Notes: generated from the letters alone by a model not told the origin. Shown: positions 1-64,000, numbered from the stretch's first letter. The stretch is DNA of 64,000 nucleotides from Chloracidobacterium sp. CP2_5A (GCA_002254845.1 NKPT01000007.1:1-64000), one strand, 5' to 3'. Translations and numbers: made by a program.

Positions 1-2015
1 GCGGACAGGTAGCGCGTCGCGATGTGAATCTCGCCGCGCGCCGGCTTTTCGCCGCCAGCCTCAATGGCATGCAGGGCGTTGTCAATTAGATTGACCAAGC
101 ACCGCTTGATCTGCTCAGCGTCCAGCAGGATCGGCGGCAGATTGCCGTCTAGGCGCGTCGTCAGTCGCACGTCGCCAAGGCGGTCGGCGTAGAGCACCGC
201 CGCTCGCTCGACAATCTCATCGAGCGAGCCGGGGGCAAGTTGCGCATCCGGCAGCTTGGCGAAGCGCGAAAACTCATCCACCAGTCGCTGGAGCGTGATC
301 ACCTCGCCCAGAATGCTCGCGGCACACTCCTCGACCGTCGCTTGCAGGCGCGGCAGATGTCCGGCCTGACGCGCCACGTTACGCGCAATCCGCTCTGTGG
401 AAAGCTGAATTGGCGTGAGCGGGTTCTTAATTTCGTGCGCCATGCGCCGGGCAACTTCGCTCCACACGGCGCTGCGCTGCGCTTGCACCATCGGCGAAAT
501 GTCATCCAGCATGACGACCACGCCGGTCGCCCGCCCTTCAGTATCCACAAGCGCGGTTCCCGTCAGCGCCACCTGCAGCGACGGACGCTCCGACAAGCGG
601 ATTTCGGTCTCCAGCGTTGTCTGCCGCGCCCAGCGGGCGCGCCGCAAAAGCCGTTCGAAGTCGCCTCGATTGGCGGGCGGAACGCGCTTCAGAAAGTCGT
701 CCCCGACCGCGATGGACGCGCCCAGCATGTTGCAGGCGGCTGGGTTGACCGTTGTCACCCGGCCGTGCGCGTCAAGCGAGACAATGCCCGTGCACAGACT
801 GCCCAGAATGGTCTCAATGTAGCGGCGGCGCTCATCAAGCTGCGCGCGATTGGCCCGCACCTGCTGCGCCATCGCATTGAAGGAATCCACCAGCGTGGCC
901 AGCTCGTCATGAGCCTCGACTCGCACGACATAGTCGAGATTGCCCCGCGCCACAGCTTCTGTCGCTTCCGCCAGCGCCCGCAGCGGCACGACGACCACCC
1001 GCGCCGTCGTGACGGCGAACCACATCGCTCCAAACATCAGAAACAGGGTCACAAAGCCCAGAATGAGCAAGTAGTTGAGCTTGAGCGTCCGCGACTCGGC
1101 GATAAGCGTGGCGCGCTGGTTGGCGACGCGGGTCAGCTCCGCGATTTTCTGGTCGAGAATGGGCGGCATCGTTCGAATAACGACCAGCGCCCCGGCCTTG
1201 TCCTCGAGCGGGACGGCGGCGGCAATGAACGTGTTGAGGTCGCCTTCCAGGTGACTCGCGGGGAAAGGGTCGCTCGCGGCGCGCGAGCGCAGCTCGGCAA
1301 TGAACGACGGCGGCAGCGCTGACCAGTCGCCGAAGGCGGCCTGAATCCGCCCCTGCTCATCCGTCCACTGACCGGCTTCAATCCCAAGCGCCTGGGCTTC
1401 CTCGGCAAAGACTCGCTCGGCTGATCTCCGCTCCAGCCTCGGCGCGGCGGGCAAGCGCGCCGAAGCGGCTTGCCGCTCGCGCGCCGCCAAGCGCCGGCTG
1501 ACCGCCCGCCCGTCGTCGTGCAGCGAGCGCATTTCGCGCGTCAGGACTAACTGGCGTATGGCCACCGCCCCGTCGCGGTAGCGTTCCGCCGGAAGGTTGA
1601 ACCACTTGTCGAGGCTGCGATTCAAAAGCCCATAAGCGAAGAAAAACAGCATCAGTAGGGGCAACGCCGAAACGACCATTGAGGCCGTGACGAGGCGCGT
1701 CTGAAACGACGTCCCCAACGTCCGCTGCCGTCTTTCCTGCTGTAACTTGACAACGTTGCGGATGAGGAGCGCCAGCAGGATGACGAGGGCCAGAAAGTTC
1801 AGCGCCGACAGCGCGTAAAGCAGCAATGTCCCCGAAACATTGCGTGGCGACAGAATCGGGAGCACATTGAACGCCGCCTGCCCAGCCAGCGCCCCGCAAA
1901 GGGCGATGACCGCGACGCCGAGCAACAGCGTTCGCGCGCGTCGCAGACGATAAGCGCGCAGCGACCGCGCCGCCGCCTGTGGGTCAACAATGCTCGCCGG
2001 ACGCTCGGACGACAT
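1..2015 (-). CDS. NtrY-like sensor histidine kinase (3' end beyond window)
   Basis: The minus frame beginning with the ATG at 2015 is open to the left edge, so about 671 residues are visible and the C-terminus is missing. Near the N-terminus there are two hydrophobic segments (roughly residues 25-80 and 95-135), then an extracytoplasmic region, another membrane segment near residue 330, a HAMP-like linker, a PAS-like region, and the H-box with HEIKNPLTPIQLSTER (His encoded near 440). The N-box LVNLIDNALHAIE lies near 90-130. That order and the H-box wording are typical of NtrY-type kinases, which phosphorylate NtrC-class regulators. No partner regulator is visible, but one could lie left of the edge. 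It is divergent from thiL. The ligand is unknown. Confidence 0.9.
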   Translation of the reverse strand, partial: MSSERPASIVDPQAAARSLRAYRLRRARTLLLGVAVIALCGALAGQAAFNVLPILSPRNVSGTLLLYALSALNFLALVILLALLIRNVVKLQQERRQRTLGTSFQTRLVTASMVVSALPLLMLFFFAYGLLNRSLDKWFNLPAERYRDGAVAIRQLVLTREMRSLHDDGRAVSRRLAARERQAASARLPAAPRLERRSAERVFAEEAQALGIEAGQWTDEQGRIQAAFGDWSALPPSFIAELRSRAASDPFPASHLEGDLNTFIAAAVPLEDKAGALVVIRTMPPILDQKIAELTRVANQRATLIAESRTLKLNYLLILGFVTLFLMFGAMWFAVTTARVVVVPLRALAEATEAVARGNLDYVVRVEAHDELATLVDSFNAMAQQVRANRAQLDERRRYIETILGSLCTGIVSLDAHGRVTTVNPAACNMLGASIAVGDDFLKRVPPANRGDFERLLRRARWARQTTLETEIRLSERPSLQVALTGTALVDTEGRATGVVVMLDDISPMVQAQRSAVWSEVARRMAHEIKNPLTPIQLSTERIARNVARQAGHLPRLQATVEECAASILGEVITLQRLVDEFSRFAKLPDAQLAPGSLDEIVERAAVLYADRLGDVRLTTRLDGNLPPILLDAEQIKRCLVNLIDNALHAIEAGGEKPARGEIHIATRYLS

Positions 2016-2109
2016 GGGAAACCTGCCACACAGCGCGAGATGCCTTGTTGTAGCATAGTCCGCGCGGGATACCGACTTGTTCCCTACGCTAGACCCGGCG
2101 CGAAACGCC

Positions 2110-3096
2110 ATGCGCTCAGAACGGGACTTCATCCGCCGGCTTCAGCAAGCGGCGACCCGAAAGCGAGACGACATCCAGCTTGACCTTGGCGACGACGCCG
2201 CCATCGTGACGCCGCCGCCCGGACGCCACTTAGTCGTCATGAGCGACGCGCTGGTTGAGGACGTCCACTTTCGCCGGCGTTACGTCCCGGCGGAAGCTAT
2301 CGGGCACAAGGCGCTCGCGGCGAGCCTTAGCGATTGCGCGGCCATGGGCGCGACGCCGCGCTATTGCCTGGCTTCGCTGGCCATTCCGCCCGACGCTCAC
2401 GCGCTTGCCGAAAGGATTATCGCCGGACTCCTGGCGCTCGCCGACCGGACGCAAGTCGCGCTCGTCGGCGGCGACACGACCGCCAGCCCAGGGGGCTTGT
2501 TTATTGACGTGGCCCTCATCGGCGATATCGCTCCAGCTTGCGCCGTGACGCGCGCCGGCGCGCGACCTGACGACTTCGTGTTTGTAAGCGGAACGCTGGG
2601 GGCCGCCGCCGCCGCGCTGCGCGCCTTCGAGCGCAAGCTCCCGCCGGATCCGGCGGCGCAGGCGCGCTTTCTCTTCCCCGAGCCGCGGCTAAAGCTTGGG
2701 CAAGCCCTTGCCAAGCGCCAGCTTGCCTCCGCGATGATGGACATTAGCGATGGTCTTTCCACAGACATCGCCCGCTTATGCGAGGCGAGCCGGGTCGGGG
2801 CGGCGCTGGAAGCCGAGGCGATTCCGATCGCCCCGGCCGCGGCGGCCATCGCCGGAAGCCCCGAAGCGGCGCTGCATCTGGCGCTCGATGGCGGCGAAGA
2901 CTACGAGCTGCTGTTCACGGTCGCGCCCAAGCAGGTTCCAGCCGTGCTGGAACTGCGCGAGCAACTCGCCGGAGAGGGCGTTCAGCTCGCCTGTATCGGC
3001 CGCGTTACGGAAGGCGCAGCCGTGATGCTGCGTCTCGCCGGCGCAACGCGCCCGTTGCAGCCCGGCGGCTACGATCACTTTATGCGATCACCTTAA
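2110..3096 (+). CDS. thiL: Thiamine-monophosphate kinase
   Basis: ThiL phosphorylates thiamine monophosphate to the cofactor thiamine diphosphate in the cytoplasm. The protein shows the family landmarks: an N-terminal FIRRLQQ helix, the acidic DDAAIV segment, the metal/ATP-binding DALVEDVHF motif, a VGGDTT segment, and a C-terminal DGGEDYELLFTV block. An upstream in-frame TTG at 2077 would add 11 residues, but the ATG at 2110 places the conserved N-terminal helix at the start and gives 328 residues, normal for the family. The gene is divergent from the NtrY-like kinase and its end overlaps the convergent glycosyltransferase gene by 9 bases. Confidence 0.95.
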   Translation: MRSERDFIRRLQQAATRKRDDIQLDLGDDAAIVTPPPGRHLVVMSDALVEDVHFRRRYVPAEAIGHKALAASLSDCAAMGATPRYCLASLAIPPDAHALAERIIAGLLALADRTQVALVGGDTTASPGGLFIDVALIGDIAPACAVTRAGARPDDFVFVSGTLGAAAAALRAFERKLPPDPAAQARFLFPEPRLKLGQALAKRQLASAMMDISDGLSTDIARLCEASRVGAALEAEAIPIAPAAAAIAGSPEAALHLALDGGEDYELLFTVAPKQVPAVLELREQLAGEGVQLACIGRVTEGAAVMLRLAGATRPLQPGGYDHFMRSP

Positions 3097-3876
3097 CGCC
3101 GAAGGGGCCGGGCTCGCCATCGCCGACAACTCGGCGTAATCCCCCTGCCAGTCGCGCCAGCGCAACGCCGCCACATCCCAAAACGGTCTGATGGAACGCC
3201 AATTCAGGCCTACTTTCGAGCCTTCGGCGTGGTTCCACACGACCGGCACTTCCAGCACGCGCGCGCCGCGCTTGCGGGCGAGATAGAGGATTTCCACATC
3301 AAAGGCGAAGCCCATCACCCTTTGCGCCTCGAAGATGGGGGCAAAAGCCTCCCGCCGGAACGCCTTGAGACCGCACTGGGTGTCGGCGTAGCGCAGCCCG
3401 GTGAGCAGTCGAACAAAGCGGTTGAAGGCTCGTCCCGCCAGCTCGCGCAGGGGCGACTGATGGACGTTAATTTGAGAGTCAGGCAAATCGCGCGAGCTGA
3501 TGGCGGCGTCGCACTCGCCGCGCTGGATGGGCTCGAGCAGCTTTGGCATTTCGCTCAGCGGCGTCGAGAGGTCAGCGTCCGAAAACAGCGCGACCTCGCC
3601 GCGCGCTTTCAAGAAGCCATGCCGCACGCTGTAGCCCTTGCCCTGATTGCCGGGATTGGACAGCACCCGAAAGTCCATCCCGCCGCTTGCCAAGCGGGGA
3701 CACAAGTCGCGCAGGATCGCCGCGGTCGCGTCGGTTGAGCCGTCGTCCACCACGATGACCTCGACGCCGCCAGGAAAGCTCCGAAAGTAGGCGCCGACGC
3801 TCTCCAGCGTCGGCGCGATGCGTCCAGCTTCATTGTAAGCCGGAATGATCAGGCTCAAGTCGGGCGGCTGGTTCAT
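3088..3876 (-). CDS. Family 2 glycosyltransferase, dolichyl/polyprenyl-phosphate glucosyltransferase type
   Basis: The 262-residue protein is a GT-A glycosyltransferase. It starts with [14 protein letters not shown], has the nucleotide-binding [10 protein letters not shown] and the metal-binding [10 protein letters not shown], then the [15 protein letters not shown] stretch characteristic of the ALG5/DPM1-like branch that loads a hexose onto a polyprenyl phosphate. No C-terminal membrane anchor is seen. Its ATG overlaps the stop of the aldolase gene (ATGA arrangement), so the two are probably translationally coupled. The family relationship is clear; the sugar and acceptor are inferred. Confidence 0.88.
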
Positions 3877-4925
3877 GCGATGGTCACTTCCGGCGCGAGA
3901 TAGACATCCTGGATGAGGTTGAGCAGCTTGACGCCCTCCGCCAGCGGGCGCTGGAAGGCCTTGCGACCCGAAATTAGCCCCATCCCGCCAGCGCGCTTAT
4001 TGATGACGGCCGTGCGAACGGCCTCCGCAAAGTCGTTGTCCCCCGACGCGCCGCCGCTGTTAATCAAGCCGGCCCGCCCCATGTAGCAATTCGCCACCTG
4101 GTAGCGCGTCCACTCGATCGGGTGATCGGTCGCCAGCTCGGCATAGACCTTCTTGTGCGTCTTGCCAAACTTGAGCGCCTCGTATCCGCCATTATTTTCC
4201 GGCAGCTTTTGCTTGATGATGTCCGCCTGGAGCGTCACGCCAAGATGATTCGCCTGCCCCGTCAGGTCAGCCGCCAAGTGATAGTCTTTCTCCGGCGTCT
4301 TGAACGCCGAGTTGCGCGTGTAACACCACAAAATCGTCGCCATGCCCAGCTCATGCGCCGCCTGGAACGCTTCCGAGACTTCCTGAATCTGCCGCCCTGA
4401 CTCCGGCGAGCCGAAATAAATAGTCGCGCCCACCGCCACCGCGCCTAAGTTCCAGGCCTGCTCGATGCGCCCGAACATGACTTGGTCATACTTGTTCGGG
4501 TAGGAAAGGAACTCGTTGTGGTTGATTTTGACGATGAAGGGAATCTTGTGGGCGTACTTCCGCGCCGCGAAGCCAAGCGCTCCAAACGTCGTCGCCACAG
4601 CGTTGCAGCCGCCCTCGATGGCAAGCTTCACAATGTTCTCGCCGTCAAAGTAAATAGGGTTTGGCGCAAATGACGCGCCGGCGCTATGCTCAATGCCCTG
4701 ATCAACCGGCAGGATGGACATGTAGCCCGTCCCGGCCAGTCGGCCGTGACTTAGAAGTTGCTGTAAGCTGCGCAGCGTTTGGGGCGAGCGATCCGACAGG
4801 GCGAAAATCCGATCCACAAAGTCCGGGCCAGGCAAATGCAGCTGTTCCGCCGCAATCCCTTTGGCGCGATAGGTCAGCAGGGACTCGGCTTCATCGCCAA
4901 GCAGGCGTTCGATTTCGGCAATCAT
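3873..4925 (-). CDS. fbaB: Class I fructose-bisphosphate aldolase, FbaB/DhnA type
   Basis: It cleaves fructose 1,6-bisphosphate in glycolysis, or forms it in gluconeogenesis, by the Schiff-base mechanism. The 350-residue protein matches the bacterial FbaB group closely, especially [36 protein letters not shown] and [19 protein letters not shown] near the C-terminus. I chose the ATG at 4925 because a GGAGG lies 9-10 bases upstream; the frame is open further up, but that extension (to 4997) looks non-coding. It is followed with a 4-base overlap by the glycosyltransferase gene. Confidence 0.95.
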
Positions 4926-5002
4926 GACAGAAAGACCTCCGGGCAAGAGTGATAAGCAAGGCAAGCGAAAAACTATAAGCTCAAGTTTGTACCACAAGTG
5001 CT

Positions 5003-5866
5003 ATGCTCACGCGCACGACCGACAAGCCAAGCGCCGAAGTCCTTCCTGAGGCTGGCGGCGGGCAGGGAAGTCCACAAACTAGCCATAACGACCTGACTAT
5101 GACCATGACAGACGCCACAACAACGAATCCCCCGGCGACAACCACGCCGCCAACTCCAGCGGCGATGCAGTCGCGGCCGGTTATCCTGCTCGTGGATGAC
5201 GACCCGACGATTCGCCTAACCGTAGGCGCCTACCTGAGCGGGCAGAACTTCACGGTTCTGGAAGCGGCTACCGCTCGCGAGGCGCTTGAAATGGTATCGC
5301 GGCAGCGCCCGCAGGCAATCATCCTCGATGTCGTTATGCCTGATCTGGACGGGCTGCAAACCTGCCTTCAGATACGCGAGTGCGGCGTGCAAGCGCCGAT
5401 CCTGTTTCTCTCGACGGATAGCCAACTGGAAACCCGCCTGCGCGGCTTCGCCTATGGCGGCGACGACTACCTCACCAAGCCGTTCAACATGCTGGAGCTT
5501 GGGGCGCGAATCCAGGCCATCCTGCGTCGGCATGCCTATGTGCCGGACATCGAGGAAATCCTGGTGCGCGGCGACCTCTCGATTGATGTCATTCGCCGGC
5601 GCGTGATTCGCAACGGCAAGCCCATTGACTTGACGCCGACGGAGTTTCGCATCCTGCTGACCATGGCGCGCCGCCCCGGACAAGTCTTCTCCCGCGACCG
5701 ACTGCTCGACGAGCTTCAGGATGAGGAAGGCTACCTGCGCAACGTTGACCCGCACATCGCGCGGCTGCGGGCGAAGATTGAGCCGACGCCGAGCCGACCA
5801 ATCTACGTGCAGACGGTTTGGGGAGAGGGCTACAAGTTCGAGTACCCCAAGCTCCACCAAAGCTGA
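5003..5866 (+). CDS. OmpR-family response regulator transcription factor
   Basis: A receiver domain (PVILLVDDDPTIRL, the phosphoacceptor Asp in IILDVVMPDLDG, the conserved Lys in YLTKPF) is followed by a winged-helix DNA-binding domain (LTPTEFRILLTMARRPGQVFSRDRL and the C-terminal VQTVWGEGYKFEYP). The receiver starts only near residue 58; the preceding stretch is Thr/Pro-rich. The start is uncertain: ATGs at 5003, 5099, 5105 and 5165 are in frame and none has a good Shine-Dalgarno. No cognate kinase is adjacent. The stop is only 19 bases before sbcD, so the regulator is probably co-transcribed with sbcDC. Confidence 0.92.
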   Translation: MLTRTTDKPSAEVLPEAGGGQGSPQTSHNDLTMTMTDATTTNPPATTTPPTPAAMQSRPVILLVDDDPTIRLTVGAYLSGQNFTVLEAATAREALEMVSRQRPQAIILDVVMPDLDGLQTCLQIRECGVQAPILFLSTDSQLETRLRGFAYGGDDYLTKPFNMLELGARIQAILRRHAYVPDIEEILVRGDLSIDVIRRRVIRNGKPIDLTPTEFRILLTMARRPGQVFSRDRLLDELQDEEGYLRNVDPHIARLRAKIEPTPSRPIYVQTVWGEGYKFEYPKLHQS

Positions 5867-5885
5867 AGCGCGGGCGAGCCGAGCC

Positions 5886-7133
5886 ATGCGCTTGCTTCAC
5901 ACGTCGGATTGGCACCTTGGCGCGACGTTAGGGGTCGTTTCACGCGACGCCGAGCATGAGCGCTTTTTGAAATGGCTGCTCGGCATCCTCGCCAGCGAGC
6001 GCGTGGACGCGCTGCTGATCGCCGGCGACATTTTTGACGCGGCGAGCCCGCCGGCGACGGCGCAGCGGCTCTACTATGACTTCCTAGCCCAGTGTCACGC
6101 CCAGTTGCCCAAGCTGGATGTGGTCATTATCGGCGGCAACCATGATTCAGCCGGGCGACTCGACGCGCCGGCCGACTTGCTCAACGCCTTCCGAGTCCGC
6201 GTCATTGGCGGCGTGCCGCGCCAGGCGAGCAAAAGCCTCGACCTCGATCGGCTGCTGGTTCCGCTGACCGACGCCAATGGCGAAACCGCCGCTTGGTGCG
6301 TCGCCATGCCCTTCATTCGCCCTTTCGACGTCAGCGCGTCAGAAAGCTTTATTCAGGGCGTGACGGCGCTCTACGCCGAATGCTTTGACGCTGCCGATAG
6401 AAAGCGCCAACCAGGGCAGGCGCTGGTTGCGATGGGTCACGCCTTCATGGTCGGTGGCGCGGTCTCCGACACCGAGCGGTCCATCCAGCGGGGCAACTTG
6501 GACGCGCTGCCAGTCGAGCTGTTTCGCGACGATGTCGCCTACGTCGCCCTTGGCCACCTGCACAAGGCCCAAGTCGTCGCTGGGCGCGAATGCATCCGCT
6601 ACAGCGGCTCGCCGCTGCCGCTTTCCCTGACTGAACGCAACTACCGGCATCAAGTCGTTGTGGTTGACCTTGACGGCGAGCGTATCGCTGGCGTTACGCC
6701 ACTGAGCGTCCCGCGCGCGCGTCATCTGCAACGCATCCCCGAACAGGGAGCCGCCTTGCTCCAAGACGCGCTGAACGCCCTTCGGCAGCTTCCCGACCAA
6801 GCGGATGATCAAAACCGGCTGCCGCCGCTCGTGGCAGTCCACGTGCAACTTAACCAGCCGCAGCCGACGCTGAAAGCGGACATTGACAGCGCGGCGGAGG
6901 GCAAATGGGCGGAAATCATCGCCATTCAGGCGACCTACCCGCAGCAGGACGGCGCCCCGCTCGCCGCCGCGCTCAATCAAAACTTGCCCGACAGACAGCC
7001 AAGCGACGTTTTTCGTCAATGCTATCAGGCAAAGTACGACGGCGAGCCGCCGCCGTCGCTCCAAAAAGCTTTCGCGACACTGCTTGAGCAAGTCCAGCAG
7101 GAGCCTCCGCCGGAAACCCTGCCGTCGCCATGA
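5886..7133 (+). CDS. sbcD: SbcCD nuclease subunit D
   Basis: This is the nuclease subunit of the SbcC-SbcD (Mre11-Rad50-like) complex that opens hairpins and processes DNA ends. The calcineurin-like phosphoesterase motifs are visible in order: LLHTSDWHLG, IAGDIFDAA, GGNHDSAGRL, MGHAFMVGG and ALGHLHKAQ. The ATG at 5886 begins exactly at the first motif; the longer open frame upstream overlaps the regulator gene and looks non-coding. At 415 residues it has the usual length. Its TGA overlaps the ATG of sbcC by four bases, the standard coupled arrangement. Confidence 0.95.
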   Translation: MRLLHTSDWHLGATLGVVSRDAEHERFLKWLLGILASERVDALLIAGDIFDAASPPATAQRLYYDFLAQCHAQLPKLDVVIIGGNHDSAGRLDAPADLLNAFRVRVIGGVPRQASKSLDLDRLLVPLTDANGETAAWCVAMPFIRPFDVSASESFIQGVTALYAECFDAADRKRQPGQALVAMGHAFMVGGAVSDTERSIQRGNLDALPVELFRDDVAYVALGHLHKAQVVAGRECIRYSGSPLPLSLTERNYRHQVVVVDLDGERIAGVTPLSVPRARHLQRIPEQGAALLQDALNALRQLPDQADDQNRLPPLVAVHVQLNQPQPTLKADIDSAAEGKWAEIIAIQATYPQQDGAPLAAALNQNLPDRQPSDVFRQCYQAKYDGEPPPSLQKAFATLLEQVQQEPPPETLPSP

Positions 7134-10100
7134 AAATCCTCGCCATTCGCGGCCGGAATCTGGCCTCGCTGACGAATTTCGATGTGCCGCTGGCGAGCGG
7201 CCCGCTCGGTCGATCCGGACTGTTCGCCATTACAGGGCCAACCGGGGCGGGCAAAAGCGCGCTTCTCGACGCGATGTGTCTAGCGCTGTACGGCCGCCTG
7301 CCGCGCGTCAAGGGCGAGCGCGGCGGCTACCGCGTTCTCGACGGCGCTGCGCAAGACGCCCTGACCATCACCGACGTACGCCATATTCTCCAGCGCGGCG
7401 CGGCGGAAGCCTCCGCCGAAGTGGATTTTATCGGTTGTGACGGCAAAAAGTGGCGGGCGAAGTGGAGCGTCAGCCGCGCCCGCAAGCAACCGACGGCCAA
7501 ACTCAAAGACGCGAAAACCGAGCTATTCGAGTTGCCGGATGTAACCCCTCGGACTCAGCCTGGGAGCGAAAGCACGCGCAAGCTTATTGTCGAGCAAGTC
7601 GGCTTGACCTACGAGCAGTTTTGCCGTTCGGTGTTGCTGGCGCAGGGCGAGTTTGCCGCGTTTCTCAAAGCCAATGCCGATGAACGGGCGCAAATCCTGG
7701 AAGCGTTGACCGACACGCAACTATACGCCCGGCTTTCCCAAGCCGCCCACCGGCGCGCGGACGAGAAAAAAAAAGCGCTCGCCGACCTGGAAGCCAAAGC
7801 CGGCGGTTTGCAGCCGCTTTCCGAAGCTGACCGCGCAGCGGTCGAGCGTGAGCAGAAAAACCTCGAACAGAAGCGCCGGCGCGCGAGAAGCGAGCGGGAC
7901 GCCCGCGAAGAGGCGCGGCGGTGGCATGCCCGCCGCGACGAGCTTGAGTCCGACTTACAGCAGGCGAAAGCGCTTTACGACGCGAACCTTCAGACGCGTC
8001 AGAACGCCGATGCCGAAGCCCGCCGCCTGGCGCGACTAGAACAAGCTGAGGGCTTGCGCTCGGTCTATGAAGGGTGCCGCAAGGCGCGCGAGGCTCAGGA
8101 CGAAGCTGACGAGCAGCGGAAGGAAGCCAAAGCGCGGCTTGCCGCGGCCGAAGCGGCGCTCGCGAAGGCGCAAGCGCAGGCGCAACAAGCCAACGAGCGG
8201 CGGCAGTCTGTGGAACGCGCGCGCGCCGCCAAACAGCCGGAGATCGAGGCGGCGCGCGCCCTTGATATTCGCATCGCGGAAGCCGCTAAACGGCGCTCGG
8301 AAGCCGAGCGTCGCCGCGACGAGTTAGCCCGTCAAGCGGATGAAGAACGGCGAAAACTGGAGGCGGCATCGCGTAAGAAGGTCGAAGTTGATGAAGAAAT
8401 CACGGGGATTGATCAGTGGCTCGCAGACAACGCGCATCTGAAAACGCTTGTTGAGTGGCGGAAGCTGTGGGAGCGCGAAATCCTAGCCTACGTTGAGGCC
8501 AACCAGGAAATCGCCCGTCTCTCCGACGAAGAGGCGCGGCTCCGCGACGCCATCAGCGCCCTTGCCAACAACCTTGAGCAAGCGCGGCAGTCCGCTCAAG
8601 ACCTAGACGCGCGACTTGCGACAGCCAAGTCGGCGCTGGAGTCTGCGGCGCGGACATTTGACGCGCTGCATGCGGCGCAATCGCCCCTCGCCCGACAGGA
8701 AGCCCGGCGTCAGCTTGACGAGCGGCGAAAGATGCTCGAAGCCCTCGCTCGCCTGCGCGAGGAAGCCGTCAACGCCGAGGCCGCCCGCGCCAACGCCGAA
8801 AAGGCGGTTTCCGATGCGCAGGACGACTGCGCCAACTTTGAACAACGGCGCGACGAGCTGCTGAGCAACCGCCCGGCGCTCGAAGCGGCGAAACAGGCGC
8901 GCGAACAGGAGCTGCGGTTGGCGCAGGCGACCGAAGAGCTGGCCGCGCGCCGTCCCGACTTGCTCTTTCCCGGAAAAGCTTGCCCGCTGTGCGGCTCGAC
9001 CGAGCACCCGGACGCCGCCAAGCCGGCGCCGCCAAGCGAAGTTGTGGCTCGCCTCACAGCCGAGCTGGCCGCCGCGCAGCGAGCGCTTGAAGCGCAAGAT
9101 AAGGAAGCGCAACAGCTCGCAAGGGCAATAGACGTCGCAAAGAACAACGCCCATAAGGCGCATGAGCTCCTGGTCAAGGCCGAAGACCAAAGGCGGGCTC
9201 AAAACGAGCAATGGGCAGCGCGGCGACCGTCCGACTTTCCGGCGTCGCCCCTCGAAGCTTCGGCGCAAGCGAAGCTCAACGAAGCTTTGGCGCGCCTTGC
9301 CGCTGACCAAGAGCAGCTTGCGAAAGCTGAAGAGGCTCATGACGCGGCGCGCGACAAACGCGACCAAGCCCAAAGCCTTGTCAATCAGCTTGTCGAGAAG
9401 GCGCAGCAGGCGCAGGGCGAGATCAGCCGTCTTGAACATCAGCAGCTCCGTCTGGAAACAAAGCAAGCGCAGCTTCGCGAAAAGCGCGAGCTGCGCGCAA
9501 CGCGTAGGGAGCAAGCGATTCGCGAGCTGGAGCCGTTTTTTTCGCGGCGCCCCGACTGGCGGGCGGAGTTGGACAAGGACGCCGGCGCTTTCCTCGAGGA
9601 AGCGCTGGCTTGGTCCAAGGCCTGGGAGGACACTGAGCAACGCAAGCAGTCAGCTCTTGAGCGCCACAACGACATCAGGCAAGAGCTGGCCAGACGGCAG
9701 GCAGCCAGCGAAAGCGCCAACACGTCCCTCGAGCAAGCCAAAGCCGACCTTGACGCCCGCGCCGCCGAGCTTGAGCGGCAACGCCAGGAGCGGGCCGCTC
9801 AGCTCGATGGAAAGCCGACGGAAGATGTCGCCAAGGAGCTGGAGGACGCCTTCAGGAAAGCGGCTCTCGAATCGGATCACGCGCGTCAAAAGCTCAGCGA
9901 AGCCGAGTGTCATAAGTCAGCCGCGGAGGCGTTCCGCCAGGCCGCTGAAGACCGCGGCGCCCAAGCCGCGGGGGAAATCGCCGCGGCGCGCGCGGCCCTT
10001 GACGCCGCCCTAGCCGCCGCCGGACTGGGCGCAGACGAGCTTGCCGAGCTGCTGTCCGTTTCGGTCGCTGACCGCGAACGACTCAAGGCGCGGATCAAGG

Positions 10101-10861
10101 AGCTCGATGACGCCGTCGCCGCCGCTAAAGGCGCGCTTGAAAGCAAACAGCGTGAGCTTGACGCGCATTTGGCGTCAAATCCGCCGGACCTCGCGCGCGC
10201 TGACATCGAAGCTCAGCTCAGGAAGTTGGACGAGATAATCGCCCGGCGGGACCAACAGCTTGGCGCGCTCGCGGAGCGGCTTCGGCAAGACAGCGACCTC
10301 CGCCGCCGCGCTGCGGACTTAGTCAATCAGATTGAAGCGCAGCGCGCTGAGCTCAAACTCTGGTCTGAACTCGATGAGGTCATCGGCTCGGCGGACGGCA
10401 AGAAGTTTCGCTTGTTCGTCCAAAGCCTGCATTTCCGCGCGCTGCTCGATCACGCCAACCACTACTTGCGGCAGCTCCGTCAGCGTTACCGATTAGCGCC
10501 GGTCAGGGGCGCGGAACTGGAGCTACAGGTGATTGACCATGACATGGCCGACGCCATCCGCCCTATCACGACGCTGTCAGGCGGCGAGACGTTTTTGGTT
10601 TCGCTGGCGCTGGCGCTGGGCTTGGCGGCGATGTCGTCCAACAAAGTGACGATTGAATCGCTTTTCATCGACGAGGGCTTCGGCGCCCTCGATCCGCAAT
10701 CGCTTGAAGTTGCGTTGGGGATGCTCGACCATCTGCAAGCGACCGGTCGCCAGATTGGGATTATTTCCCATATTCCAGGGCTGGCTGAGCGAATCGGCTA
10801 CCAAGTCGCCGTTACGCCCAATGGACGCGGCGTTAGTCAAGTCTCTATCATCGGCGACTAA
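7130..10861 (+). CDS. sbcC: SbcCD ATPase subunit C (Rad50-like)
   Basis: A 1243-residue SMC-like ATPase. Walker A (GPTGAGKSALLD) is near residue 40. Two long charged Ala/Glu/Arg-rich coiled-coil arms flank a zinc-hook CPLC motif near residue 620. The ABC signature LSGGETFLVSLALALG and Walker B SLFIDEGFGALD lie near residues 1145-1185. With SbcD it forms the ATP-dependent DNA-end processing complex. It is translationally coupled to sbcD through ATGA at 7130. Long opposite-strand open frames here (for example 8603-9640) are by-products of the Arg/Glu/Ala-rich coiled coil. Confidence 0.96.
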   Translation: MKILAIRGRNLASLTNFDVPLASGPLGRSGLFAITGPTGAGKSALLDAMCLALYGRLPRVKGERGGYRVLDGAAQDALTITDVRHILQRGAAEASAEVDFIGCDGKKWRAKWSVSRARKQPTAKLKDAKTELFELPDVTPRTQPGSESTRKLIVEQVGLTYEQFCRSVLLAQGEFAAFLKANADERAQILEALTDTQLYARLSQAAHRRADEKKKALADLEAKAGGLQPLSEADRAAVEREQKNLEQKRRRARSERDAREEARRWHARRDELESDLQQAKALYDANLQTRQNADAEARRLARLEQAEGLRSVYEGCRKAREAQDEADEQRKEAKARLAAAEAALAKAQAQAQQANERRQSVERARAAKQPEIEAARALDIRIAEAAKRRSEAERRRDELARQADEERRKLEAASRKKVEVDEEITGIDQWLADNAHLKTLVEWRKLWEREILAYVEANQEIARLSDEEARLRDAISALANNLEQARQSAQDLDARLATAKSALESAARTFDALHAAQSPLARQEARRQLDERRKMLEALARLREEAVNAEAARANAEKAVSDAQDDCANFEQRRDELLSNRPALEAAKQAREQELRLAQATEELAARRPDLLFPGKACPLCGSTEHPDAAKPAPPSEVVARLTAELAAAQRALEAQDKEAQQLARAIDVAKNNAHKAHELLVKAEDQRRAQNEQWAARRPSDFPASPLEASAQAKLNEALARLAADQEQLAKAEEAHDAARDKRDQAQSLVNQLVEKAQQAQGEISRLEHQQLRLETKQAQLREKRELRATRREQAIRELEPFFSRRPDWRAELDKDAGAFLEEALAWSKAWEDTEQRKQSALERHNDIRQELARRQAASESANTSLEQAKADLDARAAELERQRQERAAQLDGKPTEDVAKELEDAFRKAALESDHARQKLSEAECHKSAAEAFRQAAEDRGAQAAGEIAAARAALDAALAAAGLGADELAELLSVSVADRERLKARIKELDDAVAAAKGALESKQRELDAHLASNPPDLARADIEAQLRKLDEIIARRDQQLGALAERLRQDSDLRRRAADLVNQIEAQRAELKLWSELDEVIGSADGKKFRLFVQSLHFRALLDHANHYLRQLRQRYRLAPVRGAELELQVIDHDMADAIRPITTLSGGETFLVSLALALGLAAMSSNKVTIESLFIDEGFGALDPQSLEVALGMLDHLQATGRQIGIISHIPGLAERIGYQVAVTPNGRGVSQVSIIGD

Positions 10862-10906
10862 ATAATTACTCTCGCGCCGACGCCGGCGCTTTGAGGACGA
10901 CGCCCG

Positions 10907-11227
10907 ATGCTAACCCCGGAACAACAAGCGCAATACAACGCCCTGCTGTTGAAGCAATACAAGGGAAATCTCGCCGACGAGGAACGCGCCATTATGGAAG
11001 CGCTTCAGCTTTTGCGCGACGCGCCGGAGGCCCCGACCTCATCGGCCGACATCGCCGGCCTCGCGCCTAGCCTGGCCCGGATGTCTGGCGAGCTGGATCA
11101 GCTTGACGCCGACCTGGGCGAGATGGCCGGCAAGGTCGGCGGGCGCCGCGCCCGCGCCGAAGCCATCGCCGAGCTTGGCGAGCGAGACGCCAGCCGAATG
11201 AAGCAGAGCGACGATGACGCACATTGA
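10907..11227 (+). CDS. Small hypothetical protein upstream of kdsD
   Basis: I do not recognise a family. The 106-residue protein is acidic, probably helical and soluble, with no Cys and no membrane segment. It starts MLTPEQQAQYNALLLKQYKG and has a central LDQLDADLGEMAGKVG helix that could form a short coiled coil. A GAGG 11 bases before the ATG supports the start. It follows sbcC by 45 bases, and its 3' end overlaps the kdsD start by 14 bases, which argues that it is a real translated gene coupled to kdsD. Its function is unknown. Confidence 0.65.
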   Translation: MLTPEQQAQYNALLLKQYKGNLADEERAIMEALQLLRDAPEAPTSSADIAGLAPSLARMSGELDQLDADLGEMAGKVGGRRARAEAIAELGERDASRMKQSDDDAH

Positions 11228-12224
11228 GCGCGGGCGGCAAGCGCTTCAGGTGGAGGCCGAAGCCGTTGCGCGTCTGGTCAGCCGCCTCGACGCCAACTTC
11301 GAGCGCGCCGTCGAGATCATTCTCGCCGGACGCGGCCATGTCGTGACGCTGGGGATGGGCAAAAGCGGCTTTGTCGCGCGCAAGACGTCAGCGACGCTAG
11401 CCAGCCTTGGCACGCCGTCGTTTTTCCTGCACCCGGCCGAGGCCGCGCACGGCGACATCGGACGCGTGACAGCGGAGGATGCGCTGCTTGTGTTTTCCCA
11501 CAGCGGCGAAACGGATGAAATCGTCCGGCTGTTGCCCAGTTTCCGACACCTGGGGCTGCCGCTGATCGCCGTGCTGGGGCATGGCGACTCCACGCTCGGC
11601 CGGGCGGCGGCGGCGGTTTTGCTCACGTGGGTGGATAGCGAAGCCTGCCCGCTCAACCTCGCCCCGACAGCCTCGACGACGGCGGCAATGGCGCTCGGCG
11701 ACGCGCTGGCCGTGGCGGTCGGCGCGGCGCGCGGCTTCGCTCCGGAAGATTTCGCGGCGCGCCATCCCGGCGGCAAGCTCGGACGCGCGCTTTTACAAGT
11801 GCGCGACGTGATGCACGGCGGCGACGACGTGCCAATCGTCGCGCCGACAACGCCCATGCCGGAGATCATCCACGAAATTTCGCGCAAAGGCTTTGGCGTG
11901 ACGACCGTTGTGGACGCCGAGCGACGACTGGTCGGCGTCATTTCCGACGGCGACCTGCGGCGCTTGATGGAGCGTCAGCCCGAAGCTTTTTTGCAGTTGA
12001 CGGCGCGGCAAGCGCTGGACGGGCGACATTCGCGGCATCCGCGACCGCGCGTGACGCGGGCTGGCGACCGAGCTGTGGCGGCGTTGCGCGCCATGGAGGA
12101 CTACCGCATTACGTCGCTCATCGTCGTGGATGCCGACGACCGCGTGGAGGGAATCGTTCACCTCCATGACCTCTGGAGCGTCCTGTCGCCGGCCCCGCCG
12201 GACGCCCCGATTCGGCCAGTTTGA
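11214..12224 (+). CDS. kdsD: Arabinose-5-phosphate isomerase (KpsF/GutQ family)
   Basis: This enzyme converts ribulose 5-phosphate to arabinose 5-phosphate, the first step to KDO for lipopolysaccharide. The SIS domain spans roughly residues 30-170 (VVTLGMGKSGFVARKTSATL, VFSHSGETDEIV, PTASTTAAMALGDALAVAV). Two CBS domains follow (RDVMHGGDDVPIV to VGVISDGDLRRLM, and AMEDYRITSLIVVD to HLHDLWS). 336 residues is usual for the family. The ATG lies inside the previous small gene, suggesting coupling. The next gene makes UDP-glucuronate, consistent with envelope sugar supply. Confidence 0.93.
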   Translation: MTHIERGRQALQVEAEAVARLVSRLDANFERAVEIILAGRGHVVTLGMGKSGFVARKTSATLASLGTPSFFLHPAEAAHGDIGRVTAEDALLVFSHSGETDEIVRLLPSFRHLGLPLIAVLGHGDSTLGRAAAAVLLTWVDSEACPLNLAPTASTTAAMALGDALAVAVGAARGFAPEDFAARHPGGKLGRALLQVRDVMHGGDDVPIVAPTTPMPEIIHEISRKGFGVTTVVDAERRLVGVISDGDLRRLMERQPEAFLQLTARQALDGRHSRHPRPRVTRAGDRAVAALRAMEDYRITSLIVVDADDRVEGIVHLHDLWSVLSPAPPDAPIRPV

Positions 12225-12278
12225 CAGTCATTACCGGCTTTGCCAGAGTCGAGGACGGCAGACCGCGCAACTTTCGGT

Positions 12279-12300
12279 CAGGAAGCTTACAGGAAGCTTA
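12279..12300 (+). repeat. Exact 11-bp tandem duplication in ugd leader
   Basis: CAGGAAGCTTA occurs twice without a gap (12279-12289 and 12290-12300), ending 14 bases before the ugd ATG. Each copy holds an AGGA that could act as a weak ribosome-binding site. It is one of nine such duplications at gene boundaries in this window. Confidence 0.85.
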
Positions 12301-12314
12301 TCAACAACATCGCC

Positions 12315-13619
12315 ATGCATATCGCCATCGTCGGTACGGGTTATGTAGGTCTCGTGACAGGCGCCTGCTTCGCGGAATTTGGCGTCAACGTCACCTGCGT
12401 GGACAAGGACGTTGCCAAAATCGCCCTGCTCGAAGAGGGGCGCGTCCCAATTTACGAGCCAGGCCTCGAAGCGCTGATTGAGAAAAACCGCCGCGCCGGC
12501 CGGATTCGCTTCACGACTGACCTGAAAGCCGCCGTTCAGCGAGCGCTGGTCGTGTTCATCGCCGTCGGCACGCCGCCCAACCCTGACGGCAGCCCCGATT
12601 TGTCGCAGGTCGAGGCCGTTGCGGCGCAGATTGCCGAGGCGCTGGATGGCTACAAGGTCGTCGTCACGAAAAGCACCGTCCCGACCGGGACGGGCCAAGC
12701 CATTCGGCGCGTGATGGAGGAGCGGTGCCCAGCTGGCGCGAGCTTCAGCGTGGCATCCAACCCGGAATTCCTACGCGAAGGCGACGCCATCAATGATTTC
12801 ATGCGCCCGGAGCGGATTGTCATTGGGTGTGCGGACGCCCAAGCGAACGCGATTTTACGCGACCTTTACGGGCCGCTGCTGCAAACCGGCGTGCCGCTGG
12901 TGGCGACGACGGTCGAGACTTCGGAACTTATCAAGTACGCCTCAAACGCCTTTCTGGCGATGAAGATTTCCTTCATCAACGACCTGGCGCTGCTGTGCGA
13001 CCGGCTGGGCTGCGATGTCGCCGATGTCGCGCGCGGGATGGGACTCGACAGCCGCATCGGCAATAAGTTCTTGTCGCCGGGGCCGGGCTACGGCGGCTCG
13101 TGCTTTCCTAAGGATACGCAGGCTTTGGCGCACCTGGCGCGCAGCCACAGCCACGCGCTGCGGATTGTCGAGGCTGGCATCGCGGTCAACGCTGACATGC
13201 ACGACGCCATGCTCGGCAAAATCAAGACGCTGCTGGGCGAGCCGCGCCAGGGAAAAGTCGCGGGACTGCTGGGCCTGACCTTCAAGCCCGAAACGAGCGA
13301 CCTGCGCGAGTCGCCAGCGCTCGCTATCGCGCAGGCGGTACAGGCGTTGGGCGTGACGCTCCGGGCGAGCGACCCAGTGGCGATCCCGGAAGCGCGGATG
13401 CTGCTGCCCGAAGCGGATTTCTACGAAGACCCGTATGAAACCGCGACCGGCTGCGACCTGCTCATCATTGCGACCGAGTGGAATCTCTACCGGCGGCTTG
13501 ACTTAGAGCGCCTTTACGCCGTTATGCGGACGCCGGCCATCGCCGACCTGCGGAACGTTTGCGACCCGGCGCAAGCGCGCCGCGCCGGATTCCGCTACCT
13601 CGGGGTCGGGCGCGGGTAA
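12315..13619 (+). CDS. ugd: UDP-glucose 6-dehydrogenase
   Basis: It oxidises UDP-glucose to UDP-glucuronate with NAD for surface polysaccharides. The N-terminal Rossmann motif IAIVGTGYVGLVTGACFAEFG begins right after the ATG at 12315, which fixes the start; the frame is open upstream to a TTG at 12240, but that stretch is not conserved-looking. The catalytic cysteine lies in GPGYGGSCFPKDTQAL, and the C-terminal nucleotide-sugar domain has GLTFKPETSDLRESPA. Length is 434 residues. It lies 90 bases after kdsD on the same strand, suggesting an envelope-sugar operon. Confidence 0.95.
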   Translation: MHIAIVGTGYVGLVTGACFAEFGVNVTCVDKDVAKIALLEEGRVPIYEPGLEALIEKNRRAGRIRFTTDLKAAVQRALVVFIAVGTPPNPDGSPDLSQVEAVAAQIAEALDGYKVVVTKSTVPTGTGQAIRRVMEERCPAGASFSVASNPEFLREGDAINDFMRPERIVIGCADAQANAILRDLYGPLLQTGVPLVATTVETSELIKYASNAFLAMKISFINDLALLCDRLGCDVADVARGMGLDSRIGNKFLSPGPGYGGSCFPKDTQALAHLARSHSHALRIVEAGIAVNADMHDAMLGKIKTLLGEPRQGKVAGLLGLTFKPETSDLRESPALAIAQAVQALGVTLRASDPVAIPEARMLLPEADFYEDPYETATGCDLLIIATEWNLYRRLDLERLYAVMRTPAIADLRNVCDPAQARRAGFRYLGVGRG

Positions 13620-13684
13620 CGTCTCAGTCTGAAAGGACCGCGAGGGACAGGGCTTTTCTCGCGCGCTCGGCGCAAAGCGAGAGC

Positions 13685-14602
13685 CTACTCGACAGCGGCA
13701 TCTGGCGGCGCGATCATCACCGGGCAGGTCATTTCGCGGATGACCCGCTCGACGTGGTGCCCAAGCGGCTGTCCCGCCTGGCGGTCGCCACAGCCCATCA
13801 CAATTAAGTCGGCTTCAATTTCCTGGGCGGTTTTCAGCGTCGCCTCGTAGGCGCGACCATCGCATAGGCGCGACTCAAAGTTGACGCCCGCCGCCGCCGC
13901 CTCGGCCGCGAGCTCCTCAAAGCGAGCTTCCGCGTGACGCCGGACAAGCGCCACGGCGTCATCCTCGCCGGGCGTGGCCCGCATGGGGAAGTAGCCCAGC
14001 ACGACGTGTACAGCGTGCAGTCCCGTCACCCTGGCGTCATGCGCTTTGGCCAGGCCGAAAGCGAGGCGCTTGGCGGCATCCGACACCGGGTGAAAGTCAG
14101 TTGCCAAGAGAATCCGATTGAGCGCGATCGTCGTCTCCGCGCCCTTGTAGTACACGAAGTCCCGCGAAGGCGGGCGAGCGACAAGCGTCGGGCAGGTCAC
14201 TTTTTCCAAGACCGCCAGCGCCGTCGAGCCAATCAGGGGGCGCGCGAGAAAGCCTCGGCGCTGGGTGGCCATCACCAGCAATGAAACGTCTTTTTCCTTG
14301 ACGACACGCAGGATTTCAGCCGCCGGATCGCCTTCGGCCAGCAGGGCGTGAGCGTCGAGGCCCTGCAAAACCTCATGCTGGAGCATTTCTTCCAGCTCGC
14401 GGCGAATGCCCACGAGCCACTCAAAGCCGTTTTCGGCTAGCGCCCGCTCGGAAAGGCGCAACGCCTGCGCCGGCAGCGAGGCGTTCTGCACATTGAGGAG
14501 CGTTACTCGTCCGCCGGCGTGGCGCGCAAAGGCGGCGGCATATTTCAGCAGCCCGCGCGAGAGCGGCGAAAAGTCAGTCGCGAAGAGAACGTGTTCAAAC
14601 AT
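13685..14602 (-). CDS. Tandem-domain universal stress protein
   Basis: The 305-residue protein consists of two UspA-like domains. The first begins VLFATDFSPLSRGLLKYAAAFA and ends with LIGSTALAVLEKVTCPTLVAR. The second begins RILLATDFHPVSDAAKRLAFGLA and ends with HVERVIREMTCPVMIAPP. The first domain keeps a GST-type nucleotide-contact segment; in the second the corresponding stretch reads GHHVER, so ATP binding there may be lost. Such proteins are cytoplasmic stress and energy sensors. It stands alone, convergent with ugd. Confidence 0.92.
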   Translation of the reverse strand: MFEHVLFATDFSPLSRGLLKYAAAFARHAGGRVTLLNVQNASLPAQALRLSERALAENGFEWLVGIRRELEEMLQHEVLQGLDAHALLAEGDPAAEILRVVKEKDVSLLVMATQRRGFLARPLIGSTALAVLEKVTCPTLVARPPSRDFVYYKGAETTIALNRILLATDFHPVSDAAKRLAFGLAKAHDARVTGLHAVHVVLGYFPMRATPGEDDAVALVRRHAEARFEELAAEAAAAGVNFESRLCDGRAYEATLKTAQEIEADLIVMGCGDRQAGQPLGHHVERVIREMTCPVMIAPPDAAVE

Positions 14603-14777
14603 GGCGTCAAAACCAGTTCAGCCGAGAGGCCGGCTGCCAGGCAAACCCTTCCCCAGTCCGGAGCGAAAAGCGACGGCATGACGGCGCCCCAAGCGTAGCG
14701 CGCGAGCGGCGCTGCGCCTATCGGAAAAATCCGCCGGCGCGAAGCCTGTCCGACCGCGAGCGCCCCGAACCCAGCCC

Positions 14778-15683
14778 TTACGCCGCCTGCGCCTGCGGTC
14801 GCCAGAGGCTTTCGACCGCGCGCCGCGCATCCGCCGCCAGCCGTCCCAGCAAGGAATCGTTGGAGAGCGACTGTCCGGCTAGGATGCGCTTCACATCCGC
14901 GCTGACCTGCTCGCGCAACTGCGCCGAGGACAGGATAGTTTCCACCAACTGCCACCGAGCGCCCAGCACCGGGCGCGGGTCGGCGGCCCGCAGAAACTGC
15001 CTAGCCACATAGGGCACTTGACGCTCGACGGGCAGCTCGCGGGCGATGTCCACAACCCGGCGCAAGCGGCGAATCGGCGCGCCCGGCATGATGTCGAGCG
15101 ACGTTTCGTAAGCGGCTTTTTCAATCACTTCAAACTTTGTCTGCGCCCGCCGCACTTCCGCTTCGCGCCCGCCGGCCTTGAGCTGGGCCAACTGCTGATT
15201 GCCCCACCGCACATGCCCGGCTTCCTCGTTCTTGACCTGATTGAGCAGCTTATAAGCCTTGCTTTCCTTGGGCAGCGTCGAGACGTGCAGCGCGAAGCTG
15301 AATAGCCCGCGCTTTTCCGTCACGTTGAGCGCGGCGAGCAACTCGATTTCATCCAGTCGGTCGGGATCGCTGCTGGCAGTGGCCAACGCGGCAAACTCAT
15401 CCACATACTTGATGCCCAGCGGCGGACGCGGGGCGTCGCCCAAGTCCGTCATAATGTCGGCGATCATCTCCGCGTGGCGGAACTCGTCTTCCGCATGATG
15501 GACGAGGTCTTCCGCAAGCCGCGGGTTGGTCGCCTCGACGCGGGCGGCCAGCGCGGCAATGCCTTCCGCGCCGTGGTACTCCGAATAGTAGTAGAGATTC
15601 ATCGTCGCCCAGTGCAGATCAGGGTCGGCGACAACGCGCTCGAAGACCTGACGCATGGCGGCTTCCTGACGAGTAGCTGACAT
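14778..15683 (-). CDS. Ferritin-like diiron protein of unknown function
   Basis: The protein (301 residues from the ATG at 15683, preceded by GGGAGAAG) has the ligand pattern of a carboxylate-bridged diiron four-helix bundle: Glu35 in YYYSEYHGAE, Glu67-x-x-His70 in EDEFRHAEM, Glu123 in VTEKRG, and Glu154-x-x-His157 in KNEEAGHVRWG. The first 165 residues hold this bundle; the rest is helical and Arg-rich, without motifs I know. Members of this superfamily act as oxygenases, hydroxylases or peroxide reductases. It is not obviously AcsF, MiaE or rubrerythrin. The specific reaction is unknown. Confidence 0.75.
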   Translation of the reverse strand: MSATRQEAAMRQVFERVVADPDLHWATMNLYYYSEYHGAEGIAALAARVEATNPRLAEDLVHHAEDEFRHAEMIADIMTDLGDAPRPPLGIKYVDEFAALATASSDPDRLDEIELLAALNVTEKRGLFSFALHVSTLPKESKAYKLLNQVKNEEAGHVRWGNQQLAQLKAGGREAEVRRAQTKFEVIEKAAYETSLDIMPGAPIRRLRRVVDIARELPVERQVPYVARQFLRAADPRPVLGARWQLVETILSSAQLREQVSADVKRILAGQSLSNDSLLGRLAADARRAVESLWRPQAQAA

Positions 15684-15803
15684 GCAACTTCTCCCAAAAC
15701 CGGCAGGGATATGCGCTTTAGGGGATGACAAGCGGATTCTAAATCATTTGCGGCGACTTTGGAAACTCAAGTCCGGGAGCTGCGCGGCGGACACAAGCGC
15801 CCC

Positions 15804-16625
15804 TCAGTCCGAAGGCGGGCGCGGCGCTCCCTGAAGCAGCGCCTCGGTCGCTGCCCGCCCGGAAGCAACCAAGTCCGCAAGGTCTTTCTGCCGATAGAGC
15901 AACATGCCGCGGCCAAGGGCGTCCGGCGTCACCACCTGAATTGGCATTTCCGGGTAACGGGCTTGCCAGGCTTCGACCTTGGCGGCGTTTTCCCGCCGAT
16001 GGGCAAGGCGATTGGCAATGTCGCTGACGATAATTTGACGAGGCGCGAAGGGCGCGGCGAACAGGTATTCAATGGGCAGCCGGTTCCGCCCGCCGGCGTC
16101 GCTCAGACGCAGCCTGCGCCCGCCAAGGCGCAGCTCGCGCGCCGGATAGACGAAAGGAATTGCCACCGCCCCGCGCGTGGCGTCCGCCAGCGGGAAATCC
16201 GGCATTTCGCTGTGAAGCAGAATTTCGCGGCCTGATACGGCATCGAACGCCAGCAACCCAATCCGCTCGACGCCATGGCAGAGCTGCCGACCCGAGGCGC
16301 GCTCGAGGCGCTCCAGGTATTCCGGCACAATGCCGGCCCGGCGACGAAAATAGCCTTGCGCGAAGCGCGGGGCGCGCCGCGCCGCCGCCCAAGCCAACAA
16401 GTGCCGGGAAGCAAGTCCCAGCCCCAGCGCTCGCATTTCATCAAGCGATAGACCGACGCCAGCGTAGTACGCCGCAATCAGCGCGCCCACGCTCGAGCCC
16501 ACGATTTCCCGAATGCGGAAGCCGTGGGCCACCAAGGCTTCCAGCGCGCCAACGTGGGCGACCCCGCGCGCGCCGCCGGCCGCAAGCGCGAGGCTGACCG
16601 GTTCCGTCAGGCGCAAGGCGGGCAT
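15804..16625 (-). CDS. Patatin-like phospholipase (RssA family)
   Basis: A serine acyl hydrolase with a Ser-Asp dyad. The oxyanion-hole GGARGVAHVGALEAL is near residue 20, the nucleophile sits in IVGSSVGALIAAYYAG, and the Asp segment reads LSDAGGRNRLP, a slight variation of the usual DGG/DGA. No signal peptide is apparent, so it probably acts inside the cell on phospholipids or lysolipids. The ATG at 16625 is preceded by GGAGG about 8 bases upstream; a TTG 15 bases further up would overlap that site. Length is 273 residues. It follows sucC by 67 bases on the same strand. Confidence 0.88.
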   Translation of the reverse strand: MPALRLTEPVSLALAAGGARGVAHVGALEALVAHGFRIREIVGSSVGALIAAYYAGVGLSLDEMRALGLGLASRHLLAWAAARRAPRFAQGYFRRRAGIVPEYLERLERASGRQLCHGVERIGLLAFDAVSGREILLHSEMPDFPLADATRGAVAIPFVYPARELRLGGRRLRLSDAGGRNRLPIEYLFAAPFAPRQIIVSDIANRLAHRRENAAKVEAWQARYPEMPIQVVTPDALGRGMLLYRQKDLADLVASGRAATEALLQGAPRPPSD

Positions 16626-16692
16626 CCCGGAGACCTCCAAAAGGCTGCGCTGGCGACGCAGCCCCGCGCTCCGCCTTGCGGGCGACGCGCAG

Positions 16693-17853
16693 CTACGCGG
16701 CTAGAGCGACAGCCTTTTCCGCCGCGTCTTTCATGCCGCTGGCGGTCGTGAAATTCAGCCCGGAGCTTTCGAGCAGCGCGCGCCCCTGCTCAACATTCGT
16801 CCCTTCAAGCCGAACGATAATCGGCAGCTTGACATCAAGGTTGCGGGCCGCGGCAATCACGCCCGCCGCCACCATATCGCACCGGACGATGCCGCCAAAA
16901 ATGTTGATGAGCACCGCCCGCACATTCGGGTCCGCCAGCAGGATGCGAAACGCCTGCTCGACGCGCTCCTGCGAAGCCCCGCCGCCCACGTCAAGGAAGT
17001 TGGCGGGATTGCCGCCGGCCAGCTTGATGATGTCCATGGTCGCCATCGCCAGCCCGGCCCCGTTGACCATGCAGCCGATCGTGCCGTCGAGCTTGACGTA
17101 GTTGAGGTCATACTTCGCGGCCTCGGTTTCGAGCGGATCTTCCTCGCGGGTGTCGCGCAACTCGACGTAGTCGGGGTGCCGATAGAGAGCGTTGTCGTCA
17201 AGCGTCACCTTGGCGTCAAGCGCGTAAAAATCGCCTTCCTTGGTTAGCAAAAACGGATTGATCTCAATGAGCGAGGCGTCGCTTTCGACAAAAGCCCGGT
17301 AGAGCGCCAGCAGAATCTTCGCCACCTTGGACGCTTGCCCGCCGGTGAAGCCCAGCCCGAAGGCGATTTTTCGCGCTTGGTAAGGCTGCAATCCCAGCGC
17401 TGGATCAACGACTTCGCGCAGAATCTTCTCCGGCGTTTCCGCCGCGACTTCCTCGATTTCCATGCCGCCCGCCTGGCTTGCCATGATGATGGGCGACGAG
17501 GTCGCCCGGTCAATGAGCAAACTGAGGTAAAGCTCGCGGTCAATGCGGAGGCCTTCCTCGACAATCAGGCGGTGAACCGTCCGGCCTTCGGGGCCCGTCT
17601 GCGGCGTCACCAACTTGTGACCCAGCATCCGCAGGGCGATGGATTCCACTTCCTCCAGCGAGTGCGCTAGCTTGACGCCGCCGCCCTTGCCGCGCCCGCC
17701 GGCGTGAATCTGCGCCTTCAGGACAACCGGAAACGCGCCCAACGCTTCCGCCGCCATACAGGCATCCATCGGGTTGAGCGCCACATGGTGGCGCGGGACG
17801 GGCACGCCAAACTTCGCCAGCAGGCGCTTGGCTTGATATTCGTGAATTTTCAT
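16693..17853 (-). CDS. sucC: Succinyl-CoA ligase (ADP-forming) beta subunit
   Basis: SucC is the nucleotide-binding subunit of the TCA-cycle enzyme interconverting succinyl-CoA and succinate with ATP formation. The ATP-grasp domain starts [20 protein letters not shown], with [17 protein letters not shown]. Further landmarks are [21 protein letters not shown] and [10 protein letters not shown], then [13 protein letters not shown] and [14 protein letters not shown]. 386 residues is normal. No sucD is next to it, unlike in most genomes. The leader contains a triplicated 19-bp unit carrying the ribosome-binding site. Confidence 0.96.
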
Positions 17854-17910
17854 AGCCTCAAATCCTCGCGGCAGCCTCAAATCCTCGCGGCAGCCGCAAA
17901 TCCTAGCGGC
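17854..17910. repeat. Three tandem 19-bp units between receptor gene and sucC
   Basis: The 19-bp unit AGCCTCAAATCCTCGCGGC is present at 17854-17872 and 17873-17891, and with two changes at 17892-17910. On the minus strand each of the first two copies gives a purine-rich GCGAGGA-TTTGAGG segment, so the sucC ribosome-binding site is repeated. The third copy contains the TAG stop (17903-17905) of the upstream receptor gene. Units are contiguous without spacers, so this is not a CRISPR. Confidence 0.9.
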
Positions 17911-19162
17911 GGCTGCGCAAACGCTCGATAGCTTGTTTCAAGCTGATCCGCATGCGCTCAAGCGACTCGCCAAGCTCGCCGATTTCGTCGCCGGTGGCGA
18001 CGGCGATGGGTTCATCGAGCTCGCCAAGGCTGATGCGATTGGCAGCTTCCGTGAGTTGTAAAATGGGGCTGGTGAGCCGTTGTGCCAGGAAAAAGGCCGC
18101 GCCAATGCCAAGCACCAGCGACACGCCAGTCACGATGGCGATGATGAGCAGCGTCGTATTGAAGACTTGGCTGAAGTAGCTCTCGCGGACGCCAACCCCA
18201 ACGTAGCCAATGATGGTCACGTCATCCGGCGCTTTGATGGGCGCGAACGCGGTCTTGTAACTTCCGCCCAGCAGGTTATTGCTGACAGCCGTCGGCTTAT
18301 CGGCGGCCAGCTCGCTTTGGATCGCCAAGCCGAGCGCTTTTGGATCGCTGGCGGAGATGACTTTCCTGTCTTTCGCCAGGACCAGCGACACGGCGACTTC
18401 CTGCAGGTCGCGGTAGAGCGTCTGCTTGACTTCCCGCGTCAGGGCCGTTAGCGGGCGATTTTCATCCTGCGGCGCGTTGTTGACGAGCTGCCCGGCCACG
18501 ACATAGCCCAGCGCCCGATTGCCGGACGCCACCGGCGCAATGGCTTCGATGGTCAGCCCAACCTGCGCCGTGACATTCTTGTTAAACTGCTCGGCCAAGC
18601 CGAGGGCCTTGAGCAAGTCGGGGGTTTCATTCACGGCTCCGGCAACCTGCGCGCGCAGCAGCGCGTCGGGCTGGTTGCTCTCGGCAGCGTTCTTGGCCTT
18701 GATAAACAGCGGGTTGTCGCCAAAGGAACCCTCGCCGCCGCCGGCGTTGCGAGCGAGCGCCTGCCCCTTCGTGTTGAGAATGGCGATGAAATCCACGCCG
18801 GAAGACTCGACTCGCTGCTTGATGAGCTGATTGAGCTTCTGCTGTCCGCTGGCCTGACTCTGCTGAGCCACTTGGGCCGGATTTCCGGAGGCGCTTGAAG
18901 CGCCGGTCGGCGGCGCCGCCGAGTCAATCAGATTTTCGGCCGCGACCGACTGCGCCGTCGCCTGCGCCACTTCGCGCAGCGTCTGTTGGCGCGAGCGGAG
19001 AATGCGGTCGGCTAGGCGGGCGTCCTTTTCAACGTCGCGACGAGCGTTACCGTCTATGGTGCCGCTGACGATAATCACGAAGGCCAGCGCCGAAAGAGCC
19101 AGCGGCGCGAAAATTAGCAGGGCGGCGAAGCCGGCGAGCTTGTTACGAATATTGAGTTTCAT
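17903..19162 (-). CDS. Double-Cache/HAMP membrane receptor without output domain
   Basis: The 419-residue protein has an N-terminal membrane segment (about residues 8-35), a large extracytoplasmic region of about 290 residues with Cache-like features (VDFIAILNTKGQALARN; SLVLAKDRKVISASDPKALG; DVTIIGYVGVGVRESYF), a second membrane segment (TTLLIIAIVTGVSLVLGIGAAFFLA) and a HAMP domain. It ends about 8 residues after HAMP, without a kinase, GGDEF or methyl-accepting domain. The ATG at 19162 puts the first membrane segment at the N-terminus. It is the last gene of a run containing PATAN and roadblock proteins, so the signal may pass to them; that is inference. Confidence 0.82.
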   Translation of the reverse strand: MKLNIRNKLAGFAALLIFAPLALSALAFVIIVSGTIDGNARRDVEKDARLADRILRSRQQTLREVAQATAQSVAAENLIDSAAPPTGASSASGNPAQVAQQSQASGQQKLNQLIKQRVESSGVDFIAILNTKGQALARNAGGGEGSFGDNPLFIKAKNAAESNQPDALLRAQVAGAVNETPDLLKALGLAEQFNKNVTAQVGLTIEAIAPVASGNRALGYVVAGQLVNNAPQDENRPLTALTREVKQTLYRDLQEVAVSLVLAKDRKVISASDPKALGLAIQSELAADKPTAVSNNLLGGSYKTAFAPIKAPDDVTIIGYVGVGVRESYFSQVFNTTLLIIAIVTGVSLVLGIGAAFFLAQRLTSPILQLTEAANRISLGELDEPIAVATGDEIGELGESLERMRISLKQAIERLRSRR

Positions 19163-19292
19163 GGGCGAGGATGCTTGGGGGCGAATCAACCGTAAAACGC
19201 TTGCCAGGATCCAGCTCGCTGAAAGCGTAGCGCCGGATGGCAGGCAAGGCGCTTGCGCCATAAAGTTGAGGAATCATCAGCCGCCATCGCGA

Positions 19293-20099
19293 TCAAGCAT
19301 AGAGATGTTGCATGATTTCGAGCATGGCTTCCTGAAATTTGACCCGCCGCTCATTGTCCGGGATTTCTTCAGCCAGGCGCTCTGCCAACGATGGCATCAT
19401 ATCCTTGGGCAATTGCCGCAGCTTAAAGCCAATCGACTCGGCGCAGTCTTCGAGAACAATCGGGGCCATCGGGCCAATGGCGCGCGTCAGCTCCCGCTCC
19501 GTCTGGTGAATGATGTCATCCGACACGGCATCCACCGCCACGTCTTCTTCCTGGCGCTCTCCGACATATTCGACCAGTCCCAGATCATACAACCGGACGA
19601 TGACCTTCGAGGCCATCAGCTCGTTGAGCTGCGTAATGTCGCCGATTTCGCCGATGGTTTGCACGCCATCCAAATTTTGAATCACCGACCAGTCTTCAGC
19701 GCGAAGCGAAAACTCCTTCATTGAGCGCGAGGAAAGCCGAAAGATCGCTCGCGCGGAAGGCACCACCCGCCGAACGCTTTCCCACTCCGTGGCGTACGTC
19801 ACGCATTCCAGCAGGATTTCCTCGGTTTGAAGATATGTGGTGCGCTCGTCGGTCGGCGCGTCGGCCGCGGTGAAGCTAAATCTTCCCGCGCCCCAGGAAA
19901 ACAGCCCATAAACGGCGTCCTCGCCAACGGCATCCTCATAGACGGCATGGACAATCTGTCCATTGTCAAAATGAACCTCGCCCTGCCGCCCGTCATCATG
20001 AACGAGCTCAAGCGTGCCAGTGCGATTGCTCGCATGGAGCAAGCGGAGAACATCCATCAGTTTGAGCTGCGCGAGATTGCCGCTGAATGCGTTTGACAT
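19293..20099 (-). CDS. PATAN (DUF4388)-domain protein
   Basis: The first ~95 residues (MSNAFSGNLAQLKLMDVLRLLHASNRTG... then EVHFDNGQIVHAVYEDAVGEDAVYGLFSWGAGRFSF) are a clear DUF4388/PATAN domain, a module found in bacterial signalling proteins, often with roadblock or receiver domains. A winged-helix-like middle (LDGVQTIGEIGDITQLNELMASKVIVRLYDLGLVEY) follows, then a C-terminal helical stretch starting ELTRAIGPMAPIVLEDCAES, seen at the end of many such proteins. It is soluble and lies between the receptor and roadblock genes. The molecular role is unknown. Confidence 0.82.
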   Translation of the reverse strand: MSNAFSGNLAQLKLMDVLRLLHASNRTGTLELVHDDGRQGEVHFDNGQIVHAVYEDAVGEDAVYGLFSWGAGRFSFTAADAPTDERTTYLQTEEILLECVTYATEWESVRRVVPSARAIFRLSSRSMKEFSLRAEDWSVIQNLDGVQTIGEIGDITQLNELMASKVIVRLYDLGLVEYVGERQEEDVAVDAVSDDIIHQTERELTRAIGPMAPIVLEDCAESIGFKLRQLPKDMMPSLAERLAEEIPDNERRVKFQEAMLEIMQHLYA

Positions 20100-20203
20100 G
20101 GTGCGCGTCCCTAGGGTTCAAGCAAAGATATCCGTTGGGCGCGCTGGCAACCTGAGACAAGCGGCGCGCGCGCCGTGCCGCTAAATCAGTCCGTGCCTCA
20201 CGC

Positions 20204-20695
20204 TCATTGGGCGCGGTTCATGGCCTCAAGCAATTCCCAGCTTGTCGCGTCGAGCCGGTCGCGCGTCAAAAGATTCCGACGCAGCACGCTGACGCTTATC
20301 CGTAGGCCCGCCACGGCGCGATCTTTTTTCAGCTTATCGGCCGCCACCTTGACAGTCATGCGCATGGTAGGCAAGTTCGCGGCGGGCGCGCTGACGAGAA
20401 TGAGGAAGACTTCCTGGGTACCATAGGTGGTCTCTATCATCAAGTCAAGATTTGTGAAGGTTGTGACGCGCCCCTCCGTAAACACCATCGAGATTTCCTC
20501 GACCTTGTCGTACTGAATCTCCGCGACCGATGAAAGCTGCGCTAGCAAAACCCCCATCTGCACGGTCGCCTGCGAGTTCAGCGCAAACTGCCCGGCGCTT
20601 AGAAGCACTTCCCCGCGGTTGTTGACAAGCAGGGCGCTCCTGACACCCGGCATCCGCATAAGGTCCTGGAGAAAAACTTCGTGAGCTTTTGACAT
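20204..20695 (-). CDS. Roadblock/LC7-domain protein
   Basis: A 163-residue protein. The first ~115 residues have the roadblock/LC7 pattern: an N-terminal helix (HEVFLQDLMRMPGVRSALLVNNRGEVLLSAG), a central helix (ATVQMGVLLAQLSSVAE) and a strand stretch (TFTNLDLMIETTYGTQEVFLILVSAPAANLPTMRMTVKVAADKL). Roadblock proteins bind and regulate small Ras-like GTPases such as MglA. A C-terminal helical tail of about 45 residues is additional. AAGGAG lies about 5 bases before the ATG. No GTPase gene is found in the window. Confidence 0.85.
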   Translation of the reverse strand: MSKAHEVFLQDLMRMPGVRSALLVNNRGEVLLSAGQFALNSQATVQMGVLLAQLSSVAEIQYDKVEEISMVFTEGRVTTFTNLDLMIETTYGTQEVFLILVSAPAANLPTMRMTVKVAADKLKKDRAVAGLRISVSVLRRNLLTRDRLDATSWELLEAMNRAQ

Positions 20696-20800
20696 GAGCG
20701 CTCCTTGCGCGTCGCGTCAAGCGACGCCTTACGTAATCACGAGCGGCCTGCCACCGCCGGAACCGCGCCATCGGACAGCCGCCGCCCGCAGCGCCGCCAG

Positions 20801-22057
20801 CTAACCAGCGGCGGGCGCCAGGATTTCATTCGTAGCGATCTCCAGCCCGTAGCGATCAAACTCCGCCTGCCGCCGTTGACGCAAGGCTCGCAGCGCCATC
20901 TCGATGTGGCTGCGCACGCCCGTGTCGGGCGAGCGCCGGTCAAGATCGGCGACCGCAAGTCGCAGCGCCTGGGCCAACCCGACCACGAAGTCGGCCGGAC
21001 GCGCCTTGCCGCGAAAGGTGGCGACCCCGCCAGCATACTCGAACTCGGCGGCGAATGGATCAAGAAACGGATAATGCGTGGCGATGTTGATGAGCGCTTC
21101 CCGAAAAGACGGCAGAAAGTCCGCGCGTCGCAAAGCGTCCGTTACGCCGGCTTCCACTGCGCTGACCACTTCGCCCATGAGGCTGACTAGCTCGGCGTAC
21201 TGCTCGCGGGTCAGCGGACGGGTGCTTTCGTCTTCAAGCTCCAGGGGCGAGTCGCTGTCATCCGCGTCTTCAACCAGCGCCATGTCCACAACCGGCGACG
21301 CCGGGGGCGCGATGTGAATCTCAGGCACGCGAATCGTTGGCGGCGGTTCCTCGGCCTGGCCAACGTCGCTGGCGCGCCTAACCGAAACGGCCGCGGCCGG
21401 GGGCGCGGCTTCCGCTCGCGGCGCGGTCGGCGGCTTGATGGCCGCAATCGAGGCGGCCGGCGCCGCGACGCCCCGATAGACGTTGAAGGTCGCCCCCTTC
21501 GCGGCGCGCTCGTAAATCAGCTTTAGCCCATCCAAGCCAAGCGCCGTTTGGCGCGGCTCCGCGCCCGCGGACTCGACCGAGACCACGCCCTCCGCCCGGT
21601 CGCCCAACGTGTAGATGATGCCGCCGCCCTGTTCCCCCTCAAACAGCGCCTCGACGTACCAGACCTCGCCCGACTTCACGAGTTTCTCGACCAGCTTTTC
21701 AAGGCTAGTAAAGTCTGAGGACAGATCGCGGTGAACCGGCTCGCCGTTGATAATCCCGGTAATCGCCTGAATCACCTCTTCTGGATGCTGAAAAAAGCCG
21801 ACCTTGCCATTGCGCGCCTGCGCGCGCGACAGCAAGCTGTCAAGCGCCTCGCGCTCGCGCTGAATAATCGCTTCAGTCGCCTCGTAAGCGTTGACGATCT
21901 GCCCGCGCGACAAAAACACGTAGCCGCTATAGCCCCAGAACTCGACCGAAACGTAGCCCGTAAACTCGTTGACCTGAAGATCAGCTAGCAGAGCGGCGAC
22001 GTTGACATAGGAGGTGCTTAGATTTTCATGAACTGGCTTTCCACGCGGAACAATCAT
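20801..22057 (-). CDS. PATAN-like signalling protein with long linker
   Basis: 418 residues. The N-terminal ~110 residues (VAALLADLQVNEFTGYVSVEFWGYSGYVFLSRGQIVNAYEAT) look like a diverged PATAN/DUF4388 domain. A second alpha/beta region (LEKLVEKLVKSGEVWYVEALFEGEQGGGIIYTLGDR) ends near residue 195. A Pro/Ala-rich acidic linker runs to about residue 280, and the C-terminal part (LTREQYAELVSLMGEVVSAVEAGV...) is helical. The protein is soluble. It sits 29 bases after the PATAN-roadblock gene. No enzymatic motif is visible and the function is unknown. Confidence 0.68.
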   Translation of the reverse strand: MIVPRGKPVHENLSTSYVNVAALLADLQVNEFTGYVSVEFWGYSGYVFLSRGQIVNAYEATEAIIQREREALDSLLSRAQARNGKVGFFQHPEEVIQAITGIINGEPVHRDLSSDFTSLEKLVEKLVKSGEVWYVEALFEGEQGGGIIYTLGDRAEGVVSVESAGAEPRQTALGLDGLKLIYERAAKGATFNVYRGVAAPAASIAAIKPPTAPRAEAAPPAAAVSVRRASDVGQAEEPPPTIRVPEIHIAPPASPVVDMALVEDADDSDSPLELEDESTRPLTREQYAELVSLMGEVVSAVEAGVTDALRRADFLPSFREALINIATHYPFLDPFAAEFEYAGGVATFRGKARPADFVVGLAQALRLAVADLDRRSPDTGVRSHIEMALRALRQRRQAEFDRYGLEIATNEILAPAAG

Positions 22058-22086
22058 GACCAGGCGTATAAACCAGAGTGGCGGCG

Positions 22087-22923
22087 CTACATCGTCAGCG
22101 GCCCGGCATAGGGGCCGGGCGGCGTCAGCGCGCCGGCGCCGCCCAGCAGCCCGGTTGAGACGCCCTCGCTGGCGCCGTTGATTCGAGCCTGCATCTTGCG
22201 AAAGAGGCGATCAATATGCGGACTCATGGTCTCAAAGCGAACCGCCGAGCTGAACTCGATGAGCGCGAGGTAATTTTCCAGATCGAAAACCATGACCTTC
22301 TTCGGCCCAGTGCTGATAGTCATTCGAGACAGCGGACCGACGCGCCCTGGAACCGTGATAAGCCGCCCCAGATGAACCAGCAGCGCTACCATCATCCCAA
22401 GCTTTTCAGCCGACCTGACCTTGCTGGACGCCTGCACGGTGCCGTCGCGGGAGACAGCCAGCGCCAGATCAACGCCCTTGACCTTGGTAAGATCGTTGAC
22501 CAGCGATTGATAGATGTTCACGACGCGGGCCGCGCCGCTAGTGGTCGTTGGCGTCCGCGTCGGAGCGATAGCCGGCGTCGCCGCCGCCAGATCCCCTTCC
22601 TCGCCCCGCCCGGCGCGCGCCTCGTCGAGTAGCCGCAGCCCCTCCATGATGAGGTTGGCCCACGGCTCGAAAATGGTTCGCGTCGGCGCTGGAATCCCGG
22701 TGTCAATCCGAAAAGCGCCCTGGTCATATTCCAGGGCCTTGTAGACCGCTTCTACGCCGACCAGGTTGCCTAAGCGCGCATCCACCACTTCGCCGTCAGC
22801 GAAGTAAAAAACGCCGTCGCCGATGGGATAGTGAACCGTGAGCCGCGCTGTGTTACGGCCGACGCAGTTAATTTGAATGATGTCCACCAGCGCGAGGTCG
22901 GTGAGGTCGCCAACAAGCGGCAT
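22087..22923 (-). CDS. PATAN-roadblock fusion protein
   Basis: Two modules in 278 residues. An N-terminal DUF4388/PATAN domain (MPLVGDLTDLALVDIIQINCVGRNTARLTV... GVFYFADGEVVDARLGNLVGVEAVYKALEYDQGAFRI) is followed by a Thr/Ala-rich linker and a roadblock/LC7 domain (LVNDLTKVKGVDLALAVSRDGTVQASSKVRSAEKLGMMVALLVHLGRL... VMVFDLENYLALIEF). The C-terminal tail is Gly/Pro-rich. It is the first gene of the cluster behind the promoter at 22990-23019, with GGAAAG seven bases before the ATG. The fusion supports a functional link between the PATAN and roadblock genes downstream. Confidence 0.82.
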   Translation of the reverse strand: MPLVGDLTDLALVDIIQINCVGRNTARLTVHYPIGDGVFYFADGEVVDARLGNLVGVEAVYKALEYDQGAFRIDTGIPAPTRTIFEPWANLIMEGLRLLDEARAGRGEEGDLAAATPAIAPTRTPTTTSGAARVVNIYQSLVNDLTKVKGVDLALAVSRDGTVQASSKVRSAEKLGMMVALLVHLGRLITVPGRVGPLSRMTISTGPKKVMVFDLENYLALIEFSSAVRFETMSPHIDRLFRKMQARINGASEGVSTGLLGGAGALTPPGPYAGPLTM

Positions 22924-22989
22924 AAGACTTTCCAGGAACGGGGAAAATTGTTTTTGAAAGCGCCAGGAACTTTCTGAGAAGGCTTAGGC

Positions 22990-23019
22990 AGTTTAACAAA
23001 GTTTCTTTCGCGGTGTCAA
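22990..23019 (-). promoter_or_regulatory. Predicted sigma70 promoter of the PATAN/roadblock cluster
   Basis: On the minus strand a perfect -35 box TTGACA (23019-23014) is separated by 18 bases from TAAACT (22995-22990). It lies about 70 bases before the start of the first cluster gene, with no other gene between. Genes from 22923 down to 17903 run the same way with gaps of 29-130 bases and could share this promoter. Confidence 0.6.
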
Positions 23020-23056
23020 TTCAAGCCTTGCCGCCCGCCCGCGCCGCCGACCGGCT

Positions 23057-25975
23057 CTAGGGCGACCCGCCGCTCGCCTTTCGAGTTGAGCGCCAGCGAT
23101 GCTGCCGCCATAAGTAAGTTCCAGCCATAAAAAGCGCGAGTCCAGTGATGGCGAGATAGACACTATACGGAATATCGCCCCAAGGCACGCTGAACGCGAC
23201 GACTACGGAGAGATGAAAGCTAAGGCAAAGCCCGCCGAGCGCAAGCGGGCCGCGCAGGCGCGCCACGAGACCAAGCGACAGGGACGCCAGCGCCGCCGTA
23301 TCCGCGATGAGGTCGTAAGGCAGCGCGACGCCGCCGGCCAGGCGACGTTGCAGCGCCTGCAAAGCGACCGGAAAGCAAAAAATCAAGCTCCCCGCCCAGA
23401 TAAGTCCCTCCGATAGCGCGGGGCTGCCCCGCTGTAAGCGTCGCTTGAGCCATCCGACGATGCCCATCGCCAGCCCGTACGGCAAAGCGATGAAGGCGAT
23501 CAGCCCAAACGCCGGCAAGCTAAGGTAGCGCAGCCACCAAGCGTAGGCCGCGCCGCCCCAGAGCAGACCGCCCAGCGCATAAGCGTCATGCAACGGCCCG
23601 TCGGCGGCGATCAGGCTGACGACGGCCAACGCGACGGCGGCGCCAAGCAGACTGCCGCCGACCGCCAAGCCGTCGCTCGCTTGGGTAATCATTAAGCCGG
23701 ACACGGCGGCAAGCCATAGAAAGCATTGTCCGCCCGTCGCGAGCGCCGACCATTCGGACGCCCGCTCCGCCTGACGCCGCCGCCGCCACCCCAGCCAAGT
23801 CGCGCTGTAGCCATAAAGGACGCCGATCATAGGCAGCGCCTCAAACGGGCAACTGACGAGTCGCGCCGCTTGGATCGCCGCCCCCCCCCCGCACAGCGTG
23901 GATAGCAGCGCCATGAGCGGCATTTGCCACCGCCAGGCCACCGTCCAGCCGGCAACCGCCGCCGCCGTCAGCGTCAGGGCGTGACCGCCCGCGCGCCCTT
24001 CTCCGACAATCATCCCAACCAAGGCGACGAGCGCCCCACAGGCAAGCGCGCCAAGCGAAACCTGACACAGCGACCGCCGAAGCGTTGGCTCGTCCGCGAC
24101 GGGGCGGGACGCGCCAACCAGAGCAAGCGCCGCCAATAGGGCGATCCAAGGCAGGACGACGAAAAGGTCGGCGCGCTTGATGATGCCGCAGCCAGCGTTC
24201 AAGAGACCAAGGTAAGCCACGCTCCACATCGCCAGCGCGTAGGCGCGCTGCGCCCGAGGAACGCCGTTGACCAGCCAGCACAAGCCGCAGTAGGCAGCCG
24301 CGACGCCAAACCCAAGCAGTTGCGCGACGCTCCAGTCCCGCGCGTCCGGCGCGAGCAGCCCCAGCAGGCAACCAAGCAGTCCGCCATCCAGGATGACCCG
24401 CGACGGGATGATGGCCGGATGGTTGGGCAGCCCAAAATCCAGACCAAAATTGGTATCAACTTCCGTGCTGTACCCCTGCCCAAAGCGGACGCCGAGCGTT
24501 TCCACGCCGAGGCGCGTCGCGCACAGCGCCGTCGGCAACGCCAAGATCAGAAAGGGTTGGGCCGGCGACAGGCGGGCGAGCGCGCCGACGGCGGCGAGGA
24601 GCGTCGTCGTCGCCAAGGCAAGCGGAAACCAGGTTAGCTGCTCGCGAAGATGCCAGGCGCTCCACCCCAACAGCAGTCCGAGCGCCAGCCAACGGGCGAC
24701 CGCTTCGATCAGCGGCATCCGAGCCGATTCAAGCGGAAAACAGGCGCTCTGCATCATGGCCGCGAGGGCCCACAAGCCAAGCGCGCCGGCGACGACCTGC
24801 GCCAATCCTTCAAAAAGCCGCGACAGCGGCAGCGGCGAAGGAAGGAGCGGCGACAACTTCCGCGTCGCCTCCCAGCGACTCGCCGCCCGCTGCCCGGCAG
24901 TCGCCATCCATAGCCAGCCGACCCAGCCAAGCGCCTGGAAGGACGGCGCCAGCGCTAGCGCGGCGAGCCAGCGCCCGTAACTGATGGTCATTGCCGCTAA
25001 TCCGCCGACTGATAAAGCCCAAACCGCCGCTGGCGCGCCGCCAAGTCGCCCCATGACAAGGCACGCCGCGCCGATGACGCCCCCTGCCCACGCCTCGCTC
25101 AACAAGGGAGACGCCACCGCGCACCCGGCAATAACGAAGCCTGCCCACCGTCGTCCGGGCGTGGCCAGGACCTGCCCCGGATGCCGCGCCGACCAGGCCG
25201 CAAGCCCCGCGGCGGCGGCCGACGCCAGCGTTGCGGCAACGCCCGGCGTGGCCACGTCCAGCCCGAGCCACCATACGGCAAGCAGCAGGGCCGGCGCGGG
25301 CAGGTAGGCTAAAATTCGGTTGGCGACCCAAGCCGCCAACAGCCAATAGGTTGCGCCGCAGGCCAGGGCGTAAGCCCACCCGCCGCCCGCCGGCAGCCGG
25401 CCGTGATAGACGCCGGCCCAAAAATTGAGCGGAAGCAGCAGCGCGCCAATCCACAGCCCGCCCTGGGCCGCGAGGTCTTCCGGTCGGCGATGCGCGCCGC
25501 GGACGCCCAATCCCAGCACTCCCGCCGTTACCCCGGCGAGCATCGCCAGCTGAAGAGCCGGGCGCTCCAAAATGGCCTCCCGAAAGTAAATCGCCGCGCC
25601 GACAACCATCAGCAGGCTGCCGCCATAAATCAGAGCCACGAGCAGCCAGGGGGTGACAGCGCCGCCCGAGGCGGGCGGCGCGGCGGATGAATTAACCAGC
25701 AATGACGGCGGCGGCTTGACCAGGGCATCGGCCGGCGACGAGGCTCGTATCGGCGGAGCGCCGGGCGTTGCCGCCGGCAACAGCTGCGCGAGGATGGCTC
25801 TGCGCTCGCCCTCCAGCGCGGCCAAGCGCGCGAAAGCCGCCGGCTCGTGGCGCAGTCCGCAGCGGATGCAGTGCTTCCAACTCAGCGCCAATCCCGCTCC
25901 GCAGTTTGGACACGGGATGGTTCTAGGGTCGGCGCTCGGCGCAGCGCCCCCTGGAGGAGACGTTCCATCCGACAT
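23057..25975 (-). CDS. Very large polytopic membrane protein with N-terminal zinc ribbon
   Basis: 972 residues. The N-terminus has a zinc-ribbon pattern CPNCGAGLALSWKHCIRCG (two CxxC pairs), followed by a short coiled segment and a Pro/Ala-rich linker. From about residue 105 to the end the protein is almost continuously hydrophobic, with more than twenty likely membrane segments rich in Leu, Ala, Gly and Trp. Large zinc-ribbon membrane proteins of this kind occur in several phyla without known function. A run of ten C at 23881-23890 lies in frame within the gene. AGAGG precedes the ATG at 25975. It is divergent from hisZ. Confidence 0.75.
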   Translation of the reverse strand: MSDGTSPPGGAAPSADPRTIPCPNCGAGLALSWKHCIRCGLRHEPAAFARLAALEGERRAILAQLLPAATPGAPPIRASSPADALVKPPPSLLVNSSAAPPASGGAVTPWLLVALIYGGSLLMVVGAAIYFREAILERPALQLAMLAGVTAGVLGLGVRGAHRRPEDLAAQGGLWIGALLLPLNFWAGVYHGRLPAGGGWAYALACGATYWLLAAWVANRILAYLPAPALLLAVWWLGLDVATPGVAATLASAAAAGLAAWSARHPGQVLATPGRRWAGFVIAGCAVASPLLSEAWAGGVIGAACLVMGRLGGAPAAVWALSVGGLAAMTISYGRWLAALALAPSFQALGWVGWLWMATAGQRAASRWEATRKLSPLLPSPLPLSRLFEGLAQVVAGALGLWALAAMMQSACFPLESARMPLIEAVARWLALGLLLGWSAWHLREQLTWFPLALATTTLLAAVGALARLSPAQPFLILALPTALCATRLGVETLGVRFGQGYSTEVDTNFGLDFGLPNHPAIIPSRVILDGGLLGCLLGLLAPDARDWSVAQLLGFGVAAAYCGLCWLVNGVPRAQRAYALAMWSVAYLGLLNAGCGIIKRADLFVVLPWIALLAALALVGASRPVADEPTLRRSLCQVSLGALACGALVALVGMIVGEGRAGGHALTLTAAAVAGWTVAWRWQMPLMALLSTLCGGGAAIQAARLVSCPFEALPMIGVLYGYSATWLGWRRRRQAERASEWSALATGGQCFLWLAAVSGLMITQASDGLAVGGSLLGAAVALAVVSLIAADGPLHDAYALGGLLWGGAAYAWWLRYLSLPAFGLIAFIALPYGLAMGIVGWLKRRLQRGSPALSEGLIWAGSLIFCFPVALQALQRRLAGGVALPYDLIADTAALASLSLGLVARLRGPLALGGLCLSFHLSVVVAFSVPWGDIPYSVYLAITGLALFMAGTYLWRQHRWRSTRKASGGSP

Positions 25976-26190
25976 TGGCCTCTCTCCCGTCTCGCCGCCA
26001 ACCTGCGCCGCCGCCGTCGACCGTCCCCGCGAATATCGCCAAATTCCGGTCTTCGGGAGCGCGACCCGCCCTCAAGCTACGGGCGCTATAGGTCAGGCGG
26101 TCGCGAAACGACTTTTTGCATTTACCGTCTCATCTGAAGTACAAGCGCGCTACTTCGAGCTTGCGATGCAGCAAGCGCCCGCACTATGCC

Positions 26191-27303
26191 ATGACGGATA
26201 CCTTGTTCAAACTTCCCGCCGGCGTCACGTATGCCCTTGGACCAGAGGTGCGGCGGCGGCGAGCCATTGAGCGAATTGTCTTCGAGACGTTTCAGGGCTG
26301 GTCGTACGAGGAAATTTTGCTGCCCGTCTATGACGCCTACGCGCTGTTCAGGCACAGCGCCGGACCCAGTCAGGCCGGGGCGACCTACTGCTTTACGGAT
26401 GTCGAGGGCGAGCTGCTGGCCCTGCGCCCGGATTTGACGTCGCTCGTGGCGCGCGCCGTCGCCACGCGCTGCCAGGATTGGCCGCGCCCCATTCGGCTGT
26501 GTTACGTCGGCGAAGTCTTTCGCAACGCGCAAGCCGCGCGTCGCGCGACCGACGCCGTCTGGCAGCTTGGCGCGGAGCTGTTCGGCAGCGATCGGCTAGA
26601 AGCCGATGTGGAAATTCTACTGGTCGCGCTTGAGGCGCTCGAGCGCTTGGGGCTGGCGTCGGCGCAGGTCTCGCTTGGCCACGCCGGTCTGCTCGCTGGC
26701 GTCGCGGAAGAGCTGGCGCTTGACGCCGCGAAAAGCGACGAGCTGCGCGACATCGTTGACCGGCGACAGACCAGGGCGCTGGAGGCGTGGCTGCGCGACC
26801 AGCGAGCGCCTGGGTTCTGGCGCGACGTGCTGACCGCTCACGGACAGGGCGCGGCGCTCCGTCAAATCCGGGCGCGGGCGACCAACCCCCAAATCCTTAT
26901 GGCGCTGGACGATCTGGAGCAGGTGCTCGATGTGGCGGCGGCGCTCGGCATTGCCGATCGGCTGACGTTCGATGCCAGTCATGTGAGCCGACTGGGCTAC
27001 TACACGGGGATGACGTTCCGCATCTATGCGCCCGGCAGCGGCGTCGCCCTGGGCAGCGGCGGCCGCTACGACGCGCTCGCGCGCTTGTTTGGCACGGCGG
27101 AACCTGCCGTCGGCTTTCAGCTTTCCCTTGAAGGCCTCGCCCGCGTGACCGACAGCCTCGCGCCCCCCGCCCCGTCGGCTACCCGGCTGGAAGCCGAAGG
27201 CGACGACCTGACCGCCGCCTTTCGGCAGGCGCGCGATGCGCGCCGCGCCGGCGAAAGCGTCGAAATTCGCACTTCGCGGCACTCCTTCCCGCCCAACCGG
27301 TAA
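26191..27303 (+). CDS. hisZ: ATP phosphoribosyltransferase regulatory subunit
   Basis: HisZ is a catalytically inactive paralogue of histidyl-tRNA synthetase that binds short-form HisG and makes it histidine-sensitive. The protein (370 residues from the ATG at 26191) has the class II synthetase fold signatures LPAGVTYALGPEVRRRRAIERIV, motif-2-like LRPDLTSLVARAVATR with YVGEVFR, and RLGYYTGMTFRIY...LGSGGRYDALARLFG. It lacks the C-terminal anticodon-binding domain of true HisRS. hisG is not in the window. The frame is open back to 26116, but the ATG at 26191 fits the conserved N-terminus. Confidence 0.92.
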   Translation: MTDTLFKLPAGVTYALGPEVRRRRAIERIVFETFQGWSYEEILLPVYDAYALFRHSAGPSQAGATYCFTDVEGELLALRPDLTSLVARAVATRCQDWPRPIRLCYVGEVFRNAQAARRATDAVWQLGAELFGSDRLEADVEILLVALEALERLGLASAQVSLGHAGLLAGVAEELALDAAKSDELRDIVDRRQTRALEAWLRDQRAPGFWRDVLTAHGQGAALRQIRARATNPQILMALDDLEQVLDVAAALGIADRLTFDASHVSRLGYYTGMTFRIYAPGSGVALGSGGRYDALARLFGTAEPAVGFQLSLEGLARVTDSLAPPAPSATRLEAEGDDLTAAFRQARDARRAGESVEIRTSRHSFPPNR

Positions 27304-27304
27304 T

Positions 27305-27342
27305 TTTTTTCCCTTTTCCTTACTTACTTTTACGGGAAAAAA
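27305..27342. terminator. Inverted repeat after hisZ, possible terminator
   Basis: TTTTTTCCC (27305-27313) pairs perfectly with GGGAAAAAA (27334-27342) across a 20-base pyrimidine-rich loop, starting one base after the hisZ stop codon. There is no downstream T-run on the plus strand, so it is not a classic terminator for hisZ; it could serve in transcript-end stabilisation. Confidence 0.35.
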
Positions 27343-27354
27343 GCGGCGTCTTTC

Positions 27355-27369
27355 TAACGCATTGCGTTA
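27355..27369. promoter_or_regulatory. Perfect 15-bp palindrome upstream of phaR, possible operator
   Basis: TAACGCATTGCGTTA is a perfect 7-1-7 palindrome that ends 8 bases before the -35 box of the predicted phaR promoter. Its position suits a repressor or activator site. PhaR proteins regulate their own genes in other bacteria, so autoregulation is one possibility; the binding protein is unknown. Confidence 0.45.
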
Positions 27370-27377
27370 TTTTTCGC

Positions 27378-27406
27378 TTGACCTTTTTTGACGCGCCGCG
27401 TTATCA
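27378..27406 (+). promoter_or_regulatory. Predicted sigma70 promoter of phaR
   Basis: TTGACC (27378-27383), a 17-base spacer and TTATCA (27401-27406) give a well-spaced promoter ending 63 bases before the phaR ATG. The region is AT-rich compared with its surroundings. It follows directly after the palindrome at 27355-27369. Confidence 0.6.
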
Positions 27407-27469
27407 TCCTTCCAGCGTTGGCTTTTCGATACTTTTCAACCTCCGACGCTAAAGGATGGACGCAGCGAT

Positions 27470-28111
27470 ATGGCACGCACGATCAAACGATACGCCAACC
27501 GCAAACTCTACGATGTCGCCGCCCGGCGCTATGTGAAGCTGGACGAGCTGGCTGATTTCATCCAGGCCGGCGAGGAAGTCCAGGTGATCGACAAGGAAAC
27601 CGGCGCAGACATCACGGAAGCGACTCTTTCCAAGATTGCCGCGGCCACGGTTCGCCAGCCGACCGAGCCGATCTCGCGCAACGCGCTGGTTTCATTCATC
27701 CGGCAGCCGAGCGATTTGTTTTTTGGCTATATGCGGCGGACGGTCTCGGCCGGGTTGGATACCGTACAGCAGATTGATCGCCAGTTTGAGCGCTTGGGGT
27801 CAATGTTGCGGGAGGCGCTGCGCCCCGGCGCGAAGGACGCCGCGAGCGCGGATGAGCTGGCGCCGGCGCTGCGGGCCGTTATTGAAGCTTTTGTCGCCCA
27901 GTGCGTAACGGAACAACTGACCGAGCATGGCGTCCCGTCGGCGACGGAGTTCGCCCGCCTCCAACGGCGCGTAACCGAGCTGGAGAAAAAGCTTGGGAAG
28001 CTCCCCAACGCCACGACAGAGGCGAGCGCTTCATCGGTTGAAACAAGCTCTATGACGACCAACGGCGCCGGGATCGCCACCCGCAAGCGGGCGCGCGCCG
28101 CGCGGTCGTGA
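27470..28111 (+). CDS. phaR: Polyhydroxyalkanoate synthesis regulator PhaR
   Basis: The N-terminal ~60 residues (TIKRYANRKLYDVAARRYVKLDELADFIQAGEEVQVIDKETGADIT) are the hallmark DNA-binding/PHB-accumulation domain of PhaR, a repressor that releases DNA when PHA granules appear and then allows phasin expression. A central block with ISRNALVSFIRQPSDLFFGYMRRT and a C-terminal coiled-coil helix with a Ser/Thr/Arg tail complete the 213 residues. AAAGGATGG precedes the ATG. The phasin-like gene is 83 bases downstream on the same strand, matching the usual partnership. Confidence 0.93.
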   Translation: MARTIKRYANRKLYDVAARRYVKLDELADFIQAGEEVQVIDKETGADITEATLSKIAAATVRQPTEPISRNALVSFIRQPSDLFFGYMRRTVSAGLDTVQQIDRQFERLGSMLREALRPGAKDAASADELAPALRAVIEAFVAQCVTEQLTEHGVPSATEFARLQRRVTELEKKLGKLPNATTEASASSVETSSMTTNGAGIATRKRARAARS

Positions 28112-28127
28112 GGCCGGGGCGCAACCT

Positions 28128-28161
28128 GACCTCTTCATTCTGACGACCTCTTCATTCTGAA
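28128..28161. repeat. 17-bp tandem duplication between phaR and phasin-like gene
   Basis: GACCTCTTCATTCTGAC (28128-28144) is followed directly by a second copy with one change in the last base (28145-28161). It lies 34-67 bases before the ATG of the phasin-like gene, where it would be part of the transcript leader. Confidence 0.85.
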
Positions 28162-28194
28162 CGGATACTTTTTGCAACAAGGAGTGCACTCATC

Positions 28195-28824
28195 ATGGCA
28201 ACCACGAAAACCGCCAAGAAAACCGCCCGCAAGCCCGCCCCGACCGCGACGCCGAAGACTCGCTCCAAGGCCGCGCACCGGTTGGCCGCGCAACCAACGC
28301 CTCGCCTGCCGCTTGAAGTTGTCACGGAAGCGGCCGTCAAGGGCGTCAAGTTTGGCATCGGCACGACGCTCGTCGCGCGCGACAATGTGAAGAAGTTTTT
28401 TAACGATGCCGTGGCGCGCGGCAACGAAGTCGAGCTGACGACTCCGACGCTGCCCCTGCCGACGCTGCCGAGCTTCAGCCTGCCCACGACCAAGGACATC
28501 GAGCGCCAAGTCAGCAAGCTGAGCGAAGGGCCGCTGGCCCAGGCCAAGCAAATCGCCGAGCGGCTCCAGAAGTTTTTCGAAAGCCTGCTGCGTCAAATCG
28601 TCGAAGCGACCGCCTCCAAGTCGAAAAAAGCCGCGCTTGACAAGGAAGCGCTGCGCGAGGAAGTCCTCAACGTTGTCGCCTCGCTTGACTTAGCCAACGG
28701 CTCGGACATCAAGCGAATTCTCAGCCAAGTTGAAAGGATGTCGCGCAAGCTCGACAAGGAAGCCAAGGCGACCGCCCGGCGGAAGGTCGAGCCGGCAAGC
28801 GAGCCGGCCGCCGCGACAGCTTGA
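28195..28824 (+). CDS. Phasin-like, PHA granule-associated protein
   Basis: 209 residues with a Lys/Ala/Pro-rich N-terminus (TTKTAKKTARKPAPTA, histone-H1-like) reminiscent of the basic tails of PhaF-type phasins, here N-terminal instead of C-terminal. A central region (VKGVKFGIGTTLVARDNVKKFFNDAVARGNEVE) resembles phasin amphipathic helices. A long coiled coil follows and an Ala/Lys-rich tail closes the protein. AAGGAG lies about 10 bases before the ATG. Position directly after phaR and the composition suggest a PHA granule surface protein; the basic ends could bind DNA. No catalytic motif is present. Confidence 0.72.
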   Translation: MATTKTAKKTARKPAPTATPKTRSKAAHRLAAQPTPRLPLEVVTEAAVKGVKFGIGTTLVARDNVKKFFNDAVARGNEVELTTPTLPLPTLPSFSLPTTKDIERQVSKLSEGPLAQAKQIAERLQKFFESLLRQIVEATASKSKKAALDKEALREEVLNVVASLDLANGSDIKRILSQVERMSRKLDKEAKATARRKVEPASEPAAATA

Positions 28825-28868
28825 GGCGTCGCCAAGACCGCAACTTCCCGTTCCGCCTTCCCTCTTCC

Positions 28869-28896
28869 GACGCGCTCCAGGCGGGCGCGTCTTTTT
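28869..28896 (+). terminator. Rho-independent terminator after phasin-like gene
   Basis: GACGCGC (28869-28875) pairs perfectly with GCGCGTC (28885-28891), with a 9-base loop, followed by TTTTT (28892-28896). It lies 45 bases after the stop of the phasin-like gene and would end a phaR-phasin transcript. Confidence 0.8.
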
Positions 28897-28901
28897 CGCG
28901 C

Positions 28902-28944
28902 CTAAAAGCGAGCCCATCTAAAAGCGAGCCCATCTAAAAGCGGG
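28902..28944. repeat. Tandem 16-bp units, about 2.7 copies
   Basis: The unit CTAAAAGCGAGCCCAT is present at 28902-28917 and 28918-28933, with a partial third copy to about 28944. It lies immediately after the terminator and in the 248-base gap before the convergent ahcY gene. I see no gene in the rest of that gap. Confidence 0.85.
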
Positions 28945-29072
28945 CGCGCCCAGCGAGTCAGCCCGCGCGGCGGGCCGCGACAGGCCCTCCCAGCCCGTGG
29001 CGAGCGGGGAGACGGCGGCGCGGCCAGCAAGGCAAAATCTTGTCCGAGAGGGCGCTAGCCGAGGAGCGGGCC

Positions 29073-30368
<1,296 letters not shown>

Positions 30369-30424
30369 TTACGGATTAAGTTGATAAAACAAGCCCGCGC
30401 CCTGAGGCGACACGGCGCCCGAGG

Positions 30425-31573
<1,149 letters not shown>

Positions 31574-31922
31574 AGCGTATCCTCCACGAAACGCGGGGGT
31601 TTTGGATGCGCGTGGCGCAGTCCGCCCCAGAGCTGGCGAAAGACTTGCGCGGATGAATGCAACCAGAAACCATGGTGAGAGTTGGACTGAGCTAAATTCA
31701 AAGTTGGCCACCGTACCATGCGAGACAAAAAATGCCAACCCGTCGCCTGCGGCGCGGCGGCGGCGCTCGATGGCTTCCGCCTTACGCCGGAGGGTCAGGT
31801 GAAATCACCGCGTTTTTGCGGGGATTGACCGTCGCCGCGCTCCCGCCTGTCCGTTCCGGCGCGGACTGGTTTATGCTGGGCCAGCAAGCGCGTTGATCCA
31901 AACCGCCTGAGACGTCATCTCT
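31574..31922. other. 349-base intergenic region between metK and recJ
   Basis: It separates the divergent metK and recJ genes. The metK promoter at 31710-31738 leaves a leader of roughly 130 bases before the TTG start. I looked for the conserved cores of SAM and SAH riboswitches on the metK strand and did not recognise one, but structured RNA cannot be excluded by eye. I see no coding frame of its own. Confidence 0.5.
31710..31738 (-). promoter_or_regulatory. Predicted sigma70 promoter of metK-ahcY
   Basis: On the minus strand TTGGCA (31738-31733), a 17-base spacer and TACGGT (31715-31710) form a plausible promoter. The expected transcript would carry about 130 bases of leader before the metK TTG codon. 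Confidence 0.5.
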
Positions 31923-33677
31923 ATGTCAAACGATAGGGGCCGATCCCTCAGTGGCGCAGTCTGGAAGCCGGCCGCGCCGCCGGCGGCGGAAGTTCAAAAG
32001 CTCGCCGCCGCGCTGGGCGTTCACCCGCTTGTCGCAGCCTGCCTGATCAATCGCGGCGTCACGTCGGCGGAGCAGGCAACGGCTTTTTTGTCGCCTGACC
32101 TAGCGCATGTTCCAGACCCAAAGCCCATGCGGAATCTGGACGAGGCGCTGCGCGTCATTGGCGGCACCCTGGCTCGGCGCGAGCGCATTCGCATCGTGGG
32201 CGACTACGACTGCGACGGCACGACCGGACTGGTCACCCTGCGGAACGCGCTGCGGCTGGCGGGATCAGAAATCGACGACCTTGTGTCGTATTACGTCCCC
32301 GACCGCGAGCGAGAGGGTTATGGACTCAACCCCGGCATCATTGAGCGGGCGGCGGAAGATGGAATTCAGACGCTGATCTCGGTGGACATCGGCATCACGG
32401 CGCACCGGGAGTGGAGCCTGGCGCGGGCGCGGGGCGTCACCGGGGTGTGCATTGACCACCACACGGCGCTGGGCAGCCAGGTTCCGGCGGACGCCATCGT
32501 GGTGTGTCCGAAGCAAGCGGACGACCCCTACCCGGAAAAAGACCTCGCCGCCTGCGGGCTAGCGTGGCAGATGGCGCGGGCGCTGCTGTCCGACCGCCCC
32601 AACGGCGAGCCGATCCTGCGCTCGCTAACCAAGCTGGTCGCCATTGGCACCTATGCCGACCTCGTGCCGCTTTCAAGCTTGGCGAATCGCGCCATCGTGG
32701 CGGAAGGACTGCGCGGACTCAACGGCGGTTCTAAAAATCACGGACTCGCGGCGCTGCTGGAGGTCGCCGGGCTTGCGCAGCGGGGCGTCAGCGCCGGCGA
32801 TCTGGGGTTCCGGCTTGGCCCGCGCATCAATGCCGCGGGGCGCATCGAGGGCACGACCCTTGGCGTCATCGAGCTGTTTGACAGCCGCACCCCGGAGGAA
32901 GCGCGCGCCCGCGCGCAGCGAATTGATAACTGGAACACGGAGCGCCAAGAGGTGCAGCGCCGGCTCGTGAGTCAGCTTGAGGCGCAAATTGCAAGTCAGT
33001 CCGGCGACGACTGGGTTTATGTTCTGGCCGGCGACCACGCTGAAGGGTGGCATCAGGGCGTGGTTGGCATCGCGGCCTCCAAAGTGGTTGAAACGCGCCA
33101 CCGGCCCGCGCTCGTCTGTAGCCTTCGGGATGGCCTGGCGCATGGCTCCGGGCGCAGCATTCCGCAGTTCAACTTGATTGCGGCGCTGCAAGCCGTCGGG
33201 GGGGACGGACTCCTTCTGCGGTATGGCGGCCATCCGGCCGCGGCCGGCTTTTGCCTGCCCGTCGAGCGGCTGCCTGAGCTGCATGAGCGACTCAACGCCT
33301 ACGCCCGGCAGACGCTTACCCCGGATGACTTGACGCGCGCCTACAGCTACGACGGCGAGCTTCCCCTGTCGGCGCTGACCATCCCCGTTGTGGAAAGTCT
33401 GGCGCGGCTTGAGCCCCATGGCATCGGCAATCCCGCCCCGCGCTTTGTCTTGCGCGGACGCATCCTGGAGCAGCGAGTGCTGAAGGACCTGCATCTCAAG
33501 CTCGTTTTGAGCGACGGGACGAGTCGCGTCGAAGTTATCTGGTGGCAACAGCGGGACTACGCCGCCCAGCTTCCCAAAGACGCCGAAGTCGAAGCGCTGG
33601 GGCGGCCTGACATCAATGCCTGGAATGGCGTCCGCTCAACCCAGTTCATCGCCCTGGACATGCGGCTGGCGCGCTGA
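31923..33677 (+). CDS. recJ: Single-strand-specific 5'-3' exonuclease RecJ
   Basis: RecJ degrades single-stranded DNA from the 5' end in recombination and repair. The DHH-family metal motifs are visible in order: IRIVGDYDCDGTTG, LISVDIGITAHREWSLA, GVCIDHHTAL, LVAIGTYADLVPL. The DHHA1 segment has GSGRSIPQFNLIAAL and RYGGHPAAAGFCL, and a C-terminal OB-like domain (LVLSDGTSRVEVIWWQ) follows. At 584 residues it is typical. It is convergent with hpt, the stops being 6 bases apart. Confidence 0.95.
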   Translation: MSNDRGRSLSGAVWKPAAPPAAEVQKLAAALGVHPLVAACLINRGVTSAEQATAFLSPDLAHVPDPKPMRNLDEALRVIGGTLARRERIRIVGDYDCDGTTGLVTLRNALRLAGSEIDDLVSYYVPDREREGYGLNPGIIERAAEDGIQTLISVDIGITAHREWSLARARGVTGVCIDHHTALGSQVPADAIVVCPKQADDPYPEKDLAACGLAWQMARALLSDRPNGEPILRSLTKLVAIGTYADLVPLSSLANRAIVAEGLRGLNGGSKNHGLAALLEVAGLAQRGVSAGDLGFRLGPRINAAGRIEGTTLGVIELFDSRTPEEARARAQRIDNWNTERQEVQRRLVSQLEAQIASQSGDDWVYVLAGDHAEGWHQGVVGIAASKVVETRHRPALVCSLRDGLAHGSGRSIPQFNLIAALQAVGGDGLLLRYGGHPAAAGFCLPVERLPELHERLNAYARQTLTPDDLTRAYSYDGELPLSALTIPVVESLARLEPHGIGNPAPRFVLRGRILEQRVLKDLHLKLVLSDGTSRVEVIWWQQRDYAAQLPKDAEVEALGRPDINAWNGVRSTQFIALDMRLAR

Positions 33678-33683
33678 GCCGCC

Positions 33684-34223
33684 CTACAGCGCCGGATTGA
33701 GAATCGCCACATAGGGCAGATTGCGATACCGCTCCGCGTAATCGAGGCCGAAGCCGACCACGAATTCATTCGGAATCGTAAAGCCCGCGTAGGCGACTTC
33801 CACTTCGCGCTGTCGCCGCTCCGGCTTGTCGAGCAGAGCCGCGACGCGCACTGACGCCGCGTCGCGCCGCCGGAACATATCAAGCAAGTAGGACAGCGTA
33901 AGGCCGGTATCCACAATATCCTCGACGATAATGACATCCTTGCCCTTGAGGCTCGCGTCGAGGTCCTTGAGCAAGCGCACTTCGCCCGACGACTTCGTGG
34001 ACGCGCCGTAACTGGACACGGCGATGAAATCAAGCGTCACAGGCAGGTCAATCGCCCGAATCAGGTCGGCGCTGAACGGCACTGCGCCCTTGAGCACCAC
34101 GACCAGCAGCGGCGACCGTCCGGCATAGTCCCGCGCAATGCTTGCGCCCAGCTCCCGAATACGCGCCTGGATGCGCTCGGCCTCTAGCAGCGTTGTCAAC
34201 TGCGGTTGGCAAAACTCCGACAT
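33684..34223 (-). CDS. hpt: Hypoxanthine phosphoribosyltransferase
   Basis: It salvages hypoxanthine and guanine to IMP and GMP using PRPP. The 179-residue protein has the flexible-loop region VSSYGASTKSSGEVRLLKDL, the PRPP-binding VIIVEDIVDTGLTLSYLLD and the C-terminal IPNEFVVGFGLDYAERYRNLPYVAIL, all characteristic of the Hpt family. The gene runs between recJ (convergent) and the diguanylate cyclase gene upstream, 28 bases away on the same strand. Confidence 0.95.
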   Translation of the reverse strand: MSEFCQPQLTTLLEAERIQARIRELGASIARDYAGRSPLLVVVLKGAVPFSADLIRAIDLPVTLDFIAVSSYGASTKSSGEVRLLKDLDASLKGKDVIIVEDIVDTGLTLSYLLDMFRRRDAASVRVAALLDKPERRQREVEVAYAGFTIPNEFVVGFGLDYAERYRNLPYVAILNPAL

Positions 34224-34251
34224 TCCGCTTTCTCTCCATTTTCCACAGCCG

Positions 34252-36153
34252 TCAGGCTGAAACTGACTGCCCCGGCGGCGACGCCATCGTGACGCGATTG
34301 CGCCCGCCGCGCTTCGAGACGTAAAGCGCCTTGTCGGCGGCTTCGATCAGCGCATCCGGCGTCGTCATCCCAGGGGACGGCAGGGCGGCTACGCCAAAGC
34401 TCGCGGTGACGCTCAGATTGCCGGCCGCGGTCGGCACGGGACGAGTTTCAATATAGCGCCGAAGGCGCTCAGCGACATCGAGCGCGCTTCTAGCCGGCGT
34501 GTTAGGCAAGACCACGATGAATTCCTCGCCGCCATACCGCCCGGCAATATCAGTATCCCGGAGCTTATCGCGCGCCACCTTGGCCAGATGCTTCAGCACC
34601 TCGTTGCCGACCTCGTGGCCGTAGGTGTCGTTGACCTTCTTGAAATAGTCTATGTCAAACATAATCAAGGACATCTGCCCATTGGCGGACAGCGTCTTGG
34701 CAAAGATTTCCGCCAGCTTGGCGCGCGCGGCGCGCGCGTTGAGCAGTCCGGTCAGCCCATCCACCGTCGCCAGCTCGTGGAGGCGGGCTTTTTCAAGCGC
34801 CCCAACCAGCTGCTGCCCCAAGGCATGCAGCATTCCCTCGTCCTGCTCCGAGAACGCCCGCGCTTGGTAGCTCGCTACGCTGATGACGCCGAGCGTCTTT
34901 TTTTCAGCTTCGAGCGGCACGCCCATCCAGGAGCGGTAAGGCAATCGCTCCGTCAGCCAGCGATAGCCATAGGATGCCGCCTCGCGCTCGATATCGCTGA
35001 TGCGAAGCGCCCGCTTGTGCTGGACGCACCATTCGGCCAGCCCCAGCGCGTCCGCCTCGGGATGGAGGATTTCATGCTCGCTGGTGGAGCTGCGCGCTTG
35101 CCACTTTCCGCTATGACCCAAGTTGCGTTCCGCGCCGCGCCGCTCGGCTGGCGGGGGCGGCGCGCTCGCCGGCTGCCATTCCAGCGCGCGCGGGGCCGCG
35201 CCGTCTTCAGGGAAGAGATACACCGCCAGCGAGTCGGCCCGAAACAACTCGCGCCCTTCCTGGCACAGCGTCCGGAACAACTCGCGGCGCGTCTGGTCTG
35301 GGTTGCTCAGGGCGCGCCCGACGCCGACGAGGATTTTCATCTCGGCAATCGTTCGCTGCTGCCGCTCGGCCGCCTCGCCCTGCTTGCTTAGCAGCGCCAC
35401 CTGCGCGACCAACACAGCGCATAGCGCGATAACCGGCAGGGGGCCGAGCTGGGCGTACGCCACCGCGATCATGACCGCCAGCGCCACGGTGGCGAACTCG
35501 GCCAGAAACGTGACGACCGACTGCCGAGCGCGCGTTTCCTGCATAAACGCCCCCAGCGGGACGCCCCGCGCCCACAGGTAAAGAAACGACACGCTCGCGC
35601 GCATGACGAAAATGGAAAGGTAAATGAGCGGGATGGTCACCAGCTCCCGCGCCCCGAACCTCGGCGCGACGTGCCACTCGGCGAGGTGTCCGGCCTGCTC
35701 GACCGTGCTGCCAGTCAAGCCGATGAAGGCGGCAACGCCGCCCTGAAACAGCATCTCGCCCGCCACAAACCGCCACCCGCCCACTGGCAGCCCGCGCTGA
35801 TGCCGCTCGACCTGCTGGCTTGCGGACTCCAAAATTCCGGCAATGCCAAGCAGCGGCACCGTCACTTCCAGTGGAAACACTAAAACAACTAGCACCATGA
35901 TGCCGTCTTCGGCCAGCACGGGGGCGCCATCCCGCGACCGCCGGCGAAGAAAAGAGCAAATCATTAGCAGGAGCAGAGACAGGCCCGCCGCCAGGCCGTC
36001 CCTCTGACGCGCAAAGTCGAGCAGGTCAATCCGGAGCGCGCCCGAAAACTTCAGCTCGACAGCCAGCGTGAGCAGCCACAGGCCCGAGCCCAGCCCCCAC
36101 AGCAGGAGCCCGTGGAGTAAACCAAACGGCGTTCGGCTCAGGGGCAATGGCAT
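34252..36153 (-). CDS. Membrane-bound GAF-GGDEF diguanylate cyclase
   Basis: 633 residues. The N-terminal ~270 residues are hydrophobic with about seven likely membrane segments. A coiled linker leads to a GAF-like domain (about residues 285-455; SWMGVPLEAEKKTLGVISVASYQARAF). The GGDEF domain follows: VDGLTGLLNARA, MFDIDYFKKVNDTYGHEVGNEVL and the active-site GGEEF, with an RDTD inhibitory-site motif four residues before RYGGEEF. It should make cyclic di-GMP with product inhibition. No EAL domain is present. It is divergent from the mutase gene. Confidence 0.92.
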   Translation of the reverse strand: MPLPLSRTPFGLLHGLLLWGLGSGLWLLTLAVELKFSGALRIDLLDFARQRDGLAAGLSLLLLMICSFLRRRSRDGAPVLAEDGIMVLVVLVFPLEVTVPLLGIAGILESASQQVERHQRGLPVGGWRFVAGEMLFQGGVAAFIGLTGSTVEQAGHLAEWHVAPRFGARELVTIPLIYLSIFVMRASVSFLYLWARGVPLGAFMQETRARQSVVTFLAEFATVALAVMIAVAYAQLGPLPVIALCAVLVAQVALLSKQGEAAERQQRTIAEMKILVGVGRALSNPDQTRRELFRTLCQEGRELFRADSLAVYLFPEDGAAPRALEWQPASAPPPPAERRGAERNLGHSGKWQARSSTSEHEILHPEADALGLAEWCVQHKRALRISDIEREAASYGYRWLTERLPYRSWMGVPLEAEKKTLGVISVASYQARAFSEQDEGMLHALGQQLVGALEKARLHELATVDGLTGLLNARAARAKLAEIFAKTLSANGQMSLIMFDIDYFKKVNDTYGHEVGNEVLKHLAKVARDKLRDTDIAGRYGGEEFIVVLPNTPARSALDVAERLRRYIETRPVPTAAGNLSVTASFGVAALPSPGMTTPDALIEAADKALYVSKRGGRNRVTMASPPGQSVSA

Positions 36154-36321
36154 ACCGAAGATTGAAAAGCGAGCAAGGCAGTGGCGGCAACGGCGGCGCG
36201 GGATGAGAATGTAGCAAACGCGCCCCTAACAAACTATCATCTTGTCACGCGCCATCGTCATTGACGCTGGCAGTCGTGGCGGACTTTTCAAACGTTTCTC
36301 ACGCATCTTCATCGCGGCGTC

Positions 36322-37911
<1,590 letters not shown>

Positions 37912-37997
37912 GCGGCGGTCAGGGCTTTTGTCGATCCTGGCTTTCGGCTGAAGGGATAGCTCTTCCATCCAGCCGCTTGGAGGCGTTGAACTCGCGT

Positions 37998-38870
37998 ATG
38001 AACGAAGCTGCGCCCGCCCTGCTGAGAAAGCTCCGCGCGCGGCTGTCGGCGGCGCGCGGGCCGGTTTCGCTCGCCACTTTGGCGCGCGACTTGCTCAAGG
38101 CGCCTCAGACCTCGCCGGAACTCGCGCGGCGGATCCTGCTGCCGCTTCTCGCGCGCTTGCCCGAAGCCGCGCTGGGCGATGACAACTGCATCCGCTGGCA
38201 GGCCGCCCCGCAAGCGGCGACTGAGCTATCCCAGCCGCTCGCCGAGGCCCGGTTCGCCGTCGTCGACGTGGAAACCACTGGTCGCAGCGCCCGCCAGGGG
38301 CGAATCACTGAAGTCGCCTGCATCATCATCGAGCGGTTGCGGATTACCGAGACCTTCACAAGCCTGGTCAACCCCGGCGAGCCAATTCCGCCGCTCATCG
38401 CGGCCCTGACCGGCATCAGCGACGCCCTGGTCGCCGACGCCCCGCCCTTCCGCGCCATCGCGCCGGAGCTGCGCCGACGACTCGCCCAGTCCGTCGTGGT
38501 CGCCCACAACGCGAGCTTTGACCGCCGCTTTCTGACCGCCGAGCTGACGCGCGCCGACGAAAGCTTTACGTGGACCGCTCCGACGCTGTGCACGGTTCAG
38601 CTTTCGCGCCGCCTCGTCCCCGGACTAGATAGCTATCGGCTCGACCGCGTCGCAGGCTATTTCCGCATCGCCAACCCGGCCCGCCATCGGGCGTCGGGAG
38701 ACGCGCTTGCGACGGCCCAGGTTTTCCTGCGATTGTTGGAGCGCCTGATCGAGGAAGACATCTTAGCCGTTGAAGCGGCCGCCGCCCTTATGACAAAACG
38801 ACCGCAAGCGAATCGGCGACGACTTCGAATCTCCAGCGAGGATCAACGCGATGAACGACGCGCGCGATAA
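37998..38870 (+). CDS. DnaQ-like 3'-5' exonuclease
   Basis: 290 residues. An N-terminal ~75-residue helical region precedes a DEDDh exonuclease domain with ExoI FAVVDVETTG, ExoII VVAHNASFDRRFL and ExoIII RHRASGDALATAQVFL. It resembles the DNA polymerase III epsilon/PolC-exonuclease family, but the leader and basic C-terminal tail differ from a standard epsilon subunit, so I do not assign dnaQ. GGAGG is 14 bases before the ATG; a TTG at 37977 starting the same frame would overlap that site. The 3' end overlaps the TPR gene by 20 bases. Confidence 0.88.
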   Translation: MNEAAPALLRKLRARLSAARGPVSLATLARDLLKAPQTSPELARRILLPLLARLPEAALGDDNCIRWQAAPQAATELSQPLAEARFAVVDVETTGRSARQGRITEVACIIIERLRITETFTSLVNPGEPIPPLIAALTGISDALVADAPPFRAIAPELRRRLAQSVVVAHNASFDRRFLTAELTRADESFTWTAPTLCTVQLSRRLVPGLDSYRLDRVAGYFRIANPARHRASGDALATAQVFLRLLERLIEEDILAVEAAAALMTKRPQANRRRLRISSEDQRDERRAR

Positions 38871-39372
38871 CTTCGAGCATCTCGATGCCACGGATGATTT
38901 GGCCGAGCGCGAAGCCGCCAACTACTTTCAGGCAGCCTATCAGCGACAGATGGAAGGCAAGCTCGACGAAGCCATTCTGCTCTATGAACGCTCAATTGCG
39001 CTGCACCCGACGGCCGAGGCGCATACCTTTCTCGGCTGGACCTACAGCTTCCTTGGCGACCTGGACCGAGCGATAGCCGAGTGCCTGCGGGCAATTGAGC
39101 TCGACCCGGATTTTGGCAACCCCTACAACGACATCGGGGCGTATCTCATCGAGCGCAATGATCCGCTGTCGTCCGCGATGTGGCTCAAGCGCGCCATGGA
39201 GGCCAAGCGCTACGAGTGCTATTTTTACCCGCACTTCAACTATGGGCGCGTGCTGGAGTTCCAGGGGCGCTGGCTGGACGCGATGCGGGAATACACGACG
39301 GCGCTGGATTACAATCCTGACTACGCCGCCGCCAAGAAGGCCATCCGCCAGCTCCAGTGCCGGCTCAACTAG
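38851..39372 (+). CDS. Small TPR-repeat protein
   Basis: 173 residues with about three to four tetratricopeptide repeats (AYQRQMEGKLDEAILLYERSIALHP, AEAHTFLGWTYSFLGDLDRAIAECLRAIELDP, NYGRVLEFQGRWLDAMREYTTALDYNP). No signal peptide or membrane segment is present. It overlaps the exonuclease gene by 20 bases and is probably co-translated with it. TPR proteins mediate protein contacts; the partner is unknown. About 245 bases without a recognisable gene follow. Confidence 0.85.
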   Translation: MNDARDNFEHLDATDDLAEREAANYFQAAYQRQMEGKLDEAILLYERSIALHPTAEAHTFLGWTYSFLGDLDRAIAECLRAIELDPDFGNPYNDIGAYLIERNDPLSSAMWLKRAMEAKRYECYFYPHFNYGRVLEFQGRWLDAMREYTTALDYNPDYAAAKKAIRQLQCRLN

Positions 39373-39616
39373 CAAACCTCGTGGAGCGCCCATCGCGAGC
39401 CTAAGCCGCGGCGCGGCTTCCTGACGCCATCCGTCGCTTGCCGTTGGATTCGGAGACGACCGCCCCCAAGCGCTCCCATCGCGAGCGCGGCGGCTGCCAA
39501 CCGTCACTCAACGGGTAGCGCGGCGCCGTCCTGGAAAGCGCGCTCGCGGCTGCCGCCCGCCGCCTGGCCAGCTTGCCTGCCGCCACGTCGCCGCCTTCGG
39601 TTATCCCCCCTTCCCG

Positions 39617-40708
39617 CTACGGGACAACGGCGGCTTTACTTGGCGAAGAAACCGTCAGCGGCGGGATTGAGCGTGGCGGCGCGGTCGCGCCGGCCCGGCG
39701 GGGGGACCTGTCCGGCTCCGCGCCCGCCAGCCGCGCGCTGAGCAGCTCCACATCGTAGCCCTCGCGCCGAACCCGCATGTCGAAGTAGAGCAGGCAGTAG
39801 GCAATTGTGGACATCGGGAGCGTCACGAGCTTGCCGAGCTGATCCGCGACGCTGAAGGCCAGAAGAAACCACGTCGGCGTTCGCGTCAGGTCATCGAAGT
39901 CGCCGTTGAGAATGACATAGATCAGAAGCGGGACGCCGATGGCCGAAATGACGGATGAGGCGATCGCCATATCGAAGAGCGTAATCTGCACAACCCGCCA
40001 GATGGCGCCCCGCGCCAGTTGCATGGCCCGAATAAGACTATCCCGCATCGAGCGTCCCTCAATCATCGCGACGCTGGGGACGAGCGCGATCTGGGTCACG
40101 GCGGCGCAGTAGCCGACAAAGCCCAGCGCTACAAGCGCCGCCATAAGCAACGTGAAGAGCCCGCCGGCGAGCGTCGATGGCAGATAGCCAAACAAAAGAA
40201 AGGCCGCGAGGATGGCGATCCAAAAAATAAACAGCCCGACAAGGGCTAACCCGGACAGCGTCAGCCAAAAGAGCAGGTAGCCGGCGATTTGCGTCCACAA
40301 CAGCGGCCACAGCCGCCCTTTCATCATCCGCCACGCGCGCCGAAGGCTGATGGGCGCGTCGAGCATGGCGAAGTCGGCGACGGCGCGGGTTAGCCCTCCC
40401 GTAATGAGCATCAGCAGGAGCGGGCTGATGACGTAGGTCAGAACATAGCCGACGGACATGCCGACGATGACCACCGGCAGGGTTGCCGCCGACTCGCGCA
40501 GTCCGGTGGCGGCGTAGGCCACAAGGAGCGTCCCGACGCAACTAGCGATGACCGGCAGAACCGCGAGCGCCAGCAGCGGAGTAAAGTTCCGCCGGTAGAT
40601 ATGAACGGCGCGGTCAATGAGGTCGCCGGTCGAAAGCGGCTCCAGGTCCGCCAGTTGACGCAGGTCGGGCAGCTCTTCGGGGCGGAAGCGGGGCGGCGCG
40701 CCAGTCAT
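39617..40708 (-). CDS. Polytopic membrane protein, unknown function
   Basis: 363 residues. A cytoplasmic N-terminus (LSTGDLIDRAVHIYRRNFTPLLALAVLPVIASCVG) leads into six or seven membrane segments. A cytosolic loop with AMLDAPISLRRAWRMMKGRLWPLLWTQIAGYLL and a second with RSMRDSLIRAMQLARGAIWRVVQITLFDM resemble the membrane-domain repeats of glycerophosphodiesterase-associated or DUF975-type proteins. The Pro/Arg-rich tail is disordered. Its ATG overlaps the stop of the anti-sigma kinase gene, implying coupling. Confidence 0.75.
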   Translation of the reverse strand: MTGAPPRFRPEELPDLRQLADLEPLSTGDLIDRAVHIYRRNFTPLLALAVLPVIASCVGTLLVAYAATGLRESAATLPVVIVGMSVGYVLTYVISPLLLMLITGGLTRAVADFAMLDAPISLRRAWRMMKGRLWPLLWTQIAGYLLFWLTLSGLALVGLFIFWIAILAAFLLFGYLPSTLAGGLFTLLMAALVALGFVGYCAAVTQIALVPSVAMIEGRSMRDSLIRAMQLARGAIWRVVQITLFDMAIASSVISAIGVPLLIYVILNGDFDDLTRTPTWFLLAFSVADQLGKLVTLPMSTIAYCLLYFDMRVRREGYDVELLSARLAGAEPDRSPRRAGATAPPRSIPPLTVSSPSKAAVVP

Positions 40709-41151
40709 CGCTCGGCCCTCTTCCTCATGCGAACCTGGTTCCCCCGCGGGCTGTACTCGACCTCGTCCATAACATGGTAGATGAGCATAACGCCGCGCCC
40801 GCAGGTGCGCATCAGGCAGCTTGGATCGGTCGGGTCCGGCAGCGCGCTGAGGTCAAAGCCGTCGCCCTCGTCGGTGATGGTGAAGATGACTTCGTCCTTC
40901 TGGAACTCGACCAGCACATGCACGCTTTTGGACGGGTCTTCGTGATTGCCGTGCTTGATGGCGTTGGCAATCGCTTCGTCAAGCGCCAGGATGATGTCGG
41001 AGTTTGGCCCGGCAATGCCGCGCGCCTCGAGCAGGCTCACCAACTCGCGCAAGAGGTCGTGCATGCGCGCGATGACGCTGGGAATGACAAACTCCAAACG
41101 GTCGGGCGCAGCGTTGGAGGCGGTTGCCTGGTCGGCGGAATATCCTGCCAT
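40705..41151 (-). CDS. RsbW/SpoIIAB-like serine kinase (anti-sigma regulatory)
   Basis: 148 residues with a GHKL ATPase fold: the N-box IILALDEAIANAIKHGNHEDPSK, the G1 box FTITDEGDGFDLSALPDP, and the G2 segment RGVMLIYHVMDEVEYS. Such proteins phosphorylate anti-sigma-factor antagonists and often sequester a sigma factor. No STAS antagonist, PP2C phosphatase or sigma factor gene is adjacent; instead the downstream gene (coupled by a 4-base overlap) encodes a membrane protein. The partner is therefore unknown. Confidence 0.88.
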   Translation of the reverse strand: MAGYSADQATASNAAPDRLEFVIPSVIARMHDLLRELVSLLEARGIAGPNSDIILALDEAIANAIKHGNHEDPSKSVHVLVEFQKDEVIFTITDEGDGFDLSALPDPTDPSCLMRTCGRGVMLIYHVMDEVEYSPRGNQVRMRKRAER

Positions 41152-41242
41152 ATGGCCACGTGAGTCCTTGCGCTTGGAATCAGGACTGCTCGCTGGCGCA
41201 GGCTAGCACAGCTTCCGTTCGCGCCGCTATGTGGCGCGCTTG

Positions 41243-42049
41243 TCAGGTTATCGGCGCGGCAACTGTCGGCGCGGGAGCGGTCACCGGCTGGAGACGACTG
41301 GCATTGCGGGCGTCGGTGGCAATTTTCCCGTCTCGAATCGTCAGCACGCGGTGAGCGTAGGCCGCGATGTCCGGCTCGTGCGTGACCACAATGATCGTAT
41401 TGCCGCGCTCGTGAAGCACGTCCAGCAAGGCCATGATTTCCCGACTCGTGGCGGAGTCGAGGTTGCCGGTCGGCTCGTCGGCCAGAATGATGGACGGGTT
41501 GTTGACCAGCGCCCGCGCAATGGCGACCCGCTGGCGCTGTCCGCCGGAAAGCTCGTTGGGGCGATGGTGCATGCGGTGCGCGAGGTCAACCTGTTCCAGC
41601 GCGCGCTTAGCTCGCTGCAGCCGCTCCGCCGCTGGCGCGCCGCTGTAGATGAGGGGAAGCTCGACGTTGTGCAGCGCCGTGGCGCGCGGCAGCAGGTTGA
41701 AGGTCTGGAAGACAAAGCCGATTTCTTGGTTGCGAACGCGCGCCAGCTCGTCGTCATCCATGGAGGAGACCAGCTTGCCGTTGAGCCAGTATTCGCCCTT
41801 GGTCGGCGTGTCGAGACAGCCGATGAGGTTCATCAAAGTGGACTTTCCTGACCCCGACGGCCCGACAATGGCGATGTACTCATTGCGCTCAATGGTGAAG
41901 CTCACCCCATGCAGCGCATGAATGATTTCGTCGCCCATCCGATAGGTCTTCCACACATCCTTGGTTTGGATGACCGGCGGCGCTTGGGTGGCCGGCTGAC
42001 GGTCGGCGGCGATGATCGGCGCGGTTTTGACAGACATTTTGATAGACAT
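41243..42049 (-). CDS. ABC transporter ATPase, MacB/LolD type
   Basis: 268 residues. Walker A is [15 protein letters not shown], the Q-loop region [21 protein letters not shown], the signature [15 protein letters not shown], Walker [13 protein letters not shown], and the switch His in [12 protein letters not shown]. It belongs to the MacB/LolD/FtsE class that powers FtsX-like permeases in macrolide efflux or lipoprotein release. The adaptor gene is 40 bases upstream. No permease lies next to it in the window. Two ATGs (42049, 42037) are in frame because of a 12-bp duplication; which is used is uncertain. Confidence 0.92.
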
Positions 42050-42062
42050 GTTGACAGACCTG
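42027..42062. repeat. Three 12-bp tandem units over ABC ATPase start codon
   Basis: TTGACAGACATT, TTGATAGACATG and TTGACAGACCTG lie contiguously at 42027-42038, 42039-42050 and 42051-42062. On the minus strand two of them carry ATG, giving an N-terminus MSIKMSVKT with two in-frame starts four codons apart. Confidence 0.8.
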
Positions 42063-42089
42063 GCGTGTCGCGGCTCGTTCCGTTAAGCG

Positions 42090-43559
42090 TCACCCCTTGC
42101 TCTTGTCGGACGCCTCCGCCTTGAGGTCGCGCGTGATGGCCGCGCCCGGCTTCATCGCCCGCAGCAGCCGGTAGGGGCCGGTCACGATGTTTTGCCCTTC
42201 CGAGAGCCCTTCCTTCACCTCGATGTCGGTCTCGCCCAGAATGCCGGTCGTGACCGGAACGAACTTGGCCTTGCCGCCTTCCTCGACAAACACGCCGGAA
42301 ACTTCAGCCCGTTTCGCGGGCTTCTTCTCGGCCTCGCCGCCGGCGGGCGACTTCTGAGGCTCCGCTGGCGCGCCGGACATCTCCGCCGGGTCGCGGCTGA
42401 CCAGGGCCTGAAGCGGAATGACGAGAACATTCCGCCGGGTATCCGTCGTGATGACAGCCGTGGCCGACATGCCGGGGCGGAGCCGCTGGCGATCCTTTTC
42501 GGAGGGGTCGAGGCGAATCTTGACCTTGAAGTTCTTGGCTTCCTGCGAGGTGACGTTGGCGGCGATGGTCTGCCCGGAGCGGGTGACCGCGCTCTGCCCG
42601 ACTTCCGCGACCTGGCCGGGGATTTCCGTATCGCCGAGCGAATCCACCCTGACCTTTACCGGCTGCCCAATATGAACGTTGGCAATGTCGGTTTCGTCCA
42701 CCTGGACCTCGACGTTGATTTCCGACATGTCGGCGATGGTCATCAGCGGCGTGGTGTTGAAGTTCGCGACGGCGAACTCGCCGACGCGCACGGGCAGGCT
42801 CGATACCACGCCGTCAATCGGCGATTTGCGAACCGTCTGATCGAGGAAGTACTGCGTGTTAGTGAGCTGCGCCCGCGCCGCCTTGACGCGCTGCCAGGCG
42901 GATTTGCTGGATTCCTCAGCCCGCTGGACGGCAATTTCGGCGTCCTTGACGACTTGTTTCAGCCGCTCGATCTGCATGAGCTGCGCGTCATAGGTTGCCT
43001 TGGCGACATCGTGGTTGGCGCGCGCCGCGTCAAAATCGGCCCGTGACACCACGCCCGCCTCCAGCAACTCGGTCGTCCGCTGCAACTGAATCCGCTGCAA
43101 GTCAAGCTGCGCCTTGAGGCGGGCAAGGTCAGACTCGGCTGCGATGAGCTGGGCTTTGTTTTGCGTGACAAGGTTCTGCGCGCTGAGGACTTGCGTTTCC
43201 GTGGCGCGCGCGTCTTGCTCCGCCGCCCGGTAGTTAGCCTCGGCGCTTTGCTGCGAGGTCATTTGCTGCGTCGGATCCACCTTGATCAGCGGCTGGCCCT
43301 TGCGCACGACATCGCCCTCCTTAATGAAAATATCGGTGACGCGCCCCGCGACTTCGGCCGTAAGGTTGTAAAGCGCCACCGGGCGCACCTCGCCGGAAGC
43401 CGACACCTTGGCTTCAAGCAGGTCGCGCCGCTTGACTTGCTCAATCTGAACGCTGAGGGCGTCGGTGCGGCGAGTCAGCAGGCTGGCGGCGACAATCCCG
43501 GCCACCAGCAGGGTCGCCCCGCCAACGATAAGCAGTTTTTTGGTTCGACTAAGCGCCAT
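42090..43559 (-). CDS. Periplasmic adaptor subunit (MacA/HlyD family)
   Basis: 489 residues. The N-terminal membrane anchor is LLIVGGATLLVAGIVAASLL. A biotinyl-lipoyl-like domain (LEAKVSASGEVRPVALYNLTAEVAGRVTDIFIKEGDVVRKGQPLIKVDP) is followed by a long alpha-hairpin coiled coil, then the second lipoyl half (VRKSPIDGVVSSLPVRVGEFA) and beta-barrel domains with TVEVQVDET-like strands (NVEVQVDETDIANVHIGQPVKVRVDS). The C-terminus has an Ala/Pro/Lys-rich insert. With the following ATPase it suggests a tripartite MacAB-type export system. AGGAG-type sequence precedes the ATG. Confidence 0.92.
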   Translation of the reverse strand: MALSRTKKLLIVGGATLLVAGIVAASLLTRRTDALSVQIEQVKRRDLLEAKVSASGEVRPVALYNLTAEVAGRVTDIFIKEGDVVRKGQPLIKVDPTQQMTSQQSAEANYRAAEQDARATETQVLSAQNLVTQNKAQLIAAESDLARLKAQLDLQRIQLQRTTELLEAGVVSRADFDAARANHDVAKATYDAQLMQIERLKQVVKDAEIAVQRAEESSKSAWQRVKAARAQLTNTQYFLDQTVRKSPIDGVVSSLPVRVGEFAVANFNTTPLMTIADMSEINVEVQVDETDIANVHIGQPVKVRVDSLGDTEIPGQVAEVGQSAVTRSGQTIAANVTSQEAKNFKVKIRLDPSEKDRQRLRPGMSATAVITTDTRRNVLVIPLQALVSRDPAEMSGAPAEPQKSPAGGEAEKKPAKRAEVSGVFVEEGGKAKFVPVTTGILGETDIEVKEGLSEGQNIVTGPYRLLRAMKPGAAITRDLKAEASDKSKG

Positions 43560-43856
43560 GGGAGGAGTTAAGAAATGAAAGCCAGGAAGTTTTCTTCAGC
43601 GATGGCGGACGGCTTGGCGTCGCGCGGCATTGAAGCGTAATACGGTCGTCTACGCTGGAGACGGAGCGGGGGTTTCAGAAAAATGCAAGCAGGCAAAGCG
43701 CAGGGCGGTCTGGCATAGGCGTGGCTCCGCGTCTTAGGCTATAGCGGCCAAGCGCTAAGCTAGCCGGAACTTCTTACTAATGATAGTCGCCCCGGATGGC
43801 GCGGTGTGTGTGACGACGCACCTTGACGCTTCCAGCTCCGCGGGCGGCGCGCTGAA

Positions 43857-45224
43857 ATGACAATACTTTACACAGCGCAATGGGTTCTTCCGGTCGCGGC
43901 GCCGCCGATTCGGGATGGGGCCGTCGCCACGCGCGACGGCCAAATCCTGGCCGTCGGCCCGGAAACGGACGTGCGCGCCCGGCTGGCGCGGCTCGGAACG
44001 CTGGAAACGGTCGCGCTAGGGCGCGCCGCGATTTGCCCGGGATTCGTCAATGCGCACACGCACCTGGAGCTAACCGCCTTTCGCGGACGGCTCGAAGGCC
44101 TATCTTTTTTTGACTGGATTCGGACGCTCACGCGCCTGCGCGATGAGCGCATGGACGCGGAAGATCTTGACCTCTCGGCCCAGTGGGGCGCGGTTGAAGC
44201 GGCGCGGGCCGGCGTCACGACCTTGGCGGATACGGGCGCTTCCGCCGCCGGATTTCGCGCGCTGCTCCAGAGCGGGCTGCGCGGCATCGCCTACCAGGAG
44301 GTGTTTGGCCCCGATCCGATGCAGGCCAAGAAAAGCCTCTCCGGCCTCAAGCGCCGCATTGAGGCGCTGCGACGCTCGGAAACCGAGCTGGCTCGCCTGG
44401 GCGTCTCGCCGCATGCCGTCTATTCGGTTTCCGCGCTCCTGTTCCGACTCGTCATCGAGTACGCCGAGCGCCAAGATCTGCCGGTGGCCATCCACTGCGC
44501 CGAATCCCAGGCCGAAGATGACTTTCTGCGCAGCGGACAGGGCCCGTTCGCCGATTTTTTGCGGCGGCGCGGCATCGCCTGGACGCCGCCGCGGGTATCG
44601 GCCATCCGGTATCTCAGCGATCTGAACGCGCTGCGCGTCAAGCCGCTGCTGATCCACGCGGCGCGCGCCACGGAAGAAGACATCGGGCTGCTGACAGTCC
44701 ACGACGCGCGGGTCGCCCACTGCCCAAAGTCGAACGCCAAATTCGGCCACGGTATCGCGCCGGCAAGCCGGATGCGCCAGCGCGGCGCGCGCGTCGGGCT
44801 GGGCACGGACAGCGTGGCGTCCAACAACGTCTGCGACTTATTGGACGAGGGGCGCTTCGCGCAGCTCGTCAGCCGGGCGACACAGGGCGACGGACACCTG
44901 CTGCCGGCCCCCGCGCTCCTGCAGTGGATGACGCTGGATGGCGCATGCGCGCTCGGCCTTGACAACCGCATCGGGACGCTGGAAGTCGGCAAGGATGCCG
45001 ACCTCATCGGCATCTCGCTGGAGGGTCCGCATCTCGAGCCGGCGTATGACCCGGTGGCGACGGTCGTCACGGCCGCTACCGGGCGCGACGTGGTCCTGAC
45101 CGTCGTCAAGGGGCGGATCATTTACGACGGACAGCGCGTGCTCACGCTCGACGAGGAGCGGCTGCGGGAGCGCCTGCGCTCGCTTGCCGAGCGACTATCG
45201 CCCGCCGCCCCGGAAGGCGACTGA
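43857..45224 (+). CDS. Amidohydrolase: aminofutalosine/SAH deaminase-like
   Basis: 455 residues of the metal-dependent amidohydrolase family, cytosine/adenosine-deaminase branch. Metal ligands appear in FVNAHTHLELTAF (HxH), VAIHCAESQAEDDF (His) and VGLGTDSVASNN (Asp); VAHCPKSNAKFGHG is also typical. The HCAES-x-x-EDDFLRSGQGPF stretch resembles aminodeoxyfutalosine deaminases of the futalosine menaquinone route and related SAH/MTA deaminases. Both fit: the organism would need menaquinone and has a SAH cycle. I cannot separate these by eye. Confidence 0.8.
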   Translation: MTILYTAQWVLPVAAPPIRDGAVATRDGQILAVGPETDVRARLARLGTLETVALGRAAICPGFVNAHTHLELTAFRGRLEGLSFFDWIRTLTRLRDERMDAEDLDLSAQWGAVEAARAGVTTLADTGASAAGFRALLQSGLRGIAYQEVFGPDPMQAKKSLSGLKRRIEALRRSETELARLGVSPHAVYSVSALLFRLVIEYAERQDLPVAIHCAESQAEDDFLRSGQGPFADFLRRRGIAWTPPRVSAIRYLSDLNALRVKPLLIHAARATEEDIGLLTVHDARVAHCPKSNAKFGHGIAPASRMRQRGARVGLGTDSVASNNVCDLLDEGRFAQLVSRATQGDGHLLPAPALLQWMTLDGACALGLDNRIGTLEVGKDADLIGISLEGPHLEPAYDPVATVVTAATGRDVVLTVVKGRIIYDGQRVLTLDEERLRERLRSLAERLSPAAPEGD

Positions 45225-45253
45225 ATCGGGCCGGCCACGCAGCGTCTGATTTC

Positions 45254-45262
45254 TGGTATCAT
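45254..45262 (+). promoter_or_regulatory. Extended -10 promoter of yicC-gmk-rpoZ
   Basis: TGGTATCAT (TGn plus TATCAT) lies 49 bases before the yicC ATG, in the gap after the amidohydrolase gene. No strong -35 box is visible, which is typical of extended -10 promoters. Confidence 0.5.
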
Positions 45263-45310
45263 GGGCGCTTTGCCGATTACAAGCGCGACGCTGGGAAGGA
45301 TGCCTGAGCA

Positions 45311-46192
45311 ATGAAAAGCATGACAGGGTTTGGCCGCGCCGCCATCGCCACTGACGAGTTTGCCCTGACGGTCGAGCTGCGAGCCGTCAACAATCGCTTT
45401 CTGGACATCCATGCGCGCCTGCCGTCCGAGCTCACGGCCCTGGACCTGCCATTTCGGAAGCTGGTGCAGGCGCGCTTGCAGCGCGGGCGCGTTGACGCGA
45501 CCGTGAGCTTGACGCAGCATCGCCCGGTCACGTTCGTGGTGAACCTTCCGCTGGTGCAGGGGTATGTCGCGGCGCTGCGCGAGGCGCAGGCGGCGACGGG
45601 GGTCGCCGGGGACTTTGACCTGAGCCTCATCGCCCGCTTGCCGGGCGCGATTCAGCCCGCCGCGGAATCGGACGAAGCGTTTACCGCGCGGCTGGCCGAG
45701 GGCTTTTTATCCGCCGCCGGGCAGGCGCTCGACGCCCTTGACGCCATGCGCCAGACGGAAGGGCGGGCGCTGGCGCTGGAAATCGCGGCCCGCCTAGACG
45801 CCATCGCCGAGCGCATCCCTGCGATTGAGGCGGCGGCGGCGGCGGTTTTTGATACGCAGCGCGCGCGGCTGGAACGGCGCATGCAAGCCCTGCTTCGGGA
45901 CCTGGGCAGCGTGGACGAAGCCCGCTTGGCCCAGGAAGCCGCCTATGCGGCCGAACGCTGCGACATCGCCGAGGAAATCGCCCGCCTGCGCAGCCATGTG
46001 GCGCAAATGCGCGATTTGTTGACAAGCGAAACGCCCGGCGTCGGCAAGGCAATGGATTTTCTCTTACAGGAAATGAACCGCGAAGCGAATACGATGCTGT
46101 CAAAAGCTAGCGAGTCCGAAATTCACGACGCGGCGTTGGCCATCAAAGCCGAGGTCGAGAAAATCAAGGAGCAAGCTCAGAATGTCGAATGA
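45311..46192 (+). CDS. yicC: YicC-family endoribonuclease
   Basis: The N-terminal MKSMTGFGRA and the C-terminal GVGKAMDFLLQEMNREANTMLSKAS are the hallmarks of the YicC/YloC family, recently recognised as endoribonucleases in other bacteria. 293 residues is the standard length. The 3' end overlaps the gmk start by 11 bases. yicC-gmk-rpoZ is a widely conserved order. Confidence 0.94.
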   Translation: MKSMTGFGRAAIATDEFALTVELRAVNNRFLDIHARLPSELTALDLPFRKLVQARLQRGRVDATVSLTQHRPVTFVVNLPLVQGYVAALREAQAATGVAGDFDLSLIARLPGAIQPAAESDEAFTARLAEGFLSAAGQALDALDAMRQTEGRALALEIAARLDAIAERIPAIEAAAAAVFDTQRARLERRMQALLRDLGSVDEARLAQEAAYAAERCDIAEEIARLRSHVAQMRDLLTSETPGVGKAMDFLLQEMNREANTMLSKASESEIHDAALAIKAEVEKIKEQAQNVE

Positions 46193-46862
46193 CCGCCTAC
46201 ATCCTCCGCGTCGCGGCATGCTGGTGGTGGTCTCCGCGCCGTCGGGGGGCGGCAAGTCCACGTTGCTCAACCGACTTCTGGCTGAGGTGGAAAACCTGCA
46301 CTATTCGATTTCCTACACTACGCGCCCGCCGCGTCCCGGCGAGCGCAACGGCGAGCATTACTACTTTGTTTCGCCGGATGACTTCGAGCGCATGCGCGAG
46401 CATGGCGAGTTTTTGGAATCGGCGGTGGTTCACGGCCATTTTTACGGCACGCATCGCAAGTTTGTCGAAGACACGCTTGACCGCGGCCAAGATCTCATTC
46501 TCGACATTGATGTGCAGGGCGCGGAAAGCTTGGCGACGATTATGCCTGAAGCTACTCGGATTTTTATTATGCCGCCAAGCTACGAGGTATTGCGTCAGCG
46601 GCTCTCCGCGCGGGGCAGCGATGATCCATCCGCGATTGCGCGTCGCTTGCAGAACGCCAGTCGGGAAGTGCGCCGGTTTCGGGAGTTTCACTACGTCATT
46701 ATCAACGACAACCTTGATCGCGCCCTCCGGGCGCTGACGTGCATTGTCAGCGCCGAGCGCGAGCGGTGGCGCCTTTCAGAAAAGGCGCTCGACGCAATTA
46801 TCGCCACTTTTCAAGCTGAAACCATGACTTCGCTACGGGAAGGAGATTTGCCCAAGCCATGA
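46182..46862 (+). CDS. gmk: Guanylate kinase
   Basis: Gmk converts GMP to GDP with ATP. The P-loop VVSAPSGGGKSTLLNRLL is near residue 16; SISYTTRPPRPGERNGEHYYFVS and ILDIDVQGAESL bind GMP. 226 residues with a C-terminal helix. The ATG at 46182 lies inside yicC, and the stop overlaps the rpoZ ATG by four bases, so the three genes are translationally coupled. Confidence 0.96.
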   Translation: MSNDRLHPPRRGMLVVVSAPSGGGKSTLLNRLLAEVENLHYSISYTTRPPRPGERNGEHYYFVSPDDFERMREHGEFLESAVVHGHFYGTHRKFVEDTLDRGQDLILDIDVQGAESLATIMPEATRIFIMPPSYEVLRQRLSARGSDDPSAIARRLQNASREVRRFREFHYVIINDNLDRALRALTCIVSAERERWRLSEKALDAIIATFQAETMTSLREGDLPKP

Positions 46863-47116
46863 CAGCCTCAAAGTCGACACCCGAGCATCAACCTGAAGTG
46901 CGCTACATTCCAGATAGCAAGTACCGCTTGATCTTGGTCGCCGCGGCGCGCAGCAAGCAAATCCAGAAAGGGCGCGAGCCGCGCCTTCGCTCCGCCAGTC
47001 ACAAGCCCACGCGCATCGCGCTGGAGGAAGTCAGTCAGGGTCTAGTGCCCTTCGAGGTGTTGCCGCCGCGCGAGCCGGTGATTCCCCATCACGAGGACGG
47101 CATCATCAGCGGCTAG
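46859..47116 (+). CDS. rpoZ: RNA polymerase omega subunit
   Basis: The 85-residue protein has the omega signature SKYRLILVAAARSKQIQKG followed by HKPTRIALEEVSQGLVPFEV. Omega binds the beta' subunit and helps assembly, and in some bacteria mediates ppGpp response. It is coupled to gmk by ATGA at 46859. A gap of 191 bases without a recognised feature separates it from crtC. Confidence 0.93.
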   Translation: MTASKSTPEHQPEVRYIPDSKYRLILVAAARSKQIQKGREPRLRSASHKPTRIALEEVSQGLVPFEVLPPREPVIPHHEDGIISG

Positions 47117-47307
47117 CCCAAGCCCCGCGCGCGCCGCGAGTTTGCGGCGGCCCTCGCTCGCGGCGCGCGGCTGACGTTCATTCGCTAGATAGAGAGCCGC
47201 ATTGCGAAGCGTCCCCACTTCGCGGATCCGCTGCTGGCGCGTCAAGCCAGCTTCCGCCGCCTTGCGCCGCCCTGCCCGGCGCAAGCGACGCGCAGGATGG
47301 TCATCTT

Positions 47308-48465
47308 ATGCGAATGATAGCCAGCCGCGCCGAGGATGCGTGGCATGCCTTGCGCCAGCCGGGCGCTTATGAATGGTGGTACTTTGACGCGCTCTCCGAT
47401 GACCATGAATACGGGCTGGTTGCCATCTGGTTTTGCGGCATGCCGTTTTCGGCGGATTACAACGCGCACTTCGAGGCTTACGAGCGCGGGCGGGCTACGC
47501 CGCCAAACCCCGCCGATTACGCCGCTTTCTCATTCGCGCTTTACCATCGCGGGCGCCCGATTGCTTACGCGCTGGTTGAGTACGACGACTTTACGGCAGC
47601 GACCGACCGCCCGGCGGTTAGCGCGGGGCGCAACGCCTTCGCTTACGACCCGGCGACCGCGACCTATCATCTGGTCGTTGACGTGGACCTGACCGAGGTG
47701 ACAACGGCGATTCCGGTGGCGATTGGGCGTCGCCTGACTGGGGCGTTCGCGTTTCGCAACCTTACTGAAGACTGGTTCTCTCCGGCGCTGGCGGCTTCCA
47801 GCGCCGGGCTGATGAGCGCGACGCAGGGGACGCATACCTGGAACTTGGTCGCTCCGGTCTGCGCGGTGAGCGGCGCGCTGGAAATCAGCGGGGCGGATGG
47901 GCGCCGCGAGCGGCGCGTGAACTTTGCGGGGCGCGGCTATCACGACCACAACTACGACCCCGTGCCGATGACCCGCGCTATCAACCGCTGGCACTGGGGC
48001 CGCTGTTGGCGCGGCGACCGCATGCTGATTTACTACCGCAACGAGCCATTTCCGGGCCAGCCGGGCGCGTTTTCGTTTGGGGCTGTGTTTGACGGCGCGC
48101 GACCGCAACTGGCGACGGACGCCGTCGAAGTCGCCTTTGAAGCTCAGCGACGCAACTGGCTAGGGTTGAAGTACCCGCACCGGCTGCGGGTGACGCTGCC
48201 TGCGACCGGCGAAACCTGGACGATTCGGCAGCGGCACATGGTTGACTCCGGCCCCTTTTACATTCGCTTTCTGAGCGGGCCGGAGGCGGGATCTCCCGGC
48301 GACGCGCATGGCGTATCGGAAACGCTTGATGGCGCGCGGCTGCGGTGGCGCATGTTTCGGCCGATGATCAATACGCGCATTCAGCGTCCGCCAAGTCGGG
48401 GGGCGCTGTTGCCGGCTCCGGTCGCTCGGCTGGGACGCACGGCGCTCATCTGGCTTATGACGTAG
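47308..48465 (+). CDS. crtC: Carotenoid 1,2-hydratase (CrtC-like)
   Basis: CrtC adds water to the psi-end C1=C2 double bond of acyclic or monocyclic carotenoids, giving 1-hydroxy derivatives. The 385-residue protein has the family hallmarks: GAYEWWYFDALSDDHEYGLVAIWF near the N-terminus, RRVNFAGRGYHDHNYDPVPM, and RWHWGRCWRGDRMLIYY in the middle. An AGGATGG lies about 9 bases before the ATG. In this organism it probably makes hydroxylated antenna or photoprotective carotenoids. It follows rpoZ on the same strand and may share its transcript. Confidence 0.9.
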   Translation: MRMIASRAEDAWHALRQPGAYEWWYFDALSDDHEYGLVAIWFCGMPFSADYNAHFEAYERGRATPPNPADYAAFSFALYHRGRPIAYALVEYDDFTAATDRPAVSAGRNAFAYDPATATYHLVVDVDLTEVTTAIPVAIGRRLTGAFAFRNLTEDWFSPALAASSAGLMSATQGTHTWNLVAPVCAVSGALEISGADGRRERRVNFAGRGYHDHNYDPVPMTRAINRWHWGRCWRGDRMLIYYRNEPFPGQPGAFSFGAVFDGARPQLATDAVEVAFEAQRRNWLGLKYPHRLRVTLPATGETWTIRQRHMVDSGPFYIRFLSGPEAGSPGDAHGVSETLDGARLRWRMFRPMINTRIQRPPSRGALLPAPVARLGRTALIWLMT

Positions 48466-48510
48466 GCGACGGGGGCGGATTGGGAAAGTCGGCACGGGGT
48501 TAGCGAAGCG

Positions 48511-49964
<1,454 letters not shown>

Positions 49965-49965
<1 letters not shown>

Positions 49966-49996
49966 GATATTCAGGGTTGCTGATATTCAGGGTTGC
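49965..49996. repeat. Exact 16-bp tandem duplication at mpl/orf118 junction
   Basis: TGATATTCAGGGTTGC occurs at 49965-49980 and 49981-49996. The first copy touches the mpl start codon (49963-49965) and the second contains the stop codon of the upstream small gene (49987-49989 on the minus strand), so the unit spans the gene junction. Confidence 0.88.
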
Positions 49997-50343
49997 TCGG
50001 CGGGAGCCTCAGCAAGCTGGCGCGTCAGGGCGTCCAGCTTGCGCCAATCCCGGTCAGCGAGTCGAACTTCCGTCGCCTGCCAGCCCTCCTGCCCCGAGCG
50101 AGCGAGCTTAAAGGTCGCCTCAATCTGGGCCTCGACAATGGCATCGCTCGGCGAAAAGCCCGGCAGAACGCGGCGGATGCGAATTTGGCGGCGGTCGTAA
50201 CGCCCGCCAAGCGCTTGCTGAATCGCCCTCTGGGCCGTCCGCGCCGAGAGCGACTGCCCGGCCGCCACGCCAAGGGCGAAGGCGGTCGCGGCGAGACCCA
50301 AGCCGACAACCAGCCAGAGCGCCATCCTCTTGCGCGTAAACAT
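49987..50343 (-). CDS. Small membrane-anchored protein, unknown function
   Basis: 118 residues from the ATG at 50343, which is preceded by GGAAAGGAA. The N-terminus (RKRMALWLVVGLGLAATAFALGVAAGQSL) is a single membrane segment or uncleaved signal; the rest (RAIQQALGGRYDRRQIRIRRVLPGFSPSDAIVEAQIEATFKLARSG) looks like a small soluble alpha/beta domain outside the membrane. It lies between dacB (4-base gap) and mpl and is probably co-translated. The position suggests a role in the envelope or peptidoglycan turnover; this is inference only. Confidence 0.72.
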   Translation of the reverse strand: MFTRKRMALWLVVGLGLAATAFALGVAAGQSLSARTAQRAIQQALGGRYDRRQIRIRRVLPGFSPSDAIVEAQIEATFKLARSGQEGWQATEVRLADRDWRKLDALTRQLAEAPAEQP

Positions 50344-50347
50344 TCGG

Positions 50348-51952
50348 TTATTTCCTTTCCGGCGCTCGCCCGCCGCCGACCGAGGCGCCGGCGGCGTATT
50401 CCGCCAGCGCCTTGCCCAAGTCATCGCCGGCGGCGACGCCAGCCGTCCGCGCCGCGTTGAGGTGATTGGCCACAAAGCTGAAGACCAGAACGCGCCCGTT
50501 GGCGGCAGCTACGTAGCCCGCCAGCGCGCTCACGTCATCCAGCGTGCCGGTCTTGGCGCGCAGGTTATCGGCGGCCCGCGTGCCCTTCATCCGGCTGCGA
50601 AGCGTGCCGTCCCTGCCCGCAATCGGCAGCGAGTCATAAAAGATCTCCCACGCCGGATGCTTGCGCATGTAGCGCAACAACGCCGTCAGCGCCGTCGGCG
50701 TGACATTGTCGAGCCGCGACAGCCCCGATCCGTCGCGGATTTTCAACTCGGCGACCGGCGCGCCGACCCGCTTCATAAAATCGGCGACGACTTCGCACCC
50801 GGCGGCGTCGGCGTCCTTGTCGGCCGGGCCGCGCGCCTTGCCCAAGTGTCGCAAAAGAAGCTCGGCAAAGAGGTTGGAGCTGATTTTATTCGTCGTCCGC
50901 ACCCAGGCCGAAAGCGGCGGCGACTCAATAAAGGCAATCTCCCTGAGCTTTTCCGCGTCCAGCGGCTGCCGCTGGCGGAAATTGGCGTCGGCCCGGCGCG
51001 CGCCGCCCCGGACGACAATGCCGCGCCGCAGGAGCATTTCCCGAAACAGATGCGCCGCGAATCGCGCGGGGTCGTGAATGGCGACGCCCAGCTCCCGCCC
51101 GCCGTTGGCCGGCAGCCGGCCGTAAAGCTCAATTTCATTGTCGGCCAAGCCCCGGTGAATCCCAAAGGTATCCGCGTCCTTGCTGGCCGCCGTCATCGCG
51201 CCGTTGCGCAAGGTGACGTAGCTCGTCGCCGGCGCGAACGTCGCTTGCGGCGGCTCGCCTGCGCGCGTCGGCGTCACGGTCAGCGTCACGTGGTTGTCAG
51301 CGACCGAAAGCGCGCTGACTTCCGCGCCGTAGTGCCACTGAAGGTCGTCCCAGCCCCATCCGTCGCCCAGGGGCGGCGCGCGGAAGTAGCTTTCATCGCC
51401 GACAATGTCGCCAGCGATTTCCTTGACGCCCGCCGCCGCCACTTGGTCGGCCAGATTTTCAAGCGGCGTCAGGCGCGCGTCTTTCTGATCGGCGTTGAAG
51501 CGGCTGGAAATGGTTGGGTCGCCGCGCCCGACCAGCGTCAAGTCGCCCGCCACGACGCCGGTGGCGTCCAGCGCCGCGACGTAAACCGACGTGCGAACGC
51601 GAAAGTCAGAGCCCAACACGTCCAAGGCGGCGGCGGTCGTCAGCAGCTTCATATTGGAAGCTGGCAGAAACCGCTTATCGCCGCCGACATCGGCCAGCGC
51701 GTCGCCAGTTTCGGCGTCCTCGACGCGAATGCCAATGCGCGCGCCCTGCAGCGCCGGACGATTGGCAAGGCTTTCCGCAAGCGCCTGGAGCGGAGCGGCG
51801 GACGCCGGCGGCGCGGACGCGGCGGCTTTTGGCGGAACGCCCTTTGGCGACGCGCCGGATCGCTGCGCATCCGCCGCCGGCGGCGCGGACAGCCAGCCGC
51901 CGGCGAGCGCCGCGCCCAGAACAACCCTCATCCACAAAGCTTGGCTAGGCAT
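50348..51952 (-). CDS. dacB: D-alanyl-D-alanine carboxypeptidase/endopeptidase (PBP4-type)
   Basis: A peptidase family S13 member of 534 residues that trims or cleaves peptidoglycan cross-links in the periplasm. The N-terminus has a signal peptide (VVLGAALAGGWLSAPPAADAQ), followed by an Ala/Pro-rich linker. The active-site motifs are SxxK in LPASNMKLLTT, SxN-like in DGSGLSRLDN, and KTG in RAKTGTLDDVSALAGYV. A large insertion domain lies between the first two motifs, as usual for PBP4. It is the first gene of the dacB-orf118-mpl operon and is divergent from bchG. Confidence 0.95.
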   Translation of the reverse strand: MPSQALWMRVVLGAALAGGWLSAPPAADAQRSGASPKGVPPKAAASAPPASAAPLQALAESLANRPALQGARIGIRVEDAETGDALADVGGDKRFLPASNMKLLTTAAALDVLGSDFRVRTSVYVAALDATGVVAGDLTLVGRGDPTISSRFNADQKDARLTPLENLADQVAAAGVKEIAGDIVGDESYFRAPPLGDGWGWDDLQWHYGAEVSALSVADNHVTLTVTPTRAGEPPQATFAPATSYVTLRNGAMTAASKDADTFGIHRGLADNEIELYGRLPANGGRELGVAIHDPARFAAHLFREMLLRRGIVVRGGARRADANFRQRQPLDAEKLREIAFIESPPLSAWVRTTNKISSNLFAELLLRHLGKARGPADKDADAAGCEVVADFMKRVGAPVAELKIRDGSGLSRLDNVTPTALTALLRYMRKHPAWEIFYDSLPIAGRDGTLRSRMKGTRAADNLRAKTGTLDDVSALAGYVAAANGRVLVFSFVANHLNAARTAGVAAGDDLGKALAEYAAGASVGGGRAPERK

Positions 51953-52104
51953 CTCAAGTCTTCACAGTAGTTTCGATAGACGGGCTCCGCGCCGCTTCCC
52001 GGCGCGATAAGCAACGTTAGCACGTTGGATGAAAACCTTTCGACGGACAAAGTTTCCGTTGCGGTCGGCTAGGTCATGAGCGAAGTTGGAAGTGAAACGT
52101 CCCG

Positions 52105-53082
52105 ATGCTCAACCAGACGCCTTCCAAGCTGCCCCCGCGTCAATCATCGCGCCGGTTGCCCATGCCAATGTCCAATCAATACGCGCCGCAAGCTTATTCC
52201 GCGCCACTCGCGCTCTCGCGGGCCGATTTCTGGCGCGCCGCGCTCGAACTGATGAAGCCGCTTACGTGGTTCGCGCCGATGTGGGCGTTTCTGTGCGGCG
52301 CGGTCAGCAGCGGCGCAGCCCCAACTGGCGAGTTCCTCTGGGGCCTGTTTCTGGGCGCGATTCTGGCTGGGCCGCTGATGTGTTCTATGTCGCAGGTGAT
52401 GAACGACTACTGCGACCGGGAAGTGGATCGCTTAAACGAGCCGCAGCGCCCGTTCCCGTCGGGGCGCATCACGGAAGCGCAGGGGCTGTGGCTGTGCGCG
52501 CTCCTGACGGCGGCTTCACTCGCCCTGGCGTGGGCGGTGGGCGAGTGGAAAGCGCTGGCCCTTACCGTGGCCGCATTTGTGATGTCGCTGCTATACAGCG
52601 CCCCGCCAGTGCGCGGCAAGCGTAATGGCTGGCTGGGCAACGGGCTGGTGAGCTTCGCCTATGAAGGCGTCGCGTGGGCAACCGGCTGTCTGGCGGTTGC
52701 CGGGGCGTTTCCTCCGGCAAGCGTCGCCGGGGCGGTTCTCTACAGCGTTGGGGCGCACGGCATCATGACGCTCAACGATTTCAAGAGCGTGTCCGGCGAC
52801 ACCGCCCTTGGGATTCGCTCCGTGCCCGTGCAGCTCGGCATTCCGCGCGCGGCGCGCGTCGCCTGCTACGTGATGAACATTCCCCAACTGCTCTGCGTGG
52901 GCTTGCTTGGGTGGTATGGCAAATGGGCTTGGGCAGCCGTTCTGATGGGGCTGCTCGTGGCCCAGCTTCCGCTCCAGGTCAAGCTCATCCGCGACCCTGA
53001 AGCCCGCGCGCCCTGGTACAACGCGACGGGAACAACCCTCTATGTGCTAGGCATGATGGCGTATGCGATTGCCATTCGCTGA
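52105..53082 (+). CDS. bchG: Bacteriochlorophyll synthase (UbiA family)
   Basis: BchG attaches the isoprenoid tail to (bacterio)chlorophyllide in the membrane. The 325-residue protein has about eight hydrophobic segments and the prenyltransferase Asp motifs MNDYCDREVDRLNEPQRPFPSGRI and GIMTLNDFKSVSGDTALGIRS. LMKPLTWFAPMWAFLCGAVSSG and the C-terminal PWYNATGTTLYVLGMM closely resemble BchG/ChlG, more than the BchK branch. The start is uncertain: ATGs at 52105, 52162 and 52168 are in frame. It is followed by the ArsA-like gene and csmA, so it belongs to a phototrophy cluster. Confidence 0.92.
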   Translation: MLNQTPSKLPPRQSSRRLPMPMSNQYAPQAYSAPLALSRADFWRAALELMKPLTWFAPMWAFLCGAVSSGAAPTGEFLWGLFLGAILAGPLMCSMSQVMNDYCDREVDRLNEPQRPFPSGRITEAQGLWLCALLTAASLALAWAVGEWKALALTVAAFVMSLLYSAPPVRGKRNGWLGNGLVSFAYEGVAWATGCLAVAGAFPPASVAGAVLYSVGAHGIMTLNDFKSVSGDTALGIRSVPVQLGIPRAARVACYVMNIPQLLCVGLLGWYGKWAWAAVLMGLLVAQLPLQVKLIRDPEARAPWYNATGTTLYVLGMMAYAIAIR

Positions 53083-53142
53083 CTTGCCTATCGCTGACGA
53101 CCGCCGCGACGCGCGCCTCGGCGCGGTCCCGCGCAACACGAC

Positions 53143-53182
53143 AAAGACGGAACGTATGAGAAAAAGACGGAACGTATGAGAA
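53143..53182. repeat. Exact 20-bp tandem duplication across the arsA-like start codon
   Basis: A 20-bp unit beginning AAAGACGGAACG is repeated at 53143-53162 and 53163-53182. The ATG in the second copy is the start of the ATPase gene (53176). The ATG in the first copy (53156) opens a seven-codon frame, MRKRRNV, whose TGA (53177-53179) overlaps the real start codon. Confidence 0.9.
53156..53179 (+). other. Possible seven-codon leader ORF coupled to arsA-like gene
   Basis: The frame ATG-AGA-AAA-AGA-CGG-AAC-GTA-TGA ends within the start codon of the downstream gene (ATGA overlap). It arose from the 20-bp duplication described at 53143-53182. Translation would place a terminating ribosome on the ATPase start; whether it is translated is unknown. 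Confidence 0.4.
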
Positions 53183-54363
53183 TCATTATCTACACGGGCA
53201 AAGGCGGGGTGGGAAAGACAAGCGTGGCCGCGGCGACGGCGCTGCTGGCGGCCGAGCGCGGCTTGCGCACGCTTGTCATGAGCACCGACCCGGCCCATAG
53301 CCTCTCCGATTCGCTCGACCTTCCGCTCGGACCTGAGCCGCTGCGCGTCCGCGACCAGCTCGATGCGCTGGAAACTAACGTCTATCAAGACTTGGAAGAT
53401 AACTGGGGCCTTGTGCGAGCGCACTTTGCCGAAATCCTGGCCGGACAGGGCGTGGACGGCGTCCTTGCGGATGAGTCAGCCATCCTGCCCGGCATGGAGG
53501 AGCTGTTCAGCCTGACGCGCATTCGCAAATACCGCGAAAGCGGCGACTATGACTTGCTCGTGGTGGACGCCGCGCCAACTGGCGAGACGCTGCGCCTGCT
53601 CTCGATGCCGCAGACGCTAAGCTGGGTCGTGCGGCTGGTGCGCGGACTGGAAAGCTCGATTGTGCGCCCAATTGTGCGGCCGCTCGCCAATGCCACGCCG
53701 GGGCTGCGCAGATATATGGCGTCGGAAAAGGTCTTTTCGGAAGTTGATCGCATGTTCCGCAATCTGGAAGCCATGCACGACATCCTCTGCGACGGGACGA
53801 CCACGACGGTGCGACTGGTCATGAACGCCGAGAAAATGGCCATCAAGGAATCCAAGCGGGCGCTGACCTATCTGAATCTGTATGGACTCCTCTCAGACGG
53901 CATCGTGGTCAACCGCCTCCTGCCGGTGAACGAAAACAGCGGCTTTTTGGAAGGGTGGAAAGCCGTCCAGCAGCGGTATCTGTCGGAGATTGAAGACTCG
54001 TTTCAGCCGTTGCCAATTCTGCGCGCGCCGATGTACGGTTCGGAAGTCGTCGGCATAGACCGCTTGCGAACGCTGGGGCGCGACCTCTTTGGGGACAGCG
54101 ACCCGTCCGCTCGGCTGTATGACGAGCGTCCCTTTGAAATGTGTAAATCGGAGCATGACTGCCGCATTCGCATCCGGCTGCCGTTTCTGGAGCCAGATCG
54201 GCTCGAAACGTGGATTGCCGGCGACGAGCTGGTCATTCAGATTGGCAATCAGCGGCGCATGGTCGGCTTGCCAACCTCCATGATCGGGCTTGAGCCAAGT
54301 CATGCCGAGTATCAGAACGAGTGGTTGAGTATTTGTTTTGAAGCCCCGGTCGGCGTTGGCTGA
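53176..54363 (+). CDS. ArsA/Get3-like ATPase with C-terminal HSP20-like domain
   Basis: 395 residues. The deviant P-loop IYTGKGGVGKTSVAAATALLAA is at the N-terminus, then MSTDPAHSLSDSLDLPL (switch I) and LLVVDAAPTGETLRLLSMP (switch II). The last ~85 residues (FEMCKSEHDCRIRIRLPFLEPDRLETWIAGDELVIQIGNQRRMVGLP) form an HSP20-like beta-sandwich known from ArsA-family proteins of phototrophs and others. No ArsB pump gene is nearby, so arsenite export is unlikely. Its place between bchG and csmA suggests a role in membrane or chlorosome protein targeting; that is inference. Confidence 0.88.
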   Translation: MRIIIYTGKGGVGKTSVAAATALLAAERGLRTLVMSTDPAHSLSDSLDLPLGPEPLRVRDQLDALETNVYQDLEDNWGLVRAHFAEILAGQGVDGVLADESAILPGMEELFSLTRIRKYRESGDYDLLVVDAAPTGETLRLLSMPQTLSWVVRLVRGLESSIVRPIVRPLANATPGLRRYMASEKVFSEVDRMFRNLEAMHDILCDGTTTTVRLVMNAEKMAIKESKRALTYLNLYGLLSDGIVVNRLLPVNENSGFLEGWKAVQQRYLSEIEDSFQPLPILRAPMYGSEVVGIDRLRTLGRDLFGDSDPSARLYDERPFEMCKSEHDCRIRIRLPFLEPDRLETWIAGDELVIQIGNQRRMVGLPTSMIGLEPSHAEYQNEWLSICFEAPVGVG

Positions 54364-54534
54364 AGCGCCGCCGGGGCTGTCGCGCCGATGTCGCAGCGGG
54401 GGGCTAGAGCGCTGTCCCGCCCAGCGCGCAGCTCTGAGGGAGCCGTCGGCGGCATGGTTTGACGACGCGCCAGGTTTACGTCCCCAAAGTTCAGCCCACT
54501 TCCTTTCCATCCGAACTTCGGAGGACTTGTCACT

Positions 54535-54762
54535 ATGGGTCAGTTCAAAAAAGTCGTTGACTCCATCGTCGAAATCGGCGAGATCAACCTTGAAGGCCAC
54601 ATCAACCTCGTTGGCGACATCTACCGCGCCATCGCCTACAACTTCGACCGCATCCAGGGACGCATGTTCGACAACCTGTATGACGGCGGCGGCGCTCGGC
54701 GCAGCATGGGCGCGGCGCCGGCGGGGAAGACCACGGCTTCTCGCTTCACAGCCGAAGGCTAG
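54535..54762 (+). CDS. csmA: Chlorosome baseplate protein CsmA
   Basis: The 75-residue protein has the CsmA signature EGH-x-x-x-VG followed by an amphipathic helix (INLEGHINLVGDIYRAIAYNFDRI). His22 corresponds to His25 of the Chlorobaculum protein, the proposed bacteriochlorophyll a ligand. The C-terminal third is Gly/Ala/Ser/Thr-rich, like the region cleaved in green sulfur bacteria. CsmA forms the paracrystalline baseplate of the chlorosome. GGAGG lies 10 bases before the ATG, as expected for a highly expressed gene. The neighbours bchG and ispH support the assignment. Overall identity to known CsmA is limited outside the motif. Confidence 0.87.
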   Translation: MGQFKKVVDSIVEIGEINLEGHINLVGDIYRAIAYNFDRIQGRMFDNLYDGGGARRSMGAAPAGKTTASRFTAEG

Positions 54763-54775
54763 GTCCCCAGCGCGC

Positions 54776-54828
54776 GGGAAGCTCAGTATCCGGCGCGAGG
54801 CGATGGCGGAGTGTCGCCTGGGCTTCCC
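54776..54828 (+). promoter_or_regulatory. Long stem-loop after csmA
   Basis: GGGAAGC (54776-54782) pairs with GCTTCCC (54822-54828), and inside it AGGCGA (54798-54803) pairs with TCGCCT (54814-54819). The element begins 14 bases after the csmA stop. There is no T-run, so it fits an mRNA-stabilising or processing hairpin, or a leaky terminator, between csmA and the downstream gene. Confidence 0.55.
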
Positions 54829-54885
54829 ATCTTAAACCATTACGCTTATCTACGCCCGGCCCAGGCGGTTTGAGGAGAAACGACG

Positions 54886-56103
54886 ATGGCCAACGTCGCG
54901 CTGGAGTTGCCTGTTCCCTATATCGGTAAAAATGTCGAGCGAAAGCATGTCGAGGAGTTCTTCCGGTATCACCGCGAGCCGGATGAGGTGGTCATCGCGC
55001 TCTTTGATGGCATTGTTTTCGATGGCGATGGCAAGCGAGTCGGCGGGCTAACCCTGCACGACTACGTGATCCTCACCGACCAGCGCTTCATTCTTTGGGC
55101 GCGCGGCTTGCAGTCGGACGTGCTGGATCGCCTGGATTACCGCGGGGTGCGCCTCAACGCCAAGCCGGCCGACACCCTGCACGGCGAGTTGGCGCTGGAG
55201 TTTACGCCGCCGGCCGTGCCCAAGCCGCTCACGGCCCGCGTTGACCTCTTGCCGATCGCGGACCTGCCGGCGCTGGAGGAGTTGTTCAGTCTCGCCAAGG
55301 ACCTCGCGTCCCGCGCCGCCGAGCCGCCAAACGGGACGGCCGCAGCCAACGGGCTAGCGAGCGACCCAGCCATGGCGCTCGATGGAGCGGCAGCGCGGAT
55401 CGAGCGCATTCGCGCAATCGTGCAGGAAGCGCATGCCAAGCGGGGAACGCCCTTCAGAGCGCCGGGCTCGGCGCCGACGGCTCGCCCAATCGCGTCGCGC
55501 CAGGGAGCGGCGAAAGAGGCCGCGTTGGATTCGTCGCCAGGCCTGGATTCGCCGTTTGGGACAGGGCGGCCAGTCTCCAACGCCAGCTATGCCGTCTATC
55601 GGGTCGCGCAGGCGGCCAAGGACGCGGTGGGCGCGCTTCCAACCGACTTGGGTAAAAGCATCGGGCTGGATGAAACGCTCTCGAAACTGGTGGACCGCAT
55701 TCCCAAGGTCGAGGACATCGGGCAAATCACGGCGCTGATCGAGGCGCTCAACAAGCTGCTCGTCACCGTCAGCGAAAATCCCGCCGCCAGAGCGTTTCTG
55801 CTACAGGCGATTGACCGCATGGTGGAGCAAGGCAGCCCATTCAAGCAGCTTCTGGCCTTTATCCAAAACGCGGGCAAGCCCACCGCCAAGCCGGCGGGAG
55901 CGCCGGTCGAACAAGCCGCCGCCGCGCCGTCGCCAGCCGCAGGACGCCCAGCCGCAGCCAGCGCCGCGCCGCGCCGGACGGCTGTCAAGGTTAGCTTCGC
56001 CAAGGATGAGCCGCCGCGCGAGGCCGCGCCGCCGCTATCCATCGCCTATGAGCTGAAAACGCCCGCGCCGGAAGCTCCGGAATTGGCGGGCGCGACGAGT
56101 TGA
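54886..56103 (+). CDS. PH-like protein next to csmA, candidate antenna-associated protein
   Basis: 405 residues, family not recognised with certainty. Residues 1-145 resemble a bacterial PH-like domain (VVIALFDGIVFDGDGKRVGGLTLHDYVILTDQRFILWARG). A disordered Ala/Pro/Ser-rich linker follows to about residue 230. Then comes a helical block (SYAVYRVAQAAKDAVGALPTDLGKSIGLDETLSKLVDRIPKVEDIGQ... AFLLQAIDRMVEQGSPFKQLLAFIQNAG), and an Ala/Pro-rich tail. No signal peptide or membrane helix is present. GAGGAG precedes the ATG. PH-like and amphipathic helices could bind the chlorosome lipid monolayer; this is inference from position after csmA. Confidence 0.7.
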   Translation: MANVALELPVPYIGKNVERKHVEEFFRYHREPDEVVIALFDGIVFDGDGKRVGGLTLHDYVILTDQRFILWARGLQSDVLDRLDYRGVRLNAKPADTLHGELALEFTPPAVPKPLTARVDLLPIADLPALEELFSLAKDLASRAAEPPNGTAAANGLASDPAMALDGAAARIERIRAIVQEAHAKRGTPFRAPGSAPTARPIASRQGAAKEAALDSSPGLDSPFGTGRPVSNASYAVYRVAQAAKDAVGALPTDLGKSIGLDETLSKLVDRIPKVEDIGQITALIEALNKLLVTVSENPAARAFLLQAIDRMVEQGSPFKQLLAFIQNAGKPTAKPAGAPVEQAAAAPSPAAGRPAAASAAPRRTAVKVSFAKDEPPREAAPPLSIAYELKTPAPEAPELAGATS

Positions 56104-56314
56104 CGCGCTGAACGCTTCCGGGCCTGCCGCTCCGAGGCGGGTTCGCTATCGGGAGGGCGCCGCGTCCTGCCGCCAGCCTATCGGATGTTGGCCGTCATTT
56201 CCGCTTGGCGGGCTTTGACGGAGACAGTTAGATTTTTGGTTACGTCGTGACCGCTTGGCGCGCTCGCGTCGGTCTTGCCCCCAAGCCCATCCCGCAAGAC
56301 AAGGCGTTCAGCCA

Positions 56315-57580
56315 ATGGCTCAGGCTACGGTCACGCTCCCAGAAACCGCCCTCCCGGCGCGAGCCCGCTTGCCCATCCAAGCGGCGACGCGCCAAGCCGT
56401 CGCCCGCGACTTCGGCAGCCCTGTCATTGAGACAATTCGTCAGCAGGGCTATCGGTATCGCGTTGGAAGGCTCGCTTTCCACTTAGCCCGCGAGTTTGGC
56501 TTCTGCTACGGCGTGGATGACGCGCTGGACCTGGCCTATGAGGCGCGCTCCCGGTTCGACAGCCGGACAATCTACCTAACCGGGGAGATGATTCACAATC
56601 CGATGGTCAACCATCGGCTCGCCGCGCTTGGCATCCGCCGGCTTGACAATGTCGCGCAGGTGACGCCGCAGGATGTCGTTGTTATTCCCGCGTTCGGCTT
56701 GCCGGTTGCGGATTTGGCGCATCTGCGCGATACGGGCTGCACCATCATTGACACCACGTGCGGCTCGGTTGTGCACGTCTGGAAGCGCGTTGAGCGCTAT
56801 GCCCGCGACGGCTTCACCACCATTATTCATGGCAAGCCTGATCACGAGGAAACCATCGCTACCCGCTCGCAGGTGACATCCGTACCGGGCGGGCGCTACG
56901 TCACGGTTCGCGACTTGGCCGAAGCCGAGCGCTTGGCGAGCGTGATTGCCGGCGACTTACCCGCGGCGGCGCTGCGCGACCTTTTCGCGCGGGCGGCCTC
57001 GCCCGGCTTTGATCCGGCAACCGATCTTGAGAAAATCGGGCTGGCCAACCAAACGACCATGCTGGCTGGCGAATCGCTCGCCATTGCCGAGCGCCTGCGG
57101 GCGGCGATGGTCGCCCGGTATGGCGAAGACGAAGTTCCCTTTCGCTTTCGGTCATTTGACACGATTTGCAGCGCCACCCAGGCCCGGCAAGACGCCATTG
57201 CCGAGTTACTTGCCTTCCCGCTCGACTTGATGCTGGTGGTGGGCGGGTATAACAGCAGCAACACCAGCCACCTGTGCGAGTTGGCGTCCGCAGTGTGTCC
57301 GACCTACCACATCGCTACCCCGGACTGCATCCTTTCGGCGGATTTGATCCGTCATCAGCCGGCTTTTCAAGCGCGGGAGATGGAAACGCGCGGCTGGCTG
57401 CCCCAGGGCGAGATCGCCATTGGGCTGACCTCCGGGGCGTCCACCCCGGAGCGCTCGCTGGGCGAGGTTGTCCTGCGACTTGTTCAAGTCGCCAAGGAGA
57501 CCTTGCCCAGCGCCTGGGCGACGCTTGACGAGCCCGGCGCGAGGCAAGCTCAGACGCGCTTGTCGCCGCCGGTCGCCTGA
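56315..57580 (+). CDS. ispH: 4-hydroxy-3-methylbut-2-enyl diphosphate reductase, long type
   Basis: IspH performs the last step of the MEP pathway, making IPP and DMAPP for carotenoids and bacteriochlorophyll tails. The three Fe-S cysteines are in REFGFCYGVDDAL, IIDTTCGSVVHVWKRV and FDTICSATQARQDAI; substrate His residues lie in EMIHNPMVNHRL and HGKPDHEETIATRSQ. At 421 residues with an N-terminal extension and the DTTCGSV context it is the cyanobacterial/plant-like form rather than the ~310-residue E. coli form. The ATG at 56315 is used. Its 3' end overlaps the convergent Fe-S oxidoreductase gene by 31 bases. Confidence 0.94.
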   Translation: MAQATVTLPETALPARARLPIQAATRQAVARDFGSPVIETIRQQGYRYRVGRLAFHLAREFGFCYGVDDALDLAYEARSRFDSRTIYLTGEMIHNPMVNHRLAALGIRRLDNVAQVTPQDVVVIPAFGLPVADLAHLRDTGCTIIDTTCGSVVHVWKRVERYARDGFTTIIHGKPDHEETIATRSQVTSVPGGRYVTVRDLAEAERLASVIAGDLPAAALRDLFARAASPGFDPATDLEKIGLANQTTMLAGESLAIAERLRAAMVARYGEDEVPFRFRSFDTICSATQARQDAIAELLAFPLDLMLVVGGYNSSNTSHLCELASAVCPTYHIATPDCILSADLIRHQPAFQAREMETRGWLPQGEIAIGLTSGASTPERSLGEVVLRLVQVAKETLPSAWATLDEPGARQAQTRLSPPVA

Positions 57581-59607
57581 TCGAGCAGCTCGGCAATATC
57601 GAAGACTTTCACCCGTTCCTCGTTCTGCGCCTTGAGGCCATCGGTCATCATGGTCATACAGAACGGGCAGGCCGCTGCCACGACATCCGGCTTGGTTTCA
57701 AGCGCCTGCCGCGCGCGCTCGACGTTGACCCGCTCGCCGTCTTCTTCCATCCACATGCGCGCCCCGCCGGCGCCGCAGCACATGCCCCTATCGCGGGAGC
57801 GCTCCATTTCGGTCAGCTTCGCGCCAATTTGGACGAGCGTCTGTCGCGGCTCTTCGTAGACGCCGTTTGAGCGCCCCAGATAGCACGAATCGTGATAGAC
57901 CGCCGTGGCTTCGATTTTTTGCGCGGGCGTCAGGCGGCCGTCAGCGACCAGTCTCGACAAATACTGGCTGTGGTGCATGACTTCAAACGTCCCGCCAAAC
58001 TGCGACCATTCGTTCTTGATGGCGTTGAAGCAGTGCGGGCAGGAAGTCAAAACGGTTTTGAAGCGCGCCTTGTAGTTGTTGAGCGTCTCGACGTTTTCCT
58101 GAATGAGCGTCTGCGCGAGGTATTCGTTCCCGGCCCGGCGAGCCGGATCGCCGGTGCACTTTTCTTCCTTGCCGAGAATCGCGAAGGCAATGCCGGCCCG
58201 CTTGAGCAGGCGCGCGACGGATTGCACCACCTTGCGGTAGCGGTCGTCATAAGAGCCGGCGCAGCCGACCCAGAACAAGACCTCCACGTTTCTCTGGTCG
58301 GCCTCGATCATGGACATCAGCGGAATATCCAGGCCCTCCGCCCAATCGGCGCGGCCGTCGTGGCTGAACGCCCACGGCGAGTACTTGTTTTCGAGGTTCG
58401 TAAACAGCGTATTGAGCTCGCTGGGGAAATCGGCTTCCTGCAAGACGAGGTTGCGGCGCATGTCCACGATGGCGGGAACGTGCTCGATGCTCACCGGGCA
58501 CTCCTGCATGCACGCCTGGCAGGTAGTGCAGGCCCAGAGCTCTTCAGGCGTGATGAAGCCCTCGCCAATAATCTTTCGCGCCAGCGCGTCCTTGACGCTT
58601 TCCGGCAGCTCGCCGTGGCCATTCGCCGCGACGCCCTTCGTAAAAGCGCCCAGCTTTCCGATGGTCAGCTCGCCCTTTTCCTCAACGCGGCGGCGAATGT
58701 CCATCATGATCTTGCGCGGCGAAAGGGGCTTGCCGGTGTTGTTGGCGGGGCAGACCGCCGTGCAGCGGCCGCACTCCGTGCAAGTGTAGCTGTCAAACAA
58801 CTGCTTCCAGGTGAAGTGTTCGACATCCGACGCGCCGAAAGTCTCAATGTCCTCAGCTTCCAAGTCCATCTTGGGCAGGGCGCCCGACGACTGATGCGAG
58901 GCGAAAAACACGTTCGGCAGCGAGGCGATCACGTGCAGGTGCTTGGAGAAAGGCAAATAATTGAGAAAAACGAAAAGCGTGACGGCGTGCGCCCACCAGG
59001 CCGCCTCGAAGAGCCACTCGCTCTGGTTCCCGCCCAGATAGAAGCCGACGACATCCGAGATGGGGCGGTGGCCGAAATAGACGCTGTTGGTGGCGGGGTG
59101 CGTGCCATTGGCGACAAACATCGTCACCATCAGCGCGATGATCATCGCCAGAATGATCGTGGCGTCGAGGCGGCTTTCCGGCTTCATTTCCGCGCCGGAA
59201 AACCGCTTGGGCTTCGTGACGTAGCGACGAAAGAGAAATGTCGCGGACGCCGCTAGCACCAACGCGCCAAACAGGTCCTGCAGCAGCGTCAGCGCGCCGT
59301 AGCCCGGCAGAAAGTAGAGCGAGGCTTGCGGGTGAAAACCCTCCAGGACGACCTCCAGCGAGGCGAGCGTCAAAATGCAGAAGCCCCAGAATACGGCGAC
59401 GTGAAGCGCGCCAGCCCACCAGTGGCGCATGATTTTCGTTTGGGCAAACCCGATGACAAGCAAATTCCAGAGCCGACGCGGCAGGTTGTCGAAGCGGTTC
59501 TCCGGCTTGCCGACCCGGATGTACTCGATGAGCCGCCAGGCGTTGAATAGGAAATATCCAACCGAGGCGAAGAAGAAAGCGATAAAGATGACGTTTTTGA
59601 TGGTCAT
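57550..59607 (-). CDS. Membrane Fe-S oxidoreductase, HdrD/ETF-quinone type
   Basis: 685 residues from the ATG at 59607. The N-terminal ~250 residues hold about five to six membrane segments of the NarI-like cytochrome b type (MRHWWAGALHVAVFWGFCILTLASLEV). Two 4Fe-4S motifs follow: CTECGRCTAVCPANNTGK and CTTCQACMQECPVSIEH. The C-terminal half has two CCG domains (SCPHCFNAIKNEW, HDSCYLGRSNG, MCCGAGGARMW, ACPFCMTMMTDG). Such proteins pass electrons from ETF (fatty-acid oxidation) to the quinone pool. No etfAB is in the window. A FadR-type palindrome lies upstream of it. Confidence 0.88.
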   Translation of the reverse strand: MTIKNVIFIAFFFASVGYFLFNAWRLIEYIRVGKPENRFDNLPRRLWNLLVIGFAQTKIMRHWWAGALHVAVFWGFCILTLASLEVVLEGFHPQASLYFLPGYGALTLLQDLFGALVLAASATFLFRRYVTKPKRFSGAEMKPESRLDATIILAMIIALMVTMFVANGTHPATNSVYFGHRPISDVVGFYLGGNQSEWLFEAAWWAHAVTLFVFLNYLPFSKHLHVIASLPNVFFASHQSSGALPKMDLEAEDIETFGASDVEHFTWKQLFDSYTCTECGRCTAVCPANNTGKPLSPRKIMMDIRRRVEEKGELTIGKLGAFTKGVAANGHGELPESVKDALARKIIGEGFITPEELWACTTCQACMQECPVSIEHVPAIVDMRRNLVLQEADFPSELNTLFTNLENKYSPWAFSHDGRADWAEGLDIPLMSMIEADQRNVEVLFWVGCAGSYDDRYRKVVQSVARLLKRAGIAFAILGKEEKCTGDPARRAGNEYLAQTLIQENVETLNNYKARFKTVLTSCPHCFNAIKNEWSQFGGTFEVMHHSQYLSRLVADGRLTPAQKIEATAVYHDSCYLGRSNGVYEEPRQTLVQIGAKLTEMERSRDRGMCCGAGGARMWMEEDGERVNVERARQALETKPDVVAAACPFCMTMMTDGLKAQNEERVKVFDIAELLDQATGGDKRV

Positions 59608-59629
59608 AGGGCAGGCGGGCGCCCCCGAA

Positions 59630-59651
59630 GCTGAATGACGTCTCATTCAGC
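59630..59651. promoter_or_regulatory. FadR-type palindromic operator candidate
   Basis: GCTGAATGA-CGTC-TCATTCAGC is a perfect 9-4-9 inverted repeat starting 23 bases upstream of the oxidoreductase ATG (59607). Its core TGAATGA-N4-TCATTCA matches the recognition pattern of TetR-type FadR repressors of fatty-acid degradation, as known in Bacillus. No FadR gene is visible in the window. Confidence 0.6.
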
Positions 59652-59833
59652 GCCCCGCCGCGCGCGGGGGCTGACTGAGACGCGAGCGGGCCGGGAGACT
59701 CAAGAATGTGGTTTAGCCGAAGCTTGTGACCTCAGCTTGCGGAGTGTGCTAAGCGTAACACTGCGCCGGCGGCGTTGTCTTGCCAAACTTCTGAAAAACT
59801 TCCGAAAAGACGGTCGGCTCGGCGGCTGAAGCG

Positions 59834-62233
59834 TCACGTTTTAGCCGAGAGCAAGAGATATGCCCCGGCGCTCCCAAACAGCAGGTTTGGCCCCCAGGCT
59901 GCCCAAAACAGCGGCAGCGCCCGGTAGTTGCCAAACTGCTCGAACAAGCTCGTCGTTCCCCAAAACAGCGCCGCTAAGCCGACGCCGACGGCGATTCCGA
60001 CCATCGCGCCGCGCCTGCCAACCGTCAGCGCGAAAGGCACGCCCACCAGCGCCATGACGAGACAAGCCAGCGGCATCGCGATTTTGGTTTGGATCGCCCG
60101 CTGCAGGTTTTCGACATCTAGCCCTTGGGCGGCAAACTCCGCGACCTGTTGCCGCAACTGCCCAATGCTCATTTTGGCAATGTCCGTCGCGCTTTGCTTG
60201 AAGTAATCGGGCGTCTCGCTCAGCTTCAGGCGCATCTCCGCAAGTGGCTGGCGGCTGGTTTCCAGACCGTCGGCGGAAAACGTCCGCCGCCAGCCGTTGG
60301 TCAGCACCCACTCCTCCGTCAGGGCGTCCCAGCGGGCTTTGGCAGCGTAGGTCCGCGAAAGCAGCCTGGCGGTGGTTGGATGCAGCTCATACACGCCAAA
60401 GCTCGCAAACTCGTTCCGATCGGTGTCAAACACCGCGAAGTTGAAGATCCGGTGATCGCGTCCGCGAAACCACTTGCGGTTTTTTTGATGAAAGGTTTGT
60501 GGCGGCAACGTTCCGCCCCGAATCTGATAGCGCAGGTAATCTTGGCGCTGGTTTGAGGCTGGCAAAATCAGCTCCTGCGTCGCCGCCATGGTCAGGGATG
60601 CCAGCCCGGCCCCGAGCAGAACCGGAATGAACAGTCGATAGAGGCTTTGCCCGCTGGCGTGCAGCACAACCAGTTGAGCCGACTTCGCCAGCAATCCAAA
60701 GGTGATCAGCGTGGCGACCAGCACCGCGAAGGGGATCATATAGTTCAAGATTTGCGGCGTCAGAAACAGCAGGTAGCCCGCGACAACGCCGATGCCAATG
60801 CGGTTTTGCACAATCGGGTTGATTAGCTCAAAGAGGGTGAATACCTGAAAAATGCCCACTAATCCCAGCAAAACCAGGAAAAAATACCGAACTGCATCGC
60901 GGAAAATCAGGCCGTCGATGATCCGCGGGAAGCCAGGGCGTATCCGGCGCGACGCCAGCGCGGCAGAGGCGAGCTCCGTCGAGCGGGCGGCGCTTTCTCG
61001 CCCGGGCAGCCGCCCCCGCAACCGGGCCGCCAGCCAAGCGGAAAGCCCGACGATCCGCGCCCAGGCGCGCCAGAGACGCCCCCATCCGGCCCACTTCCCA
61101 ATCCAGCGCCCGACGCCGCTGAGCATCGCCAGCGCCAGCCCCATAAACAGCAAGTTGGGCAGCCAAACGCCAACCGCGACCGGGACCGCGCCGCTTCGGG
61201 CGGAACGCTCCCCGCCCAGCGTTAGCAGATAGAAGGCCAGCGCCAGGGCGACGCCGATAAACAGCCCGCTCGACCGTCCGCTGCGCGGCGTGGTTACCCC
61301 AAGCGCGATGCCAAAGAGCGCAAATATCAAACAGGCCGCCGGCAAGGCCAGTCGCCGCTGAACCTCGGTGGCGATGGCCCGCGCCTGATTCGGATTGTCC
61401 GGCTTAAAAACCCAGAGCTCTGGAAACGTCATCAACTCCGGCCCGGGCGGGCGCGCTTGCAAGTCTGGATTGGCTTCTTCCCCCCTGCCGAGCGAGAAGC
61501 TGGCGGTCAGCTTTCCAGAAGCGTTCATGAAATAGCTCGCCGTACCGTCCGGCTGGCGCGGCTCCTGGCTGTAAATGCGCGCTTTTTCAAGCCGCAGCTC
61601 GCTATCCTGCAAGGTTTTGCCCAGAGCCAGCCGCCCTGACTCGGCGGAATAGATTTTTGGCTCCTGATCCGGGCGCTCCGCGATTTCAGCGATAAAAATC
61701 CGCTGCCAAGCGCCCTCGCTATCGCTGCGATCAACATAGAGAATTTTACCCGGCAGGTCTTCGGTAAAAGTGCCAGGCTTGATGTAGGTCTCGATACTGC
61801 GCAGCAAAAGCTCCGAGCGCGTTTTCTTGAGCTGGTTGAGCGAGTTCGCTACGGTCGGAAGCAGGTAAAAAGTGTTGTAGCCAGTCGCCGCCATGACGAT
61901 AACGCCAACGGCGAGCGTTGGCCGCAACAGCGGCCACAGACCTGCGCCGCTCGCCCGGAGCGCGATAATCTCGCGGTCTCCCGACAGCCTCCCCATCGCC
62001 ATCGTGACGCCAACTAAAAAGCCAATAGGAAGCGTGAAAATAACAATGCCCGGCAAGAGCGACAAAACCAGCCTGAGCAGCGGCGCGCTGGACAAGCCGC
62101 GTCGGGAAAACGCGACAAAGAGCTCTGAAAAGCGCCCCGCCTCGTGAATGAAGATGACCGCCGTCAGCAAAAAAAAGACGGTCGCGGTGTAAGGCAGGAT
62201 TTCCCGGATCAGGTAGCGATCAATTAGTCGCAT
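59834..62233 (-). CDS. Fused LptF-LptG lipopolysaccharide export permease
   Basis: 799 residues, about twice the usual ~350-400 of one LptF or LptG. The first half (MRLIDRYLIREILPYTATVFFLLTAVIFIHEAGRF ... GIALGVTTPRSGRSSGLFIGVALALAFYLL) is a complete YjgP/YjgQ permease; after a linker near residue 430 a second one starts (IIDGLIFRDAVRYFFLVLLGLVGIFQVFTLFELI ... GVPFALTVGRRGAMVGIAVGVGL). With LptB and LptC it would export lipopolysaccharide from the inner membrane; here one polypeptide replaces the heterodimer. The reading frame is continuous and shows no sign of a frameshift. Confidence 0.93.
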   Translation of the reverse strand: MRLIDRYLIREILPYTATVFFLLTAVIFIHEAGRFSELFVAFSRRGLSSAPLLRLVLSLLPGIVIFTLPIGFLVGVTMAMGRLSGDREIIALRASGAGLWPLLRPTLAVGVIVMAATGYNTFYLLPTVANSLNQLKKTRSELLLRSIETYIKPGTFTEDLPGKILYVDRSDSEGAWQRIFIAEIAERPDQEPKIYSAESGRLALGKTLQDSELRLEKARIYSQEPRQPDGTASYFMNASGKLTASFSLGRGEEANPDLQARPPGPELMTFPELWVFKPDNPNQARAIATEVQRRLALPAACLIFALFGIALGVTTPRSGRSSGLFIGVALALAFYLLTLGGERSARSGAVPVAVGVWLPNLLFMGLALAMLSGVGRWIGKWAGWGRLWRAWARIVGLSAWLAARLRGRLPGRESAARSTELASAALASRRIRPGFPRIIDGLIFRDAVRYFFLVLLGLVGIFQVFTLFELINPIVQNRIGIGVVAGYLLFLTPQILNYMIPFAVLVATLITFGLLAKSAQLVVLHASGQSLYRLFIPVLLGAGLASLTMAATQELILPASNQRQDYLRYQIRGGTLPPQTFHQKNRKWFRGRDHRIFNFAVFDTDRNEFASFGVYELHPTTARLLSRTYAAKARWDALTEEWVLTNGWRRTFSADGLETSRQPLAEMRLKLSETPDYFKQSATDIAKMSIGQLRQQVAEFAAQGLDVENLQRAIQTKIAMPLACLVMALVGVPFALTVGRRGAMVGIAVGVGLAALFWGTTSLFEQFGNYRALPLFWAAWGPNLLFGSAGAYLLLSAKT

Positions 62234-62962
62234 AGAAACAAGGGCGCGGAACAGCGCCGCCGCGCTCGGCGAGCCGGAACGGATGCTAGAACTTCCACGA
62301 GACCAAGACTCTGTACAGGCGCGGCAAGCCGCCCGTTATGGCGACTTCTTGCCTCTCCCTTCAAACGCTCAGCCAAGTAGGGGCCTGGATTTCATCAACC
62401 GATAAATCCCTGAGCCGCTCCTCGCCGGAATTCCCTTCAAAATTCAGCCGCAAAATTCAGCCGCGGCGGCGGCATCCTGAGCAAACCCGGGATCGCTCCC
62501 TCCATCTGCGCCTCGCATCTATGCCTCAGTCGCGCACGGCGTACTCAAGCTCAAGCCCTCCGCTTGGTAAAGCTTGAGCGAGTCGGCGACCGCCAAGCTG
62601 CCATCCAAGCGCTTCGGGCGAAAGCCCCGCGCCGCCAGAAGCGCCTTCTCCCCGCCCCCGCTGAACATCCCCCCGCAGCCGATTCGCCTCGCCCGCGCGC
62701 GTCTCGCTCAACGCGATGACCCGCATCGCCGCCGTCCCGCGCGCCAAATCGTAAGCGCCGGACCGCGTCCCATCAACCGGCGTCCGCCCAACCTGCCCGG
62801 CGAGCTTCTAGGGAACGCGCGCGGCGTACACGCCACCGCCGCTCGCGGCAGCCGCGCCAAAGTCATCGCTGACAAGTCATCCCTGGAAGCGGGCTTACGG
62901 CTGGGCGGCAGGCGGCGGCGCGTTGCCTTGAGGTCGCGCGCCGCGTTATCGCCTCGACAACG
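62234..62962. other. 729-base region without a recognisable gene
   Basis: I find no frame with coding character on either strand. The minus frame 62526-62747 and the plus frame 62574-63386 lack any known motif, and the latter largely mirrors the neighbouring gene. There is an 8-bp inverted repeat (GCTCAAGC at 62549-62556, GCTTGAGC at 62572-62579) without a T-run, plus two tandem duplications described separately. It should contain the promoter of the LptFG gene, which I cannot place with confidence. Confidence 0.5.
62439..62464. repeat. Exact 13-bp tandem duplication
   Basis: AAAATTCAGCCGC occurs at 62439-62451 and again at 62452-62464, within the gene-free region upstream of the LptFG gene. 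Confidence 0.85.
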
Positions 62963-62977
62963 TTATCGCCTTGACAA
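62944..62977. repeat. 17-bp tandem duplication at the stop of the TPR gene
   Basis: CGTTATCGCCTCGACAA (62944-62960) is followed by a copy with one change (62961-62977). The second copy contains the TAA stop of the minus-strand gene ending at 62963. Confidence 0.85.
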
Positions 62978-64000
62978 AACGAACTGGTCGAGGCGCGCAA
63001 CCTTCCAGTCGCCGCCCACGCGGCGGAGCGTGAGCAGCCCCGTCCCGGCTTGCTCTTCCTTTGTGGCGGAAACCACCGTCACCTTGACATCGAGCGCGAC
63101 GCGCTGCGCGTCGAGGCGTTCCATACGCAAGGCCTGCGTTGTCCACGCCTCCGGCTTTGACACGACAATGCCCAGCACGAACTTCGACGTATCCGGGCGA
63201 ATGAAAAAGGCTTCAAGCGCCTTGGATGTGCCCGCTCGGATGGCTTTGTCCATCGCTGCCAGAAAGGCTAGCGTCTCCTCGTCGGGCGGAAGCGACCGCC
63301 CGGCCGCGCTTTCGCTGGCGAGAAGCCCGCGCCGCGCCAGCTCGTCCAGCGCCGGACCGGCTTCCATCTCGAACGCGGCCTTGTAGGCCGCTCGCGCCTT
63401 CTCGCGCTCGTTGCCGGCGGCCGCGAGGTCGCCTTCCGTCAGCAGCGCCAAGGCAAGCGGATAGCGCGAAGGCGGATCAGCGCGCCGGACGGCAGCGACT
63501 TCCTCTCGCGCCGCATCCAGCTTGCCCTGCGCGACAAGAACGCGAGCCAGATAAGCGCGGGCCAGCGCGAAATCCGGCTCCTGGGCAATTGCCTGGCGCA
63601 GCAGGCTTTCGGCTTCGGACTGACGTTGCGCTTCCGTCTCGTTGGCCTTCAGGCGGCGGGACAGCGTCGCCTCGGCGTCGAGCGTCAGCCCAAACGCATG
63701 GCGCCGCTCCGGGCGGGCGTCGTTGTCAAACTGTTTGGAGTTGCGGTCGTAGCCGAAGCGCGTCTGCGGGTAAATTTTTTCCGGGTCAAGCTCGACGCGG
63801 ACAATGGTCGCCGAAGTTTGAAAGACAGCGATCGCGTAGCCCTTCGACGGAAGCTCAACCGTTGTTTCAAGTTTTTCGCCCTGATCCGTCACGGCGACAA
63901 CCGGCAGCGTGGCGTCGCCAGTGCCAAGGTTGCGGAGGGCGCAGCTCCAGCCCGGGCCATCCTCCCGCTTGACGGGAATGCCAATCACGAAGTCCGGCTC
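62963..64000 (-). CDS. C-terminal part of a TPR-containing protein (5' end beyond window)
   Basis: The frame is open to the right edge (visible N-terminal residues EPDFVIGIPVKREDG), so about 345 residues of a longer protein are present. First comes a beta-sandwich-like stretch (TLPVVAVTDQGEKLETTVELPSKGYAIAVFQTSATIVRVELDPEKIYPQTRFGYDR). A helical TPR-like region follows (LLRQAIAQEPDFALARAYLARVLVAQGKLDAAREEVAAVRRADP). A C-terminal alpha/beta domain closes the protein. The first part resembles the domain after the catalytic core of large M1-type peptidases, but no catalytic HExxH is in the visible part, so the function is not assigned. Confidence 0.7.
   Translation of the reverse strand, partial: EPDFVIGIPVKREDGPGWSCALRNLGTGDATLPVVAVTDQGEKLETTVELPSKGYAIAVFQTSATIVRVELDPEKIYPQTRFGYDRNSKQFDNDARPERRHAFGLTLDAEATLSRRLKANETEAQRQSEAESLLRQAIAQEPDFALARAYLARVLVAQGKLDAAREEVAAVRRADPPSRYPLALALLTEGDLAAAGNEREKARAAYKAAFEMEAGPALDELARRGLLASESAAGRSLPPDEETLAFLAAMDKAIRAGTSKALEAFFIRPDTSKFVLGIVVSKPEAWTTQALRMERLDAQRVALDVKVTVVSATKEEQAGTGLLTLRRVGGDWKVARLDQFVLSRR

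Follow-up and report, generated by a model that had tools for sequence, protein, structure and literature searches.

A conserved receptor-PATAN-roadblock gene set as a candidate receptor module of the MglA/MglB small-GTPase switch

We analysed five genes (A to E) of Chloracidobacterium (Blastocatellia) that lie in a 64,000-nt stretch of DNA, referred to below as the window. They belong to an ancient and deeply conserved gene set, which shares an operon with mglBA in Calditrichota and in part of Desulfobacterota. On balance, we think it probable that the set supplies the MglA/MglB small-GTPase switch with a conserved receptor module, in which a membrane receptor without an output part of its own appears to signal to MglA by way of helper proteins. 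MglA is a Ras-like protein that works as a switch and is known above all for directing cell polarity and movement over surfaces.

Results

The gene set and its promoter-like element

Genes A, B, C, D and E are all located on the minus strand within positions 17903-23019 of the window and are transcribed in that order. The original prediction, made from this DNA alone, had described a five-gene cluster behind a promoter, and all five ORFs were present with the order, strand and span that it gave. The host genome is 3.4 Mb in size and 95% complete, and the window is part of its contig C379. The features are as follows, with the basis of each in brackets.

22990..23019, minus strand: promoter-like element TTGACA-18-TAAACT, 5' of gene A (10 of 12 consensus matches)
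22087..22923, minus strand: gene A, predicted PATAN (DUF4388)-roadblock protein, 278 aa (Pfam, orthologues)
20801..22057, minus strand: gene B, PATAN-like protein, 418 aa, whose conserved C-terminal domain has no assigned fold (Pfam)
20204..20695, minus strand: gene C, predicted stand-alone roadblock protein, 163 aa (Pfam, AlphaFold2, Foldseek)
19293..20099, minus strand: gene D, predicted PATAN-winged helix-STAC-like protein, 268 aa (Pfam, model)
19554..19769, minus strand: predicted winged-helix part of D, residues 111-182 (AlphaFold2, VIA-align, MarR-type sequence matches)
19296..19520, minus strand: STAC-like four-helix domain of D, residues 194-268, with an IGPMA motif (sequence, VIA-align)
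17903..19162, minus strand: gene E, receptor of the Cache type that stops after HAMP, 419 aa when counted from its conserved start (Pfam)
17906..18091, minus strand: HAMP and conserved end helix of E (LERMRISLKQAIERLRSRR), all the cytosolic sequence past the second membrane helix

In the predicted promoter, the TTGACA box was unchanged in eight of the eight aligned genomes, which cover the genus and its nearest neighbour, and we call the element promoter-like on the basis of consensus match and conservation. For gene E, a start at an upstream ATG (452 aa) was rejected, the conserved start being the ATG at 19162.

Conservation of the set across phyla

Gene A is encoded in all 14 of the 14 genomes of the taxonomic order, across which A-B-C-D-E keep one order on one strand where contigs allow. 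B is optional: it was not found in G013, a genome of the same taxonomic order, in G085 and G140, or in about half of the Calditrichota loci. A profile search with C found it in 15 of 247 Acidobacteriota genomes, and other families and classes of this phylum showed the same gene order at about 25-45% identity, with B missing in a few.

A scan of named genomes with the alignment of D led to MAGs of Calditrichota and of the Desulfobacterota type in which the genes around D are the same. D was present in 40 of 40 Calditrichota genomes, where the gene order is A-(B)-C-D-E-MglB-MglA; the 36 loci that were read contained C (36), E (36), MglB (35), MglA (34), A (33) and B (15). Where MglB or MglA is missing, the gap seems to coincide with the end of a contig. 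Of 345 Desulfobacterota genomes, 98 had a D match of some kind, often a weak one. We sampled 40 strong loci of this phylum, picked by D alone and blind to mglA; an E-type receptor adjoined D in 35 of them, and A and B were found in 23 and 17, respectively. The tree of D was strongly structured by phylum and placed the Blastocatellia proteins beside those of Calditrichota (support 86/75). The original prediction had staked its reading on gene order being kept in some relative and had named Acidobacteriota among the places to look; A-(B)-C-D-E was clearly kept, both within the taxonomic order and in further acidobacterial classes, and Acidobacteriota, Calditrichota and Desulfobacterota share the order.

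D and E are the most constant members of the set. D preceded E in 94 of 97 pairs, and a 4-base overlap between them is typical in Calditrichota, suggesting that the two genes are translationally coupled. These pairs bear on the view that the genes are mere neighbours, with E serving sucC or other metabolism and the PATAN and roadblock genes forming an unrelated group. sucC does lie closely 3' of E in Chloracidobacterium (with a gap of 22 bases here) and throughout the family. Outside the family, however, sucC was not found beside E, and D and E stay joined in all three of the phyla just named. The cross-phylum gene order contradicts this view, which we regard as scarcely credible; sucC was rejected as a functional partner of E, its linkage being confined to the family.

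Linkage to mglB and mglA

No GTPase is encoded within 17903-23019, as had been noted originally, and an MglA-like GTPase was to be sought elsewhere in the genome. One was found on another contig, C5, where mglA is the immediate neighbour of mglB. In searches of the genome for the Robl_LC7 and Arf families, only these two genes passed the cut-offs, A and C aside. The GTPase linked to the set is MglA proper, the best PDB match being M. xanthus MglA (E 3e-91).

In 10 of the 40 Desulfobacterota D loci, MglA is encoded on the same strand no more than 5 kb away; the binomial p of about 6e-12, calculated against a 1% chance, is only indicative because these loci are related. No nearby mglA was found in any Acidobacteriota locus or in the other 30 of the 40 Desulfobacterota loci, some loci being cut by contig ends. 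The GTPase link in Chloracidobacterium therefore rests on relatives and genome content. mglA was present in 15 of 15 cluster-positive Acidobacteriota genomes versus 173 of 247 overall, counts that are not phylogenetically independent; since mglA is common in Acidobacteriota (70%), this co-occurrence is weak evidence. As judged from the operons of Calditrichota and Desulfobacterota, a functional coupling of the set to MglA is predicted and well supported.

The same loci can be read in another way, in which the PATAN domains of the set would act straight on the motors of type IV pili, the roadblock parts would be scaffolds, and MglA would act in parallel and not downstream. In Synechocystis, the pilus machinery is a target of response regulators with PATAN, PixE acting on PilB1 (PMC7690835); six PilT-family genes in this genome scored over the family cut-off, and many Desulfobacterota loci have A, D and E with no mglA near. 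Direct control of the motors is nevertheless unlikely in our judgement: two proteins of the set have roadblock domains, which are typical of GTPase regulators, the Calditrichota operons end in mglB-mglA, and no pilus gene was found within the conserved set at the loci examined. We keep to the reading of the set as a receptor module of MglA/MglB, with which the six PilT-family genes agree as well.

PATAN and roadblock domains in A, B and C

Pfam searches gave A a DUF4388/PATAN match of 68 bits and a Robl_LC7 match of 18.1 bits, the latter under the 23-bit cut-off; a REC-PATAN-roadblock orthologue of A exceeded this cut-off with 24.2 bits. B matched PATAN with 19.7 bits, under the 25-bit cut-off, and its Desulfofervidaceae orthologue with 38.2 bits. 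A and D are thus assigned to PATAN/DUF4388 by scores over the Pfam cut-off, and B by a score that exceeds it only in the orthologue. A is predicted to be a PATAN-roadblock fusion, its roadblock half being assigned by a Robl score that passes in the orthologue of a relative. DUF4388 was also present in the control genomes of Synechococcus, Thermus and Deinobacterium, an observation that concerns the domain and not the gene set.

C matched Robl_LC7 with 18 bits, also under the cut-off, and because the Robl_LC7 matches of both A and C were below it, C was modelled. The AlphaFold2 model (pLDDT 86) was matched by Foldseek to PDB structures of LAMTOR/Ragulator, a Streptomyces roadblock protein, MglB and MglC, with a probability of 1.00 for LAMTOR, MglB and MglC. 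The model confirmed the predicted roadblock fold, and C is considered a roadblock protein because sequence and fold agree. We named it roadblock and not MglB, since the profile match between C and MglB was weak (hhalign probability 54%), the likeness being in fold only; the clear MglB of this genome is a different protein, whose gene adjoins mglA on contig C5. The Pfam results and the fold model of C agree with the proteins originally proposed here, namely a PATAN-roadblock fusion, a PATAN-like protein, a stand-alone roadblock and a second PATAN protein.

A receptor that ends after HAMP

E matched HAMP with 57 bits in Pfam and sCache_3_2 with 41 bits, the latter split over two stretches. These agree with the Cache sensor that had been proposed, and its description as a double Cache is backed only in part. 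No kinase, cyclase or chemotaxis output was found in E. In the relatives examined, HAMP is followed by one short helix with the consensus LERMRISLKxAIERLR, in line with the expected stop after HAMP; at most a few residues extend past this helix in the counted E proteins, for which fewer than 25 such residues were required. From family to phylum distance, identity was 49-76% in HAMP and the tail versus 19-46% in the sensor part.

A STAC-like domain at the end of D

D matched PATAN with 82 bits in Pfam, and 160 further residues follow. In the AlphaFold2 model (pLDDT 88), PATAN is followed first by a winged helix and then by a C-terminal domain of four helices. The whole model had no Foldseek match at E 0.001, and VIA-align of the model resolved the winged helix and the STAC-like part separately. 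The C-terminal helices comprise residues 194-208, 212-222, 232-244 and 249-267, with nine residues between the hairpins in the model; the predicted arrangement is that of STAC, a four-helix bundle of two hairpins with a linker of about nine residues. Af1502 (5a1q), a STAC protein of solved structure (PMC4834066), aligned to this domain with a VIA Z of 7.5 (rmsd 2.9, 69 residues), which is modest, since Z values of up to about 13 can reflect a common arrangement in helical bundles.

With the profile of the C-terminal domain, Af1502 was the best of 177,635 PDB sequences, at an E value of only 0.0095. The aligned stretch pairs ELKKEIGPIAKI in Af1502 with eLtkaiGPiApv in the D consensus. A GPx(x)[A/G] motif was found in 91 of 95 D proteins, the residue ahead of GP being mostly I, L, M or V; it sits between helices 194-208 and 212-222 in the model and corresponds to the LGPx(x)A motif of STAC. 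Pfam and NCBIfam gave nothing consistent for this part of D, and a profile search found the STAC-like domain in a single copy in the whole genome. Profile and model together suggest a modest resemblance of the C-terminal domain of D to STAC. The likeness is more convincing because the neighbouring HAMP-terminated receptor played no part in finding it; STAC genes are often coupled to Af1503-like receptors with HAMP as the sole cytosolic part (PMC4834066). In CbrA, STAC docks under the transporter, and a relay of transporter motions has been proposed (PMC13022988).

The middle part of D raises the question of whether D could be a membrane-tethered transcription regulator, whose winged helix would bind DNA, whose release E would govern, and whose complex the roadblock proteins would only assemble. 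This part is a winged helix in the model, with MarR-type sequence matches at E about 0.0007. Its closest structural matches (Z up to 9.8) are, however, what we take to be GATOR1/SEA subunits of the NPRL2/NPRL3 type, not DNA binders, and such a regulator would leave the roadblock proteins and the presence of mglBA in the operon unexplained. We consider it quite improbable and retain the receptor module of MglA/MglB as the preferred reading.

With the STAC assignment of D taken as given, E has the features of an Af1503-like output-less receptor, in that HAMP is its only cytosolic part and it is coupled to STAC. The idea that the cytosolic proteins may serve as the output of E is supported by analogy, and D, being STAC-like as is the partner of Af1503, is the specific candidate.

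Discussion

Proposed mechanism

The reading of the cluster as a signalling system, as originally put forward, is supported by an order kept across phyla, by the mglBA linkage and by the candidate partner D. We propose that the Cache-type domain of E would sense something outside the membrane and that this would alter the shape of the HAMP dimer. The signal would be read by D, encoded next to E, most likely through its STAC-like domain on the HAMP end helix, and D would act on A, B and C via its PATAN and winged-helix parts. These three may associate with MglA and the MglB roadblock dimer or compete with them; the place or rate of MglA switching would change, which would affect surface motility (type IV pili) or polarity. 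Computation shows the set and its deep conservation, a receptor that lacks an output, the pairing of D with E, the roadblock fold of C and, in other phyla, the operons shared with mglBA. From these we infer that STAC would touch HAMP, which way regulation would run and that GTP hydrolysis or exchange would be affected, and a motility output would be expected by analogy with the known roles of MglA (PMC9481161, PMC11580455) and PATAN (PMC7690835). More tentatively, HAMP-terminated sensors whose signal reaches a Ras-like GTPase circuit (PATAN and roadblock proteins, MglB and MglA) directly by way of a STAC-like domain, without phosphorylation or a second messenger, might form a widespread class of bacterial receptors and so a receptor-to-small-GTPase pathway, a generalization that is possible and of which we are less than half convinced. 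Because the operon is compact, the chain can be rebuilt protein by protein.

Few routes from extracellular signals to bacterial Ras-like GTPases are known, namely Frz-RomR in Myxococcus and the conservon kinases in Actinomycetota. With this set, several phyla would have a receptor for MglA. It would also suggest a role for HAMP-ended receptors, that of signalling to a STAC-like partner in a GTPase circuit; what such receptors do is an old puzzle posed by Af1503.

Comparison with known systems

The MglA/MglB module of M. xanthus (RomR/RomX, RomY, MglC, SgmX) shares the families of the GTPase and the roadblock GAP with the set. In M. xanthus, additional roadblock or accessory proteins regulate MglB, sensory input is present, and the output is type IV pili and gliding (PMC9481161, PMC11580455). 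Its input is the Frz chemosensory system with RomR, whereas here we propose a stand-alone HAMP-terminated receptor and a STAC-like PATAN adaptor in one operon.

Conservons (Cvn, Actinomycetota) differ in three respects: CvnA retains a histidine-kinase core and E stops after HAMP; CvnC is replaced by PATAN proteins in the set; and the conservon operon includes the GTPase, which accompanies the set only in some phyla and not at the Chloracidobacterium locus. Since the defining kinase sensor is absent, the set is not a conservon, an identity that we rejected also on the position of the GTPase outside the local operon.

The Af1503/Af1502 pair of the archaeon Archaeoglobus fulgidus resembles E and D. 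HAMP is the sole cytosolic part of the receptor, as in E, and Af1502 is a small helical protein, genetically coupled to Af1503, with an LGPx(x)A-type motif (PMC4834066); the end of D appears alike in sequence and predicted fold. Af1502 is STAC alone and near transporters, whereas D adds PATAN and a winged helix and sits in a roadblock/MglA set.

Some mglA and mglB homologues have been reported near PATAN genes, for Groups 1 and 5 of mglA (Wuichet and Sogaard-Andersen, PMC4316618), a paper that cites Makarova et al. 2006 for PATAN genes near mglA. Its passages on these groups call the nearness of PATAN and mglA occasional and describe no receptor, STAC-like domain or fixed order. PATAN near mglA is thus already known; for the fixed set, its output-less receptor and its STAC-like domain, we found no account in the open-access literature searched. 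There we found no description of a fixed receptor-STAC-PATAN-roadblock set, and no paper joining HAMP with MglB and PATAN, or STAC with MglA/roadblock.

Cyanobacterial PATAN-CheY regulators (PixE, PixG, LsiR) likewise use PATAN as a signalling part tied to surface motility (PMC7690835). Their systems lack roadblock domains and an output-less receptor, and they have a receiver domain, which is absent from A and the other proteins of the Chloracidobacterium set. Among the Desulfobacterota examined, A is often joined to a receiver domain, and one Calditrichota locus (L125) has a kinase-receiver pair ahead of A; phosphorylation may therefore be a second input in those relatives.

Winged helix and domain content of the cluster

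The winged helix of D, the PATAN-winged helix-STAC-like protein, was analysed as a predicted model.

window 19554-19769, minus strand: winged helix of D (residues 111-182)

VIA-align placed winged helices of GATOR1/SEA complex subunits at the top of its matches (Z up to 9.8), with MarR-type proteins ranking after them. These subunits regulate Rag GTPases in eukaryotes. The likeness of the modelled domain to them is consistent with a GTPase context, though it may have arisen by chance. A whole-genome profile search indicated that the STAC-like domain is restricted to the A-E cluster, and approximately 18 PATAN (DUF4388) matches were found in the genome (15 over the cut-off and 3 below it). Two PATAN matches lie near each other on contig C5, at 27829 and 29527.

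Neighbouring genes and related loci

The cluster is flanked by two genes.

window 16693-17880: sucC, succinyl-CoA synthetase beta, downstream of receptor gene E
window 23057-25975: membrane-type protein of 972 aa that starts with a zinc ribbon, encoded directly upstream of A

E is followed by sucC at short distance across the whole family, and the order's second family has no such pairing. The 972-aa protein is fast-evolving (46-69% within the genus), and no family match was found for it beyond the zinc ribbon.

Two HAMP-terminated proteins with zinc-ribbon-like starts were located near mglBA in Desulfobacterota.

L129:2259-3467: start with a Pfam match
L130:16838-17941: CxxC-type start

The cluster is also present in a MAG labelled Actinomycetota (L113; D identity 83%), whose scaffold is named WN_Acidobacteria; this is probably a mislabelled Blastocatellia genome.

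Gene A (PATAN-roadblock) is duplicated in two relatives, with second copies (57-60% identity) at L033 (G009:C60) and L034 (G008:C53), neither having B to E in its vicinity. An A-type PATAN domain also occurs in genome G010.

L075:8791-11244: 817-aa reading frame with an N-terminal A-type PATAN domain

This domain shares 59% identity with A over 123 residues.
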